Source: Pseudomonas syringae
GTDB taxonomy: Bacteria > Pseudomonadota > Gammaproteobacteria > Pseudomonadales > Pseudomonadaceae
NCBI RefSeq assembly: GCF_023278085.1
Contig: NZ_CP066265.1
Coordinates: 3,738,001-3,802,000, forward strand
Reading direction: 5' to 3'
Length of the DNA stretch: 64,000 nucleotides
In this document: piece after piece, positions 1 to 64,000 of the stretch
Position numbering within the stretch: position 1 is the stretch's first letter
How the letters are laid out: every line of letters begins with the position of its first letter
Notes under the pieces: model-generated
Databases searched by the model: none
What the model was told of the DNA's origin: nothing
What the model saw: only the letters and a program-made list of their open reading frames with translations
Made by a program: the position numbers and the translations under genes

Positions 1-310
1 GCTGCGAGGCAACCCAGCGGGTCAGCGTGTTGCGCCAGCCCAGTTCGGCTTCGGTGCCGGTCAAGCGGGTGACATCGAGCAGTTTGCCCAGACCGGTTTC
101 CATCTTTTTCTTGCCCTTGGACGTGTCCTTGCGGGCAGCAAATGGGGTTCCATTCAGGTTCTGCTGATTGCGGATCCGCTGGCGGCTGAGACTGCGCACG
201 CGCTTGGCCACGTTGTTCAACAGACGTCTGCGCTTGGGCATCGGCAGTTCCATCAAAGCCAGCAGGTCCTGGGCTTCGAGCATGCCGCGAATGTCCAGAT
301 CAAAGGCCAT
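1..310 (-). CDS. P2 gpS-like tail completion / virion morphogenesis protein (partial)
   Basis: Reading leftwards from an ATG at 310, an open frame runs 103 codons to the window edge, so the C-terminus is missing. The N-terminus begins MAFDLDIRGMLEAQDLLAL and continues into a basic stretch with KRRRLLNNVAKRVR. This is the layout of the phage virion morphogenesis (gpS, tail completion) family, which acts at the tail terminus during assembly. The start overlaps the stop of the upstream gpR-like gene (300..302), giving translational coupling as in P2-like tail clusters. Position immediately after R supports the call. Family assignment is from pattern and synteny only. Confidence 0.75.
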   Translation of the reverse strand, partial: MAFDLDIRGMLEAQDLLALMELPMPKRRRLLNNVAKRVRSLSRQRIRNQQNLNGTPFAARKDTSKGKKKMETGLGKLLDVTRLTGTEAELGWRNTLTRWVASQ

Positions 311-743
311 GACCGGTCACCTCGCCGCTTTCAGCCACCCACAGTTCGAACGGCACGAACGACCAGGTATTGCCGAACGCCTCGATCTCGCCGGCAGGAT
401 CCTCGGCCAGGTACTGCGCTTCAGTGAACTGCAGCTTGATGTCGACGTCGGCCAGGTCGTTGTCGAGCATGACCACGTCGAACACCACGTTTGGCAGACC
501 GTCGCGGTCCTGGTCGTGGGTTTCCAGCCAGCTGCCTACCAGGGCAAACAGGCGCGCCGGGTGATCCGCGAACCGCTCGATCGAGATGGTCGCGCCGTAA
601 TTCATGTCACCCATGTGCATGCCTTGGGTGTCAGGTTTCCAGATCAGCTCCACCTGCACCTGGTCGGTCCAGCTGTCGAGCTGCTCAGGGGCAACCAATT
701 GGCGTTCGAGCAGGTAGGCGGTCAACGCCTTCAGCTTGATCAC
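300..743 (-). CDS. P2 gpR-like tail completion protein
   Basis: This 147-residue protein matches the size and order of the P2 tail completion protein R, which acts with S in finishing the phage tail. It starts MIKLKALTAYLLERQLV and has an acidic central part with a conserved-looking WLETHDQDRDGLPNV segment. The ATG at 743 overlaps the stop of the head-completion gene (740..742) as ATGA, and its own stop overlaps the start of the gpS-like gene, so L-R-S are translationally coupled. In P2, X, Y, K and lysis genes lie between L and R; here R follows L directly. Confidence 0.75.
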   Translation of the reverse strand: MIKLKALTAYLLERQLVAPEQLDSWTDQVQVELIWKPDTQGMHMGDMNYGATISIERFADHPARLFALVGSWLETHDQDRDGLPNVVFDVVMLDNDLADVDIKLQFTEAQYLAEDPAGEIEAFGNTWSFVPFELWVAESGEVTGHGL

Positions 744-1201
744 AGCAGCGCCGCCGTGATGCGGCCACGGCCCTGCAGCGACCGCACGGCGGCCTGGCTG
801 AAAGCGAGGAAGGTTTCGGACCGCTCTGGCAATTCCTTGCCTAGGTTTTCGGCGCTTTCGCGGCGGTTGACCGTGGCGAACTGAGTCAGCAGGCTGGCTT
901 TGGCGCGGCTGTAGACGGCGCGCTTATAGGTCGCCGCTTGAAAGGTGCGCTCTGGCAGGACGGTGGTGTCTGCGGATTCAACGTTGGACACGCCAGCGCC
1001 CTGCCAGCGCGCTTTTAACTTGGCCAGATCGGTATTGACCTCGACCATGGCCATGTTCAGATCGGCGGCCAGCATCTCTACCAGGTACTCCGCCGGCAGG
1101 CGGTAACCTTTCTGGAACTCGGCTATCGATAGGTCGGGCCAAAAACCATCGTTCCCGATCCGTTCGTCTACCAGCACCGTGGGTTTTCCGGAAAAGCTCA
1201 T
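740..1201 (-). CDS. P2 gpL-like head completion/stabilisation protein
   Basis: The protein (153 residues from the ATG at 1201, MSFSGKPTVLV) resembles the P2 L protein. L binds at the portal vertex after DNA packaging, as part of the head-tail connector. I prefer the start at 1201 to the in-frame ATG at 1216, because the preceding sequence has a purine-rich GGGGAAA at a suitable distance and the N-terminus then begins with the family-like segment. The segment DLSIAEFQKGYRLP and the AVYSRAKASLL helix fit the family. In P2, L follows M directly; here a 475-base interval with an opposite-strand gene separates them. Confidence 0.75.
   Translation of the reverse strand: MSFSGKPTVLVDERIGNDGFWPDLSIAEFQKGYRLPAEYLVEMLAADLNMAMVEVNTDLAKLKARWQGAGVSNVESADTTVLPERTFQAATYKRAVYSRAKASLLTQFATVNRRESAENLGKELPERSETFLAFSQAAVRSLQGRGRITAALL
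1184..1195. repeat. 12-bp perfect palindrome at the divergent L / cargo-gene boundary
   Basis: TTTTCCGGAAAA is a perfect palindrome inside the first codons of the L-like gene, about 40 bases upstream of the divergent small gene at 1237. It could be an operator for the small gene or a coincidence of coding sequence (it encodes F-S-G-K). Nothing else distinguishes these options. Confidence 0.3.
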
Positions 1202-1236
1202 ACACTTTCCCCACAAGCCAAGGAGGACTGCTCAAC

Positions 1237-1533
1237 ATGACCGACGAACAAGGAAAGGTTGTTTCTATGAAAGAGCGTCTTAAGGCGCGCCAGACCGCTG
1301 CCAGGCGTAAGCAGCAGCTCTCCGATAGAAGACTTGAGGACGCACACGCAATGGCGCTTATGTTTATGCGCACCCAAGGTGATCATGTGGCGACGATCAA
1401 GGCAGCGCTGAAAGTCGCTGACCGGTACGTCATAGCACTGAGGGAGTGCGTCCACGTGCTGGGAGGCAGTAGTTTGGAAGTCACCGCGACCTTCCCTGAG
1501 GGGAAGATGGCGATAGATAAGCTCTCGCAGTGA
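1237..1533 (+). CDS. Small cargo (moron-like) gene of unknown function
   Basis: The 98-residue product is not recognised. Its first 35 residues are strongly basic (KERLKARQTAARRKQQ); the rest looks like a compact helical domain with AALKVADRYVIALRE. The gene is convincing because an AAGGAGGA ribosome binding site lies about 10 bases before the ATG and a good intrinsic terminator follows within 30 bases of the stop. It is transcribed against the surrounding head-gene operon, between M and L, which are adjacent in P2. A self-contained gene with its own terminator inserted between late genes is the usual anatomy of a moron. It may be expressed in the lysogen. Confidence 0.7.
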   Translation: MTDEQGKVVSMKERLKARQTAARRKQQLSDRRLEDAHAMALMFMRTQGDHVATIKAALKVADRYVIALRECVHVLGGSSLEVTATFPEGKMAIDKLSQ

Positions 1534-1556
1534 TCCGTTAAACATCTGTGCCTCAC

Positions 1557-1584
1557 AAAGCCCCGCCCAATGCGGGGCTTTTTG
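1557..1584 (+). terminator. Intrinsic terminator of the small cargo gene
   Basis: An 8-bp stem AGCCCCGC / GCGGGGCT with loop CCAAT (1559-1579) is followed by a T-run, 24 bases past the stop of the gene at 1237..1533. The opposite strand has only a weak T-run, so late transcription of M to L may pass through. Confidence 0.85.
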
Positions 1585-1674
1585 TATTAGGGGCGGGAAA
1601 ACTGTTTCAGTGGGTCAGGGGCCATAAAATGGTTGGCTCACATCCACAGTTTCTCGCCGGGGGGGGGTAGTCGG

Positions 1675-2397
1675 TTATTCGGTGCCGTTGCCGACGTTTT
1701 CTGTGGCTTGGGCTTTGGCCAGGGCCTTGCGGCAGTCAGCCAGGCGCGTCCCTACACCGATGCTTTCGTAGAGCTGTTCGGCTCGCTCGAAGTGGTGAAT
1801 AGCGACAGGCCAGTCCTTGCGATGCAGCGCGATCATCCCCAGCAACTTGTGGTAACGAGCCGGAATGCGTTCGAACAGCTGCCATTCGCCGTCGACACGG
1901 GGCAGCAGGTTGGAAACGTAGGGCTCAGGGCTGCGCCTGGCCTTGAACTCAGCCTCGGCCCAGTCGATCACCTCGTCTGCAACAAAGGTCGGAATGTCGC
2001 GGTTGAAGCGCTCAGGCAGCGCCTGGCCCTGGGATATAGCGAAGTCGGCCAGCTCCAGGCCCTGGGTGAACTGCTCGGTGTCGAACAGCCAGATCAGGAC
2101 ATACACCAGCACCGAGTTCTGGAAATTCAATTCCGAATCGCGGTACCGCTGTACGTAATCCAGGTACTTGGGCAGCAGCTCGTCACGCTTGAGCAGCTGG
2201 CGCTGTTCGCGGCTGTTGATCGCGCTGATGCGCTCCAGATCGCCCGCCAAGGCGTCTTCCATCAGCTTTAAGTGCTTGCGTGCATTGGCAGGACTGGACA
2301 ACGCGGTGTCAGCCGAATAAGCCATCTGTGCACCGGCGACCGCAGCCGCTGGGCCTTCTGCGATCAAGCGGCGTTTGTGCGCCAGTGCCAGGCTCAT
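1675..2397 (-). CDS. P2 gpM-like terminase small (endonuclease) subunit
   Basis: The 240-residue protein matches the P2 M protein in length (247 in P2) and position after the major capsid gene. With the large subunit (P) it recognises and cuts cos DNA during packaging. It opens with the basic MSLALAHKRRLIAEG, contains ISAINSREQRQLLKRDELLPKYLDYV, a conserved-looking stretch of the family, and ends in a TPR-like helical tail. The start overlaps the stop of N as ATGA. A run of nine G on the plus strand (1659-1667) lies just past its stop. Confidence 0.85.
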   Translation of the reverse strand: MSLALAHKRRLIAEGPAAAVAGAQMAYSADTALSSPANARKHLKLMEDALAGDLERISAINSREQRQLLKRDELLPKYLDYVQRYRDSELNFQNSVLVYVLIWLFDTEQFTQGLELADFAISQGQALPERFNRDIPTFVADEVIDWAEAEFKARRSPEPYVSNLLPRVDGEWQLFERIPARYHKLLGMIALHRKDWPVAIHHFERAEQLYESIGVGTRLADCRKALAKAQATENVGNGTE

Positions 2398-3416
2398 GCC
2401 TTCACCAATTCGACGTTTTCAGTCATGGCGAACTTTTCCAGCTGCTCGATCACATAGCCTTCGTTACGGCTGTTGTAATCCTCGACGCGGGAGCGCTTCG
2501 GGTTATCAACGGTCTGCTTGCGCCAGCTGGAGTCCTGGAAGTAGATCGACAGGTTGTCGAAGCTGGTGACCACAACGGCGTTGACCGGGAAGAACGGCAC
2601 GCTGAAGCTTGGCAGACCGCCGTAGGTCGCGATGACCTGAGCGTCTTCGATGCGTTCTTTCTCGGTCGGCACGTCGCCTTGCTTGGCGTACAGCTTGGCC
2701 TTGTCGGCTGCCAGAAGGTCACTGCCAATGATTGCGATCAGGTCGCCGCCATCGCGAACGCGCTCGTCGACCATCTGCTTGGTGTCATGCACCAGAGCGT
2801 CCAGGTTGGCGTAGTCGCCACCTTCGCCCATCCTGACCTTGCCCGCTTCCAGGCCTTGGCTCAGAACCTGTTCAGGGATCTGCTCACGAGCGATCTGCAG
2901 CCAACCCTTGTTCACGTCCTGCAGCATCGGAAATTCAGTGAGATTGGTCTGCGCAGCCGCTTTGATGCCGTGGAAGCCGATCATCAGACGGTCGAGTGCG
3001 ATCTGCTTCTGCACCGCTGCGGAGTAACGCTGCTGGAAGTCCGGGAACTTGGCCCAGGCGTCGATCTTGGCGTAAGGAAGGCTGACGTCGGACTCGGTGG
3101 AAAACAGCTCGTAGGTGCTGTCATCAAGCGCCGATGCGTCCTTGGCTTCACGATCGGTGGTCTTGGTGTTAGTGCGACCGGTCACAGGACCTGACACGCC
3201 CAGAAACACCTTTTGACCTTTGATCTCGGTCACACCGATGACGTTGATGCGCTGCAGGAAATCGGACTTGTGGGTGATCGCCTCGTTGAGTTCCTGGGCA
3301 ATCGATGGCTCGACGCTGAACGTCTTGCTGGCCAACTCGACACCGTAAGACTCAGCCAGGGAAACCTGCAAGGCCGCAAACATCTTCGCGCCGTATGCGC
3401 TCAGTGACTGGGCCAT
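2394..3416 (-). CDS. P2 gpN-like major capsid protein precursor
   Basis: About 340 residues, close to P2 N (357). Motifs shared with the P2 capsid family, as I remember it, include KTFSVEPSIAQELNEAI near the N-terminus, LQRINVIGVTEIKGQKVFLGV, the GGDYANLDALVHD block and FPVNAVVVTSFDNLSIYF near the C-terminus. I place the start at the ATG at 3416 (MAQSLSAYGAKMFAAL), which aligns with the P2 N-terminus; an in-frame ATG at 3452 would overlap the scaffold gene by 35 bases. The product forms the icosahedral head and is cleaved by the O-protein protease during maturation. Confidence 0.9.
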   Translation of the reverse strand: MAQSLSAYGAKMFAALQVSLAESYGVELASKTFSVEPSIAQELNEAITHKSDFLQRINVIGVTEIKGQKVFLGVSGPVTGRTNTKTTDREAKDASALDDSTYELFSTESDVSLPYAKIDAWAKFPDFQQRYSAAVQKQIALDRLMIGFHGIKAAAQTNLTEFPMLQDVNKGWLQIAREQIPEQVLSQGLEAGKVRMGEGGDYANLDALVHDTKQMVDERVRDGGDLIAIIGSDLLAADKAKLYAKQGDVPTEKERIEDAQVIATYGGLPSFSVPFFPVNAVVVTSFDNLSIYFQDSSWRKQTVDNPKRSRVEDYNSRNEGYVIEQLEKFAMTENVELVKA

Positions 3417-3417
3417 G

Positions 3418-4377
3418 TCAGAGTACCCGCTTCGGTTTAGGGTCAGCGGCACCAGTGGTGCGTGACAGGTGGCGGCCTTCCGGCTTGTCCAGCAACGCGC
3501 TGAATTGCGCCTGCAGCTTGTTCATGCCGGCCAGCACTGCAGCGTTGGACGAGCCCTTGCGGCTCAACTGCTTTTCGTCTTCGGCGGTGGCCACGATGTC
3601 ATCGACCGCAGTCTGTACGTCGTCAATCGGGGCCTGGTCGGGTGCCGGCGGTGCCTCTGCGAAACTGTCAATCAGCGCCTGAATGCCGGCAGTGACGATC
3701 AGTTGCTGTTCGATCAAGGCCTGCAGCGCTTTGGCTGTAGCTTCATCCATTGGGGGTTTGCTCTCGGTAGGGGTTTGCGGGGTGGTTTCGGCTGGCACCT
3801 CTTCAATGCCAAAGCGCTTGAACAGGCCGGTGAACATGCTGAACAGCTTGGCCACCTCGCCCTGCGGTTCGTCTTCACCAATCGAACCCAGCGGGACGGC
3901 CGCCGCGTAATGCACGCGCTTGCCGGGATTGCCGGGGTTGCCGGGGTTGCGGGAGAAGTAGAGTTCTTGAGTGCCCAGGCTCGCCGGCTCGTCGGTGACG
4001 GCCAGGCCGGTCAGGTACGCCCTGCCGGTGCCAGCGAAGTCGGGCATGATCTCGATGCTGGTGAAGAGCTTTTCGCCTTGGTCGTTGAGCCACAGCAGCT
4101 TTTGGTTGGGCTTCAACTGCGCTTCGAGCGCTACTTGGCCGGGGGCCAGACCCTCGACGTCCTCGATCAGGCGCACGGCAAACACGGTGCCGTAGGAGCC
4201 TGGCCAGCGGTCATGTTCGGACCAGATGGTGGCCGTGTAAGTAGTAGTGCTGTACGTCTCGGCGATGTCGCGCAGTTCTTGGGGCGTGATGACGCGACCA
4301 TCGACAGTAGGACCGCTGGTGGCGACGCGTTTCCAGAAGCTGACAAGGGAACGGGGCATGTGAAGAACTGCGCTCAT
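3418..4377 (-). CDS. P2 gpO-like capsid scaffolding protein with serine protease domain
   Basis: 319 residues, against 284 in P2. The N-terminal protease domain shows Asp26 (VDGRVIT), His55 (SEHDRW) and Ser107 (FTSIEI). The Asp-His spacing of 29 residues equals that of the P2 triad D19-H48-S107. A Gly-Asn-Pro repeat (NPGNPGNPG) follows at about residue 145, then a Pro-rich linker and a C-terminal helical scaffold part. The protein directs procapsid assembly and then cleaves itself and the capsid protein. Start choice between 4377 and the ATG at 4359 is uncertain because neither has a clear ribosome binding site. Confidence 0.88.
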   Translation of the reverse strand: MSAVLHMPRSLVSFWKRVATSGPTVDGRVITPQELRDIAETYSTTTYTATIWSEHDRWPGSYGTVFAVRLIEDVEGLAPGQVALEAQLKPNQKLLWLNDQGEKLFTSIEIMPDFAGTGRAYLTGLAVTDEPASLGTQELYFSRNPGNPGNPGKRVHYAAAVPLGSIGEDEPQGEVAKLFSMFTGLFKRFGIEEVPAETTPQTPTESKPPMDEATAKALQALIEQQLIVTAGIQALIDSFAEAPPAPDQAPIDDVQTAVDDIVATAEDEKQLSRKGSSNAAVLAGMNKLQAQFSALLDKPEGRHLSRTTGAADPKPKRVL

Positions 4378-4438
4378 CGGTAAGTTGAGGCCCCAAGATA
4401 GGGAGCCGCAACGCCTCCAACAAACGGTTTACTTTCGC

Positions 4439-4469
4439 GTTTCTCCTATATTTGATTTATAGGAGAAAC
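4439..4469. promoter_or_regulatory. Perfect 12-bp inverted repeat between divergent O and P genes
   Basis: Arms GTTTCTCCTATA (4439-4450) and TATAGGAGAAAC (4458-4469) are separated by 7 bases and lie in the 143-base interval between the divergent O- and P-like genes. There is no T-run and both genes point away, so it is not a terminator. In P2 this interval carries two divergent late promoters activated by Ogr. The symmetry suits an activator site serving both directions. The P2-type TGT-N12-ACA box is not seen here, so assignment to the Ogr-like protein of this prophage is inference. Confidence 0.55.
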
Positions 4470-4520
4470 ACGGATTTTAACTGCACGTTTTCCGCGTTTT
4501 CGCCGCATAGACTTCGGCCC

Positions 4521-6575
4521 ATGTACTACTCAACCGAAGTCAAAGAAGCCGCCAAACGCCTGTTTCTACGCCGTCACAAGGCCAAGGAAATTCAGGCGCA
4601 GTTGAACCTGCCCAACATCCGGATCGTGTACCACTGGATCCGCGTTGGTGGCTGGGAAGACATGCTGACGGATGAAGAACCGCTGACCGCCGTCAGCAGG
4701 CGTATCACCTTGCTTCTGGAGAAAGCCGACTCGCTGACCAAGGGCGAACTGGACGAATTGGACCGGTTGACGACTGTTCGCGAACGACTGGTCAAGCAGT
4801 GTGTAAAGCCGGTGGCTGCGCCGATCCGTGATGACCAGGACGACGATGGTCATCGCCGCGATGATCAACGCGGTGAGCGTCGGGAGCGTGGCAAGCGCGA
4901 CGGCAAGAAGCGGGAAAAGAAGGTCAAGAACGACGTCAGCGAGCTGCGCGAAGTGGACTTTCTCGACAAGTTCATCAGCAAAATGTACGGCTACCAGAAA
5001 GAGCTGTTCGCCGCGAAACAGAACCCGCTGACCGCCAGGATCCGGAACATCCTCAAAAGCCGCCAGGTGGGCCTGACCTACTACTTCGCCGGCGAAGCCT
5101 TCATGGACGCGGTGCTGACGGGCGATAACCAGGTGTTCCTGTCGGCCAGCCGCGCCCAGTCCGAGATTTTCCGCAGCTACATCATCGCCTTCGCCCAGGC
5201 GTGGTTTGGCCTGGAGCTGACCGGCAACCCGATCGTACTCAGCAAGGACGGCAAGCCCTGGGCCGAGCTGCGCTTTCTCAGTACCAACAGCAGCACTGCG
5301 CAGGGCCACCATGGCCATGTGTATGTCGACGAATATTTCTGGATCCGCGACTTCGAGAAACTGAACACCGTGGCCAGCGCCATGGCGACCCATAAGAAGT
5401 GGCGCAAAACCTATTTCTCCACGCCTAGCGCCGTATCGCATCAGGCGTACCCGTTCTGGCAGGGTGAGAAATTCCGCAACAGCAAACGCAAGGCGGCCAA
5501 AGATCCCTGGCCGAGCGACAAACAGATCTCTGCCGGCGCGCTATGTCCGGACGGTCAGTGGCGCAAGGTCATCACCATCCTGGACGCCATCGCCGGCGGC
5601 TGCGATCTGTTCGACCTTGAGCAGCTGCAGCTAGAGTACGACGACGACAAATTCCAGCAGCTGTTCATGTGCAAATTCATCGACAGCAGCCAGAGCGCGT
5701 TTTCCCTGGCAGATCTGGAGCGCTGCTACTCGGACCTGTCTTTGTGGGCCGACTTCGACCCGGACGATCCGCGCCCGTATGGCAACAGCCCGGTCTGGAT
5801 CGGTTACGACCCGAGCCGGACACGTGACGACGCGACGTGCGTGGTCATCGCACCGCCGCTGCAGAACGGCGGCAAGTTCCGGATCCTGGAGAAGCACAGC
5901 TGGCGTGGTCAGTCATTCAAGTACCAGGCCGAGCAGGTCAAGAAGCTGACCGAGCGCTTCAACGTTCAGCACATCGGGATCGACACGACCGGCATCGGCT
6001 ACGGCGTCTTCGACCTGGTGCGCGACTTCTACCCGCGTGCGACCTCGATCCACTACAGCCTGGAAACCAAGAACCTATTGGTACTCAAGGCGCAGGACAC
6101 CATCCAGGGCAGCCGCATCGAATGGGACGCCGGCTGGAACGATATCGCCCAGGCCTTCCTGACAATCAAGCGCGGCACAACCGCCAGCGGCCAGGTGACC
6201 TACAGCGCGTCGCGAACCGACGCGACCGGTCACGCGGACGTGGCCTGGGCGGTCATGCACGCCCTGCAGTACGAACCCCTCAACACCGACAAAAAGCGGC
6301 GCAGTCGCTACGCACTCACTGGATCAACTTCCCATGGCAAAACCCAAAACCCTGCAGCAGGAAAAACCGGCGCAACGGCCCATGCGTGCATTCACATTCG
6401 GTGCGCCGGAATCCGTGCTGACCGACAACATCGCGCAGTACCTGGGCGTGTTCGCCAGCGACGACGGTCGCATCTTCACGCCGCCAGTCTCACGCAGGGG
6501 GCTGGCCAAGCTCCTCAAGGCCAACGCACACCACGGCGCGATACCAGGGTTCAAACGCAATCTGCTGCTGCGTGA
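4521..6575 (+). CDS. P2 gpP-like terminase large subunit (ATPase/nuclease)
   Basis: The motor subunit that packages DNA into the procapsid. From the ATG at 4521 (MYYSTEVKEAAKRLF) there is a small N-terminal HTH-like region with a basic linker near residues 115-145, an atypical Walker A SRQVGLTYYFA near 180, Walker B VYVDEYFW near 268, and nuclease-type acidic motifs GYDPSRTRDDATCVV near 427 and HADVAWAVMHAL near 570. P2 P is 590 residues; this frame is 684. The last 85 or so residues run 242 bases into the portal gene in another frame and look like antisense-type composition (rich in R, A, H, G, Q), so the original stop may have been lost. Confidence 0.88.
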   Translation: MYYSTEVKEAAKRLFLRRHKAKEIQAQLNLPNIRIVYHWIRVGGWEDMLTDEEPLTAVSRRITLLLEKADSLTKGELDELDRLTTVRERLVKQCVKPVAAPIRDDQDDDGHRRDDQRGERRERGKRDGKKREKKVKNDVSELREVDFLDKFISKMYGYQKELFAAKQNPLTARIRNILKSRQVGLTYYFAGEAFMDAVLTGDNQVFLSASRAQSEIFRSYIIAFAQAWFGLELTGNPIVLSKDGKPWAELRFLSTNSSTAQGHHGHVYVDEYFWIRDFEKLNTVASAMATHKKWRKTYFSTPSAVSHQAYPFWQGEKFRNSKRKAAKDPWPSDKQISAGALCPDGQWRKVITILDAIAGGCDLFDLEQLQLEYDDDKFQQLFMCKFIDSSQSAFSLADLERCYSDLSLWADFDPDDPRPYGNSPVWIGYDPSRTRDDATCVVIAPPLQNGGKFRILEKHSWRGQSFKYQAEQVKKLTERFNVQHIGIDTTGIGYGVFDLVRDFYPRATSIHYSLETKNLLVLKAQDTIQGSRIEWDAGWNDIAQAFLTIKRGTTASGQVTYSASRTDATGHADVAWAVMHALQYEPLNTDKKRRSRYALTGSTSHGKTQNPAAGKTGATAHACIHIRCAGIRADRQHRAVPGRVRQRRRSHLHAASLTQGAGQAPQGQRTPRRDTRVQTQSAAA

Positions 6576-7356
6576 GTTCATCCCTTCGGCCGGCCTGTCA
6601 GTGGCCGATATGAGTCGGGCTGCGCTGGACTTCATGGTGTTTGGCGAAGCGTACTTCTACCGCGTACCCAATATGCTCGGCCAGATCCTGGAGCTGCGAC
6701 ACCTACCTGCCATCAACATGCGGGTGAAGGTCGACGGTGGGTTCGTCCAGTTGGAACAGAACGGTAAGGAAACCGAGTTTGACGCCGACGAGATCGAGCA
6801 CGTCCTCAACTACGACGTAGAGCAGAACATTTATGGCGTGCCTGAGTACCTGGGCGGCCTGCAGGCGCTGCTGCTCAACGAAGCCGCGACGCTGTTTCGC
6901 CGGCGCTACTACAGCAACGGCGCGCACGCGGGATACATCTTCTACACCAACGACCCGAACCTGACCGAGGAGGACGAAGAGGAGTTGCGTGCCCAGATCA
7001 CGGCCAGCAAAGGCGTGGGCAACTTCCGATCGATGTTCGTCAACATTCCAGGCGGCTCCGAGAAGGCCATTCAGATCATCCCGGTGGGCGACTTCCAGGC
7101 CAAGGACGAACTGGAGAAGGTGAAGAACATCACGCGCAATGACGTGATCGCGGCCTGGCGCATGAACCCGGCGCTGGCCGGAATCATCCCGGAGAACAGC
7201 GGCGGATTCGGCGACATCGAGAAGATAGACCGCGTTTATACCAGCAACGAGATTAGGCCGATCTGCCAGTTGTTTGACCAAGCCAATGAGACGCTGCGAG
7301 AGGACAGGCGATTTGCCTGGAAGGCAGTCCCGGCCTCATCGGAAACCACTGTATAA
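6334..7356 (+). CDS. P2 gpQ-like portal protein
   Basis: 340 residues, against 344 in P2 Q. The portal forms the dodecameric ring at one capsid vertex through which DNA is packaged and to which the tail attaches. Recognisable segments are FTFGAPESVL near the N-terminus, LLRE(F)IPSAGLSVADMSRAALDF, FGEAYFYR, NGAHAGYIFYTNDPN and NPALAGIIPENSGGFGD. The ATG at 6334 has no clear Shine-Dalgarno sequence and lies inside the 3' part of the terminase frame, so translation may depend on coupling with the terminase. Confidence 0.9.
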   Translation: MAKPKTLQQEKPAQRPMRAFTFGAPESVLTDNIAQYLGVFASDDGRIFTPPVSRRGLAKLLKANAHHGAIPGFKRNLLLREFIPSAGLSVADMSRAALDFMVFGEAYFYRVPNMLGQILELRHLPAINMRVKVDGGFVQLEQNGKETEFDADEIEHVLNYDVEQNIYGVPEYLGGLQALLLNEAATLFRRRYYSNGAHAGYIFYTNDPNLTEEDEEELRAQITASKGVGNFRSMFVNIPGGSEKAIQIIPVGDFQAKDELEKVKNITRNDVIAAWRMNPALAGIIPENSGGFGDIEKIDRVYTSNEIRPICQLFDQANETLREDRRFAWKAVPASSETTV

Positions 7357-7433
7357 ATAAACAACAAATCGAGTAAGCACATTAAAAACATGGCAAAATG
7401 ACGCCATAGATTATTACCTTGGGAGAGGGACTT

Positions 7434-7703
7434 ATGAGGATCAAATGTACATCGTGCGGTCACAAGGGCCGGATCGGTTCAAGAGAGGAAGTGACGTGCC
7501 AATATGTGAAGTTGTATTGCCAATGCTTGGACGCAACTTGCGGCCACACTTGGGTCGCAAATCTTGTGTATTCACACACACTGAGGGAATCTGCTCGTAA
7601 AGTAGGGACGCTGGAATCAGCATTGTTCGATCGACTGCGGGACATGCCTGTCGAGCGTCAGCAGGAAATTCTCGCTAGCTTGGACAGAACTGCGTCTGTT
7701 TAA
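7434..7703 (+). CDS. Ogr/Delta-like zinc-finger activator of phage late genes
   Basis: 89 residues starting MRIKCTSCGHKGRI. The cysteines C5-X2-C8-X22-C31-X4-C36 reproduce the single-zinc pattern of the P2 Ogr / P4 Delta family, which binds upstream of late promoters and contacts the alpha subunit of RNA polymerase. I choose the ATG at 7434 because GGGAGAGGGA lies 7 bases before it; the in-frame start at 7419 would put that site inside the gene. In P2, ogr lies beyond the tail genes; here it directly follows the portal. The long C-terminal helix (SALFDRLRDMPVERQQEIL) is larger than in P2 Ogr. Confidence 0.82.
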   Translation: MRIKCTSCGHKGRIGSREEVTCQYVKLYCQCLDATCGHTWVANLVYSHTLRESARKVGTLESALFDRLRDMPVERQQEILASLDRTASV

Positions 7704-8358
7704 CCGCACTCCCTCGCCTACCCAAGGCTACCCTCGCAATAACATCCGCCGCCATGCCTGCTCCGCAGGCATATAAGCCGCCAACACAATCCCCCTTGAC
7801 TGAATAAAAATCCGGCGCGGCGGAACCCGCGCAGCGGCCGGTTGTCCGACAAAACCTTACCCAGAACTCTGAAGCGCGCCCAAGCGTTAAGCCCGCGAGC
7901 GCCTCTCTCAATATTTCGATGTCGCCTCGGCGCGCCCAATTACCGCTCTTGGCCCGATGGACCTTAGGCACCTTGTGCCGAAGTGCCAGCGATGGGTGCA
8001 GGGCACTGCCCTGCCGCTAGGCGGGCGCGTAGCCCGCGATCCTCTGGAAAGCTGAGCGCAGCGAGCTGAGCCCTTGGGCGAAGGCATAATCATGTACCCA
8101 ACACGCGATACCCCGAACGACTCCGGAAGCCTCTTTCTTTACCCAACGGGGGTACTGTAGGGGGTTTAAAATTCCATTTAATTCAAATGCTTCCTGGACG
8201 TGGGCGAATTCCGCCGGCGCAGCCGAAAAATGGCGACAGAAAACGGACACAAACGTGGCGTTCTGCCGGTACGTCAGGGGGGAGTAAGGTTGGGAGAGGG
8301 AGTTTTTCAGACGCCAGGCGTGACCTGGCCTCGCATGGGGCGCGATATGTTCGGGGGG
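7704..8358. other. Hairpin-rich non-coding region between late activator and RepA-like gene (candidate ori/cos)
   Basis: About 655 bases without a convincing gene. It contains a series of perfect hairpins: ATGCCTGC/GCAGGCAT (7754-7772), GGCAC/GTGCC (7967-7979), GCAGGGC/GCCCTGC (7998-8014) and GCGGGC/GCCCGC (8021-8037). Then come a GCTGAGC direct repeat near 8051-8070 and an AT-rich patch near 8164-8190. It lies on the 3' side of the RepA-like gene, where IncFII-type plasmids carry their origin, and beside the portal end of the head genes, where P2 carries cos. No canonical DnaA box (TTWTNCACA) was seen. A minus-strand 77-codon GTG frame at 8017..8250 exists but is unsupported. Confidence 0.45.
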
Positions 8359-9249
8359 TTACGTGTCTTTCTTGACCTGGACACTTCGCAGCAGGCGGGC
8401 TAAGGCGTCGTCAGGCCCTGACGACCCACCACCAGGCGTTAATGGCGGTCGGTGCTGGCTGTTCGAGCTAGGGGCAGCCTGGGCGTCTGGAGACGCCTTG
8501 CGCGCCTCGCTCTGCTGCCACTTGCGCCTCGACGTCTCCCGCCGTAGGGTCTCAATAGATGCCTTCTCCTGTCGAACCGCACGAAGGGCACCAACCTCGC
8601 GTAACTGGCGCTCACGCTTCTTGATTGCAGCCTTCTTGGCCTTGTGCCAAAGGTACCGACAGCCGAGTTCACTGAAGAACTTTTCAGTGAACCGGATCAG
8701 GCATCGAGTACGAACCAGGTTCAAGCCTGCATTATCTTTCTCATCGAGCCGGACCTTCTCGATCCTTCGGTAGACTAGCCCTGCGATTTCAAGCCCACAG
8801 ATAAGCCGGTTAAGTGACGCTGGCGAAATATCGCTGTCCTCGGCAACACCGCACTGGGTGTTGAGAAAGAATTGTCCACGCTCTACGTCGAGCCAACCCA
8901 ATACACCTGTAGCCAGGTCCAGGCGCAACAACAATTGCTCAGCAACCCTAGAAAGCGCCACAAATGGCTCTGAACGCGTGCGACGGCTACCGTGGATAGT
9001 GTCAAGGCTCCGGAGGTATTTGCCACGCAGATCTAAGATCTGGCTGAGCCTGGAGAACGCCATGCGAACAAGAGGAATTTTCAGCTGATCAGCAGTTAGG
9101 TTCCGCTTTTCTCTGAAACGAGGGGGACGCACTGGCGCATGGAGCGCGGCGTGAGGATCTTTTTTGTCGCGAGGCGTGGCAGTAGGCCGGCCCTTTCCGG
9201 GGCTGGCCTTTCGATCGCGTGAGGGGATGTCCTTATCGAGAACTGTCAC
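8359..9249 (-). CDS. Plasmid IncFII-type RepA-like replication initiator
   Basis: 296 residues. The central part (about 65-205) has the wording and spacing I associate with IncFII RepA proteins: a conserved start (PLVRMAFSRLSQI), DLATGVLGWLDVERGQFFL, a winged-helix-like DISPASLNRLICGLEIAGLVY, then IRFTEKFFSELGC and a basic helix (KAKKAAIKKRERQL). Such proteins open the origin and load the replisome for theta replication. The N-terminus is basic and Pro-rich, and the C-terminus low complexity. It starts with GTG at 9249, with AGGTG upstream and five bases after the preceding stop, so it is the last gene of the cro operon. It occupies the place of the rolling-circle A gene of P2. Homology is judged by eye. 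Confidence 0.6.
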   Translation of the reverse strand: MTVLDKDIPSRDRKASPGKGRPTATPRDKKDPHAALHAPVRPPRFREKRNLTADQLKIPLVRMAFSRLSQILDLRGKYLRSLDTIHGSRRTRSEPFVALSRVAEQLLLRLDLATGVLGWLDVERGQFFLNTQCGVAEDSDISPASLNRLICGLEIAGLVYRRIEKVRLDEKDNAGLNLVRTRCLIRFTEKFFSELGCRYLWHKAKKAAIKKRERQLREVGALRAVRQEKASIETLRRETSRRKWQQSEARKASPDAQAAPSSNSQHRPPLTPGGGSSGPDDALARLLRSVQVKKDT

Positions 9250-9254
9250 AGACG

Positions 9255-9878
9255 CTAATTCACCTGATGAAGCAAGGTGACGCCTGGACGGTCGTCAATA
9301 ACTGTCTGAGCACGAGAACGCAGCTCACTGCAACGAGCCTCTACAGCCCGGAGCCGGTCGACAAACTCGGGTAGCTTTTCGAGGTCATCAATGTCGATCC
9401 GACCGTCCTCGAGGATCTCGCTACCGAGTTGCACTGTTGCCCCCAGGCGAGCCACCAATTGCCCGAACACACCGACGGGATTCCCGTCACCGTTCAATTC
9501 ACGCGCTCCCGTCAGACCGTGTCGGCTGGCCAGCTCGTTGATGCAGCGCTCTTGATGATCAGCGTCCAGAGAAAGAACCCATGATTCTTCAATCCAGCTC
9601 GGCAGATCGACCTCCCCGCTCAACCAACGGCCTAACCGGCGTAGCCAGGCTCCGGAGGCTTTCAAGAAAGCGACGGTGTCGTTTCCCTGGGCAAGCAGGG
9701 TGAAATCGGGAACGTCCTTGCTAACCGCTTTCTCAGGGACCAGGGAATGTAGCTGTACGCTCAATGACTGCGCAAAGTCGTCTTGGCTGAAACCAGTGCG
9801 CGCAATCATCTCTGCGGCGTGGGCCACAAGCACCTGATCCCGCGAGACCAATAGCTGTCCGGAGTTGGACATAGTCAC
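9255..9878 (-). CDS. Unknown prophage early/regulatory protein
   Basis: 207 residues, not recognised. It sits between the Cro-like gene and the RepA-like gene in one operon. Its GTG start (9878) overlaps the cro stop as GTGA, an alternative ATG being at 9872. It is acidic, with DVPDFTLLAQGNDTVAFLKASGAWLRRLGRWL in two helices, LPSWIEESWVLSLD, and a C-terminal helix-rich stretch with FVDRLRAVEARCSELRSRAQ that could form a coiled coil. Its place directly after cro and before the initiator is that of a CII-type regulator or replication accessory gene in temperate phages. That is context, not homology. Confidence 0.55.
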   Translation of the reverse strand: MTMSNSGQLLVSRDQVLVAHAAEMIARTGFSQDDFAQSLSVQLHSLVPEKAVSKDVPDFTLLAQGNDTVAFLKASGAWLRRLGRWLSGEVDLPSWIEESWVLSLDADHQERCINELASRHGLTGARELNGDGNPVGVFGQLVARLGATVQLGSEILEDGRIDIDDLEKLPEFVDRLRAVEARCSELRSRAQTVIDDRPGVTLLHQVN

Positions 9879-10099
9879 AGGAGCCTGCTGGCTTTAGCCT
9901 GCACGACGTTCACCGCTTTGTGATGCGGGAATGGGCGAAGCTCGTGCGCGGAGTAGGTACCGTCATCGTTGACTGTGACCATGATCTGACGCCCTAAACG
10001 GATCGCCTTGTGCACTGCTGCAGGGCTGATACCGAACGCTTCAGCAACCGATGCCTGACCGATCTTGGCGACCAGATCGGGCAATGGGATTTGATTCAT
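9875..10099 (-). CDS. Cro-like DNA-binding repressor
   Basis: 74 residues, the usual size of phage Cro proteins. The helix-turn-helix is VAKIGQASVAEAFGISPAAV (residues 10-29), followed by HKAIRLGRQIMVTVNDDG, which would be the turn and beta strand. It is divergent from the S24-type repressor gene, with the four palindromic operators (10131-10233) in between, as in lambda and P22 immunity regions. Its operon continues into the unknown gene and the RepA-like gene, so Cro would govern the early replicative transcript. Ribosome binding site (AGAGAG) is weak. Confidence 0.75.
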   Translation of the reverse strand: MNQIPLPDLVAKIGQASVAEAFGISPAAVHKAIRLGRQIMVTVNDDGTYSAHELRPFPHHKAVNVVQAKASRLL

Positions 10100-10130
10100 G
10101 GCAGAACTCTCTGACTGGATGTCTAAATGT

Positions 10131-10233
10131 TAACCTCCGGTAATTTTTTAAACAAGACGAAAGTAACCTTAGGTATCCATAAAAACGGAGAAGACGAACC
10201 CGCAGGTAATCTTTTTAGATTAACCTCCGGTTT
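10131..10233. promoter_or_regulatory. Repressor operator cluster between cro and cI (four copies)
   Basis: The motif TWACC-N3-GGTWA occurs as TAACCTCCGGTAA (10131-10143), TAACCTTAGGTAT (10164-10176), a half-degenerate AACCCGCAGGTAA (10197-10209) and TAACCTCCGGTTT (10221-10233). The first three starts are spaced 33 bases apart, about three helical turns, so the protein would bind one face of the DNA. Lying between divergent cro and cI genes, these are the expected OR-type operators. The same motif recurs at 12129-12186. Confidence 0.8.
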
Positions 10234-10246
10234 ATCATTGCCTCCT

Positions 10247-10966
10247 ATGACCAAAAAGCCCCCTCTCCCCCCCAAGCTATTAGCCGAATGCCAAGCGGCG
10301 AACGCCCTGTACCTGTCAAAAAAAAATGAGCTGAAGCTCAACAAAAGAAAGATAGCGGACGAGATAGGCGTCAGTCCTGCTGCAGTGGCGCACTACCTCA
10401 GCGGGACCAACGCATTGAATGCTAGGTTTGCATCCGCCCTGGCGAGGCTGTTAGGTGAACCAGTTGATCGGTTTAGTCCGCGCCTGGCAGCGGAGATTGC
10501 AGATCTGGCAGCTACGACCGATCACAGCAACGTGACCCCTATGGTGCAGCCTCGAAGGGAAGCGAAGGACTACCCACTTATTACTTGGGTTGACGCAGGC
10601 GCTGGGATTGAATCGGCGGGGGCCTATCCCTTGGGGATCGCTGATGAGTGGCTCAGCTCCACCGAGAATGCGGGGCCGAGTGGCTACTGGTTGAGGGTGA
10701 AGGGCAAGTCGATGACATCTGATACCCCGCCTACCTTCCCCGAAGGTACGCCCATCCTGATCCGGCCTGAAGGATTCGATATCATCAGCGGGAAATTCTA
10801 CATTGCCCGCCACACCGCTACAGGTGATACGACTTTCAAACAGTACATTTTGGACGCAGGTGTTGGTTACCTTGTGCCACTGAATCAGGCTTACCAAACC
10901 GTGCAGCTTGAGGGTAATTGGGAAATTATTGGCCGCGCCATAGATGCCAAAATCACAGGTATGTAA
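10247..10966 (+). CDS. CI-like phage repressor with S24 (LexA-type) autoprotease domain
   Basis: 239 residues from the ATG at 10247. The N-terminal HTH (NKRKIADEIGVSPAAVAHYL, about 32-51) binds DNA; the C-terminal half is an S24 peptidase with a self-cleavage dipeptide Ala117-Gly118 (WVDAGAG), nucleophile Ser155 (VKGKSM) and general base Lys198 (TTFKQY). All residues needed for RecA-stimulated cleavage are present, so induction by SOS is plausible. An in-frame ATG at 10127 would add 40 residues, but that stretch is the operator cluster, so I reject it. No Shine-Dalgarno sequence precedes 10247; a leaderless message, as for lambda cI, is possible. Downstream genes converge on it. Confidence 0.85.
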   Translation: MTKKPPLPPKLLAECQAANALYLSKKNELKLNKRKIADEIGVSPAAVAHYLSGTNALNARFASALARLLGEPVDRFSPRLAAEIADLAATTDHSNVTPMVQPRREAKDYPLITWVDAGAGIESAGAYPLGIADEWLSSTENAGPSGYWLRVKGKSMTSDTPPTFPEGTPILIRPEGFDIISGKFYIARHTATGDTTFKQYILDAGVGYLVPLNQAYQTVQLEGNWEIIGRAIDAKITGM

Positions 10967-10992
10967 CGGCCTATTCATACTCACTTAGACTG

Positions 10993-11244
10993 TCATGAGG
11001 AGCCCGGTGGCGTGCTATGCACAACAATGTGACCCTTGCCGATCCTGAAGTTCTTCATTACTGCAATGGCGACATTCCAAACTTCTTTGGCCACCTCTTC
11101 TCCAGCTTCAACGACGTTGCCTTCGTCATCGATGATAGCTAAACGTGCTGGCCTGCCATCGGTTGTCGTTAACTTGTATCCTGTCGTTACGTTGGCACTG
11201 ACACATCCTTTGGCCAAAGTACCTGTTTTTGGAATACCAATCAT
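10993..11244 (-). CDS. Small unknown prophage protein, last gene of a three-gene operon
   Basis: 83 residues beginning MIGIPKTGTLAKGC; function not recognised. The ATG at 11244 is chosen because a strong AGGAGGGG lies nine bases upstream and it overlaps the stop of the preceding gene as TAATG. The longer frame to 11337 lacks support. The product looks beta-rich (YKLTTTDGRPARLAIIDDEGNVV), then has a helix (EEVAKEVWNVAIAVMKNF). It ends 26 bases from the convergent end of the repressor gene. Confidence 0.65.
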   Translation of the reverse strand: MIGIPKTGTLAKGCVSANVTTGYKLTTTDGRPARLAIIDDEGNVVEAGEEVAKEVWNVAIAVMKNFRIGKGHIVVHSTPPGSS

Positions 11245-11489
11245 TAGTGTACCCCTCCTACTCGAATATCTGCGTATTGATTCACGATAAGAGCAATCGT
11301 GCTTGCGTGCATTGTGCGCAGTCCTTGCATTCCACAAATGGCCCCCCAGTCCCCGCTGCCAACAGCATCATCAAGAGCAACGTTTGCAACTCGATATCCT
11401 TCGATGCTGTCTACAAGCAATTTAAGAGTGCTAGGCTCGGTGATATTAATCTTTAGATTCATACCGTTTTCGTTTGGCGGAACATTCAT
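11244..11489 (-). CDS. Small unknown prophage protein, middle gene of a three-gene operon
   Basis: 81 residues starting MNVPPNENGMNLKIN. An AGGAAAGG sequence precedes the ATG at 11489 at normal distance. The stop is shared with the next start (TAATG), implying coupled expression in fixed ratio. No family was recognised. The protein has one hydrophobic helix-like stretch (TMHASTIALIVNQYAD) but no clear membrane segment. It begins 13 bases after the preceding gene ends. Confidence 0.65.
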   Translation of the reverse strand: MNVPPNENGMNLKINITEPSTLKLLVDSIEGYRVANVALDDAVGSGDWGAICGMQGLRTMHASTIALIVNQYADIRVGGVH

Positions 11490-11502
11490 CTACCTTTCCT
11501 CA

Positions 11503-12072
11503 TCAGCTTTTGTAATTACTGATAAATTCTCTAGTGCAGCCAATCAGCAATTGAAAAGCCAAGTCACTTGAGCGAGGAAGATGCATCGGTAAAGTCAGCG
11601 ACACGCCGCTCAACACAAATCGAAAATTTGGCCGCTTATAGCCCTGTAACGCCCCTTCAATCACGAGATACAAATCAGCTAGTTCAGCAGATGGGATTAG
11701 ATAGGAGCCGTGCTTCATTACGATAGCAATTCTTATTGTCCACTCCAGATCACATTGAGCATGCAGAATCACATCCGGACCTGGCGATTTTTCGACGTCT
11801 GAATTGACATGGTCTTCCATGACTTGAGTAATACGCTCTGGCGTTGCGCTGCTGCACGGGATAGCAACGGTTGTCGTTCGTCCAGCCATGGTCATCCAGA
11901 CGTGCCATTCCGACGAGCCTGGAATCACCATGAGTTGTGCGACGTCCATAACTTGGTCATAGGTGTCGTTAAGCGGATAGGCACAGACGAAGCCTGCCCT
12001 ACGTTGCTGGCTATTATCCAGCTGCACGATTAGGTGGGATCTTGCTTCCGAGGAAAGGGTTACCAGGTGCAT
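11503..12072 (-). CDS. Unknown prophage protein, first gene of a three-gene operon
   Basis: 189 residues, starting MHLVTLSSEARSHLIVQLD. Not recognised; mixed alpha/beta composition, no signal peptide or membrane helix visible. GGAG lies nine bases before the ATG at 12072. The only upstream intergenic sequence is the 117-base interval holding three near-perfect copies of the repressor operator motif, so expression in the lysogen is probably under the prophage repressor. Together with two small coupled genes downstream it forms a unit that converges on cI. Base composition is more AT-rich than the neighbouring host genes. Confidence 0.6.
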   Translation of the reverse strand: MHLVTLSSEARSHLIVQLDNSQQRRAGFVCAYPLNDTYDQVMDVAQLMVIPGSSEWHVWMTMAGRTTTVAIPCSSATPERITQVMEDHVNSDVEKSPGPDVILHAQCDLEWTIRIAIVMKHGSYLIPSAELADLYLVIEGALQGYKRPNFRFVLSGVSLTLPMHLPRSSDLAFQLLIGCTREFISNYKS

Positions 12073-12128
12073 CTTTAATCTCCGCTTTGATCGCTGCAGC
12101 GCCTGGCGCTGAACTGATGAGCGTAGAT

Positions 12129-12186
12129 TAACCTCAGGTAACGCAAATAAGCAATACCGCAGGTTACTTTTATTAACCTGCGGTAA
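12129..12186. promoter_or_regulatory. Second repressor operator cluster, upstream of the three-gene operon
   Basis: Three copies of TWACC-N3-GGTWA: TAACCTCAGGTAA (12129-12141), ATACCGCAGGTTA (12154-12166) and TAACCTGCGGTAA (12174-12186). They match the motif between cro and cI better than those sites match each other. The cluster sits 57 bases upstream of the minus-strand gene at 12072 and directly after the stop of the DUF1654-like gene, in the position of a promoter. Confidence 0.75.
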
Positions 12187-12189
12187 ACG

Positions 12190-12447
12190 TCAGCTCGGGT
12201 GCTGATTCGTCCATTTCAGTCGTGCGACTCCGCGTTCAACGCGGGTGACACGTACGCTTTCTTCAAGCTCCAGTTGCTCCAGGAACACGTCCCAGTCTGA
12301 CGCGCTCTCATCGGGTTGCTTGGCTATGGTTGTATGTCGGGTGTTTTGGGAAGCAGGACTATTGATCTGTCGGTAGATGCGCCTAAGCAGCCTTTGAAAG
12401 GGCGTGGACGGCTGGCGAGCGACACCTATAGGGACTTCCTGCAGCAT
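12190..12447 (-). CDS. DUF1654-like small protein, probably SOS-regulated
   Basis: 85 residues from the ATG at 12447 (MLQEVPIGVARQ), with TGGAGT before it. The pattern PFQRLLRRIYRQINSPASQ, then AKQPDESASDWDVFLEQLE, then VERGVARLKW resembles the small pseudomonad domain DUF1654 as I remember it. A LexA box (12466-12481) lies 18 bases upstream of the start, so transcription should rise after DNA damage. Genes in this setting in other temperate phages can be antirepressors (for example Tum of phage 186), but no such activity can be read from this sequence. The gene follows the recombinase and precedes the second operator cluster. Confidence 0.7.
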   Translation of the reverse strand: MLQEVPIGVARQPSTPFQRLLRRIYRQINSPASQNTRHTTIAKQPDESASDWDVFLEQLELEESVRVTRVERGVARLKWTNQHPS

Positions 12448-12465
12448 AAATACTCCAAAATGTAA

Positions 12466-12481
12466 CTGTATGAACGTACAG
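12466..12481 (-). promoter_or_regulatory. LexA (SOS) box upstream of the DUF1654-like gene
   Basis: CTGTATGAACGTACAG fits CTG-N10-CAG and is extended symmetrically to ACTGTA-N6-TACAGT. It compares well with the recA box at 26836-26851 in this same window (CTGTATAAGTAGACAG). It overlaps the likely promoter of the gene at 12190..12447 and lies 30 bases past the recombinase stop. Confidence 0.8.
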
Positions 12482-12510
12482 TATATTGACTGCGGCGAGG
12501 CACGCAACCG

Positions 12511-14130
12511 TCAGTCCCAATCCTCACTAGCGACCCAGGCACCTGTCTTACGGTTGATTTGCAAAAGCCTGTGTTGCCCCGTACGGGACAGCAACTGAAC
12601 ATCAATGAATTTGCTGGACCTGTCCTCTGCACCCATCCCGCGCATGAATACAACGATTCTTTCAAATGTATCCATCACGAGTTGCCGTACTTTCTCCCTG
12701 GAAGGATAATCTCCAGCGCGGACGAGTTCTGCCAGTTCAACCCAGCGATCTGCTTGAGCCGGCTTACCGGATCCGGACACAGCGGCAAGCTCATATTCGA
12801 GTTGCTGCACCCTTTTGAGCGCCTCGGCCTGCTCTGCTTCAAGCTCACGAGCCCTTCGAATGAAAGAGGTCGGAGCAGCACCACTTTCATCGGCAAGAAG
12901 AGCGTCCGTAATTTTGCCTAGCTGAACAGCATGCTTTTCAGCTGCCATTCTCGCTACAGCAAGTTGTTTGCGAACGCCTTGCCCTTCGTCTCCAACCTTC
13001 ATAAGGCGTTGCAGATTTATTTGATCAGAGCAAAACGTAAGGATCGCATTCTCAACAGGTACGACACTGCAAGACCCTCCAGCGCTACAGCCACCGTTTA
13101 CGCCATAGGAAACACAGTGGAGCCTGCGGTGCCCGTCAGAAATCGTGCCGTCGGCCTTCATGCGGGTCATCATGTTTTGACCCACGAGCGCCGTGCCGCA
13201 GTAACCACAATAGGTAATGCCGATACCTGTAATAATCCCAGGTATCTCACCATGTCCACGTCGGCGCAGGCGCTGACCAGCTAGGTGCTGAAGGTCTGCC
13301 CACTCTTCCTCGGAAAGCAGCCGAGGATAATAGTCTTCCAGCACAAACTCCTCGCCATCTATTGATAAGCTTTTAGCTCCTCTGAGCGCCTGCAGTTTGA
13401 TCAAACGATAGATGTGTTGTTTCGTTATCCCAGCTTTTGCGTAGTCCAGCCCTTCCTGATGCAATATCCGCGTTGCACGCGCTGCCCCCATCCCCTCCTG
13501 ATACAGCTCTAATGCGCGACGAACAGTCAGGACCCGCTCAGGGATCATTTCCCAGGCGCTGCCTGTCCATGTCAGCCACTGGGGATCCTTGCCATTGCGG
13601 ATCAGCCCCCTATATATACCGGCTTGCCAGCCTTGGCATAGCCGAATTATTGAGGCTTTCACGCGCTTACTCTTGGTATCCGATTCTTCGTGCGCCCGGA
13701 TCATTACGAGCAACGAATAAACTAGGTCCATAGGTTGCGCTTTCAACCCGGCACGGTTGTACTCTTTCCCGTCACTAGCCGTGACGACTGTGATGCCGGC
13801 ATTAATTATCTGGGCGAGTTGAGCCTGGGCTTGGATCGGCTCTGCGCGACTCAGGCGGTCCAAGCCTTCAACAACAAGAACTGATCCTGATGCGATGCGT
13901 CCGTCCTCGATCGCTCTGAGGAAAACGCCGAGGGCACCCTGCGTCACGTGCCGTTGGTGGTAAGCTGACAAACCCTCGTCCCGCATGGATAAGGATTCGT
14001 CCAACGACAATCCCTTATCTGCTGCCCAGCGTTGCGCATATTGCAACTGACGATCGGCGCTGCCACCAGATCCTTGCCGTGGGTCTGAGAAGCGAAGGTA
14101 GCTATACACTCGAGCTTCAAAATCAGTCAT
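12511..14130 (-). CDS. Large serine recombinase (prophage integrase)
   Basis: 539 residues from the ATG at 14130. The N-terminal resolvase domain begins VYSYLRFSDPRQGSGGSADRQ with catalytic Ser15. It is followed by a recombinase domain (about 175-290), a zinc ribbon with CGYCG and later Cys residues (about 305-345), and a coiled coil (about 385-460). This is the layout of phage-type serine integrases, which catalyse site-specific integration between attP and attB, with a directionality factor for excision. P2 itself uses a tyrosine integrase. Position near the right prophage border fits integrase function. A GTG at 14142 is an alternative start. Confidence 0.9.
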   Translation of the reverse strand: MTDFEARVYSYLRFSDPRQGSGGSADRQLQYAQRWAADKGLSLDESLSMRDEGLSAYHQRHVTQGALGVFLRAIEDGRIASGSVLVVEGLDRLSRAEPIQAQAQLAQIINAGITVVTASDGKEYNRAGLKAQPMDLVYSLLVMIRAHEESDTKSKRVKASIIRLCQGWQAGIYRGLIRNGKDPQWLTWTGSAWEMIPERVLTVRRALELYQEGMGAARATRILHQEGLDYAKAGITKQHIYRLIKLQALRGAKSLSIDGEEFVLEDYYPRLLSEEEWADLQHLAGQRLRRRGHGEIPGIITGIGITYCGYCGTALVGQNMMTRMKADGTISDGHRRLHCVSYGVNGGCSAGGSCSVVPVENAILTFCSDQINLQRLMKVGDEGQGVRKQLAVARMAAEKHAVQLGKITDALLADESGAAPTSFIRRARELEAEQAEALKRVQQLEYELAAVSGSGKPAQADRWVELAELVRAGDYPSREKVRQLVMDTFERIVVFMRGMGAEDRSSKFIDVQLLSRTGQHRLLQINRKTGAWVASEDWD

Positions 14131-14216
14131 TACAGCAACCACCCCAGAAGATTATGCTTTCAAGCACGGACAATCCCTCTTACTAGGAAGCTATTAATAA
14201 TTGAAATCATCGCTTA

Positions 14217-15275
14217 TTACTCTTGCTTTTCTTTTTTCATGGCTAAGTCCTTCACCCGATCAAGAACACTTCCTACAGATTCGAACATCTGTACCATATG
14301 ATTTACATCAGTAGATTTTAGCGCATTGAGTTCAGGCCAGCGAACGCTCTCCTCGAGTACTTTCAACATGAGTGCCCTAGCTTCAGCTTTCGCTGACTCT
14401 TGATCTCCAGAAAACTGCGCTATCGTATGGTAAGAAAGTAAATACCGGTCAAAGGTAGACTTTACCCTCATAAATTGCATGGATGAATCATTGAAATTGC
14501 GGTACTGCTTTAAAAACCAAGCAGCTAAAAACTCGACCACCAGAAACGTCAGCGAGCATGAAACCACTCCAAAAATCAGCGATCGATCTACACCCCAGAT
14601 GTGCGCTACAAGTTGCCACACAAAAATAGAACTTACATAAAAATAGATTCCACGACGGAGATACATAGTACCTGTATCAAGTAAACGAGAAGCTTTTTTA
14701 TCAGAAAGATCAATGTGTTGCTCTAGAGATTTTATTACACCAAGTATATGAGACTCAACCGGGTTAACTGAAGGCTTTGTAGGCTCATCTGTATCTTGCG
14801 TGAATGAAGCAGCATATCTTTCACGAAGCGCTTTATCAACAACCATCTTGTTTGACACAAACAGCTTTAGCTTTTCCATCTCATCATACAATTCTTTATT
14901 TTTTGATTTTTCATAATCAATATCTATAAAGCCTCTATCCGTGAGCCTACTTCTTTTCGACATATCTGCAGCAATTCGAGTCAACAAATAAACAAAACCA
15001 ATCAACAATACAAAAAGCGTTACAGCCCTATTCGGATTTATAGAGTGTATCTTGTCCAATATTTCAACTACCAAGTCCGCATAAATATCAGACGGTACCA
15101 ACAAAAGAACAACACTAAAAAAACCCGCAATCGTTGCTATCATCAAACTTATAAAGGGTATCTCCTTTGGTGCTCGACTTACCCATCTATAGACCGGGCT
15201 TTTTGGGTGTTTCTTAAAATCGCCAATTGACGACCCCTCTACGGGCTTATTTTGCTGAAGGTCATCTATTAGCAT
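14217..15275 (-). CDS. AT-rich four-helix membrane protein of unknown function at the prophage edge
   Basis: 352 residues from the ATG at 15275, which has AGGGA before it. Four likely membrane helices form two pairs, about residues 40-60 and 84-103, then two between about 205 and 260. A charged central domain of roughly 100 residues and a charged C-terminal tail (ending MKKEKQE) lie outside the membrane, probably in the cytoplasm. Base composition is distinctly AT-rich compared with both phage structural and host genes, a sign of recent transfer. It lies between the integrase and rimO, a common site for phage-borne accessory genes. No family was recognised; exclusion or defence is possible but not shown. 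Confidence 0.7.
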   Translation of the reverse strand: MLIDDLQQNKPVEGSSIGDFKKHPKSPVYRWVSRAPKEIPFISLMIATIAGFFSVVLLLVPSDIYADLVVEILDKIHSINPNRAVTLFVLLIGFVYLLTRIAADMSKRSRLTDRGFIDIDYEKSKNKELYDEMEKLKLFVSNKMVVDKALRERYAASFTQDTDEPTKPSVNPVESHILGVIKSLEQHIDLSDKKASRLLDTGTMYLRRGIYFYVSSIFVWQLVAHIWGVDRSLIFGVVSCSLTFLVVEFLAAWFLKQYRNFNDSSMQFMRVKSTFDRYLLSYHTIAQFSGDQESAKAEARALMLKVLEESVRWPELNALKSTDVNHMVQMFESVGSVLDRVKDLAMKKEKQE

Positions 15276-15293
15276 GATCAATCCCTGAAAGAT

Positions 15294-15312
15294 AAGAATG
15301 ATAATTATTATT
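15294..15312. promoter_or_regulatory. AT-rich palindrome resembling a Fur box
   Basis: The core AATGATAATTATTATT (15297-15312) is an imperfect palindrome and agrees with about 15 of 19 positions of the classical Fur consensus. It lies 19 bases upstream of the membrane-protein gene and 78 bases upstream of rimO. In so AT-rich a stretch this may be chance. Confidence 0.35.
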
Positions 15313-15322
15313 GATTAATTTT

Positions 15323-15351
15323 TTGCACATTTTTTGTACTGCGTCTAGAAT
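15323..15351 (+). promoter_or_regulatory. Sigma-70 type promoter of rimO
   Basis: TTGCAC (15323-15328), a 17-base spacer and TAGAAT (15346-15351), with rimO starting 38 bases on. The sequence changes from AT-rich to GC-rich just after the -10 element, so the promoter may lie partly on the prophage side of the junction. Confidence 0.65.
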
Positions 15352-15389
15352 CGCGCGCCCCGATCCAGATACCCAACCGAGGATATTAT

Positions 15390-16718
15390 ATGAGCAAAGC
15401 CCCCAGTGTAGGTTGGGTATCGTTAGGTTGCCCGAAGGCGCTCGTTGATTCCGAACGCATCCTGACCCAATTGCGCATGGAAGGTTACGAAGTCGTTGCG
15501 ACCTACGAGGACGCCGACGTGGTCGTGGTCAATACCTGCGGCTTCATCGACACGGCCAAGGCCGAGTCGCTGGAGGTGATCGGTGAAGCGATCAAGGAAA
15601 ACGGCAAGGTGATCGTAACCGGCTGCATGGGCGTCGATGCGAGTGTCATTCGCAACGTACACCCGAGCGTGCTGTCGGTGACGGGTCCTCAGCAGTACGA
15701 GCAGGTGGTCAATGCCGTGCACGACGTGGTGCCGCCACGCAAGGATCACAATCCGCTGATCGACCTGGTGCCGCCGCAAGGCATCAAGCTGACCCCGCGC
15801 CATTACGCCTATCTGAAAATCTCCGAAGGCTGCAACCACAGCTGCAGTTTCTGCATCATCCCGTCGATGCGCGGCAAGCTGGTCAGCCGCCCGGTAGGCG
15901 ATGTGCTGGACGAAGCCAAGCGCCTGGTCAAATCCGGCGTGAAGGAGCTGCTGGTGATTTCTCAGGACACCAGCGCTTACGGCGTCGATGTCAAATACCG
16001 CACCGGTTTCTGGGACGGTCAGCCAATCAAGACCCGCATGACCGAACTGTGTCAGGCGCTCGGCTCGATGGGCGTCTGGGTTCGCCTGCACTACGTCTAC
16101 CCGTATCCGCATGTCGACGAGCTGATTCCGTTGATGGCGGCCGGCAAGATCCTGCCGTACCTGGACATCCCTTTCCAGCATGCCAGCCCGAAAATCCTCA
16201 AGCTGATGAAGCGCCCGGCCTTCGAAGACAAGACCCTGGCACGTATCAAGAACTGGCGCGAACAGTGCCCCGAGCTGATCATCCGCTCGACGTTCATTGT
16301 CGGCTTCCCTGGGGAAACCGAGGAAGACTTCCAGTACCTGCTGGACTGGCTGACCGAGGCCCAACTGGATCGCGTCGGCTGCTTCCAGTACTCGCCGGTC
16401 GAAGGCGCGCCGGCCAATCTGCTGGACGCGGCCATCGTGCCGGATGACGTCAAACAGGATCGCTGGGACCGTTTCATGGCCCACCAGCAGGCAATCAGCG
16501 CTGCACGCCTGCAGATGAAGATCGGCAAGGAAATCGAAGTGCTGATCGACGAAGTCGACGAACGCGGCGCTGTGGGCCGTTGCTTCTTCGATGCACCGGA
16601 GATCGATGGCAACGTCTTTATCGGCCTGGACGACAACAGCACGGTCCAGCCTGGCGACAAGATCATGTGCCGCGTGACCGATGCCGATGAATACGACCTG
16701 TGGGCCGAGGTGCTTTAA
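15390..16718 (+). CDS. rimO: Ribosomal protein uS12 methylthiotransferase RimO
   Basis: This radical-SAM enzyme adds a methylthio group to Asp88 of ribosomal protein S12. The 442-residue protein has the UPF0004 domain with cluster cysteines C14, C50 and C79. Next come the radical SAM motif CNHSCSFC (C148, C152, C155) and a C-terminal TRAM domain. Length and motifs are those of a complete, functional enzyme. It is the first clearly chromosomal gene to the right of the prophage. A strong intrinsic terminator follows. Confidence 0.97.
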
Positions 16719-16737
16719 GCTTCGCATTACACGCTGT

Positions 16738-16777
16738 TCGAAAAAGCCCTGCCTTTGAAACGGCAGGGCTTTTTTAT
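16738..16777 (+). terminator. Terminator downstream of rimO
   Basis: AAAAAGCCCTGCC, a 7-base loop and GGCAGGGCTTTTTT form a near-perfect stem with a T-run 20 bases past the rimO stop. Confidence 0.9.
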
Positions 16778-16822
16778 GCGCGATTGTTGTCTATGCAGAA
16801 TCGGCAATAAGGAGCGACCGAG

Positions 16823-17263
16823 ATGCAGTTATGTGCCCCGCGCAAAGAGGATTATCCGCAACTGACTGACGTCTGGGAGCGCTCGGTGCGCGCCACCCAC
16901 GACTTCATGCCCGAGGCCTACATCGTCAGGCTCAGGGCATTGCTGACGCAGTACCTGGACAGCGTGACGCTATTCTGTACCCGCGATGAGGCGTCGCGCA
17001 TCACCGCCTTCGCAGGCGTCAATAGAAACAAACTAGACATGTTGTTCGTTGCGCCAGAACATCGGCATCAAGGCCTCGGAAGCTTCCTGCTGCAGCACGC
17101 CATCCAGCATTTCGGCATCGTCGAGCTGGACGTGAACGAACAGAATCCGCGAGCGTTCGGCTTCTACTGCAAGCATGGCTTCAAAATTGTCAGTCGTTCG
17201 GAAGTGGACGGCCTTGGCAACCCCTACCCCATGCTCAGGATGCGTCTCGACGGCCGGGATTGA
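16823..17263 (+). CDS. yjaB: GNAT-family N-acetyltransferase, YjaB-like
   Basis: 146 residues, the same size as E. coli YjaB, an acetyl-CoA-binding GNAT protein of uncertain substrate. Shared features include VWERSVRATHDFM near the N-terminus, the acetyl-CoA pyrophosphate loop region APEHRHQGLGSFLL, and the C-terminal DVNEQNPRAFGFYCKHGF and GNPYPMLRM. It has its own ribosome binding site (AAGGAG) and lies alone between the rimO terminator and a pseudouridine-synthase-like gene. The symbol rests on similarity by eye. Confidence 0.8.
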   Translation: MQLCAPRKEDYPQLTDVWERSVRATHDFMPEAYIVRLRALLTQYLDSVTLFCTRDEASRITAFAGVNRNKLDMLFVAPEHRHQGLGSFLLQHAIQHFGIVELDVNEQNPRAFGFYCKHGFKIVSRSEVDGLGNPYPMLRMRLDGRD

Positions 17264-17356
17264 AGCCGATTGCCGCCCAATTGCAATGTTGCAGCGATTA
17301 ACCGGGCGCAGGCGGTTACAATGCTGCCTTTCTCATCAGTAAGCGGCTTTTTTGTC

Positions 17357-18067
17357 ATGACAGACCCCATTCGCCTTTCCAAACGCCTTATCGAACTGGT
17401 GGGCTGTTCCCGCCGGGAGGCCGAGCTGTTTATCGAGGGTGGCTGGGTCACTGTGGATGGCGTGGTTATCGAAGAGCCGCACTTCAAGGTTAGCACCCAG
17501 AAAATCGAGCTAAGCCCGGACGCCAAGGCCGACTCTCCCGAGCCCGTGACCATTATCCTGCACAAGCCAGCGTCGGCCAGTGCCGAAAGCGCTTTGCAGA
17601 TGATTACACCGGGCACCCTTTCCCAAGAACACAGCTACAGCAAGCGTCCGCTCAAAGGCCACTTCATGCGCCTCGAACCGATTTCGAGCCTGCAAGCCGA
17701 CGCCAGCGGCCTGATGGTGTTCAGCCAGGACTGGAAAATCCTGCGCAAGCTCACCGACGACCGCAGCAAGATCGAACAGGAATACGTCGTGGAAATCTCG
17801 GGCGAGATGGTTGCCCACGGCCTGAACCGTCTTAACCATGGCCTGACCTACAAGGGCAAGGAATTGCCCGCCGTGAAGGCCAGCTGGCAGAACGAAAACC
17901 GTCTGCGCTTCGCCATGAAAAATCCGCAGCCCGGCATCATTGCGCAGTTGTGCGAAGCGGTCGGCCTGAAGATCGTCTCCCTCCGCCGCATTCGCATTGG
18001 CGGCGTGTCCATGGGCAAGCTGCCAGAAGGTCAATGGCGCTACATGACGAGCAAGGAAAAGTTCTGA
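17357..18067 (+). CDS. S4-domain pseudouridine synthase-like protein lacking the catalytic Asp
   Basis: 236 residues from the ATG at 17357. The N-terminal S4 RNA-binding domain (LSKRLIELVGCSRREAELFI) and the remainder follow the RsuA/RluB/RluF fold that isomerises uridine in rRNA. The diagnostic motif is normally R-L-D-x-D-S/T-x-G, with the Asp as nucleophile. Here the corresponding segment reads SSLQADASGL, with Gln in place of Asp and Ser in place of Arg. The rest (KIEQEYVVEISG, LRRIRIGGVSMGKLPEGQWR) is well kept, so this is not a decayed gene. It may bind RNA without catalysis. Start at 17270 is rejected as an unlike N-terminal extension. Confidence 0.8.
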   Translation: MTDPIRLSKRLIELVGCSRREAELFIEGGWVTVDGVVIEEPHFKVSTQKIELSPDAKADSPEPVTIILHKPASASAESALQMITPGTLSQEHSYSKRPLKGHFMRLEPISSLQADASGLMVFSQDWKILRKLTDDRSKIEQEYVVEISGEMVAHGLNRLNHGLTYKGKELPAVKASWQNENRLRFAMKNPQPGIIAQLCEAVGLKIVSLRRIRIGGVSMGKLPEGQWRYMTSKEKF

Positions 18068-18092
18068 CCGCTCCACACCCGCTTATTACAGC

Positions 18093-18114
18093 GCGCGTGA
18101 TCATCTTCACGCGC
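18093..18114 (+). terminator. Hairpin between the pseudouridine-synthase-like gene and yehS
   Basis: GCGCGTGA / TCACGCGC form a perfect 8-bp stem with a 6-base loop, 25 bases past the stop. No T-run follows, so it may be an RNA-stabilising hairpin and not a terminator. Confidence 0.35.
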
Positions 18115-18143
18115 CGCCATACGACTATCAGGACTCACGCCAT

Positions 18144-18605
18144 ATGATGAACAACGATGTATTGCGCAGCGTGCGCTACATGCTCGATATCAGCGACAGC
18201 AAGGTTGTCGAAATCACCGCGCTGACCGGCTTTGAAGTGTCGAAAAGCGACGTCATCGCCTTCATGAAAAAAGACGAAGAAGAAGGCTACCTCGATTGCA
18301 GCGATGAGATCATGGCGCATTTCCTCGACGGCCTGGTCTACTTCAAGCGTGGCAAGGACGAAAGCCGTCCACCGCAGCCAATCGAGCTGCCGATCACCAA
18401 CAACATCGTTCTGAAAAAACTGCGCGTGGCCTTCGAACTGAAAGAGGACGACATGCACGCCATCCTCAGATCCGTCGACTTTCCGGTCTCCAAACCAGAG
18501 CTGAGTGCACTGTTCCGCAAGGTTGGGCATACCAATTACCGCGCATGCGGTGATCAGCTGTTGCGCAACTTTCTCAAGGGCCTGACCCTGCGCGTTCGTG
18601 GCTGA
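18144..18605 (+). CDS. yehS: DUF1456 protein, YehS-like
   Basis: 153 residues made of two repeats of the DUF1456 fold. The first starts NNDVLRSVRYMLDISDSKVVEI and the second ITNNIVLKKLRVAFELKEDDMHAIL; each is followed by a segment ending in a FLDGL or FLKGL motif. The family is widespread in proteobacteria and has no established biochemical role. The stop overlaps the possible GTG start of the next gene, trmO, so the two are probably cotranscribed. Confidence 0.88.
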   Translation: MMNNDVLRSVRYMLDISDSKVVEITALTGFEVSKSDVIAFMKKDEEEGYLDCSDEIMAHFLDGLVYFKRGKDESRPPQPIELPITNNIVLKKLRVAFELKEDDMHAILRSVDFPVSKPELSALFRKVGHTNYRACGDQLLRNFLKGLTLRVRG

Positions 18606-18618
18606 ATCGGCTGACACC

Positions 18619-19326
18619 ATGAGTTACAACGTTTCCCCTGTCGGGTTCGTGCGCTCCTGCTTCAAAGAGAAGTTCGCCATTCCGCGCCAGCCGCAGCTGG
18701 CTCCGGCAGCACGCGGGGTCCTGGAACTGGTGGCACCTTTCGATCAGGGTGAAGCCGTTCAGGGCCTGGAGCAGGTCAGCCATGTGTGGCTGCTGTTCCT
18801 GTTTCATCTGGCGCTGGAAGACAAGCCACGCCTTAAAGTGCGCCCTCCCCGCCTTGGGGGTAACCAGTCGATGGGGGTGTTCGCAACGCGCGCCACCCAT
18901 CGCCCCAACGGTATCGGGCAATCGGTGGTCAAGCTGGACAAGGTCGAACCCGGACGCCTCTGGCTGTCAGGCATTGATCTGCTGGACGGCACGCCCGTGC
19001 TGGACATCAAGCCTTACGTGCCCTACGCCGATGCCGTCAGCGGTGCTCGCAACGATATCGCCAGCGCGGCACCCGAGCTGATTCCGGTGCAGTGGCAGGA
19101 CGCAGCGCTTGTACAGGCCCACGAACACGCGCTGCGCCTGAGCGAGCCTTTGGTTGAGCTGATCGAACAATGCCTGGCTCAAGATCCGCGCCCGGCCTAT
19201 CAGTTGCCTACGCCAGAACGCCGCTACGGGGCCCGGTTCTGGGACCTGGATGTGCGCTGGCATTACCCGCAGGCGGGCGTCATCCGGGTGCTTGAAGTGA
19301 CGCTGGCGACAAATTCCGCGCACTAA
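18619..19326 (+). CDS. trmO: tRNA (t6A37-N6)-methyltransferase TrmO
   Basis: The protein (235 residues from the ATG at 18619) belongs to the TsaA/TrmO family, which uses S-adenosylmethionine to methylate t6A37 of tRNA-Thr. Recognisable features are the start NVSPVGFVRSCFKEKFAIPRQP, RPPRLGGNQSMGVFATRATHRPNGIG, and DGTPVLDIKPYVPYAD. The ATG at 18619 puts the family start near residue 5; an in-frame GTG at 18598 is possible and would overlap yehS. A bidirectional hairpin separates it from fpr. Confidence 0.9.
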   Translation: MSYNVSPVGFVRSCFKEKFAIPRQPQLAPAARGVLELVAPFDQGEAVQGLEQVSHVWLLFLFHLALEDKPRLKVRPPRLGGNQSMGVFATRATHRPNGIGQSVVKLDKVEPGRLWLSGIDLLDGTPVLDIKPYVPYADAVSGARNDIASAAPELIPVQWQDAALVQAHEHALRLSEPLVELIEQCLAQDPRPAYQLPTPERRYGARFWDLDVRWHYPQAGVIRVLEVTLATNSAH

Positions 19327-19327
19327 A

Positions 19328-19366
19328 AACCCGCCTGATCCTGTCAAGGATGAGGCGGGTGTTTAT
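19328..19366. terminator. Bidirectional terminator between trmO and fpr
   Basis: ACCCGCCT-GATCC and GGATG-AGGCGGGT form a long stem between the convergent trmO and fpr stops, with A-rich sequence on the left and GTTTAT on the right. Confidence 0.75.
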
Positions 19367-19374
19367 GGACCGAT

Positions 19375-20154
19375 TTACTTCTCGACGAATGCACGCTCGA
19401 TCAGATAGTCACCCGGCTCACGCATCCGCGGCGAGACGGTCAGGCCAAAGCTGTTGAGCACTTCACTGGTTTCGTCGAGCATGCTCGGGCTGCCACACAG
19501 CATGGCGCGGTCATCCTGAGGATTGATCGGTGGCAGGCCGATGTCGCTGAACAGTTTGCCACTGCGCATCAGATCGGTCAGGCGGCCTTCGTTCTCGAAC
19601 GGCTCGCGTGTAACGGTCGGGTAGTAGATCAGCTTGTCACGCAGCGCTTCACCGAAAAACTCGTTCTGCGGCAGATGCTCGGTGATGAATTCGCGGTAGG
19701 CGACTTCGTTCACGTAACGCACACCGTGGCACAGAATGACCTTCTCGAAACGCTCGTAGGTTTCAGGGTCCTGAATCACGCTCATGAACGGCGCCAGGCC
19801 GGTGCCGGTGCTCAACAGATAAAGATGCTTGCCAGGCTTGAGGTCGTCCAGCACCAAGGTGCCCGTAGGCTTTTTGCTGATGATGATTTCATCACCTTCC
19901 TTCAGATGCTGCAGCTGCGAGGTCAGCGGGCCGTCCGGCACCTTGATGCTGAAAAACTCCAGATGCTCTTCCCAGTTCGGGCTGGCAATCGAGTAGGCGC
20001 GCATGAGCGGGCGACCATTGGGCTGCTGCAGACCGATCATGACAAACTGACCGTTCTCGAAGCGCAAGCCTGGGTCGCGGGTGCACTTGAAACTGAAGAG
20101 GGTGTCGTTCCAGTGGTGGACGCTGAGGACACGCTCGTGGTTCATGTTGCTCAT
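19375..20154 (-). CDS. fpr: Ferredoxin-NADP(+) reductase Fpr
   Basis: 259-residue FAD enzyme that moves electrons between NADPH and ferredoxin or flavodoxin. The FAD-binding segment RAYSIASPNWEEHLEF, the NADP-binding LLSTGTGLAPFMSVI, CHGVRYVNEVAY, and the C-terminal AFVEK characteristic of bacterial class I enzymes are all present. AGGAG precedes the ATG at 20154. It is divergent from the LysR gene finR, which in Pseudomonas activates fpr under superoxide stress. The 123-base interval between them should contain the regulatory sites. Confidence 0.96.
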   Translation of the reverse strand: MSNMNHERVLSVHHWNDTLFSFKCTRDPGLRFENGQFVMIGLQQPNGRPLMRAYSIASPNWEEHLEFFSIKVPDGPLTSQLQHLKEGDEIIISKKPTGTLVLDDLKPGKHLYLLSTGTGLAPFMSVIQDPETYERFEKVILCHGVRYVNEVAYREFITEHLPQNEFFGEALRDKLIYYPTVTREPFENEGRLTDLMRSGKLFSDIGLPPINPQDDRAMLCGSPSMLDETSEVLNSFGLTVSPRMREPGDYLIERAFVEK

Positions 20155-20277
20155 GTACGTGAGGACTCCTGAAAAAATAGTGCGCGCAGAAGCACTGCGC
20201 TATTGCGCGACATTCTAGTGGCAGACAGAATATCTGTTAAATGAATTATTAAGATATAGGTAATCGGTTATATAGAT
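20155..20277. promoter_or_regulatory. Divergent fpr/finR control region
   Basis: This 123-base AT-rich interval lies between the fpr and finR starts. LysR-type regulators normally bind such intervals; I could not assign a specific FinR box by eye. Confidence 0.5.
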
Positions 20278-21204
20278 ATGCGATTTACTCTCCGTCAACT
20301 TCAAGTGTTTGTCGCCGTTGCCCAGCAGGAAAGCGTCTCTAGAGCAGCGGTATTGCTTTCGCTTTCGCAGTCGGCGGCCAGTACCTCCATTACAGAACTG
20401 GAACGCCAGTCGAGCTGCCAATTGTTTGATCGCGCCGGCAAACGGCTCAGCCTCAACGCGACCGGTCGGCAGCTATTGCCACAAGCCGTTGCACTGCTCG
20501 ATCAGGCCAAGGAAATCGAAGACCTGCTCAACGGCAAATCCGGCTTCGGCTCGCTGGCGGTCGGCGCGACGCTGACCATCGGCAATTACCTGGCAACCCT
20601 GCTGATCGGCGGCTACATGCAGCGCCACCCGGAAAGCCAGGTCAAGTTGCATGTCCAGAACACGGCGAACATCGTGCAGCAGGTGGCGCACTACGAGATC
20701 GACCTGGGCCTGATCGAAGGCGATTGCAGTCACCCGGACATCGAAGTCCAGCCTTGGGTAAAGGACGAACTGGTGGTGTTCTGCGCGCCACAACACCCCT
20801 TGGCGAAAGGCGGTCAGGCATCGCTGGAGCAACTGACCCATGAAGCCTGGATCTTGCGCGAGCAAGGCTCTGGCACAAGGCTGACGTTCGATCAGGCCAT
20901 GCGTCATCATCGCAATGGATTGAATGTGCGACTGGAGCTGGAACACACCGAAGCGATAAAGCGCGCGGTGGAGTCCGGTCTGGGGATTGGCTGCATTTCC
21001 AGGCTGGCACTGCGCGACGCGTTTCGTCGTGGCAATCTGGTGGAACTGGCCACGCCAGAGCTGGACCTGGCGCGGCAGTTCTACTTTATCTGGCATAAAC
21101 AGAAGTACCAGACCTCTGCCATGCGCGAGTTTCTCGACCTGTGCCGCGCCTTTACAGCCGGGGCGCAGCGCAGCGACGAAATAGTGCTGCCCAGTCTGTA
21201 CTGA
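20278..21204 (+). CDS. finR: LysR-family regulator FinR
   Basis: 308 residues. The N-terminal winged HTH (RFTLRQLQVFVAVAQQESVSR, SQSAASTSITELERQ) is followed by a LysR effector-binding domain. Divergence from fpr identifies it as FinR, the activator of fpr in Pseudomonas in response to superoxide. The ribosome binding site is weak. The symbol is from synteny and family; the effector is not visible from sequence. Confidence 0.88.
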   Translation: MRFTLRQLQVFVAVAQQESVSRAAVLLSLSQSAASTSITELERQSSCQLFDRAGKRLSLNATGRQLLPQAVALLDQAKEIEDLLNGKSGFGSLAVGATLTIGNYLATLLIGGYMQRHPESQVKLHVQNTANIVQQVAHYEIDLGLIEGDCSHPDIEVQPWVKDELVVFCAPQHPLAKGGQASLEQLTHEAWILREQGSGTRLTFDQAMRHHRNGLNVRLELEHTEAIKRAVESGLGIGCISRLALRDAFRRGNLVELATPELDLARQFYFIWHKQKYQTSAMREFLDLCRAFTAGAQRSDEIVLPSLY

Positions 21205-21210
21205 TAGGGC

Positions 21211-21576
21211 TTAGCCCAGCAGCACGATGCCCCACACCAGCGCGATCATGCTTAGCGCGATGAATTGCGCGGCACTGCCCATGTCCTTGGCGTTCTTGGA
21301 CAACGGATGCAGATCCAGGGAAATACGGTCGATGGCCGCCTCGACCGCCGAGTTGAGCAGTTCCACGATCAGCGCCAGCAGGCACACCGCAACCAGCAAG
21401 GCGTGTTCACCCTTGCTGACATGGAGGAAGAACGAAAGCGGCACCAGCACGACATTGAGCAGCACCAACTGACGAAAGGCAGCTTCGCCCTTGAAAGCAG
21501 CGGACATACCGTCAAGAGAATAGCCTGCGGCATTGAGAATACGTTTAAGACCGGTTTGGCCTTTGAAGGGCGACAT
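21211..21576 (-). CDS. dgkA: Diacylglycerol kinase DgkA
   Basis: 121 residues from the ATG at 21576 (MSPFKGQTGLKRIL). This small integral membrane kinase phosphorylates diacylglycerol released by membrane-derived glucan synthesis, returning it to phosphatidic acid. It has three membrane helices and the family signature VELLNSAVEAAIDRI with the catalytic Glu. A longer frame to 21777 lacks family similarity in its extra part. Next to erdR, as in P. aeruginosa PA3603-PA3604. Confidence 0.93.
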   Translation of the reverse strand: MSPFKGQTGLKRILNAAGYSLDGMSAAFKGEAAFRQLVLLNVVLVPLSFFLHVSKGEHALLVAVCLLALIVELLNSAVEAAIDRISLDLHPLSKNAKDMGSAAQFIALSMIALVWGIVLLG

Positions 21577-21658
21577 AGGGGGCTGCCGTGCGAAAAAGAT
21601 GAGGAAAACTAAGGCACTAAAGGTCAAAAAAGCGTGAATACAGCCACATGAAGTGCTT

Positions 21659-22306
21659 TTAGTGAGACGAAATCGACTCAAGCTGCTGTAACAGCAACGC
21701 GGCTTGCGTACGCGTGCGCACCCCAAGCTTGCGGAAAATGGCCGTAACGTGAGCCTTGATAGTGGCCTCGGAGACACTGAGTTCGGAGGCTATCTGCTTG
21801 TTCAACAGACCCTCGCAGACCATGGTCAACACCCGGAATTGCTGGGGTGTCAGACTGGCAAGTCCTGCACTGGCCGCTTTTGCCTCGTCCGAAACGCTGA
21901 TCACCTCATTGACTTGCGGCGGCCACCAGACATCACCATCCAGCACGGTACGGACCGCCTGCTGAATGACTTCAAGCGAACTGGATTTGGGAATGAAACC
22001 ACTGGCGCCGAACTCACGCGAGCGCACGACAATCGACGCCTCTTCCTGCGCCGAGACCATCACCACCGGTATTTGCGGATATTGCCCACGCAACAGTACC
22101 AACCCGGAGAAACCGTAAGCCCCCGGCATGTTCAGGTCCAGCAGTACCAGATCCCAGTCGGCTTTTTCGTCCAGACGCGATTCCAGTTGCGCGATGCTCT
22201 CTGCCTCGACCAGCCGTGCTGCAGGCCCCAGGCCGATGGTCAACGCCTGGTGCAGCGCACTGCGAAACAGGGGATGATCATCGGCGATCAGGATGTCGTA
22301 GGTCAT
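21659..22306 (-). CDS. erdR: NarL/LuxR-family response regulator ErdR
   Basis: 215 residues with a receiver domain (Asp-Asp pair ADDHPLF, phospho-acceptor in LLDLNMPG, Lys in FIPKSS) and a C-terminal LuxR-type HTH (LTPQQFRVLTMVCEGLLNKQIASEL). ErdR in Pseudomonas controls ethanol and acetate metabolism. The name is by synteny with dgkA, as in PA3604. No cognate kinase is next to it. AGGA precedes the ATG. Confidence 0.85.
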   Translation of the reverse strand: MTYDILIADDHPLFRSALHQALTIGLGPAARLVEAESIAQLESRLDEKADWDLVLLDLNMPGAYGFSGLVLLRGQYPQIPVVMVSAQEEASIVVRSREFGASGFIPKSSSLEVIQQAVRTVLDGDVWWPPQVNEVISVSDEAKAASAGLASLTPQQFRVLTMVCEGLLNKQIASELSVSEATIKAHVTAIFRKLGVRTRTQAALLLQQLESISSH

Positions 22307-22514
22307 GTAGTAATCCTGTTTTTATAGAGAGGGGCCGAAACAGACGGCCGCTCCAGGCCTGACAAATGCGCACTGCGCCGGAAAAAGGGCAGCAAGCACA
22401 ACGCCAGACCAGATGAATCGGCTTCCAGGCGGCGCCAAGCATGACCAGCAACACCATGACGGTCAAGCGCGAAGCGCCGCTGCCTGTGGACAGAGGCAGC
22501 AATTAGCCATATCG

Positions 22515-23225
22515 CTAAAGAAAAGCCTTCAAATGAGTGTGCGCCGCGTCGTTCGGGTCGACCGGGTTCTGAAACTTGGCGCCCAGATAATGGGCGCTGA
22601 ACACATCCAGATACGCATCCAGTACGCCGCTGGCACTGCAATCATCAGCCAGCTCCAGGCACAGGGCAGCAACTTCCGCCGTGCAGAAGTGATCGTCACG
22701 CTTGGAACGACGCAGGCGATAACGCGAGATTTGCTCAGGCGCCAGGCTAAGCACCGGAAACCGTTCCAGATAAGGACTTTTGCGAAACATCTTGCGCGCT
22801 TCATTCCAGGTCGCGTCCAGCAAGATGAATAAAGGACGCTTGCCGTTTTCACGCGACACCTCGGTCACCACCCGCTCTTCGGCGACGAACTCGCCTGGGA
22901 AGACGATGTAAGGCTGCCATTGCGGATCATCCAGCAGGGCCAGCAGCCGCTCGTCGACCTCAACCCGAGACCAGCCGAACGCATGCGTGTCTTCGATGAC
23001 ATCTGCGATCAGCCAACCGGTATTGGTCGGCTTCAACGGCTCGGTGTCATACATCAACAGGCACATGCCCGAATCAGCAGCAACCCTGGGACGCCACGCG
23101 CACAGACAATAACTGGAAATGACCCGACAATCAGGGCAGCGCGGCGCTCGCGACCCTCGTGCCGTGAAAGGCTTGACGGCGCGTGCCAGGCGTTCGTCGC
23201 GCAGACGGGAAACGGCGTGGCTCAT
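22515..23225 (-). CDS. tapT: DTW-domain tRNA aminocarboxypropyltransferase
   Basis: 236 residues from the ATG at 23225. The DTW domain gives the family its name; here the motif is DATWNEARKMF. A Cys-rich start (CPDCRVISSYCLC) suggests metal binding. The E. coli homologue YfiP/TapT transfers the aminocarboxypropyl group from S-adenosylmethionine to U47 of tRNAs. Other motifs are YDTEPLKPTNTGWLI and YRLRRSKRDDHFCTAEV. A longer frame to 23279 adds 18 residues without family support. Symbol by family similarity. Confidence 0.8.
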   Translation of the reverse strand: MSHAVSRLRDERLARAVKPFTARGSRAPRCPDCRVISSYCLCAWRPRVAADSGMCLLMYDTEPLKPTNTGWLIADVIEDTHAFGWSRVEVDERLLALLDDPQWQPYIVFPGEFVAEERVVTEVSRENGKRPLFILLDATWNEARKMFRKSPYLERFPVLSLAPEQISRYRLRRSKRDDHFCTAEVAALCLELADDCSASGVLDAYLDVFSAHYLGAKFQNPVDPNDAAHTHLKAFL

Positions 23226-23520
23226 GGCAGGACACGCCAGCAGGGAAAATACATCGACACCACGAAGACTCGACAGCAATAAAGTACGCGCAGTTTATCA
23301 GAGCTCCAGAGCATCAGCCTGCTTTCGGTCCAGGGTATGTTCCCGTTTCAGCGCGAGCAGCGTGGAAACGGGCGCAGCCACTTTTCGTACAGAGCCTAGG
23401 CCCGAAGAAGACTCCTGCTCTATACTGCTGCGCCATTGCAGCCCGTGTTAGTAACGGGCTGGCCGGAACGCACGTTGCAGTCGCGGGTCCAACGACCAGC
23501 TACTTAATCAGGAGAGTTTA

Positions 23521-23937
23521 ATGCTGCGCCTTATCGCCCCTACCCTTACGTTGTTGCTCGTTGCTCCGCTGTGCGCCCAGGCGGCGTCGAAACAGGAGTT
23601 CGAACTCAGCAAGATGCTGGAAAAAGTCGCTAAGGAAAGCAGTGTCGGAACCCCACGGGCGATCAACGAAGACATTCTGGATCAGGGCTATACCGTGAGC
23701 GGCAACGAGCTGATCAACCACCTCAGCGTGCGTGAAGGCCAGGCCCAGCAAATGCGCGCCAACCCTGATGTCATGCGCAACCAGTTGGGCAACAGCGTTT
23801 GCCACAACAACGGTTTCCGCCAGTTGATGACCAAAGGCGCCGTGCTCAAGTATCAGTTTACCGAGTACAAAACCAACCGCCCGGTCGCGACCCAGACCTT
23901 CCAGGCCTCGGACTGCACGGTAAAAGCGAAGAAGTAA
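23521..23937 (+). CDS. PA3611-family exported protein
   Basis: 138 residues with a Sec signal peptide (MLRLIAPTLTLLLVAPLCAQA, cleavage near Ala22) and a small secreted or periplasmic domain with two cysteines. It matches the P. aeruginosa PA3611 family, described there as a quorum-sensing-regulated virulence-associated factor. Function in a plant-associated species is unknown. A TATACT-like -10 lies near 23420 and a good Shine-Dalgarno AGGAGAG at 23511. Confidence 0.8.
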   Translation: MLRLIAPTLTLLLVAPLCAQAASKQEFELSKMLEKVAKESSVGTPRAINEDILDQGYTVSGNELINHLSVREGQAQQMRANPDVMRNQLGNSVCHNNGFRQLMTKGAVLKYQFTEYKTNRPVATQTFQASDCTVKAKK

Positions 23938-24121
23938 GCCGCCCGGATACTTCATCATCTGCCACGCGCCTACCCCTCAGGCGCGTTCGGCGTTTAGACA
24001 TTCAGCAACTCATTTACCTTGAAAACCCACGGGTAACCGATAGCCTTTCTCTGCAAACCAGCACATCATCGAATCGACGCACCCTAGCGGGTCACTGATT
24101 TTGCAGGAGGAGAAATCCTGA

Positions 24122-25219
24122 ATGCCGTATGTACCTGACGATCTTCTATCCCGACATTTCCAGAGTAACGGCCTAGACCTGACCAGCAAGGTCGAAGAGC
24201 ATATCCATCAGGTTGCCCCGGACAACCGCAACCTGCCGCTGTATCGAGACATGATCCTGACCGTGCTGCGCATGGCTCAGGACAACCGCAATCGCTGGGA
24301 CGTCAAGATAACGCTGCAGACACTGCGAGAGCTGGACAAAGCCTTTCGTGTGCTTGAGCGCTTCAAGGGACGCCGCAAGGTCACCGTGTTCGGCTCTGCT
24401 CGTACACCGGTGGAACATCCGCTGTACGCGCAAGCCACAGAGCTGGGCGAGAAACTGGCACAGTCCGACATGATGGTCATCACTGGGGCGGGCGGCGGCA
24501 TCATGGCAGCAGCGCACGCCGGTGCCGGGCTGAAACACAGTCTTGGGTTCAACATCACCCTGCCGTTCGAGCAACATGCCAATCCGACGGTGGACGGCAC
24601 TGAAAACCTGCTGCCCTTCCACTTCTTCTTCACCCGCAAACTGTTCTTCGTCAAAGAGGCCGATGCACTGGTGCTCTGCCCAGGCGGTTTCGGCACGCTG
24701 GACGAAGCGCTGGAAGTGCTGACTTTAATACAAACCGGCAAAAGCCCGCTGGTGCCGGTTGTGTTGCTGGACACACCGGGCGGCAGCTTCTGGCAAGGCG
24801 CGCTGGACTTCATCAAAAACCAGCTGCAGGAGAATCACTACATCCTGCCAGCCGATATGAAGCTCATGAGACTGGTTTACAGCGCCGACGAGGCCGTGGA
24901 AGAGATCAATCAGTTTTACAACAACTTCCACTCCAGTCGCTGGCTAAAGAACAAATTCGTGATTCGCATGCATCATTCGCTAAGCGAGCAGGCACTGGCG
25001 CACATGCAGGAAGCTTTCGCTGACCTGTGCATCAGTGAAAACTTTCATCAGCACAGCTATCAGGGCGAAGAACACGATGAAGCGCAATTCAGTCACCTGA
25101 CACGGCTTGCGTTCACCTTTACAGGGCGCAACCAGGGTCGGCTTCGGGAATTAGTGGATTACATCAATCTGCAAGAAAACTGGGCAGACGCCTCAGCCAC
25201 GAGAAATACGGCGGTATAG
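24122..25219 (+). CDS. LOG-family Rossmann-fold protein
   Basis: 365 residues. The core has VTVFGSART, GAGGGIMAAAHAGA and the diagnostic PGGFGTLDE motif of lysine-decarboxylase-like / LOG proteins, many of which are nucleotide 5'-monophosphate phosphoribohydrolases (cytokinin-type or PpnN-like). N- and C-terminal extensions make it longer than the 180-200-residue LOGs, so substrate cannot be assigned. GGAGGAG stands immediately before the ATG. It is alone between the PA3611-like gene and convergent recX. Confidence 0.85.
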   Translation: MPYVPDDLLSRHFQSNGLDLTSKVEEHIHQVAPDNRNLPLYRDMILTVLRMAQDNRNRWDVKITLQTLRELDKAFRVLERFKGRRKVTVFGSARTPVEHPLYAQATELGEKLAQSDMMVITGAGGGIMAAAHAGAGLKHSLGFNITLPFEQHANPTVDGTENLLPFHFFFTRKLFFVKEADALVLCPGGFGTLDEALEVLTLIQTGKSPLVPVVLLDTPGGSFWQGALDFIKNQLQENHYILPADMKLMRLVYSADEAVEEINQFYNNFHSSRWLKNKFVIRMHHSLSEQALAHMQEAFADLCISENFHQHSYQGEEHDEAQFSHLTRLAFTFTGRNQGRLRELVDYINLQENWADASATRNTAV

Positions 25220-25244
25220 CACCGCCGCTAAACCCATTTCGATA

Positions 25245-25715
25245 TCAATCGTCCCGATTATTACGGCCGCTCAACAGGCGGCCGATCATATCCAGCGAAT
25301 ACCCTCGATAGCTCAGAAAACGCCCCTGTCTGGCACGTTCACGAGCATCGACCGGTAATGCACCAGAGAACTTGCGCTGCCAGATCTCTTCAAGCTTCTC
25401 TTGCCAGTCAACCCCGCATTCTTTGAGCGCCTGCTCAATGTCGGCGCGCTGCAGACCGCGCTGGCTCAGTTCCTCCCGGATACGAACAGGGCCATAGCCC
25501 GAGCGCGCACGGTAAGAAACAAAACTTTCAAGATAACGGGACTCAGAGAGCAAACCTTCCTCGACCAAACGGTCAAGAGCAGGTTCTATGAGCTCGGGGG
25601 GAGCGCCGCGCTGACGCAACTTGCGCGTCAGCTCGACTCGACCATGCTCGCGGCGTGCGAGCAGGTCCATTGCAGTTCGCCGTATGGCGACAGGTGTATC
25701 GAGCACAGCAGACAT
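25245..25715 (-). CDS. recX: Regulatory protein RecX
   Basis: 156 residues of the three-repeat helical RecX fold ([23 protein letters not shown] first repeat, [17 protein letters not shown] second, [18 protein letters not shown] third). RecX binds RecA and limits filament growth. It starts five bases after the recA stop, so it is cotranscribed from the SOS-controlled recA promoter, as in most proteobacteria. Confidence 0.95.
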
Positions 25716-25720
25716 GGCTA

Positions 25721-26782
25721 TCAGATATCGGCGTCGGCTTCAGCCACATCATCGGCAACAACTGCTTCACGAGAGCCAACAGCCTTGGTGTCGACGCCAG
25801 GGGTGAGCAACTTGTCGCGAATCTGCTTCTCAAGCGCTTTGCAGATTTCCGGGTTGTCCGCCAGGAACTTGGCCGAGTTGGCTTTACCCTGACCGATCTT
25901 GCTGCCCTGGTAGCTGTACCAGGCACCGGATTTCTCGACAAAGCCATGCAGAACGGCCAGGTCGACGATTTCACCATTCAGGTAGATACCCTTGCCATAA
26001 AGAATCTGGAACTCTGCCTGACGGAACGGCGGAGCCACCTTGTTCTTCACGACCTTGACGCGGGTCTCGCTGCCGACAACTTCGTCGCCCTCTTTCACAG
26101 CGCCGGTGCGACGAATGTCCAGACGTACCGAAGCATAGAATTTCAGCGCGTTACCACCGGTAGTGGTTTCCGGGCTACCGAACATCACACCGATCTTCAT
26201 GCGGATCTGGTTGATGAAGATGACCAGGCAATTGGCGTTCTTGATGTTACCGGTGATCTTGCGCAGTGCCTGCGACATCAGACGTGCCTGCAGACCCACG
26301 TGCATGTCACCCATCTCGCCTTCGATCTCGGCCTTCGGCACCAGCGCGGCGACGGAGTCGACAACGATGACGTCGATGGCATTGGAACGCACCAGCATGT
26401 CGGTGATTTCCAGCGCCTGCTCGCCGGTATCCGGCTGCGAAACCAGCAGGTCGTCGACGTTGACGCCCAGCTTGCCGGCGTATTCCGGATCAAGTGCGTG
26501 CTCGGCATCGACGAATGCGCAGGTGGCGCCCATTTTCTGGGCTTGTGCGATGACCGACAGGGTCAGCGTGGTTTTACCGGAAGACTCTGGACCGTAGATT
26601 TCAACGATCCGGCCTTTTGGCAGACCGCCGATACCGAGTGCGATATCCAGACCCAGCGAACCGGTGGAGATGGCAGGGATCGCCTGGCGATCGTGGTCGC
26701 CCATGCGCATCACGGCACCTTTACCGAACTGACGCTCGATCTGACCCAAGGCCGCAGCCAAGGCTTTCTTCTTGTTGTCGTC
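25721..26782 (-). CDS. recA: Recombinase RecA
   Basis: 353 residues from the ATG at 26782 ([20 protein letters not shown]). It forms filaments on single-stranded DNA, drives homologous recombination, and stimulates self-cleavage of LexA and of S24-type phage repressors. Walker [18 protein letters not shown]-type loop ([11 protein letters not shown]) and the L2 loop [14 protein letters not shown] are intact. A LexA box lies 53 bases upstream. It links the prophage repressor described here to host SOS signals. Confidence 0.99.
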
Positions 26783-26835
26783 CATTGAAGTCCTCACGTA
26801 ATCAAATTCAATTAGGGCCTTGATGGCCACAACAC

Positions 26836-26851
26836 CTGTATAAGTAGACAG
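26836..26851 (-). promoter_or_regulatory. LexA (SOS) box of recA
   Basis: CTGTATAAGTAGACAG fits CTG-N10-CAG in the recA promoter region and serves as an internal standard for the prophage box at 12466. Confidence 0.92.
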
Positions 26852-26878
26852 TATTATTCCACAGCAATGCCCGTACGC

Positions 26879-27379
26879 CTACCCCTGTTTTGGCATTTCT
26901 CCGCAAGCCAGTTGTATCAGCCCTTGCAGCGCGGTTTGTACCGTCTTCAGACGGACTTGATCGCGGTCGCCCTCGAACCAGTGACGTTGCGCAATAAGCG
27001 TGTCGCCGTCGCCCCAGCACAGCCACACCGTTCCGACCGGCTTGTCGACCGAACCGCCGCCAGGCCCCGCCACACCGCTGACTGCAACGGCGAATCGTGC
27101 AGCGCTTTCACGCCGGGCACCGCGTACCATGGCTTCCACAACAGGCTGACTGACCGCCCCAACCTGCGCGAACAACGCTTCAGGCACACCCAGTTGCCGG
27201 GTTTTCTGCGTATTGGAATATGTCACGTAACCCGCCTCGAACCAGGCGGAGCTGCCGCCGATCCGGGTAATGGCTTCGGCTATGCCGCCGCCCGTACAGG
27301 ATTCGGCAGTGGTGACCTGAGCGTTGATTGCCTTGAGCAAGCCGCCGAGCGTGTCGGCAAGCCGGGTTATTTCATCCAC
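26879..27379 (-). CDS. pncC: CinA-like nicotinamide-nucleotide amidohydrolase PncC
   Basis: 166 residues comprising only the C-terminal CinA domain, as in E. coli YgaD/PncC. It deamidates nicotinamide mononucleotide in the pyridine nucleotide cycle. The segment TAESCTGGGIAEAITRIGGSS carries the catalytic Ser region, followed by GVAGPGGGSVDKPVGTV. Adjacency to recA is usual. Traditional annotation is cinA. It has its own start after the small gene at 27463..27594, on the same strand. Confidence 0.92.
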   Translation of the reverse strand: MDEITRLADTLGGLLKAINAQVTTAESCTGGGIAEAITRIGGSSAWFEAGYVTYSNTQKTRQLGVPEALFAQVGAVSQPVVEAMVRGARRESAARFAVAVSGVAGPGGGSVDKPVGTVWLCWGDGDTLIAQRHWFEGDRDQVRLKTVQTALQGLIQLACGEMPKQG

Positions 27380-27462
27380 GAGACAGTCCTGTTCAATTCA
27401 TACAACCTTTTATAACCGATTAAAGAAACAAAACGGCCGCGAGGCAGCCGCTCGTGACCTGT

Positions 27463-27594
27463 TCAATCATCAGTCGTTTTCTTGCGCCCGGGCTTTTTGA
27501 CCGTTTCCACCGTGGTTTCTCTCGGCCTTTTTCTGGCCTCCTCCAAGGGAATGAAGCGCCCGTTGACAGAGTCCCTCGCACGTTTGTTTTTCAT
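27463..27594 (-). CDS. 43-residue basic protein between cinA and mutS
   Basis: A short frame MKNKRARDSVNGRFIPLEEA, then a basic tail ending KKPGRKKTTDD. It has AAAGGAC at a good distance before the ATG at 27594. It is very basic and probably disordered. The interval between mutS and cinA is where prophages and tailocins sit in several other Pseudomonas species; here it is empty apart from this gene. It may be a conserved host gene or a remnant; function unknown. Confidence 0.6.
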   Translation of the reverse strand: MKNKRARDSVNGRFIPLEEARKRPRETTVETVKKPGRKKTTDD

Positions 27595-27854
27595 ATAAAA
27601 GTCCTTTTTTATAGATTGCCCTTCGTCGATCGAGTGGCAGCGCTGAAAGTCTATACGGCAAATCGGCCTTCATGGCGGCCGGGAAACGCCCGGTCACCAA
27701 TAAGCAGGACCACGTCGCAACTGCAGCGCATTGTCGTGCGTGATAACCTTGCGCCCATCGCACATACCCGGCAGACGCCCCTCGATTCACAGAGGCACCG
27801 CGCGTCACGCCCCGGGGTTGCCTCACTCCTCTCAAGAACTTGCCTAAGCCACTG

Positions 27855-30434
27855 ATGAATAAAGCAATTTCCGACCTCTCCTCACATACTCCCATGATGC
27901 AACAGTACTGGAAGCTGAAAAATCAGCATCCGGACCAGCTGATGTTTTATCGCATGGGCGATTTCTACGAGATCTTCTACGAAGACGCGAAGAAAGCCGC
28001 CAAATTGCTGGATATCACCCTGACTGCGCGCGGCCAGTCGGCCGGCCAGAGCATCCCCATGTGCGGGATTCCCTACCATGCGGCCGAGGGTTATTTGGCC
28101 AAACTGGTGAAGCTCGGCGAGTCAGTCGTGATCTGCGAGCAGATCGGCGACCCGGCCACCAGCAAAGGCCCGGTGGACCGCCAGGTGGTACGTATCATCA
28201 CGCCGGGCACCATCAGCGATGAAGCGTTGCTCGATGAACGCAGAGACAACCTGATCGCTGCCGTACTCGGTGACGAGCGGCTGTTCGGCCTTGCTGTACT
28301 GGACATCACCAGTGGCAATTTCAGCGTGCTGGAGATCAAGGGCTGGGAGAACCTGCTGGCCGAGCTTGAGCGTATCAATCCGGTCGAGCTGTTGATACCT
28401 GACGACTGGCCGCAAGGCCTGCCGGCTGAAAAGCGGCGTGGCGCCAGGCGCCGCGCGCCGTGGGACTTCGAACGCGATTCCGCGCACAAGAGTCTCTGCC
28501 AGCAGTTTGCAACCCAGGACCTCAAAGGGTTCGGCTGCGAGAACCTGACGCTGGCCATCGGCGCTGCCGGCTGTCTGCTGAGCTACGCCAAGGAAACCCA
28601 GCGCACCGCCCTGCCGCATTTGCGCAGCCTGCGTCACGAGCGTCTCGACGATACCGTGATCCTCGACGCCGCCAGCCGGCGCAATCTGGAGCTGGACACC
28701 AACCTCTCGGGTGGACGCGACAACACGCTGCAATCCGTCATGGATCGCTGCCAGACCGCCATGGGAACCCGACTGCTGACTCGCTGGCTGAATCGCCCGC
28801 TGCGCGACCTGACGGTGTTGCAGGCACGCCAGACCTCCATCGGCTGTTTTCTGGAGCGCTATCGTTTCGAGAACCTGCAACCGCAGCTCAAGGAAATCGG
28901 TGACATTGAGCGGATTCTGGCGCGGATCGGCCTGCGCAATGCTCGTCCACGCGATCTCGCCCGGTTGCGCGACGCCCTGAGCGCATTGCCCGAGCTGCAA
29001 CAGGCGATGACCGACCTCGACGCGCCGCACCTGCAGCAACTTGCGCAGACCGCCAGCACTTACCCGGAGCTTGCTGACCTGCTGCAACGGGCAATCAACG
29101 ACAACCCACCCGCCGTGATTCGCGACGGTGGTGTCCTGAAGACCGGCTACGACGCCGAGCTTGACGAGCTGCAATCACTCAGCGAAAACGCTGGCCAGTT
29201 TCTGATCGATCTGGAAGCCCGAGAAAAAGCGCGTACTGGACTGAGCCATCTGAAAGTCGGTTACAACCGCGTGCATGGCTACTTCATCGAATTGCCGAGC
29301 AAGCAGGCTGAGCAGGCCCCGGCCGACTACATTCGCCGGCAGACCCTCAAGGGAGCCGAGCGCTTCATCACGCCGGAGCTCAAGGAATTCGAAGACAAGG
29401 CACTGTCGGCGAAAAGCCGTGCACTGGCGCGCGAGAAAATGCTTTACGAGGCATTGCTCGAAGACCTTATCAGCCATCTGGCACCGCTTCAGGATACAGC
29501 GGCCGCGCTGGCCGAGCTGGACGTATTGAGCAACCTCGCGGAGCGCGCCCTCAATCTGGACCTCAATTGCCCACGATTCGTCGCCGAGCCCTGCATGCGT
29601 ATCGAACAGGGTCGCCACCCGGTAGTCGAGCAGGTGCTGAGCACGCCTTTCGTTGCCAACGACCTGGCCCTCGATGACAACACGCGCATGCTGGTCATCA
29701 CCGGCCCGAACATGGGCGGTAAATCGACCTACATGCGCCAGACGGCATTGATCGTGCTGCTGGCTCACATCGGCAGCTTTGTGCCTGCAGCCCGTTGCGA
29801 ACTGTCGCTGGTCGACCGGATCTTCACCCGGATCGGCTCCAGCGATGACCTCGCCGGCGGTCGCTCGACGTTCATGGTGGAAATGAGCGAGACCGCCAAC
29901 ATCCTGCACAACGCCAGCGACAAGAGCCTGGTGCTGATGGACGAAGTAGGACGCGGAACCAGTACCTTCGACGGTCTGTCGCTCGCCTGGGCCGCCGCCG
30001 AATGCCTGGCGCAACTGCGTGCCTACACGCTGTTCGCAACGCATTACTTCGAATTGACCGTGCTGCCGGAAAGTGAACCGCTGGTCACCAACGTGCATTT
30101 GAATGCCACCGAGCACAACGAGCGGATCGTGTTCCTGCACCGCGTGCTGCCGGGACCTGCCAGCCAGAGCTACGGTCTGGCCGTGGCGCAACTGGCCGGC
30201 GTTCCGGGCAAAGTCATCACCCGCGCCAAGGAGCACTTGCAGCGCCTGGAAACCACCAGCCTGCCCCATGAGCAGCCGCGCGCCAAACCCGGTAAACCTG
30301 CCGTCCCGCAACAGAGCGACATGTTTGCAAGCCTGCCGCACCCCCTGCTCGACGAACTGTCGAAGATCAAGGTTGATGACATGACCCCGCGACAGGCTCT
30401 GGATTTGCTATACACATTGCAAACACGTCTGTGA
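27855..30434 (+). CDS. mutS: DNA mismatch repair protein MutS
   Basis: 859 residues from the ATG at 27855 ([19 protein letters not shown]). MutS binds mismatches and recruits MutL. The mismatch-contact region [11 protein letters not shown] near residue 35 has the conserved Phe and Glu. Walker [10 protein letters not shown] is near 617, and STFMVEM plus DEVGRGTST form the ATPase core. A TTG at 27840 is less likely. The C-terminal tail ([19 protein letters not shown]) is the tetramerisation segment. A terminator follows. Confidence 0.98.
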
Positions 30435-30477
30435 CGCGAGCCGTTACAAGCTGTTAGAATCCCGCGCGGTTTGGGAT

Positions 30478-30510
30478 GCTCCCGGCTTTTAGCCTGGCCG
30501 GGGTGTTTTT
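30478..30510 (+). terminator. Probable terminator after mutS
   Basis: TCCCGGC / GCCGGGG stem with a 9-10-base loop followed by TGTTTTT, 45 bases past the mutS stop. Confidence 0.65.
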
Positions 30511-30680
30511 CGAGCCGCGTGAAAACGCAGCGAACCAAGGGTAAGTGGCAGGAGATGCAGTCGGACTGCTTCAAGGCCACTCACCAAAAGCACGTGTTTT
30601 CATAGGGCCGGGAAACCTCCCGAACCTGGCAACCCTGTCTGGAAGGGCTCTGCTGCAGCCGCCTGAGGAGAGAATTAGAA

Positions 30681-31004
30681 ATGACCTTCGTCGTCACCGA
30701 CAACTGCATCAAGTGCAAATACACCGATTGTGTAGAAGTCTGTCCGGTGGACTGCTTCTACGAAGGCCCGAACTTTCTGGTCATTCACCCCGACGAGTGC
30801 ATCGACTGTGCGCTCTGCGAGCCTGAGTGCCCTGCTGTGGCCATTTACTCGGAAGACGAGATACCTGCAGGTATGGAAAACTTTATCGAGCTGAACGCCG
30901 AGCTTGCCGAAGTCTGGCCCAATATCACCGAGAAGAAAGAGGCCATGCCTGACGCCGCAGAGTGGGATGGCAAACCTGGAAAAATCGCTGAACTGGAACG
31001 CTAG
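30681..31004 (+). CDS. fdxA: Ferredoxin FdxA (7Fe-8S type)
   Basis: 107 residues. The N-terminal cysteines ([17 protein letters not shown]) and [12 protein letters not shown] provide ligands for one [3Fe-4S] and one [4Fe-4S] cluster, as in Azotobacter FdI. It is an electron carrier, possibly a partner of Fpr. AGGAGAG lies before the ATG. A hairpin with T-run follows at once. Adjacent to rsmZ and rpoS, as in other pseudomonads. Confidence 0.96.
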
Positions 31005-31015
31005 GCTCCAGACAG

Positions 31016-31047
31016 ACAAAAGGCCCTTTAAAGGGCCTTTTTATTAC
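31016..31047 (+). terminator. Terminator after fdxA
   Basis: AAAAGGCCCTTT / AAAGGGCCTTTTT perfect stem and T-run 12 bases past the fdxA stop. Confidence 0.9.
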
Positions 31048-31071
31048 GCTGAATTCGGCAAATTCAGGACA

Positions 31072-31203
31072 AAAAAAGGGGCGGTTTGACCCGCCCACAT
31101 TTTTTCCATGATCCCTGTATTCCCTTGTCATCATCCTGATGAATCGCATCCCGCGATGTCCGTGACCTTCATCCTTGATGGCCTGTGCCTGTCCGTTGGC
31201 ACA
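31072..31203 (-). ncRNA. rsmZ: RsmZ regulatory RNA
   Basis: Read on the minus strand this about 130-base stretch contains eight GGA motifs, several in AGGA or ACGGA contexts within predicted hairpin loops. It ends in a GGGCGG(G)T...ACCGCCC stem followed by seven T. The order of elements (CAACGGA, CATCAAGGATGA, CACGGACATCG, TTCATCAGGATGA) agrees with RsmZ of fluorescent pseudomonads as I recall it, and location between fdxA and rpoS is diagnostic. RsmZ sequesters the RsmA/RsmE translational repressors under GacS/GacA control. A TAATAT -10 lies at 31210-31215, placing the 5' end near 31203. Confidence 0.93.
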
Positions 31204-31489
31204 GCTTCGATATTAGAGATTTAACGCTGCAGGGCAACAGCCGAAACGCAGCATAATATTTCTACCTCTGCGCATCAGAAAATAAAAAAATCATTCATAT
31301 CAGCAGGTTGAATACAGACGGCACTGCTTAAGGTAAAAAATCTCACCCGTAATGACTTGATGACTTACAGCACACGTACGCGATGACTTACAACATTTGG
31401 GATCCGTATGCCATGCACGAGGACTGTTCAGAGACAGCAGAAACCCTGCTACACCGTTTCGACAGCGACCTTTGGATGACGCAAGACAT
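31204..31489. other. rsmZ promoter and leader region without a gene
   Basis: Between the rsmZ 5' end and the rpoS terminator no coding frame is supported. It holds the rsmZ promoter (-10 at 31210), an AT-rich stretch near 31280 and the GacA-type sites near 31360-31392. Confidence 0.6.
31375..31392 (-). promoter_or_regulatory. Probable GacA upstream activating site of rsmZ
   Basis: On the minus strand TGTAAG-N6-CGTACG matches the left half of the GacA consensus TGTAAG-N6-CTTACA fully and four of six bases of the right half. A second TGTAAGTCATC copy follows 23 bases nearer rsmZ (31359-31369). The distance to the -10, about 165-180 bases, suits known rsmZ promoters. Confidence 0.6.
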
Positions 31490-31535
31490 ATAAAAAGGCC
31501 GATACACACATCACGTGTTATATCGGCCTTGGGGT
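31490..31535 (-). terminator. Terminator of rpoS
   Basis: On the minus strand AAGGCCGATATAACACGTG pairs with the complementary CACACATC...ATCGGCCTT arm and is followed by TTTTTAT, about 25 bases past the rpoS stop. Confidence 0.85.
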
Positions 31536-31554
31536 GACGCACAGGAAGGGGGAA

Positions 31555-32565
31555 TTAGCGGAAGAGCGACTCGCTGGACAGGCCGTTCTTTTCAAGAATC
31601 TCACGCAGGCGCTTGAGTCCTTCAACCTGGATCTGACGCACCCGCTCGCGGGTCAGCCCGATTTCCAGGCCGACGTCTTCAAGCGTGCTGCTTTCGTGCC
31701 CGCGCAAACCGAAGCGCCGTATGACCACTTCTCGCTGTTTCTCGGTCAACTCGGATAGCCACTGATCGATGCTCTGAGACAGATCATCATCCTGCAGCAA
31801 TTCGCACGGGTCGGTAGGACGGTCATCCGTCAGGGTGTCGAGCAGGGTCTTGTCCGAATCAGGCCCAAGAGAAACGTCCACGGATGAAACCCGCTCGTTC
31901 AGGCCCAGCATGCGCTTGACCTCGCCTACAGGTCGTTCAAGCAGGTTGGCGATTTCTTCCGGGGAGGGCTCATGGTCCAGCTTCTGGGTCAGCTCTCTGG
32001 CCGCACGCAGATAGACGTTCAGTTCCTTGACGACGTGAATCGGCAACCGGATGGTCCGGGTCTGATTCATGATCGCGCGTTCAATGGTCTGGCGTATCCA
32101 CCAGGTGGCATAGGTGGAAAAACGAAACCCCCGCTCAGGATCGAATTTCTCGACAGCCCGGATAAGCCCCAGATTGCCCTCTTCGATGAGGTCCAGCAAT
32201 GAAAGGCCACGATTGACATAGCGCCTGGCAATTTTAACCACCAGCCGCAGATTGCTTTCAATCATGCGTTTGCGTCCGGCCGGATCGCCACTTTGCGACA
32301 GACGCGCGAAGTGAACTTCTTCTTCCGGAGACAACAGAGGGGAAAACCCGATCTCATTGAGATACAGCTGGGTAGCGTCGAGCGCTCGGGTGTAGTCGAT
32401 GTATTTGTGTTGTTTGAGCGATGTTGAATGCTTGGCCCTGACACGTCCCGATATAGCAGCGGCTGGCTGCTTCTCGTTTGACGCCTCCGTCAGGACAATG
32501 CCGGCTTCCATAAGGAGCACTTCATCATCGATGTCAAACTCCGGCGCTTCGTTGCCAAGAGCCAT
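31555..32565 (-). CDS. rpoS: Stationary-phase sigma factor RpoS
   Basis: 336 residues. Region 1.2/2 contains [17 protein letters not shown], the core-binding [30 protein letters not shown] and the -10-reading [15 protein letters not shown]. Region 4 has the [22 protein letters not shown]. RpoS directs RNA polymerase to general stress and stationary-phase promoters. It follows nlpD, whose coding region normally carries an rpoS promoter, and a hairpin lies in its leader. rsmZ lies downstream. Confidence 0.99.
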
Positions 32566-32630
32566 TGTTTTAGTCCTTTGGTGAGTTCGACCTCAAGCTC
32601 CAGCGGCGCCTGGTTCCATGGCATCGCTTG

Positions 32631-32660
32631 AGCCTGTTCCTATTACGCCAGGAACAGGCT
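32631..32660. repeat. 10-bp perfect inverted repeat in the rpoS leader
   Basis: AGCCTGTTCC (32631-32640) and GGAACAGGCT (32651-32660), separated by 10 bases, lie between nlpD and rpoS, 66 bases upstream of the rpoS start. No T-run follows on the minus strand, so a leader RNA hairpin is likelier than a terminator. Confidence 0.55.
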
Positions 32661-32668
32661 GGCAACTA

Positions 32669-33535
32669 TCAACGACGTGGCAAAAATCCCAGTGGGTCTA
32701 CAGGTTTCCCTTGACGGCGAATCTCAAAATGCAGTTTCACCCGGTCAGTTCCTGTTGACCCCATTTCGGCAATCGTCTGCCCTGCCTTGACCTGTTGACC
32801 TTCCCGTACCAGGAGCCTGCGATTATGACCGTAGGCACTGACGTAGGTATCGCTGTGTTTGATGATGATCAATTCGCCGTAGCCTCGTAATCCGCTTCCG
32901 GCGTAAACGACCGAACCATCAGACGCTGCCAAAACAGGCTGTCCCAAATCACCAGCGATATCAATTCCTTTATTCAAACTGCCGTTTGAGGAAAATTTTC
33001 CTATCAAAATGCCGCTTGAAGGCCAGGTCCAACCCGTCGGAGACTTGCCAGCCGGGCCTGTGCCGGTCGTCGCTGACGGTGGTATCACCACCGGTACAAC
33101 CGCAATCGGCTTGGACATAACGGTGGTTTTCACCGAGCCCGAACCGCTGCTCGTGGTCGAAGTGGACGTGGTCGGACGTCCTTCAGCCGGGGCAGACGCT
33201 ATACCGGATGTTGAGGAGGAGCGCCCGTCGAAGCGAATGGTCTGACCTGGCTTGATGGTGAACGGCTCAGGAATCTGGTTGCGGGCGGCCAGCGCCTTCC
33301 AGTCCCAGCCGTAACGAAACGCGATAGAAAACAGCGTATCGCCGCGCCTGACGACATATTGCCCGGTGGTCACCGTAGGACGCTGCGCGACGGCATTGCC
33401 ATTGCGGTCGACCACGCGAACGCCACCGGACGGCGTGCTGGAGCAGCCGACCAGAAGGACACTGAGAGCAATGCCAATCACCAGACGCTGATAACTTCTT
33501 GAAGACTTGAGCTGCTGAATGACTGTGAGACTCAC
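32669..33535 (-). CDS. nlpD: Lipoprotein NlpD (LysM / LytM-like amidase activator)
   Basis: 288 residues, GTG start. A lipobox LLVGC near residue 31 directs lipid attachment. A LysM domain (QYVVRRGDTLFSIAFRYGWDW) binds peptidoglycan, a Ser/Thr-rich linker follows, then a LytM domain (GIDIAGDLGQPVLAASDG, SAYGHNRRLLVREGQQV) in which typical metal ligands are degenerate. NlpD activates the amidase AmiC at the septum. The gene lies directly upstream of rpoS. Confidence 0.95.
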   Translation of the reverse strand: MSLTVIQQLKSSRSYQRLVIGIALSVLLVGCSSTPSGGVRVVDRNGNAVAQRPTVTTGQYVVRRGDTLFSIAFRYGWDWKALAARNQIPEPFTIKPGQTIRFDGRSSSTSGIASAPAEGRPTTSTSTTSSGSGSVKTTVMSKPIAVVPVVIPPSATTGTGPAGKSPTGWTWPSSGILIGKFSSNGSLNKGIDIAGDLGQPVLAASDGSVVYAGSGLRGYGELIIIKHSDTYVSAYGHNRRLLVREGQQVKAGQTIAEMGSTGTDRVKLHFEIRRQGKPVDPLGFLPRR

Positions 33536-33741
33536 CCGCCACTCCCTTTTACTGGTGACCGATTCAAAAAAGAGGCCTATTGTGCCGCAAGCGCGGCGGG
33601 CAGCCCGTGATTAACTGCTGAAATCGCTGTTATATATCAGTCAGCTACGTGAAATGATGCCATTTAGCTATTTGTGAACAGGGACTGACCGCTGTAGACC
33701 GGTGAGTGACGCCAGAATTCACTCGCGGGTACTGACAATCT

Positions 33742-34419
33742 TCAAGCGATCGGTCCATTGAGCAGAGGAACGAAGCGCACGGCGCCCAGTACATGCCGGG
33801 AAAACCCGTTTTCTTCGCGGATGATCAGCATCAATTGCTGCACTTCGCCCGAGCCCACCGGGATGACCAACCGCCCTCCGGGGGCCAGTTGATCGAGCAG
33901 CGCCTGTGGCACGTCGGTGGCCACTGCCGTGACGATGATGCCGTTGTAAGGTGCCAGCGCAGGCCACCCTTCCCAGCCGTCGCCCCAACGAAACACCACA
34001 TTGCGCAGATTGAGTTCGACCAGACGTTCCTTGGCGCGGTCCTGAAGGACCTTGATACGCTCGACCGAAAATACCCGCTCGACCAATTGCGACAGTACGG
34101 CGGTCTGGTAGCCGGAGCCGGTGCCGATTTCCATGACTTTGTCCAGCGGGCCGGCTGCGAGTAACAGCTCACTCATCCGCGCAACCATATAGGGCTGGGA
34201 GATTGTCTGGTTATGGCCGATAGGCAGCGCCGTGTCTTCATAAGCGCGGTGCGCGAGCGCCTCGTCGACGAACAGGTGCCGGGGCGTCTTGCGAATGACG
34301 TCCAGTACCCGATGGTTGGTAATGCCTTCTTCGCAGAGACGCTGAATCAAGCGCTCGCGTGTTCGTTGCGAGGTCATCCCGATCCCGCGACGTAATAGAT
34401 CATCCTGCTCACGCGACAT
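33742..34419 (-). CDS. pcm: Protein-L-isoaspartate O-methyltransferase
   Basis: Repairs isoaspartyl residues using S-adenosylmethionine. The SAM motif [14 protein letters not shown] and the family segments [23 protein letters not shown] and [11 protein letters not shown] are present. The 225-residue start at 34419 overlaps the surE stop as TGATG and has GGAGGA nine bases upstream, so I keep it. The ATG at 34377 would give the 211 residues reported for P. aeruginosa. Confidence 0.93.
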
Positions 34420-35168
34420 CAGCGCAGGTCCTCCAGCCAGTTGCTCAGGCTGCTGAAACCATCCTGAAAGGTTCGATCAAGTTGCAGCGGCGTAATCGAT
34501 ACGTAACCCTGCATGACGGCATGGAAATCAGTCCCGGCACCGCCATCCTCGGCGTCACCGGCAGCAGCGATCCAGTAACCGGCCCGACCACGCGGGTCAA
34601 CCACTCTGACCGGGGCGGCGGCGCGGGTACGATGCCCGAGGCGGGTCAGTTGAATGCCCCGGATGTGTTCAAGCGGCAAATTCGGAATATTCACGTTCAA
34701 TACCGTGCGCGGAGGCAGGTCGAGCCGCTCATGGGCCTCTACCAGCAAACGCGCATAATGCGCCGCCGTCGCCAGGTTATCCGGCTGACGTGACAGAAAC
34801 GAAAAGGCAAATGACGGACGCTTCAGGAAGCGCCCTTCGAGTGCAGCGGCAACGGTGCCGGAATACAGCACATCGTCACCCAGATTAGCGCCCAGATTGA
34901 TTCCCGACACCACCATGTCCGGCTCACGTTCCAGAAGCCCGTGCAGCCCCAGGTGCACGCAGTCGGTCGGCGTACCATTCACGCTGATGAAACCGTTGTC
35001 CAGGGTGTGCGGATGCAAGGGCCGGTCCAGTGTTAGCGAACTGCTGGCACCGCTTTTGTCCTGGTCAGGGGCGATCACCACGCACTCGGCATAGTCCGCC
35101 AGCGCCGCATGCAGCGCCGCAAGACCGGGCGCAGTCACCCCGTCGTCGTTTGATATCAGAATACGCAT
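34419..35168 (-). CDS. surE: 5'/3'-nucleotidase SurE
   Basis: 249 residues. The N-terminal RILISNDDG carries the metal-binding Asp pair, with [25 protein letters not shown] completing the active site. SurE dephosphorylates nucleoside monophosphates and short polyphosphates in stationary phase. The ATG lies inside the 3' end of truD (13-base overlap) and its stop overlaps pcm, so ispF-truD-surE-pcm forms one coupled operon. Confidence 0.97.
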
Positions 35169-36214
35169 GAGCTGTCCGTCTGCCCGACCGGCACCAGATC
35201 AACGAGTTCGCGCACCAAAACAGTGGCGAAGCATCCGGGCGGCAGGACGAATTCCAGTTGCAGAATGTCAGGCTCGGGATAATGCCACGTCAGCCGCCCA
35301 ATGGGCAGCCGCAGGATGCGCCGTTCGTGATCCATGCCCGCTCTGACCAGCCAGTCGCGCAGTGAAGACTCATCAGCGGCAATGGCGTTTTCCAGCTCGG
35401 CGGTCGCGCCGGAAGCTGGCGAAAGGCCCTGCCCCCACTGCGGGCCGGTAGGATGGAGATCGAGAATCGCCAGGCGAGGGTCGCTGCACTCGGCAATCCC
35501 GGCCGGAAAAAAACTGCGACTGTCGGTGAACGCCAACAAATCACCCACTTGGGCGTGCTGCCAGCTGCCATCGATAACCCGCGCTGCGAGTACCCGATTG
35601 AACAGGTAACTGCGCGCCGTGGACAACAGCCGTGAGCGCACCGCACGCTGCTCGGGGAGCGCCTGTCGGGCTGCGTAATCGCGAGCCTCGCCCAGATTGC
35701 CGCCCTGATAACCGAAGCGCTGCGCGCCGAAATAGTTGGGAATGCCCTGCCGGGCAATGGTTTCCAGGCGCTGATTCAACGCGGCCTGGTCGGCGCTCAA
35801 CTGCGTCAGCCTGAGCGTGAAACCGTTGGCCGCATGAGCCCCGCGCTGCAATTTGCGCGTGTGCCGGACGCTCTTGAGAATCTGCAGGGTCTCGTCCTGC
35901 GCCGCCGCAAGATCAGGATCGGCCTTGCCTGGCAACTGGATGCTGAACCATTGCCGGGTCAAGGCCTGGCGGTCCTTCAAGCCGGCGTAGCTGACGGTAC
36001 GCAGCTGCACACCTGCGGCACGTGCCAGCCTGCGGGCGGCTTCCTCGGTGTTCAGGCCTCGTTTTTCGACCCATAACCACAGGTGCTCGCCAGCGCCAGA
36101 CAGCGGAATATCCAGCACCTCATCGACCTGAAAGTCTTCAGCAGTGGCCTTGAGCGCTGCGCGACCCAATGCATCGCCATAGGCCCTTGGGCCCAGCAGT
36201 TCGAGTTCGGTCAT
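35156..36214 (-). CDS. truD: tRNA pseudouridine(13) synthase TruD
   Basis: 352 residues. The N-terminal [26 protein letters not shown] and the catalytic [15 protein letters not shown] with its Asp identify TruD, which modifies U13 in tRNA-Glu. The inserted TRUD domain includes [15 protein letters not shown]. The ATG overlaps the ispF stop. The enzyme is intact, in contrast to the pseudouridine-synthase-like protein at 17357. Confidence 0.97.
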
Positions 36215-36684
36215 GCGCGCAGCAACAACGCGACGGCATGCACCGCGATGCCTTCTTCACGGCCCGTAAAACCGAGTTTTTCCGTGGTAGTGGCTTTCAC
36301 GTTTACCTGGTCCAGTTCAACGTCCAGATCCTCGGCGATCAACGCGCGCATAGCGTCGATGTGCGGGGCCATCTTCGGCGCCTGGGCCACGATGGTGGCG
36401 TCGACATTGCCGACCTTCCAGCCTTTGCCATGGATCTGTTTGAGCACATGGCGCAACAGTACACGGCTGTCAGCGCCCTTGAATTGCGGATCGGTGTCGG
36501 GAAAATGCTTGCCGATGTCGCCCAGCGCAGCGGCGCCCAGCAGCGCATCACTGAGGGCGTGCAGCAGGACATCGCCATCGGAGTGGGCCAACAGGCCGAA
36601 CCCGTGTGCAATCCGCACGCCGCCCAAGGTTATGAAATCGCCTTCAGCGAAACGGTGCACATCATAGCCATGGCCAATACGCAT
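36211..36684 (-). CDS. ispF: 2-C-methyl-D-erythritol 2,4-cyclodiphosphate synthase
   Basis: 157 residues, the normal length. The start [16 protein letters not shown] carries the zinc-binding Asp and His. [42 protein letters not shown] and the C-terminal [16 protein letters not shown] complete the family. It acts in the MEP isoprenoid pathway; ispD and dxr lie elsewhere in the window. The fghA terminator lies just upstream. Confidence 0.97.
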
Positions 36685-36714
36685 AGAAAAACGCCCTGAA
36701 AAAAGACAGGGCGT
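36685..36714 (-). terminator. Terminator of fghA
   Basis: ACGCCCTG / CAGGGCGT stem with an 8-base loop (36691-36714), followed on the minus strand by TTTTTC, between fghA and ispF. Confidence 0.82.
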
Positions 36715-36737
36715 GATTCTACCTGCTTTGACGCAGC

Positions 36738-37583
36738 TTAGCTGTTCAAGGCTTGCGCATGATGCCGTAAATGGTCTTCTATAAAACTGGCGATGAAGAA
36801 GTAGCTGTGGTCATAGCCTGGCTGCATCCGCAGGGTCAGCGGATAGTGAGCAGCTTTGGCGGCCTGAACCAATGCCTCCGGCTTGAGCTGATTGACCAGA
36901 AAATCGTCACGGTCGCCCTGATCAACCAGCGTCGGCAGCTTCTCCGCAGCTTCCGACATCAGCACGCTGGCATCCCATTCACGCCATCGCGAGCGGTCTT
37001 CGCCCAGGTAGCGGGAAAAGGCTTTCTGCCCCCACGGGCAATCGATCGGGTTACTGATTGGCGAAAACGCCGACACTGACCTGTAGCGCCCGGGGTTGCG
37101 CAACGCGCAGACCAGCGCGCCATGACCGCCCATTGAATGGCCGCTGATACTACGGACCTGTGACGCCGGGAAATGCGCTTCGATCAGAGCGGGTAGCTCT
37201 TTGACTACATAATCATGCATCTGATAATGCCGAGCGTAAGGCGCTTCGGTGGCATTCAGGTAGAAGCCCGCCCCCTGACCGAAATCCCAGGCACCGTCCG
37301 GGTCATCGGCGACATCGGCACCACGCGGGCTGGTGTCGGGCGCCACGATAATGATGCCAAGTTCGGCTGCGAGCCGATGCGCCGCCGCTTTCTGCATGAA
37401 GTTTTCATCGGTACAGGTCAGGCCCGACAACCAGTACAGCACTGGCAGCTTGCCGCCCTGCTCGGCCTGCGGCGGCAGGTAGACGGCGAACACCATGTCG
37501 CAGCCCAGTACGGTCGAGTGGTGCTTGTAGCGCTTGTGCCAGCCACCGAAGCTTTTCTGACAGGAAATATTTTCCAAAGGCAT
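36738..37583 (-). CDS. fghA: S-formylglutathione hydrolase
   Basis: 281 residues. Alpha/beta hydrolase of the esterase D family with nucleophile in [11 protein letters not shown] and the [18 protein letters not shown]-terminus. It hydrolyses S-formylglutathione to formate and glutathione, the second step of formaldehyde detoxification. The upstream neighbour adhC performs the first step. Confidence 0.96.
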
Positions 37584-37589
37584 GTCGTG

Positions 37590-37677
37590 TCCTCCAGCTG
37601 CAAGCTATAAGCCGCAAGCTACAAGCAGGTAACAGACCTTCGTGCTTGCCGCTTGGAGCTGACAGCTTGCCGCTGTT
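37590..37677. repeat. Short interspersed AGCTxCAAGC-type repeats between adhC and fghA
   Basis: The interval holds tandem and inverted variants of AGCTGCAAGCTATAAGC, including GCCGCAAGCTACAAGC, and on the right GCTTGCCGCTTGGAGCTGACAGC. This is a common intergenic repeat style in pseudomonads. Confidence 0.6.
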
Positions 37678-37679
37678 CC

Positions 37680-38873
<1,194 letters not shown>

Positions 38874-38896
38874 TTAATGCTGTACAGGGATAATCG

Positions 38897-39793
38897 ATGT
38901 ATACCAATCGCTGGGAAGGGCTGGACGAATTTGTCGCCGTTGCCGAGTGCGGCCAGTTCACGGCAGCTGCACAACGGCTGGGCGTGTCGTCTTCGCACGT
39001 CAGCCGGCAGATCGTACGCCTCGAAGAACGCCTGCAAACCCGCCTTCTCTATCGCAGCACACGCAAGGTCGCGCTGACCGAGGCAGGCCAGACCTTTCTG
39101 CACCATTGCCAGCGTTTGCAGGACGGCAGAGAGGAAGCACTGCGTGCAGTGGGCGATCTGGCCAGTGAGCCGAAAGGGTTGCTGCGCATGACCTGCGCGG
39201 TGGCTTACGGCGAACGGTTCATCACGCCGCTGGTGACGCGTTTCATGGGGCTGTATCCGCACTTGCGCGTCGACATCGAGCTGAGCAACGACACGCTTGA
39301 TCTGGTGCATGAAGGCATGGACCTGGCGATTCGGCTGGGGCGGCTACAGGATTCCCGACTGGTCGCGACCCGCCTCGCCCCCCGGCAAATGTACCTGTGC
39401 GCAGCCCCCTCTTACATTCAGCGTTATGGCCGACCACACAGCCTGTCGGAACTGAGTCGCCATAACTGCCTGATCGGAGGCAGTGATACCTGGCTTTTGC
39501 AACAGAACGGTCGTGAGTTTTCTCAGCGGGTGCAAGGCAACTGGCGCTGCAACAGCGGGCAAGCGGTACTGGACGCCGCGCTGCACGGCGTCGGCTTGTG
39601 TCAGCTGCCTGATTATTACGTGCAGAAGCACCTCAAGGACGGCACGCTGGTGTCGCTGCTGGAAGCGCATCAGCCACCCAACACCGCAGTCTGGGCGCTT
39701 TACCCGCAACAAAGGCACTTGTCGCCCAAAGTGCGCAAGCTGGTGGATTACCTGAAAGAAGAGCTGGCGATGCGCGATGAGTATCGCCAGTAG
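38897..39793 (+). CDS. gfnR: LysR-family regulator of formaldehyde detoxification
   Basis: 298 residues. HTH at the N-terminus (FVAVAECGQFTAAAQRLGVSSSHVSRQI), then a LysR substrate-binding domain (CAAPSYIQRYGRPHSLSEL). Divergence from adhC-fghA matches P. aeruginosa PA3630 (GfnR). The 104-base interval between the two genes should contain the operator; no specific box was assigned. Symbol by synteny. Confidence 0.82.
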   Translation: MYTNRWEGLDEFVAVAECGQFTAAAQRLGVSSSHVSRQIVRLEERLQTRLLYRSTRKVALTEAGQTFLHHCQRLQDGREEALRAVGDLASEPKGLLRMTCAVAYGERFITPLVTRFMGLYPHLRVDIELSNDTLDLVHEGMDLAIRLGRLQDSRLVATRLAPRQMYLCAAPSYIQRYGRPHSLSELSRHNCLIGGSDTWLLQQNGREFSQRVQGNWRCNSGQAVLDAALHGVGLCQLPDYYVQKHLKDGTLVSLLEAHQPPNTAVWALYPQQRHLSPKVRKLVDYLKEELAMRDEYRQ

Positions 39794-39799
39794 CGGGGC

Positions 39800-40510
39800 T
39801 TAGCGAGCGAACTCGCTGCGGCGCTGACGCAGCCATTCCAAGTCCTCGGGGCGAGTGACCTTGATGTTATCGGAGCGCCCCTCGATCAGCCGGGGCGACT
39901 GCCCTGCCCACTCGATGGCCGACGCCTCGTCAGTGATACTGACGTTCGACACCAGGCTGTCCGCCAGTGCGCGATGCAAGGCGCCCAGACGGAACATCTG
40001 CGGCGTGAACGCTTGCCAGATCAGGCTGCGGTCCACCGTTTCAAGCACCCGACCGCTGCTGTCGGCACGCTTGAGCGTATCGCGTGCCGGTACTGCCAGC
40101 AGGCCGCCAACCGGATCGTCAGCCAGCTCGCCGAGCAGATTATCCAGGTCGCTGCGCGCCAGGTTCGGACGTGCCGCATCATGGACCAGCACCCAATCGT
40201 TGTCGCTTGCCCCCTGCGCGTGCAAATGCAGCAGCGCGTTGAGCACTGAACCGGAACGCTCGCTGCCGCCATCCACGCGCTGAATGCGTGAATCATGCGC
40301 ACATGGCAAGTCCGCCCAGTAAGGGTCGTCCACAGCAAGGCTGATCACCAGCCCCTTGAGTCGGGGGTGATCGAGAAAGCAAAGCAGGCTGTGTTCGAGA
40401 ATTGTCAGGCCGCCCAGTTGCAGGTATTGCTTGGGACGGTCGGCTGCCATGCGAGCACCGATGCCCGCCGCAGGAATCACTGCCCAGAAGGCAGGAAGAA
40501 AGTCTTTCAT
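39800..40510 (-). CDS. ispD: 2-C-methyl-D-erythritol 4-phosphate cytidylyltransferase
   Basis: 236 residues from the ATG at 40510. AVIPAAGIGARMAADRPKQYL is the CTP-binding signature; VHDAARPN and the C-terminal KVTRPEDLEWL are typical. It converts MEP to CDP-ME. A GTG at 40519 is an alternative start. It follows ftsB, as in P. aeruginosa. Confidence 0.96.
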   Translation of the reverse strand: MKDFLPAFWAVIPAAGIGARMAADRPKQYLQLGGLTILEHSLLCFLDHPRLKGLVISLAVDDPYWADLPCAHDSRIQRVDGGSERSGSVLNALLHLHAQGASDNDWVLVHDAARPNLARSDLDNLLGELADDPVGGLLAVPARDTLKRADSSGRVLETVDRSLIWQAFTPQMFRLGALHRALADSLVSNVSITDEASAIEWAGQSPRLIEGRSDNIKVTRPEDLEWLRQRRSEFAR

Positions 40511-40522
40511 CGCACCCACTTA

Positions 40523-40801
40523 TTATTGCGCGAGCTGGTAAAGCGTTTCGCCGTCCTTGACCATGCCCAGCTCATGCCGAGCGCGCTCCTCGACGGTTTC
40601 CAGACCTTTTTTAAGTTCCATAACCTCGGCATCCAGCACACGGTTACGCTCCAGCAGCACCTCGTTTTCAGCATGCTGGTCGGCGATCTGCTGAGTCAGG
40701 CTGGCCACCTGCGCAAGGCTGCCGTTACCGACCCACAGACGGTATTGCAAGCCACCCAGCATCAGAAGCAGGATGAGGAACAACCAGTTAGGACTGCGCA
40801 T
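40523..40801 (-). CDS. ftsB: Cell division protein FtsB
   Basis: 92 residues from the ATG at 40801. One membrane helix (WLFLILLLMLGGLQ) is followed by a coiled coil (ASLTQQIADQHAENEVLLERNRVL) and the conserved EERARHELGMVKDGETLY. It forms the FtsQLB divisome complex. A longer frame to 40879 would add a Cys/Trp-rich leader that is not family-like. Confidence 0.95.
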   Translation of the reverse strand: MRSPNWLFLILLLMLGGLQYRLWVGNGSLAQVASLTQQIADQHAENEVLLERNRVLDAEVMELKKGLETVEERARHELGMVKDGETLYQLAQ

Positions 40802-40990
40802 TGAAATATCAGGTACCCAGTAAAAAGGACTGCAGAGCCAGCATAAAGCACACATCACTGAGGGCATTGAGCCTGACATAAGCCAGGCTCAATCACTCCA
40901 GATTACCGCGGAGCGTCAGCATTGACGCTGCGAAGACCAGCCGCGAGGCTCGAATCTGCGCAACGCTCTGCGTCTTTTACCATCTATGGC

Positions 40991-45172
<4,182 letters not shown>

Positions 45173-46510
45173 TCAGCTCAAACTTTGGTCGCTGGTCGGT
45201 GCAACCCAGCGCAAACGCCAGCGTTCATTGGGCGAAGCGTCCAGTCCGGGCAGGTTGGCGACGGCCAGCAGCTCGTCTTCGCGGTAGAGCAGCGGCAATC
45301 TGCCGCGCAGAAACGCGGGTACCGCCTGTTCATTGAGCAACCGCTTGAGATCACGACGGCCACGTCCGTCGATGCGCATCACCTCCCCTCCCTGACGATA
45401 ACGAACCTGCAACGGGCCAGCTGGCGCGCCGCCCTCCAGCAGCAACTGACCATTGCCGGGAAGACTCAACGGGGCACGAGGATCGAGCCACTGCGTCGGC
45501 CCCGAACAGACCTGCTCCCAACCTGCGGGCAGCCACCAGATGCAGTTCTGCCCGCGATGCAGCGCACCATCGGCAAGCCGCCACAACGGTGATGCGTCGG
45601 GCGCTGCATCGCGCAGCGTTTCCCAGCCAGCCCAGTGATCGGTATCCGGCAGCCGGGTCAACGGCGCGAGCCAGTAACGCAGCGCATTGCGTTGCCGTGC
45701 TGCGGACAATCCGGCAATCGGCCCAAGGCTCAGCACAGGCAGGCCAAGCCAGGCAAACGCCGTCGTGCCGTGGGTACTGGCAATGTCCTGCATCGCCAGT
45801 TCGTCCAGCAACTGCTGCGCCTCGCCGAGATGACCCGCCGTGCGCGCCAGACTGGCACCCGCCTGCGGCCATCTGGAGATCAGCAGGGGCAGCACCTGAC
45901 TGCGCAGAAAATTGCGCGAGAACTGCTGATCGCTATTGCTGGGATCTTCGACCCAATTCAGGCCATGCTGATGCGCATAGCCTTCCAGCTCGATTCTCGG
46001 CACATCCAGCAGCGGTCGCAGCAGATGACCACGCCCCAGAATGCGCTGCACGGGCATGGCCGCCAGACCGCGCACACCGGCACCGCGCAGCAAACGAAAC
46101 AGCAGGGTCTCGGCCTGATCATCGCGGTGCTGACCGGTCAGCAGCACGTCGCCCTCGCCCAGACGGTCAGCAAATGCGGCATAGCGCGCCTGCCGCGCAG
46201 CCTGCTCGATGCTCGCACCGGGCTCGACCTGCACGCGCACTAGCTCGAACGCTACGCCCAGTGCCCGACAGATTTGCTGACAATGCACCGGCCAGACGTC
46301 AGCAGCAGGCTGTAGCCCGTGATGGATATGGATAGCATGTAGAGCAGGCAGCGTTTCGCGTCGGGATATTTCCACCAGAAGATGCAACAGCACGGTGGAA
46401 TCGAGGCCGCCGGAGAGGCCGACATGCCAGATAGGCGCGTTGCGCCAGGGTGCCAGAACCTGAAGAAGTCTGGCGGGAAGGTCATGACCGCTGCGTGTGG
46501 GGGTGGTCAT
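45173..46510 (-). CDS. tilS: tRNA(Ile)-lysidine synthase
   Basis: 445 residues. The PP-loop SGGLDSTVLLHLL near residue 33 binds ATP; the enzyme adds lysine to C34 of tRNA-Ile2 so that it reads AUA. HIHHGLQPAADVW and TGQHRDDQAETLLFRLLRGAG are typical. Length matches the long TilS form with the C-terminal domain. It lies between pyrG and accA as in P. aeruginosa. Confidence 0.96.
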   Translation of the reverse strand: MTTPTRSGHDLPARLLQVLAPWRNAPIWHVGLSGGLDSTVLLHLLVEISRRETLPALHAIHIHHGLQPAADVWPVHCQQICRALGVAFELVRVQVEPGASIEQAARQARYAAFADRLGEGDVLLTGQHRDDQAETLLFRLLRGAGVRGLAAMPVQRILGRGHLLRPLLDVPRIELEGYAHQHGLNWVEDPSNSDQQFSRNFLRSQVLPLLISRWPQAGASLARTAGHLGEAQQLLDELAMQDIASTHGTTAFAWLGLPVLSLGPIAGLSAARQRNALRYWLAPLTRLPDTDHWAGWETLRDAAPDASPLWRLADGALHRGQNCIWWLPAGWEQVCSGPTQWLDPRAPLSLPGNGQLLLEGGAPAGPLQVRYRQGGEVMRIDGRGRRDLKRLLNEQAVPAFLRGRLPLLYREDELLAVANLPGLDASPNERWRLRWVAPTSDQSLS

Positions 46511-46554
46511 TGGTGTTTCTCATCGGGCTTTGCTTGTTCGCACACTGACAGCTT

Positions 46555-46640
46555 CAGTGCTCAGCAAGCCCTTTCGCGAACAAACGAAGCGTCGCGCGGT
46601 ACGCTCCCACGCCCTTCGGGCAGAAGCCCGCAAGGCGTAG
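46555..46640. repeat. REP-like intergenic sequence between tilS and accA
   Basis: On the minus strand it contains GTGGGAGCGTACCGCGCG followed by a region with complementary GC-rich words (CGCGAAAGGG, CCCGAAGGGC). The GGGAGCG core is typical of Pseudomonas REP elements. Confidence 0.45.
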
Positions 46641-46661
46641 AAACAATCGGGGCGATGCCGC

Positions 46662-47609
46662 TTACAGACCGTAGCTCATCAGTCGGTCGTAACGGCGCGC
46701 CAGCAGTGCGTCGTTGTCGAACTCCTTGAGCATGGCCAACTGGCTGCTCAACTCTTCACGGATCAGAGCAGCGGCTGCCACCGGATCACGGTGCGCGCCG
46801 CCCAATGGTTCAGCGATGACCTTGTCGACGATACCCAGGCCTTTCAGGCGATCAGCCGTAATGCCCATGGCTTCGGCAGCGTCCGGTGCCTTCTCGGCGG
46901 TCTTCCACAGAATCGATGCGCAGCCTTCCGGCGAGATCACCGCGTAGGTCGAATACTGCAGCATGTTCAATTGGTCGCAGACGCCAATCGCCAACGCACC
47001 ACCGGAACCGCCTTCGCCAATCACCGTGGCGATGATCGGGGTTTTCAGACGCGCCATCACCCGCAGGTTCCAGGCGATCGCTTCGCTCTGGTTGCGCTCT
47101 TCGGCGTCGATGCCCGGATAGGCACCCGGCGTGTCGATGAAGGTCAGGATCGGCATCTTGAAGCGCTCGGCCATCTCCATCAGACGGCAGGCCTTGCGAT
47201 AGCCTTCAGGACGCGGCATGCCGAAGTTGCGACGAACCTTCTCGCGAACCTCACGGCCTTTCTGATGACCGATGACCATGACCGGCTGATTGTCCAGACG
47301 AGCGATGCCGCCGACTATTGCGGCGTCATCGGAGAAGTGCCGATCGCCATGCAGTTCGTCGAATTCGGTAAAGATGTTTTCGATGTAATCCAGTGTGTAC
47401 GGACGGCGCGGATGACGCGCCATGCGCGCGATCTGCCAGCTGGTCAGGTTACCGAAGATACTTTCGGTGAGCGTCTTGCTCTTGTCCTGCAAGCGGGAGA
47501 TCTCGTCGCCGATGTTCAGCGAGTTGTCATTGCCCACCAGGCGCAGCTCTTCGATTTTGGCCTGCAAGTCAGCGATAGGCTGTTCGAAATCAAGAAAATT
47601 CGGGTTCAT
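46662..47609 (-). CDS. accA: Acetyl-CoA carboxylase carboxyltransferase subunit alpha
   Basis: 315 residues from the ATG at 47609 ([19 protein letters not shown]). With AccD it transfers the carboxyl group from biotin to acetyl-CoA, the first step of fatty-acid synthesis. [16 protein letters not shown] and [16 protein letters not shown] are family signatures. A frame extension to 47636 is not family-like. Confidence 0.97.
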
Positions 47610-47736
47610 AGGCATCCGTCTTGGGTAAACGGCCAAGAGGCCGGCCGGTTGATCCGTCTGCGCCTTTCCGGTTCGGAACAGGCGCGGTCAGGTCGAAATT
47701 AAATTCAGCGTCGAGCGCAGGTCGGGCCTGCGGCAT

Positions 47737-51258
<3,522 letters not shown>

Positions 51259-51321
51259 GGTGATCCTATAACGCGAAAATACAAACGAAGGGCGGGATTG
51301 TAACGGCCTCCGGCAGAAACG

Positions 51322-51990
51322 TCAGTCCTGAAGCAAACCGATCGACGACGACAGCGTTGCGCCGAGAATCATCCCGGCACGTGCTTCATGGGCAGCACGC
51401 ACAGGTGCGAAAGAACGCCGATGAATGGGCGTAGGGCCCAGTCGGGCCAGCGCTTCCAGATGCACCGGCGTAGGATAACCCTTGTGCCCGCCGATGCCAT
51501 AACCCGGATAGACCAGATCAAACGCGGCCATTTCCCGGTCGCGGCTCACCTTGGCCAGAATCGATGCCGCAGCGATGGCCGGTACTTTGGCATCGCCCTG
51601 CACCACCGGCGCAGAAGGTACGGACAATTGCGGGCAGCGATTACCGTCGATCAGCGCCAGTCTTGGCGTGATCACCAGGCCTTCGACTGCACGTTTCATG
51701 GCCAGCATCGTGGCGTGCAAAATGTTCAGTTGATCGATTTCTTCGACATCGGCCCGGGCGATGAACCAACACAGGGCTTTTTCCTGAATCTCGACAAACA
51801 GCTTTTCCCGTTTGGCCTGGGTCAGCTTTTTCGAGTCGTTCAGCCCGAGGATGGGTCTGGCCGGGTCAAGAATGACCGCAGCCGTGACCACGGCACCGCA
51901 CAGCGGGCCGCGCCCGACTTCATCAACACCCGCGACCAGATCTTCGACCAAGGTGAAATCCAGACCTGTCTGCATGATAGGCGAACTCAC
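51322..51990 (-). CDS. rnhB: Ribonuclease HII
   Basis: 222 residues. Catalytic acids are in [17 protein letters not shown] and in the later Asp-containing [10 protein letters not shown]. It removes RNA and single ribonucleotides from DNA. The ATG at 51990 overlaps the lpxB stop as ATGA; a second ATG at 51975 is possible. It ends the lpx cluster, next to dnaE. Confidence 0.96.
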
Positions 51991-53129
51991 AGTGTGGGCG
52001 ACTGGCCAAGCAGGCCCAGTACCGCATCAGCCGCCTGATTGGAGGCGTCACGCCGCAGCACCCGATGAATCTCGTCAAAGCCTGCGGTCTGTGCATGGCC
52101 GTCGTCGATCAACGGCAACAGCGTCCGGGCCAGCGTCTCAGCGGTGGCATCATCCTGAAGCAACTCAGGTACCAGCAACCGCTGAGCAAGGAGATTGGGC
52201 AGCGACACGTAAGGGCTTTTGACCAGCCGTTTAAGTATCCAGAACGTCAGCGGTGCCATCCGATAGGCGACGACCATCGGCCGCTTGTAAAGCAGCGCTT
52301 CCAGCGTGGCAGTGCCGGAGGCAATAAGCACTGCATCACAGGCGGCCAGTGCGATGTGCGACTGACCGTCCAGCAACGTGACGGGCAAGTTGCGGCCCTG
52401 CAACAGCGCTTCGACCTGGACACGCCGTTGCGGGTTGGCACAGGGCAACACGAACCGCACGGTGGGTCGCTCGGCCAGCAAACGCTCGGCAGTATCAAAG
52501 AACAGGCCGCCAAGACGACCGACTTCACCGCCACGGCTGCCCGGCATCAGCGCAACAACCGGGCCCTGCGCGGCAAAGCCCAGTTGAGCGCGCGCAGCGG
52601 CCTGATCGGATTCGAGGGGAATGGTATCGGCCAGCGGATGACCGACAAACCGCACCGGCACGCCCTTCTCTTCGTAGAAACGCGCTTCGAACGGCAGCAG
52701 GGTCAGCATCAGGTCGCAGCCTTCGCGAATATTCAAGACACGCTTCTGGCGCCAGGCCCAGACTGACGGGCTGACGTAGTGGACGGTCTTGATGCCGGCG
52801 CGGCGCAATTGCAGCTCGATATTGAGCGTGAAGTCAGGCGCATCAATACCGATGAATACGTCCGGTTTCTCGTTGATCAGCGTCTGGACCAGCAATTTGC
52901 GTCTGGCCAACAGCTCACGCAGACGCCCCAGCACTTCAACCAGCCCCATTACCGACAGACGTTCCATCGGAAAATACGACTGCATGCCTTCCGCTTCCAT
53001 CAGCGGTCCACCCACGCCGATGAACTGAACATCGGGGTGGCGTACTCTGATGGCGCGCATCAGACCGGAGCCGAGAATATCGCCGGAGGCCTCGCCAGCG
53101 ACCAGCGCAATGCGTAATGGGCTGGTCAT
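51987..53129 (-). CDS. lpxB: Lipid-A-disaccharide synthase
   Basis: 380 residues, GT19 family. It joins UDP-diacylglucosamine and lipid X to make the lipid A disaccharide. [41 protein letters not shown] and [12 protein letters not shown] are the family blocks. It begins two bases from the lpxA stop. Confidence 0.97.
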
Positions 53130-53131
53130 GA

Positions 53132-53908
53132 TTAACGAATGATGCCGCGAGTCGATGTCTGGATGGACTCGAGGAACACTGCGACTTCAGGAAACTGTGC
53201 CGCAGGTTCGGCCAGCTCGGTCAGCGCCTGGGCAATGGTCAGCCCTTGCCGATAGACGGTTTTGTAAGCTCTACGCAGCGCATGAATGGCTTCCTCGGAG
53301 AAGCCGCGACGACGCATGCCTTCGAAATTCATGCTGCGCGCCTCGGCCGGGTTACCGAACACTGTGACAAACGCAGGAACGTCCTTGCCGATGGCAGTGC
53401 CCATTCCGGAAAAGCTGTGGGCGCCGATATGGCAGAACTGATGCACAAGGGTGAAACCGGACAGAATCGCCCAGTCATCAACATGAACATGGCCGGCCAA
53501 CGCGGTGTTATTGACCAGAATCACGTGATTGCCGATCACACTGTCATGACCGATATGCGCATAAGCCATGATCAGATTGTGATCACCCAGGGTGGTTTCA
53601 GCGCGATCCTGAATGGTGCCACGATGGATGGTCACGCCTTCGCGAATCACATTGTGATCACCGATCACCAGGCGGGTCTCTTCGCCCTTGTACTTGAGAT
53701 CAGGCGTGTCTTCGCCCACCGATGAAAACTGGTAGATGCGGTTATGCTTGCCGATCTTCGTTGGCCCCTTGAGGACAACGTGCGGACCGATGACTGTACC
53801 CTCGCCAATTTCCACACCGGCTCCGATGATCGACCAAGGGCCGACCTCAACGTTGTCGGCCAGAACGGCCGTCGGATCGATGATTGCGCGAGAGTCAATC
53901 AAACTCAT
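53132..53908 (-). CDS. lpxA: UDP-N-acetylglucosamine acyltransferase
   Basis: 258 residues forming a left-handed beta helix of hexapeptide repeats. The catalytic His lies in the [15 protein letters not shown] segment. First step of lipid A synthesis. The C-terminal helical part is [15 protein letters not shown]. The start overlaps the fabZ stop as ATGA. Confidence 0.98.
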
Positions 53909-54345
53909 AGTTTACGTTCCGCACAAATGATTTCGGCGGAGCATACAGCCTTGCCATCAACGGTCGCCTTGCATTCGAACTTCCAGATCTGACGCTTGCT
54001 GCTCAGGAACTTCGCCTCGAGAACCAGCTGGTCGCCCGGCAGAACCGGCTGACGGAAACGCAGTTTGTCCGAACCGACGAAATAATAGAGCGTGCCGTCC
54101 GACGGCTTGGAGTCGAGCATCTTGAATGCGAGGATACCGGCAGCCTGTGCCATCGCTTCGATGATCAGCACGCCCGGCATGATGGGATGCTCAGGGAAGT
54201 GACCGTTGAAAAAAGGCTCATTGACGCTGACATTCTTGTAGGCGCGAATGTTCTTGTTCTCGATATCCAGCTCGGTCACACGATCCACCAGCAGGAACGG
54301 GTAACGATGAGGCAGGTATTCGCGAATTTCTTTGATGTCCATCAT
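53905..54345 (-). CDS. fabZ: 3-hydroxyacyl-[ACP] dehydratase
   Basis: 146 residues. [11 protein letters not shown] and the catalytic [20 protein letters not shown] (His and Glu) are intact. It dehydrates 3-hydroxyacyl-ACP and so competes with LpxA/LpxD for substrate, balancing phospholipid and lipid A synthesis. It lies 109 bases downstream of lpxD. Confidence 0.98.
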
Positions 54346-54454
54346 TTCGAGGGGAAGCCTGTAGTAAAGATTAGGAGTGCGTCGCGACTGCGCAGCACCC
54401 CTCTACATCAAGGAGGCAGTTTATCGACTGAGCACGCTTGATATTAAAAAGGTA

Positions 54455-55510
54455 TCAGCCATCAGATGAGCGATTACCCGAGGAGGTCACCGTCTCTACA
54501 ACCTTTTCGAGCTTTTGCAGACGTCGCGCCATATCGTCGATCTTGCGCAGACGAGCTGCACTCTTGCGCCATTCGTCCGCTGGCTGCATAGCCGTACCCG
54601 AGGAGTAGGAACCCGGCTCGGTGATGGAATGCGTGACCATGGTCATACCCGTGATGTAAACACCATCGCAAATATCGATATGCCCCACCAGACCGACACC
54701 ACCCGCCAGCATGCAATGCTTGCCGATTCTGGTGCTTCCAGAGATACCGACACACGCAGCCATCGCCGTGTGATCGCCGACCTGCACGTTATGGGCAATC
54801 TGAATCTGGTTGTCCAGTTTGACGCCATTGCCAATTCGCGTATCAGCCAGCGCACCCCGATCGATTGCCGTATTGACGCCAACCTCAACGTCATCACCGA
54901 GGGTGACGCCACCGATCTGTGCAACCTTTTGGTAGATACCGTTATCCTTGGCAAAGCCAAAGCCTTCGCCACCCAGTACGGCACCCGACTGAATGACCAC
55001 GCGCTTGCCAATGCGCACATCGTGATAAAGCGTTACCCGAGGGGCCAGCCAGCCGCCCTCACCGATCTCGCAGCGAGCGCCGATGAAGCAGTGAGCACCG
55101 ATGGTGACACCTGCTGCAATACGCACACCGCTCTCGATCACCGCAAAAGCGCCAATGCTGGCAGCAGGATCAATCAGTGCATCTGCGGCAATCACAGCAG
55201 TCGGATGAACGCCTGCGCTACTTTTAGGTTTGGGGTCGAAAAAATGCGAAATGCGCGCGTAGGCCAGATAAGTATCAGGAACCACCAGCGCATTACCGGT
55301 GTAACCGTCGGCGTCTGCAGGCTTGAGCAGCACGGCAGCGGCCTGGGTATCGACCAGTAATTTACGATACTTGGGATTTGCCAGGAAACTGACTTGGCCA
55401 GGGCCGGCGTCTTGCAAAGTCGCCAGCCCGGTGATTTCGATATCCTTGTCGCCACGTAAAGTGGCACCAAGGAACTCGGCCAGCTGGCCGAGCTTGATGG
55501 TTATGCTCAT
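54455..55510 (-). CDS. lpxD: UDP-3-O-(3-hydroxyacyl)glucosamine N-acyltransferase
   Basis: 351 residues. N-terminal uridine-binding domain ([26 protein letters not shown]), then hexapeptide repeats with the catalytic His in [11 protein letters not shown]. Third step of lipid A synthesis. It starts two bases after the skp stop. Confidence 0.97.
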
Positions 55511-55512
55511 GA

Positions 55513-56016
55513 TTACTTCAGCTGGTTCATGCGCTCGATGACCTGGCGAGTCACGTCATACTGAGGCTTGACGTCAATCACTGCACCGCGCTCGAAGACC
55601 AGATCGAAACCACCCTTCTTGATGACTTCTTCAACAGCCTGATCCAGCTTCGGCTTGAGTTGCTTGAGCATTTCACGGTCGGCAACTGCCTTGGCTTCGT
55701 TCAGTTCCTTGGACTGGAACTGGAAGTCGCGGGCCTTTTGCTTGAACTCAAGCTCCAGACGCTCGCGCTCAGGCTGAGCCATCTTGTCGCCACCGCTTAC
55801 CAGGCGATCCTGAATACCCTTGGCGCTGCTTTCCAGGCTTTTCAGCTTGGTCAGTTGCGGCCCGAATTTCTTCTCGGCATCTACTGCGTAACGCTTGGCG
55901 GCGTCTGATTCCAGCAGGGCCATCTGATAGTTCAGTACCGCAATCTTCATGTCAGCAAATGCAGGGCTGGCGACCAATACGGTGGCCAGCATTACCAGTT
56001 GAGTCAACTTACGCAC
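55513..56016 (-). CDS. skp: OmpH/Skp-family periplasmic chaperone
   Basis: 167 residues with a signal peptide ([21 protein letters not shown]) and a long charged coiled-coil domain, the tentacles of the Skp trimer. It holds unfolded outer-membrane proteins on the way to the Bam complex encoded next door. It ends [15 protein letters not shown], as in pseudomonad OmpH. Confidence 0.93.
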
Positions 56017-56061
56017 AATACAACTCCTACAAAATTCGTTGCGTTATCAAAGATCAGACGC

Positions 56062-58434
56062 TTAGAAAGTCTGACCCAGGGAGAATTGGAAGACCTGAGT
56101 TTCTGCTTCGTCGTCCGGCTTCTTGATCGGCATCGCCAAGGCGAAGCTGAGAGGGCCGAGCGCAGTGATCCAGGTGACGCCGATACCTACAGAGCTGGCC
56201 ATACCGGAAAGGTCGATGTCGTTGCATTCGACTTTCTTGCCATTGCCTGAGGTCTTGGTGGAGTCGCACTTGGTATCAAATACGTTACCGACGTCCCAGA
56301 AAACAGAGGTACGCAGGGAACGCTGGTCCTTGACGAATGGCAGCGGGAACATGACTTCTACGCCACCCTGTACCAGAGCGTTGCCGCCGAATGGAAGTGG
56401 GTCTTGATCCGGATCCCTAGCTGTTCCATTTTTGCCTGTGCTTGGAGTACTACGCGGACCAAGCGTGCTGTCCTTGAAGCCACGAACCGAGTTGAAGCCA
56501 CCGGCATAGTAGTTCTCGTAGAACGGCAGACCCGAGGTTGAACCATAGCCATCGCCATAACCCAGTTCGGTGTGCAGACGCAGGGTGTAATTGTCGGTGA
56601 TCGGATGGAAGTACTGAGCACGGTAATCCAGCTTGAAGAACGACAGGTCGCTGCCCGGCAAGGTGGATTCGAACACCAGACTTTGCGAGTGACCACGGGT
56701 CGCCAGCACGCCTTTGTTCAGGGTCGATTCAGACCAGCCGACAGAACCCTTGAAGTTCAGATACTTGTCACCTTCGCGGTTAACGAAGTCAAAAATTTCG
56801 TCAACGGTGTATTTGCCAGTCTTGATCTCATCCTGCTGCACGGTCAGGCCGTAGGTCAGGCGCGAGGTTTCGCTGATCGGGTAGCCGAGGTTGATACCGG
56901 CACCCAGGCTGTCTACTGCGTAGCTTGCCACATCAACGTCGAGGTCATCGTAGTTGGTGGTGCGGTAGAACGCGCTGTAACCCAGGCTGACACCGTCCGG
57001 CGTGTAGTACGGATCGACATAGCTGAAGTTGTAACGGCTCTGGTATTCACTGCGGGTCAGACCGATGCTGACCTTGTTACCCGTACCCAGGAAGTTGTTC
57101 TGGCTGATCGAACCACCCAGGATCAGGCCGGCACTCTGTGCGAAGCCGACGCTAGCGGTGATAGAACCGGAAGCCTGTTCTTCAACGGCGTAGTTCACGT
57201 CAACCTGATCGTCGGTGCCCGGAACAGGCGGCGTTTCGACGTTGACTTCCTTGAAGAAGCCCAGGCGATCAAGACGGGTTTTCGACTGGTCGATCAGGTA
57301 GGTAGAAGCCCAGCCGCCTTCCATCTGACGCATTTCGCGACGCAGCACTTCGTCTTCCGACTTGGTGTTGCCGCGGTAGTTGATGCGATTGACGTAGGCA
57401 CGCTTGCCCGGATCGACAACAAACGTGATGTCGACCGTGTGATCTTCGTTGTTCGGCGTCGGCACACCGTTGACGTTGGCGAAGGTATAGCCTTCGTTAC
57501 CCAGACGACGGGTAATCAGCTCGGACGTCGTGGTCATGACCTTGCGCGAGAACACCTGCCCTGGCTGGACCAGCAACAGGGATTTGACCTGATCTTCAGG
57601 TACTTTCAGGTCGCCGCTGAGCTTGACCGACTTGACGCTGTACTTCTCGCCTTCGTTGACGTTGACCGTGATGTAGACGTTCTTCTTGTCAGGCGTGATC
57701 GAGACCTGGGTCGAGGCGATATCCATATTGATATAGCCGCGATCGAGGTAGTACGAACGCAGACGCTCAAGGTCGCCGGACAGCTTCTCGCGAGCATACT
57801 TGTCGTCGTTCTTGAAGAACGAGAGCCAGTTGCTGGTCTTGAGTTCGAACAGATCGGTCAGGTCTTCGTCGGAGAAAACCGTGTTGCCGACCACGTTGAT
57901 GTGCTGAATGGAGGCAACGGTGCCTTCATTGATATCGATCTTCAGACCCACGCGGTTACGCGGCTGAGGTACGACCTCGGCGTCAACCGTAGCGGAGTAA
58001 CGGCCTTGGGCAACGTATTGGCGTTGCAGCTCGTTACGCACACCTTCAAGGGTCGCACGCTGGAAAATTTCACCCTCGGCAAGACCGGACTGTTTCAGGC
58101 CTTTCATCAGGTCTTCAGTCGAGATGGCCTTGTTGCCCTCGATTTCGATGCTGGCAACCGACGGGCGCTCAACGACGTTGATGACCAGCACATTGCCGTC
58201 ACGACCCAGCTGGATGTCTTGAAAGAAACCGGTTTTGAACAACGAACGGGTAGCATCGACCAGACGACCGTCATCCGCCTGCTCGCCTACGTTCAGCGGC
58301 AACGCACCAAAGACACTGCCGGCGGAAACCCGCTGCAGGCCGTTGACACGGATATCGGAGATGGTGAAGGACTCGGCGTGAACTTCAGCGATCATCAGTG
58401 CGGAAAGAACCGCAGTTAGCAGCAGACGTTTCAT
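56062..58434 (-). CDS. bamA: Outer membrane protein assembly factor BamA
   Basis: 790 residues from the ATG at 58434 (MKRLLLTAVLSALMIAEVHA signal peptide). Five POTRA domains occupy about residues 24-420 and a 16-strand barrel the rest. Barrel signatures include GGFNSVRGF and the C-terminal FSLGQTF with its terminal Phe. It inserts beta-barrel proteins. The longer frame to 58626 overlaps rseP and is rejected. GGA-rich Shine-Dalgarno AAAGGACTTC precedes the ATG. Confidence 0.98.
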   Translation of the reverse strand: MKRLLLTAVLSALMIAEVHAESFTISDIRVNGLQRVSAGSVFGALPLNVGEQADDGRLVDATRSLFKTGFFQDIQLGRDGNVLVINVVERPSVASIEIEGNKAISTEDLMKGLKQSGLAEGEIFQRATLEGVRNELQRQYVAQGRYSATVDAEVVPQPRNRVGLKIDINEGTVASIQHINVVGNTVFSDEDLTDLFELKTSNWLSFFKNDDKYAREKLSGDLERLRSYYLDRGYINMDIASTQVSITPDKKNVYITVNVNEGEKYSVKSVKLSGDLKVPEDQVKSLLLVQPGQVFSRKVMTTTSELITRRLGNEGYTFANVNGVPTPNNEDHTVDITFVVDPGKRAYVNRINYRGNTKSEDEVLRREMRQMEGGWASTYLIDQSKTRLDRLGFFKEVNVETPPVPGTDDQVDVNYAVEEQASGSITASVGFAQSAGLILGGSISQNNFLGTGNKVSIGLTRSEYQSRYNFSYVDPYYTPDGVSLGYSAFYRTTNYDDLDVDVASYAVDSLGAGINLGYPISETSRLTYGLTVQQDEIKTGKYTVDEIFDFVNREGDKYLNFKGSVGWSESTLNKGVLATRGHSQSLVFESTLPGSDLSFFKLDYRAQYFHPITDNYTLRLHTELGYGDGYGSTSGLPFYENYYAGGFNSVRGFKDSTLGPRSTPSTGKNGTARDPDQDPLPFGGNALVQGGVEVMFPLPFVKDQRSLRTSVFWDVGNVFDTKCDSTKTSGNGKKVECNDIDLSGMASSVGIGVTWITALGPLSFALAMPIKKPDDEAETQVFQFSLGQTF

Positions 58435-58508
58435 GAAGTCCTTTCTTATTCCAACTGGCAATAAACAAACTGCCGCAAAATGCGGCAGATTCGCAACTCG
58501 GCAACGCT

Positions 58509-59861
58509 TTACAATCGGCCCAGATCGTTGACCAGTGCGAGCAACATGACGCCCACCACCAGACTGATACCGATCTGTGCACCCCAACCTTGTACCCTTT
58601 CCGAAAGGGGACGACCACGCGCCCACTCGATCAGATAAAACAGCAAATGCCCACCGTCAAGGACGGGAATGGGCAGCAGATTCAGAACCCCGAGGCTTAT
58701 GCTCAGATAAGCGAGGAAGTTCAAAAAATCTCCAATGCCCGACTGGGCCGAAGCGCCCGCCACTTTAGCAATGGTTATCGGTCCACTCAAGTTTTTTACC
58801 GAGAGCTCGCCGAACAACATTTTCTTGAGCGAGTCCAAAGTCAGCACGCTCATGCTCCAGGTGCGCTTTACACCCTCGGCCATGGCGGCGAAAGGACCGT
58901 AACTGACCTCTCGCAGCATTTCCGGTGGCCAATCGACAGCTTTTACCCCGGCCCCCAGATAACCTGCGGCGGCCTTGCCCTCACCCTTGGCCGCGAGGGT
59001 CACCGGCACGTCCATTTGCACGCCGTCACGCTCGATGCGCAGCGACACTTTGGCTTCTGGCCGCTCGCGCACCCGGTCGACAACCTGCTGCCATTCATTG
59101 AGCGGCTGACCGTCCATCGAAATCAGACGATCACCTGTCTTGAGGCCGGCACTCTGAGCCGGGCCTTTCGGATCGATCTCTGCCAGCACTGGCAACAAGG
59201 CCGGGCGCCACGGGCGGATACCGAGCGATTTGATCGGATCAGGCTCCTCGGCGCCTCTGAGCCAGTCATTCAGCACCAGCTCGCGGGAGGTATCGACGGT
59301 CGAGCCCTGATCCCGGACTTTGAACGCGATGGTACCGCTCTCTCCCAGTCGACGAACCAGCTGCAGGTTGACAGCAGCCCAGCCGGAGGTCGGCTCACCA
59401 TCAACTGCAACGATTTCCTGCCCGGACGTCAAACCGGCCTGCTGAGCGATACTTCCGGACTCGACATTACCGATAACCGGGCGAACCTGTTCGCTGCCCA
59501 TCATCGCCAATACCCAGAAAAAGGCGATGGCCAGCAGGAAGTTGGCAGTCGGGCCGGCAATCACGATGGCGATGCGCTGCCCCACGGTCTTGCGGTTGAA
59601 GGACTGATCAGCCAGTTCGGGCGGAACATTACCCTCACGCTCATCAAGCATCTTCACGTAGCCGCCCAGCGGAATCGCGGCAATCACGTACTCGGTGCCC
59701 TGACGGTCGTGCCAGCGGACCAGCGGCATACCGAAGCCCACCGAAAAACGCAGTACCTTGACGCCACAACGCCGAGCCACCCAAAAGTGGCCGAATTCGT
59801 GGAAGGTCACCAACACACCCAGAGCAATCAGGGTGCCGAGAATCATGTATAGAGCGCTCAT
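58509..59861 (-). CDS. rseP: RIP metalloprotease RseP
   Basis: 450 residues. HEFGHF (metal ligands and catalytic Glu) lies in the first membrane helix; two PDZ domains occupy about 115-310; LLPIPVLDGGHLLFYL in a late helix completes the site. RseP cuts anti-sigma MucA/RseA to release the envelope-stress sigma factor. It sits between bamA and dxr. Confidence 0.97.
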   Translation of the reverse strand: MSALYMILGTLIALGVLVTFHEFGHFWVARRCGVKVLRFSVGFGMPLVRWHDRQGTEYVIAAIPLGGYVKMLDEREGNVPPELADQSFNRKTVGQRIAIVIAGPTANFLLAIAFFWVLAMMGSEQVRPVIGNVESGSIAQQAGLTSGQEIVAVDGEPTSGWAAVNLQLVRRLGESGTIAFKVRDQGSTVDTSRELVLNDWLRGAEEPDPIKSLGIRPWRPALLPVLAEIDPKGPAQSAGLKTGDRLISMDGQPLNEWQQVVDRVRERPEAKVSLRIERDGVQMDVPVTLAAKGEGKAAAGYLGAGVKAVDWPPEMLREVSYGPFAAMAEGVKRTWSMSVLTLDSLKKMLFGELSVKNLSGPITIAKVAGASAQSGIGDFLNFLAYLSISLGVLNLLPIPVLDGGHLLFYLIEWARGRPLSERVQGWGAQIGISLVVGVMLLALVNDLGRL

Positions 59862-59971
59862 CCGTTTTCTCCAGGTACCGACTGGTCGGTCAGCGTGTTA
59901 ATCATTACAAGCCTCCGAGGCCTGCCATTGACGCACCACAGCATCCCTTTCGTTCATTCCTTGGCGTATCA

Positions 59972-61162
59972 CTACCGGCCGCTTCTTTCAAGCCACTGCC
60001 CTGCCCGCAAACGCGCTTTCGCATCCACTGCAAAAACCGTATCAAGCGCTTCGACAGCGATCACGGGCTCCTGATTCAGGACGTCCTCGATGATACCGGC
60101 GATTTCCAGGTAGCGAATACGCCGCTCAAGAAATGCCGCAACAGCCACTTCATTGGCTGCATTGAGCATGGCGGGCGCGCTGCCCCCTGCTTCTGCCGCC
60201 TGCCTGGCCAGCCGCAGGCACGGAAAACGCCCTTCGTCTGGCTGCTGGAAATCCAGTTGCCCGATCTTGAACAGGTCCAGCGGCGCTACGCCGGAGTCTA
60301 CACGCGCAGGCCAGGCCAGTGCATTGGCGATTGGTGTACGCATGTCGGGATTACCCAACTGGGCCAGAACCGAGCCATCAACATAGTCGACCAGCGAGTG
60401 GATCACGCTCTGGGGGTGGATCACAACCTCGATCTGATCAGGGCGGGCATCGAACAACCAGCAGGCTTCGATCAACTCGAGCCCTTTGTTCATCATCGTG
60501 GCCGAGTCCACGGAAATCTTGCGCCCCATCGACCAGACCGGATGGGCACAGGCCTGCTCGGGGGTTACATCCTGCAACTGATCGAGCGCCGTTTCACGGA
60601 ACGGACCGCCCGAAGCAGTCAGCATGATACGCCGGACCCCCACAGCGCCCAGGCCGCGCGAAAAATCGGCAGGCAGGCACTGAAAGATCGCATTGTGTTC
60701 GCTGTCGATAGGCAGCAGCACCGCGCCGCTGCGCTGTACGGCCTGCATGAACAAGGCGCCGGACATGACCAGCGCTTCCTTGTTGGCCAGCAGCACCTTC
60801 TTGCCTGCCTCCACAGCAGCAAGGGTCGGACGCAAGCCGGCTGCCCCGACGATGGCAGCCATTACCGCATCGACCCGAGGATGCGCCGCCACCTCGCACA
60901 GACCGCTTTCCCCTACCAGTACACGAGTATCCAGACCGGCAGCGGCAAGGTCGTCCTGCAATTTACGGGCTACCACCTGATCCGGCACCACGGCGTATTG
61001 CGGCGTGTGCCGCACGCACAAGGCCAGCAGCTCATCCAGACGACTGTAGCCGGTCAGCGCGAACACCCGATACAAAGCGGGATGGCGCGCGACCACATCC
61101 AGCGTACTCAGGCCGATGGAACCGGTGGCCCCCAGAATGGTGATCTGTTGCGGACCACTCAC
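59972..61162 (-). CDS. dxr: 1-deoxy-D-xylulose 5-phosphate reductoisomerase
   Basis: 396 residues. NADPH-binding [16 protein letters not shown], catalytic [15 protein letters not shown] and [22 protein letters not shown]. First committed step of the MEP pathway; ispD and ispF act later. The start overlaps the cdsA stop as ATGA. Also called ispC. Confidence 0.98.
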
Positions 61163-61974
61163 ATGACACCCCAGTCAGCAGCCCAGAGCAGCACTGCAAA
61201 TACCGGGATAGCCGCCGTCAGGCTGTCAATACGGTCCAGCACACCGCCGTGACCCGGCAGCAGATTACTGCTGTCCTTGACCCCGGACTGGCGCTTGAAC
61301 ATGCTTTCGGTCAGATCACCGATCACCGAGATGAATACGATCACCGCAGCACCCAGCAGAGCGGCAATGAACTGGATAACGGACCAGTCACGGGAAATAC
61401 CCACCGCAGCCGTAATACCCAGACTGACCACCAGACCGCCGTATACGCCCTCCCAGCTTTTGCCCGGGCTTACCTTGGGTGCGAGCTTGCGCTTGCCGAA
61501 TGCCTTGCCGGAAAAATAGGCACCGATGTCAGCCGCCCACACCAGCACCATGACCGACAGAATCAGCCAGTTGCCCAGCGGCCACTGCTTGATCAGCACC
61601 AGCCCCTGCCAGGCAGGCAGCAAAATCAGCAGACCGATCACCAGCTTGCACACGGCACTCGCCCAGTGACTGCTGGAATCGGGATAAGTGAGCACCAGGA
61701 ACGTCGCCACACCCCACCAGATGACCGCGGCGACCAGTACCCAGGGTTCAAGCCCCGGCAGCAGGTACATCAGAAAAAGCAGGACAGCGACCACCGCTGC
61801 ATAGCCGATGCGCATCGACTGAGCGGCAAAGCCCGCCAGTCGCGCCCATTCCCAGGCACCCAGAACGACGACCACCCCGATAAACAGGGCGAAATACATG
61901 CCGGTCAGCAGGAAGAAACCGCACAGGGCGATCGGCAACAGGATGAGTGCCGTGATGATCCGTTGTTTCAACAT
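61159..61974 (-). CDS. cdsA: Phosphatidate cytidylyltransferase
   Basis: 271 residues with about seven to eight membrane helices. The C-terminal signature [19 protein letters not shown] and [14 protein letters not shown] mark CdsA, which makes CDP-diacylglycerol for all phospholipids. It overlaps uppS by one base at the stop-start junction. Confidence 0.97.
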
Positions 61975-62729
61975 TAAGCCCGGGCTCCAGCTTCTACCTG
62001 TTCGCTGGTTTTACCGAAGCGACGTTGGCGAGAAGCGAAATCTGCCAGCGCAGCGCGCATGGCATCGTGTTTGAAGTCCGGCCAGAACAGGTCGGAGAAG
62101 TACAGCTCGGCATAGGCGAGCTGCCAAAGCAGGAAATTGCTGATGCGGTGCTCGCCACCAGTGCGAATGCACAGGTCCGGCAGCGGCAGATCACCGGTGG
62201 CCAGACAGGCCTGCAGCAGCTCGGGCGTGATCTCGTCCGGCTGCAAATGCCCGGCCTGAACTTCGCGTGCCAGTCGTTGAGCGGCCTGTGCAATGTCCCA
62301 CTGGCCGCCGTAATTGGCGGCAATCTGCAGCACGAAGCGACGATTGCCTGACGTGCGCACCTCGGCCTCACGCATCGCTGCCTGAAGTTCGGGATGAAAA
62401 CGCGAACGATCGCCAATGATGCGCAGACTGATGTCATTTTCGTTCAAGCGCTTGGTTTCACGCCTCAAAGCCGTGAAAAACAGCTCCATCAGCGCTCCCA
62501 CCTCTTCGGCGGGGCGCTGCCAGTTTTCACTGGAGAACGCGAACAACGTCAACACTTCGACCTTGGCTTCGGCACAGACCTCGATAACGGCACGCACAGC
62601 GTCGACGCCCGCCTTGTGGCCTGCAACGCCTGGCAACAGACGCTTTTTCGCCCAGCGATTATTACCATCCATGATAATCGCGACGTGACGCGGCACCGAT
62701 GAAGGTGCGGCCGGTTTTATTTTTTCCAT
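61974..62729 (-). CDS. uppS: Undecaprenyl pyrophosphate synthase
   Basis: 251 residues. HVAIIMDGNNRWAKKR carries the catalytic Asp (Asn replaces the usual Gly two residues on), with LTLFAFSSENWQRP and DLCIRTGGEHRISNFLLWQLAY typical. It makes the C55 carrier for peptidoglycan and O-antigen, using isoprenoid units from the MEP pathway. Confidence 0.98.
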   Translation of the reverse strand: MEKIKPAAPSSVPRHVAIIMDGNNRWAKKRLLPGVAGHKAGVDAVRAVIEVCAEAKVEVLTLFAFSSENWQRPAEEVGALMELFFTALRRETKRLNENDISLRIIGDRSRFHPELQAAMREAEVRTSGNRRFVLQIAANYGGQWDIAQAAQRLAREVQAGHLQPDEITPELLQACLATGDLPLPDLCIRTGGEHRISNFLLWQLAYAELYFSDLFWPDFKHDAMRAALADFASRQRRFGKTSEQVEAGARA

Positions 62730-62745
62730 GAAAGCGTCCGAAACC

Positions 62746-63303
62746 TTATACAGCCATCAGATCAGCTTCTTTCTGCTTCACAGCAGCTTCGATTTCCGCC
62801 ACGAACTTGTCAGTCAGCTTCTGGACATCGTCTGCCGCACGACGCTCTTCGTCTTCGCTGATTTCCTTGTCCTTGACCAGGTCTTTCAACTGGCTCAGGG
62901 CATCACGACGAATGTTGCGGACAGCAACGCGGGCATCTTCAGCAGCGTCGCGAGCCTGCTTGGTGAAGCCCTTGCGGGTTTCTTCAGTCAGCGCCGGCAT
63001 CGAGATAAGCAGCAGCTCGCCGAGGTTGGTCGGGTTGAAGCCCAGACCGGAGCTCTGGATAGCCTTGTCGACGGCCGCCAGCATGTTGCGCTCGAACGCC
63101 ACGACCTGCAGGGTGCGCGAGTCCTTGACGGTCACGTTGGCAACCTGGCTCAACGGCGTATCGGCACCGTAGTAAGGAACCATGACGCCACCCAGGATGC
63201 TTGGGTGTGCCTTGCCGGTACGGATCCGGGTGAAGGCGTGGGCCAGCGATTCCAGGCTCTTCTGCATGCGAACCTGAGCGTCTTTCTTGATTTCATTGAT
63301 CAT
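62746..63303 (-). CDS. frr: Ribosome recycling factor
   Basis: 185 residues, full length. [19 protein letters not shown] at the start, [13 protein letters not shown] and the three-helix-bundle end [11 protein letters not shown]. It splits post-termination ribosomes with EF-G. It overlaps pyrH as ATGA and precedes uppS by 16 bases. Confidence 0.98.
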
Positions 63304-64000
63304 TGTTGGGCTTCCTCGATCAGGGTTCCTTCAGCGCCACCATGGACGATATTCAGAAGGGCACCCGGCTTGTTCATGTTGAAGACGCGCAGCGGCATCT
63401 TGTGATCGCGACACAGACAGATAGCGGTCAGATCCATCACACCCAGCTTGCGATCCAGCACTTCATCGTAAGTCAGATGATCGAACTTCTCGGCATTCGG
63501 GTCCTTGAATGGATCTGCGGTGTACACACCATCGACCTTGGTCGCCTTGAGCACCACGTCGGCGTCGATCTCGATAGCGCGCAGGCACGCTGCCGAATCG
63601 GTGGTGAAGAACGGATTACCCGTACCCGCCGCGAAGATCACTACTTCCTTGGCGCTGAGATGGCGCATCGCCTTGCGACGATCATAGTGATCGGTGACGC
63701 CTACCATCGAAATGGCGGACATGACGATCGCTGTGATATTAGCGCGCTCGAGCGCATCGCGCATGGCCAGGGCGTTCATCACAGTGGCCAGCATGCCCAT
63801 GTGGTCGCCTGTTACCCGATCCATACCGGCAGCGCTCAGGGCTGCACCACGAAACAGGTTGCCGCCACCGATGACCAGACCGACCTGGACGCCGATACCG
63901 ACCAGTTGGCCGACTTCCAGCGCCATGCGGTCCAGAACCTTGGGGTCGATGCCGAACTCTTCGGAGCCCATGAGGGCCTCGCCGCTAAGCTTGAGTAGAA
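63300..64000 (-). CDS. pyrH: UMP kinase (5' end cut by the window)
   Basis: The frame continues to the right edge with [16 protein letters not shown], so the first 15 or so codons are outside the window. [29 protein letters not shown] ([13 protein letters not shown]) and [17 protein letters not shown] identify hexameric bacterial UMP kinase of the amino-acid kinase fold. It makes UDP for pyrimidine synthesis, upstream of pyrG. Stop overlaps frr. Confidence 0.97.

Follow-up and report, generated by a model that had tools for sequence, protein, structure and literature searches.

In phage lambda, one operator cluster separates cI from cro, another stands beyond cI, over a promoter that points away from it, and lambda CI loops between the two regions (OR and OL). 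Hall et al. 2005 reportedly found that Cro recognition helices correlate with operator half-sites. Phage P2, for its part, carries a P2-type C repressor and a tyrosine integrase.

In phiKO2/N15 the prophage repressor binds OR plus OL sites, and OL controls repA, a unit that is not found in lambda (PMC4997575). The locus described here likewise has putative repressor sites at a second place over a non-lambda unit, although OL governs plasmid replication in those phages and the unit in our phage is a putative early operon. Burkholderia phage JC1 has a related serine integrase (57%), integrates at the 5' end of rimO (PMC9144972), and encodes a homologue of the gene that we call MIG (after MIGIPKTG) as the last gene ahead of the integrase. 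However, JC1 is a podovirus with RecT-like and nuclease genes in its repressor-to-integrase operon (PMC9144972), and an operator cluster of the kind reported below is absent from the JC1 stretch that was scanned. The scanned stretches of phages Hali, CF183a, and MR13 hold no pair of such sites at one mismatch or fewer.

The window, i.e., the whole 64-kb stretch of DNA analysed, contains a P2-like Pseudomonas prophage with a lambda-type CI and Cro, which adjoins rimO. Its PHROG matches include the terminase subunits, portal, scaffold, major head, and head-tail adaptor, and such capsid and packaging genes stand in P2 order; in place of the C repressor and tyrosine integrase of P2, however, this phage has a lambda-type CI and a serine integrase. 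We refer to the operator cluster between cro and cI as O1 and to the one beyond cI as O2, behind which lies a unit of three genes. The genes are as follows:
9875 to 10099, minus strand: cro (PF09048, E 2.8e-21; lambda Cro by sequence, E 2.2e-11)
10247 to 10966, plus strand: cI, lambda-type repressor with HTH and S24 domains (PF00717, PF01381; lambda repressor over 2-233, E 6.4e-36)
10993 to 11244, minus strand: MIG, last gene of the O2 unit
11244 to 11489, minus strand: 81-aa gene, second of the O2 unit
11503 to 12072, minus strand: ORF1, first gene of the O2 unit
12190 to 12447, minus strand: DUF1654 gene, upstream of O2 (PF07867, phrog_2707)
12511 to 14133, minus strand: large serine integrase (PF00239, PF07508, phrog_95; start codon tentative)

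CI is homologous to lambda CI over its full length, and its residues A117, G118, S155, and K198, aligned with those of lambda, are invariant in 13 relatives. We take A117-G118 to be the Ala-Gly cleavage site and S155/K198 to be the Ser/Lys pair of self-cleaving repressors, and self-cleavage of CI is probable. A terminator-like hairpin inside cI (minus strand, 10340-10327) was rejected because its sequence is not conserved among the relatives' cI codons, four of the 38 displaying another stretch in that comparison.

A motif scan with TWACCN3GGTWA located these sites, to which no strand is assigned:
10131 to 10143: O1 site, exact
10164 to 10176: O1 site, one mismatch
10197 to 10209: O1 site, weak, two mismatches
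10221 to 10233: O1 site, one mismatch, directly upstream of cI
12129 to 12141: O2 site, exact
12154 to 12166: O2 site, one mismatch
12174 to 12186: O2 site, exact

This rescan confirmed the two clusters of the original prediction (10131-10233 and 12129-12186), which had also stated, correctly, that nothing comparable lies elsewhere in the window: outside both clusters the 64 kb hold no exact match and only four isolated one-mismatch matches, at 26151, 30532, 49949, and 58765. The sites are spaced by 33, 33, and 24 bases in O1 and by 25 and 20 in O2. The predicted run of three O1 sites 33 bases apart is thus present in the window, with the site at 10197 weak, but it is not a general rule, and we dropped it as a signature since several relatives show spacings of 24 and 24. 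In the host's own genome (5.6 Mb), the exact motif occurs at six places, three of them within O1 and O2, and matches with at most one mismatch occur at 177 places vs. 350 for a reversed control, so single sites are background. The two-site pattern finds O1, O2, and two unrelated pairs (reversed control, three), while three sites with at most one mismatch per 58 bases would be expected about 0.0003 times per genome at the genome-wide rate. The earlier concern that the motif might be common in the host therefore holds for single sites and fails for clusters. A lone exact site, at 1196064, lies 1.6 kb away from another S24 protein.

For comparison we assembled 106 records and kept 52, among the matches listed, in which CI showed 60% identity or more across a span exceeding 150 residues and the integrase or DUF1654 gene was present. 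The excluded records were L120-L159 (40 lambdoid loci, analysed separately), L061-L068, L079, and L080 (CI identity low or partial), and L086, L087, L110, and L117 (integrase or DUF1654 not found). The first copy per distinct CI among the matches listed gave 38 loci, referred to below as the 38 listed loci; longer copies stood in for L030, L031, L033, and L035-L037, which were outside the 106 records. As in lambda, the window and its relatives have an operator cluster between cI and cro and the same operator again beyond cI, with about 1.7 to 6.1 kb from the first site of O1 to the first of O2 across the relatives. In the 38 listed loci the operator is of one of two types, TAACC or TAGCC (A or G), the same in O1 and O2. 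Own-type sites with at most one mismatch reach 15.7/kb in O1 and 12.8/kb in O2, the latter about 85 times the background of 0.15/kb in the remaining 474 kb (the window's share of this count being its first 18 kb), and those 474 kb contain no site pairs 13-60 bases apart. A single background pair, 61 bases apart, was noted in L034. At least one own-type site (one mismatch or fewer) is present in O2 of 52/52 listed loci; at least two sites within two mismatches are present in 31 of the 38, the other seven having a single clear site. Three O1 regions (L058, L075, and L119) have no sites at one mismatch or fewer.

The operator type tracks residue 46 in the recognition helix of CI (Ala in 14/14, Ser in 24/24) and matches the Cro recognition-helix residue (Ala or Ser) in 37 of the 38 listed loci. 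Sites of the other type number none in O2 and one in O1 (L116); when four base types were allowed, the O2 of L096 was best read as C, and L100 was tied. We counted type changes on the best of the quick trees built for neighbouring and intervening genes, and found 9 for the C-terminal part of CI, 10 for CII, 8 each for integrase, MIG, the 81-aa gene, and DUF1654, and 1 for Cro, with both clusters changing each time. All supported independent pairs agree (CI C-terminal part 4/4, CII 5/5, integrase 7/7, Cro 1/1, MIG 2/2, 81-aa gene 3/3, DUF1654 3/3), and the integrase tree, the sole one with enough supported pairs to test, gives p 0.016. As in Hall et al. 2005, half-sites follow the Cro helices, whereas in the present series the change involves CI as well as Cro and affects two clusters that lie far apart. 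Because the types of O1 and O2 change jointly with the CI and Cro helices, O2 is very probably a CI/Cro operator, and the predicted control of a second unit by the repressor or Cro is strongly supported at the sequence level. The 38 listed prophages thus form a natural series in which one CI residue, one Cro residue, and one operator base pair at two clusters co-vary, and since they do so in several separate lineages, repressor specificity switching is directly testable in them.

Two probable promoters were read from the sequence:
10127 to 10155, minus strand: probable cro promoter, -35 TTGTTT (10150-10155), 17-base spacer, -10 TAACAT (10127-10132)
12125 to 12154, minus strand: probable O2 promoter, -35 TTGCTT (12149-12154), 18-base spacer, -10 TAATCT (12125-12130)

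Their spacers contain the sites at 10131 and 12129, respectively; a generic promoter scan reported neither. A direction score for the O2 promoter was leftward in 30 of the 38 listed loci, rightward in 5, and tied in 3, the window among the ties. It is probable that O2 overlaps a leftward promoter built like that of cro and aimed at cI; the second promoter of lambda points away from cI, whereas here the minus-strand genes from ORF1 to MIG occupy the interval from O2 to cI in 38/38 loci.

We consider it highly probable that O1 and O2 together make up the operator pair of a single lambda-type switch, for which we infer binding, repression, promoter direction, timing, and SOS control as follows. 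In the lysogen, CI on O1 and O2 would block two leftward sigma-70 promoters, each with an operator in its spacer, so that one repressor system appears to keep two separate promoters off in this prophage. Inactivation of CI, probably by SOS-type self-cleavage, would let both fire, the O1 promoter producing cro and a CII-like gene and the O2 promoter ORF1, the 81-aa gene, and MIG, running toward the 3' end of cI; Cro probably recognises the same sites as CI. O2 would then be the OL/pL equivalent, turned toward cI, ahead of an early operon that is conserved but carries variable insertions. As the switch DNA at both promoters changes in step with the repressor, the second gene set is most likely part of the decision between the dormant and active states.

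The agreement of the clusters might instead reflect linkage, with cro-O1-cI-O2 as one travelling block whose transfer gives O2 the donor's type, even if O2 is non-functional. The short distance between the clusters and the single change on the Cro tree would fit this reading, which we nevertheless regard as very unlikely: the best trees of MIG and the 81-aa gene, both situated between the clusters, require as many changes as those of genes outside them (few branches being well supported), and the site density of O2 is about 85 times background. A terminator or roadblock for integrase-DUF1654 transcripts, formed by the inverted O2 sites in place of a promoter operator, seems most improbable. 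A scan of the minus strand does give, at 12185-12155, a hairpin of 12 pairs followed by a T-rich tail, but it reported two hairpins against a shuffle mean of 2.4, and in many relatives there is no second inverted site at this distance.

Other readings accept O2 as an operator and differ on its use. That it serves mainly for looping, with CI oligomers bridging O1 and O2 and so adjusting cI and cro, and with control of the ORF1 operon secondary, would suit a CI that is lambda-type throughout and the presence, in every listed relative, of two clusters separated by a few kb. The original prediction had likewise offered looping between the clusters as an alternative. We consider a main role in looping unlikely, as an operator in the spacer of a probable promoter before a conserved operon would be superfluous for looping alone, and as seven loci offer only one clear O2 site; looping and repression can coexist. 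Somewhat less unlikely is the reading, toward which we do not lean, that only one of Cro and CI uses O2. In phiKO2, three OR and two OL sites are bound by the prophage repressor but OR3 alone by Cro (PMC4997575). Against this, the helices of both CI and Cro follow the operator type here, though selection at O1 alone could explain that.

Returning to the two-operator switch, the locus shares with lambda OR/OL its lambda-type CI and Cro, an operator cluster in the cI-cro interval, and another one past cI that overlies a probable promoter. Differences are that the second promoter probably faces cI, that the genes behind O2 resemble no known gene in the libraries searched, and that the phage combines a P2-like capsid block with a serine integrase. 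The lambdoid Pseudomonas prophages L120-L159 have a related CI DNA-binding domain and an A-type operator at two places, 31 of 33 distinct loci having a further pair of sites past cI, and therefore the plan is that of lambda OR/OL, not a new circuit. They differ in that eight inspected sequences have a TTGAC-17-TTAA(C/T)T promoter directed away from cI, while a crude direction score over 31 loci favours the other strand in 19 and the away-from-cI strand in 4, with 8 ties. Our search of the open-access literature found no published account of such O2 regulation.

The leader of ORF1 (12073 to 12128, minus strand) adds a possible second level of control, as its GGAG (12080-12083) is predicted to pair with 12120-12128. 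In 38/38 predicted folds the partner of the ORF1 ribosome site is a stretch close to the -10 box, which precedes the expected start (near 12118 in the window), and GGAG is paired 4/4 in 27 folds and 3/4 in 11. The GGAG pairing probability is 0.91 vs. 0.74 for shuffles, and 0.51 from the expected start site; the cro leader control, with 0.77, 0.61, and 0.65 in the same order, shows a milder effect. The window's own leader has a weak signal (z -1.16), the predicted stem being stronger in relatives such as L093, and RNAalifold predicted zero pairs on the 38-leader alignment. Per-sequence SD complementarity was set aside in favour of these probabilities, being mostly no better than shuffles and having several start codons wrong. 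In T4 gene e and I-TevI, the promoter region encodes the 5' strand of an SD-masking stem; only read-through RNA therefore carries that strand, and read-through mRNA is silenced (PMC3014915). The predicted ORF1 masking strand similarly lies near a -10 box, but T4 offers late promoters and experiment, and ours is a prediction at a repressor-controlled early promoter. Tentatively, then, O2 may be a doubly locked pL in inverted orientation, with a CI/Cro early promoter aimed at the cI 3' end whose -10/+1 region encodes the SD-masking strand. Integrase-DUF1654 read-through would be silent, protein would come only from repressor-free initiation, and RNA running antisense into cI could reinforce the lytic choice. 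If the leader prediction is true, a temperate phage would have a T4-like lock on read-through translation of an early operon.

Homologues of ORF1 (172-197 aa) lie behind O2 in 38/38 listed relatives and those of MIG, also found in JC1 and LPPA36, in 38/38, with a tblastn match to the 81-aa gene in 34/38. The unit is therefore a conserved operon with variable insertions, and the original label of "accessory" was half right, fitting the variable genes inserted between ORF1 and MIG but not these two. Family searches found none for MIG or the 81-aa gene, and the window ORF1 protein has no family in Pfam, NCBIfam, or PADLOC, no PHROGs match, and zero tblastn matches among phages. Its structure model (mean pLDDT 87) gave no PDB match at E<=0.001 and one unconvincing viral match (5.8e-4, TM-score 0.23); the MIG model (pLDDT 53) was unusable. 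This unannotated operon, beside rimO in many Pseudomonas prophages, is most likely tied to the lysis-lysogeny switch, and its function can therefore be sought in early lytic growth. Among ORF1 relatives, 7/13 match phrog_15582 and 7/13 phrog_29828, both annotated as unknown function. A protein of about 333 aa, for which the L030 copy found no family and which resembles a membrane protein by its look alone, occurs in 11 of the 38 listed loci.

The Pseudomonas prophage in this window carries capsid genes with profile matches, which we take to be P2-like and in the P2 gene order, and encodes a Cro (PF09048 match), a CI repressor with an S24 domain that aligns with the lambda repressor over residues 2-233, a CII-like protein, a DUF1654 protein and a large serine integrase. 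It adjoins rimO, and its integrase is 57% identical to that of Burkholderia phage JC1, whose integration site is the 5' end of rimO (PMC9144972). Among the matches listed, rimO was matched in 25 of 52 related loci, on the far side of the integrase. It lies directly behind the integrase in several relatives; a 354-codon ORF without family match (14217-15281, minus strand) separates the two in the window, and L060 has a 358-codon ORF at that place. The switch region is arranged as follows:

cro, minus strand
10131-10233, O1, operator cluster between cro and cI
cI, plus strand
10993-11244, minus strand, MIG, named after MIGIPKTG
11244-11489, minus strand, 81-aa gene
11503-12072, minus strand, ORF1
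12073-12128, minus strand, ORF1 leader
12129-12186, O2, second operator cluster
DUF1654 gene, minus strand
integrase gene, minus strand

The original prediction had placed a palindromic motif, TWACC-N3-GGTWA, in both clusters, and our window scan bears this out, with exact sites at 10131, 12129 and 12174, one-mismatch sites at 10164, 10221 and 12154, and a two-mismatch site at 10197. Whether the motif is common in the host depends on what is counted. Single sites with at most one mismatch are common in the 5.6-Mb genome (177, vs. 350 for the reversed control motif), so that a lone site carries no meaning; the exact motif occurs at six places only, three of them inside O1 and O2, and three such sites within 58 bases are expected by chance about 0.0003 times per genome. 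The clusters are better founded than a reading of the sequence alone could know. A single exact match elsewhere in this genome (G000:C1:1196064) lies 1.6 kb from a second S24 repressor-like gene (1197651-1198241), whose product shares 37% identity with CI across the aligned region.

Relatives were gathered by scanning viral contigs and genomes with CI, and all counts from them are among the matches listed. Requiring a close CI together with an integrase or DUF1654 gene left 52 loci, holding 38 distinct CI proteins; all 12 named relatives are Pseudomonas. O2 contains at least one site of its own type with at most one mismatch in 52/52 loci, and at least two sites within two mismatches in 31 of the 38 distinct loci, the other seven (L057, L096, L097, L102, L104, L118, and L119) having a single one. 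O1 contains at least two such sites in all 38, the best being no better than two mismatches in L058, L075, and L119. Between the end of cI and the O2 side lie 0.96 to 5.4 kb, depending on the locus. An ORF1 homolog of 172-197 aa, in a single blastp cluster, starts behind O2 in 38/38 loci; MIG is likewise present in 38/38, and a protein of ~333 aa in 11/38. In JC1 a MIG homolog closes the run of genes from repressor to integrase, and in LPPA36 one closes a long run of leftward genes; both placements agree with MIG ending a pL-like operon.

Two operator types occur among these relatives, TWACC...GGTWA (A-type) and TWGCC...GGCWA (G-type). Among the matches listed, O1 is A-type in 14/38 loci and G-type in 24/38, and those 14 loci have an A-type O2 as well; in the remaining 24 the best O2 score is G in 22, C in L096 and a C/G/T tie in L100, owing to a third site. 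Opposite-type sites with at most one mismatch are absent from every O2 cluster and occur in one O1, that of L116. CI residue 46, aligned with lambda Gly46, tracks the operator type (Ala in 14/14 A-type, Ser in 24/24 G-type), and Cro carries the matching Ala/Ser change in 37 of 38 loci, the exception again being L116. Here a Ser-type CI (SPPSVA) is found alongside an Ala-type Cro (SPPAI), and O1 contains sites of both types; L116 is an intermediate locus that may have been caught midway through a change of specificity. The helix-to-half-site code itself is not new, the relation between Cro helices and half-sites having reportedly been described earlier by Hall et al. in 2005. From this co-variation we infer binding at O2, and the first half of the original interpretation, that the repressor (or Cro) controls a second transcription unit, was very probably right; O1 and O2 may also loop together.

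The shared type could also reflect transfer of the whole region as one block. We compared quick trees (SH-aLRT support only, with many type-change branches poorly supported), and the type changes needed, followed by the well-supported independent pairs, numbered 9 and 4 for the part of CI that follows the helix, 10 and 5 for CII, 8 and 7 for the integrase, 8 and 2 for MIG, 8 and 3 for the 81-aa gene, 8 and 3 for DUF1654, and 1 and 1 for Cro. O1 and O2 yield identical change numbers on every tree and change jointly in each well-supported pair on all seven; the integrase tree alone has enough pairs for a test (7/7, p 0.016). The genes between the clusters have best trees that differ from the history of the operators, which makes block transfer an unconvincing explanation on its own.

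Read from the sequence, the probable cro promoter is TTGTTT-17-TAACAT and the probable O2 promoter TTGCTT-18-TAATCT, both leftward with an operator in the spacer; a better O2 candidate, TTGACA-17-TAATTT, is present in L091-L094, L096, and L116. A generic promoter scan of the window reported neither the cro nor the O2 promoter. A crude direction score at O2 favored leftward in 30/38 loci and rightward in 5/38, with 3/38 ties including the window (among the matches listed). A separate lambdoid Pseudomonas prophage group (L120-L159; 40 loci, 33 distinct, among the matches listed) has A-type sites at O1 in 33/33 distinct loci and a second A-type pair 1.3-4.8 kb beyond cI in 31/33. The CI DNA-binding domain of this group is related to that of the window, mostly on a protein of 286-299 aa with its later part unmatched. 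In the eight sequences inspected, TTGAC-17-TTAA(C/T)T is aimed away from cI, like lambda pL; this direction rests on reading the conserved hexamers, because the crude score mostly disagrees (opposite strand 19/31, away-from-cI strand 4/31, ties 8/31, among the matches listed). If both promoter readings hold, the pL of the window family would be turned towards cI.

In predicted folds from O2 site 1 to the ORF1 start, the ribosome-site GGAG is fully paired in 27/38 leaders and in three of four bases in 11/38 (among the matches listed); the partner of its first G falls at leader positions 3-10, downstream of the -10 box and ahead of the expected start. The base preceding GGAG and its partner are G-C in 17, A-T in 13 and G-T in 4, with misfits A-C in 2, A-A in 1 and C-C in 1 (Fisher p 0.0001, a value that ignores relatedness and takes its register from the folds, favoring fits); neighboring leader positions fit less (29/38, 28/36, and 25/36). 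Mean GGAG pairing over the whole leader is 0.91; shuffling the upstream bases lowers it to 0.74, and starting the RNA at the expected site to 0.51, a setting in which only 5/38 leaders have 0.3 or less. Dinucleotide-shuffle z values run from -1.6 to -6.0 over 20 chosen leaders, 15 of them at -2 or below; the window leader has -1.16. The cro leaders, used as a control, also show some effect (pairing 0.77, shuffled 0.61, cut 0.65), and the raw leader alignment gave no predicted pairs with RNAalifold. In the predicted folds the SD-masking strand comes from the -10/+1 region of the ORF1 promoter, a design that resembles T4 gene e; the long early RNA of gene e is silenced and the promoter-proximal RNA translated (PMC3014915). 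A similar lock against read-through translation of ORF1 is a tentative reading, and a somewhat doubtful one.

The O1/O2 system is a variant of the lambda switch, new as a variant and not a new kind of system. In the lysogen, CI would most likely keep both promoters off; its inactivation, probably by SOS-type cleavage (13 relatives share the same residues at the cleavage site and the same catalytic residues), would release both, and Cro would later damp them. Gene position suggests an early lytic role for ORF1 and MIG; take-over or counter-defense would be a guess from position, and a PADLOC search of the window genes found no family. Directly behind cI and on the same strand, L034 (6748-7386, plus strand) and five other loci carry a BRCT-domain gene (weak PADLOC match PDC-S48), possibly a lysogen-expressed cargo gene. 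One relative, L059, has a gene for an Arc-like DNA-binding protein (10487-10789, plus strand) inserted between MIG and cI.
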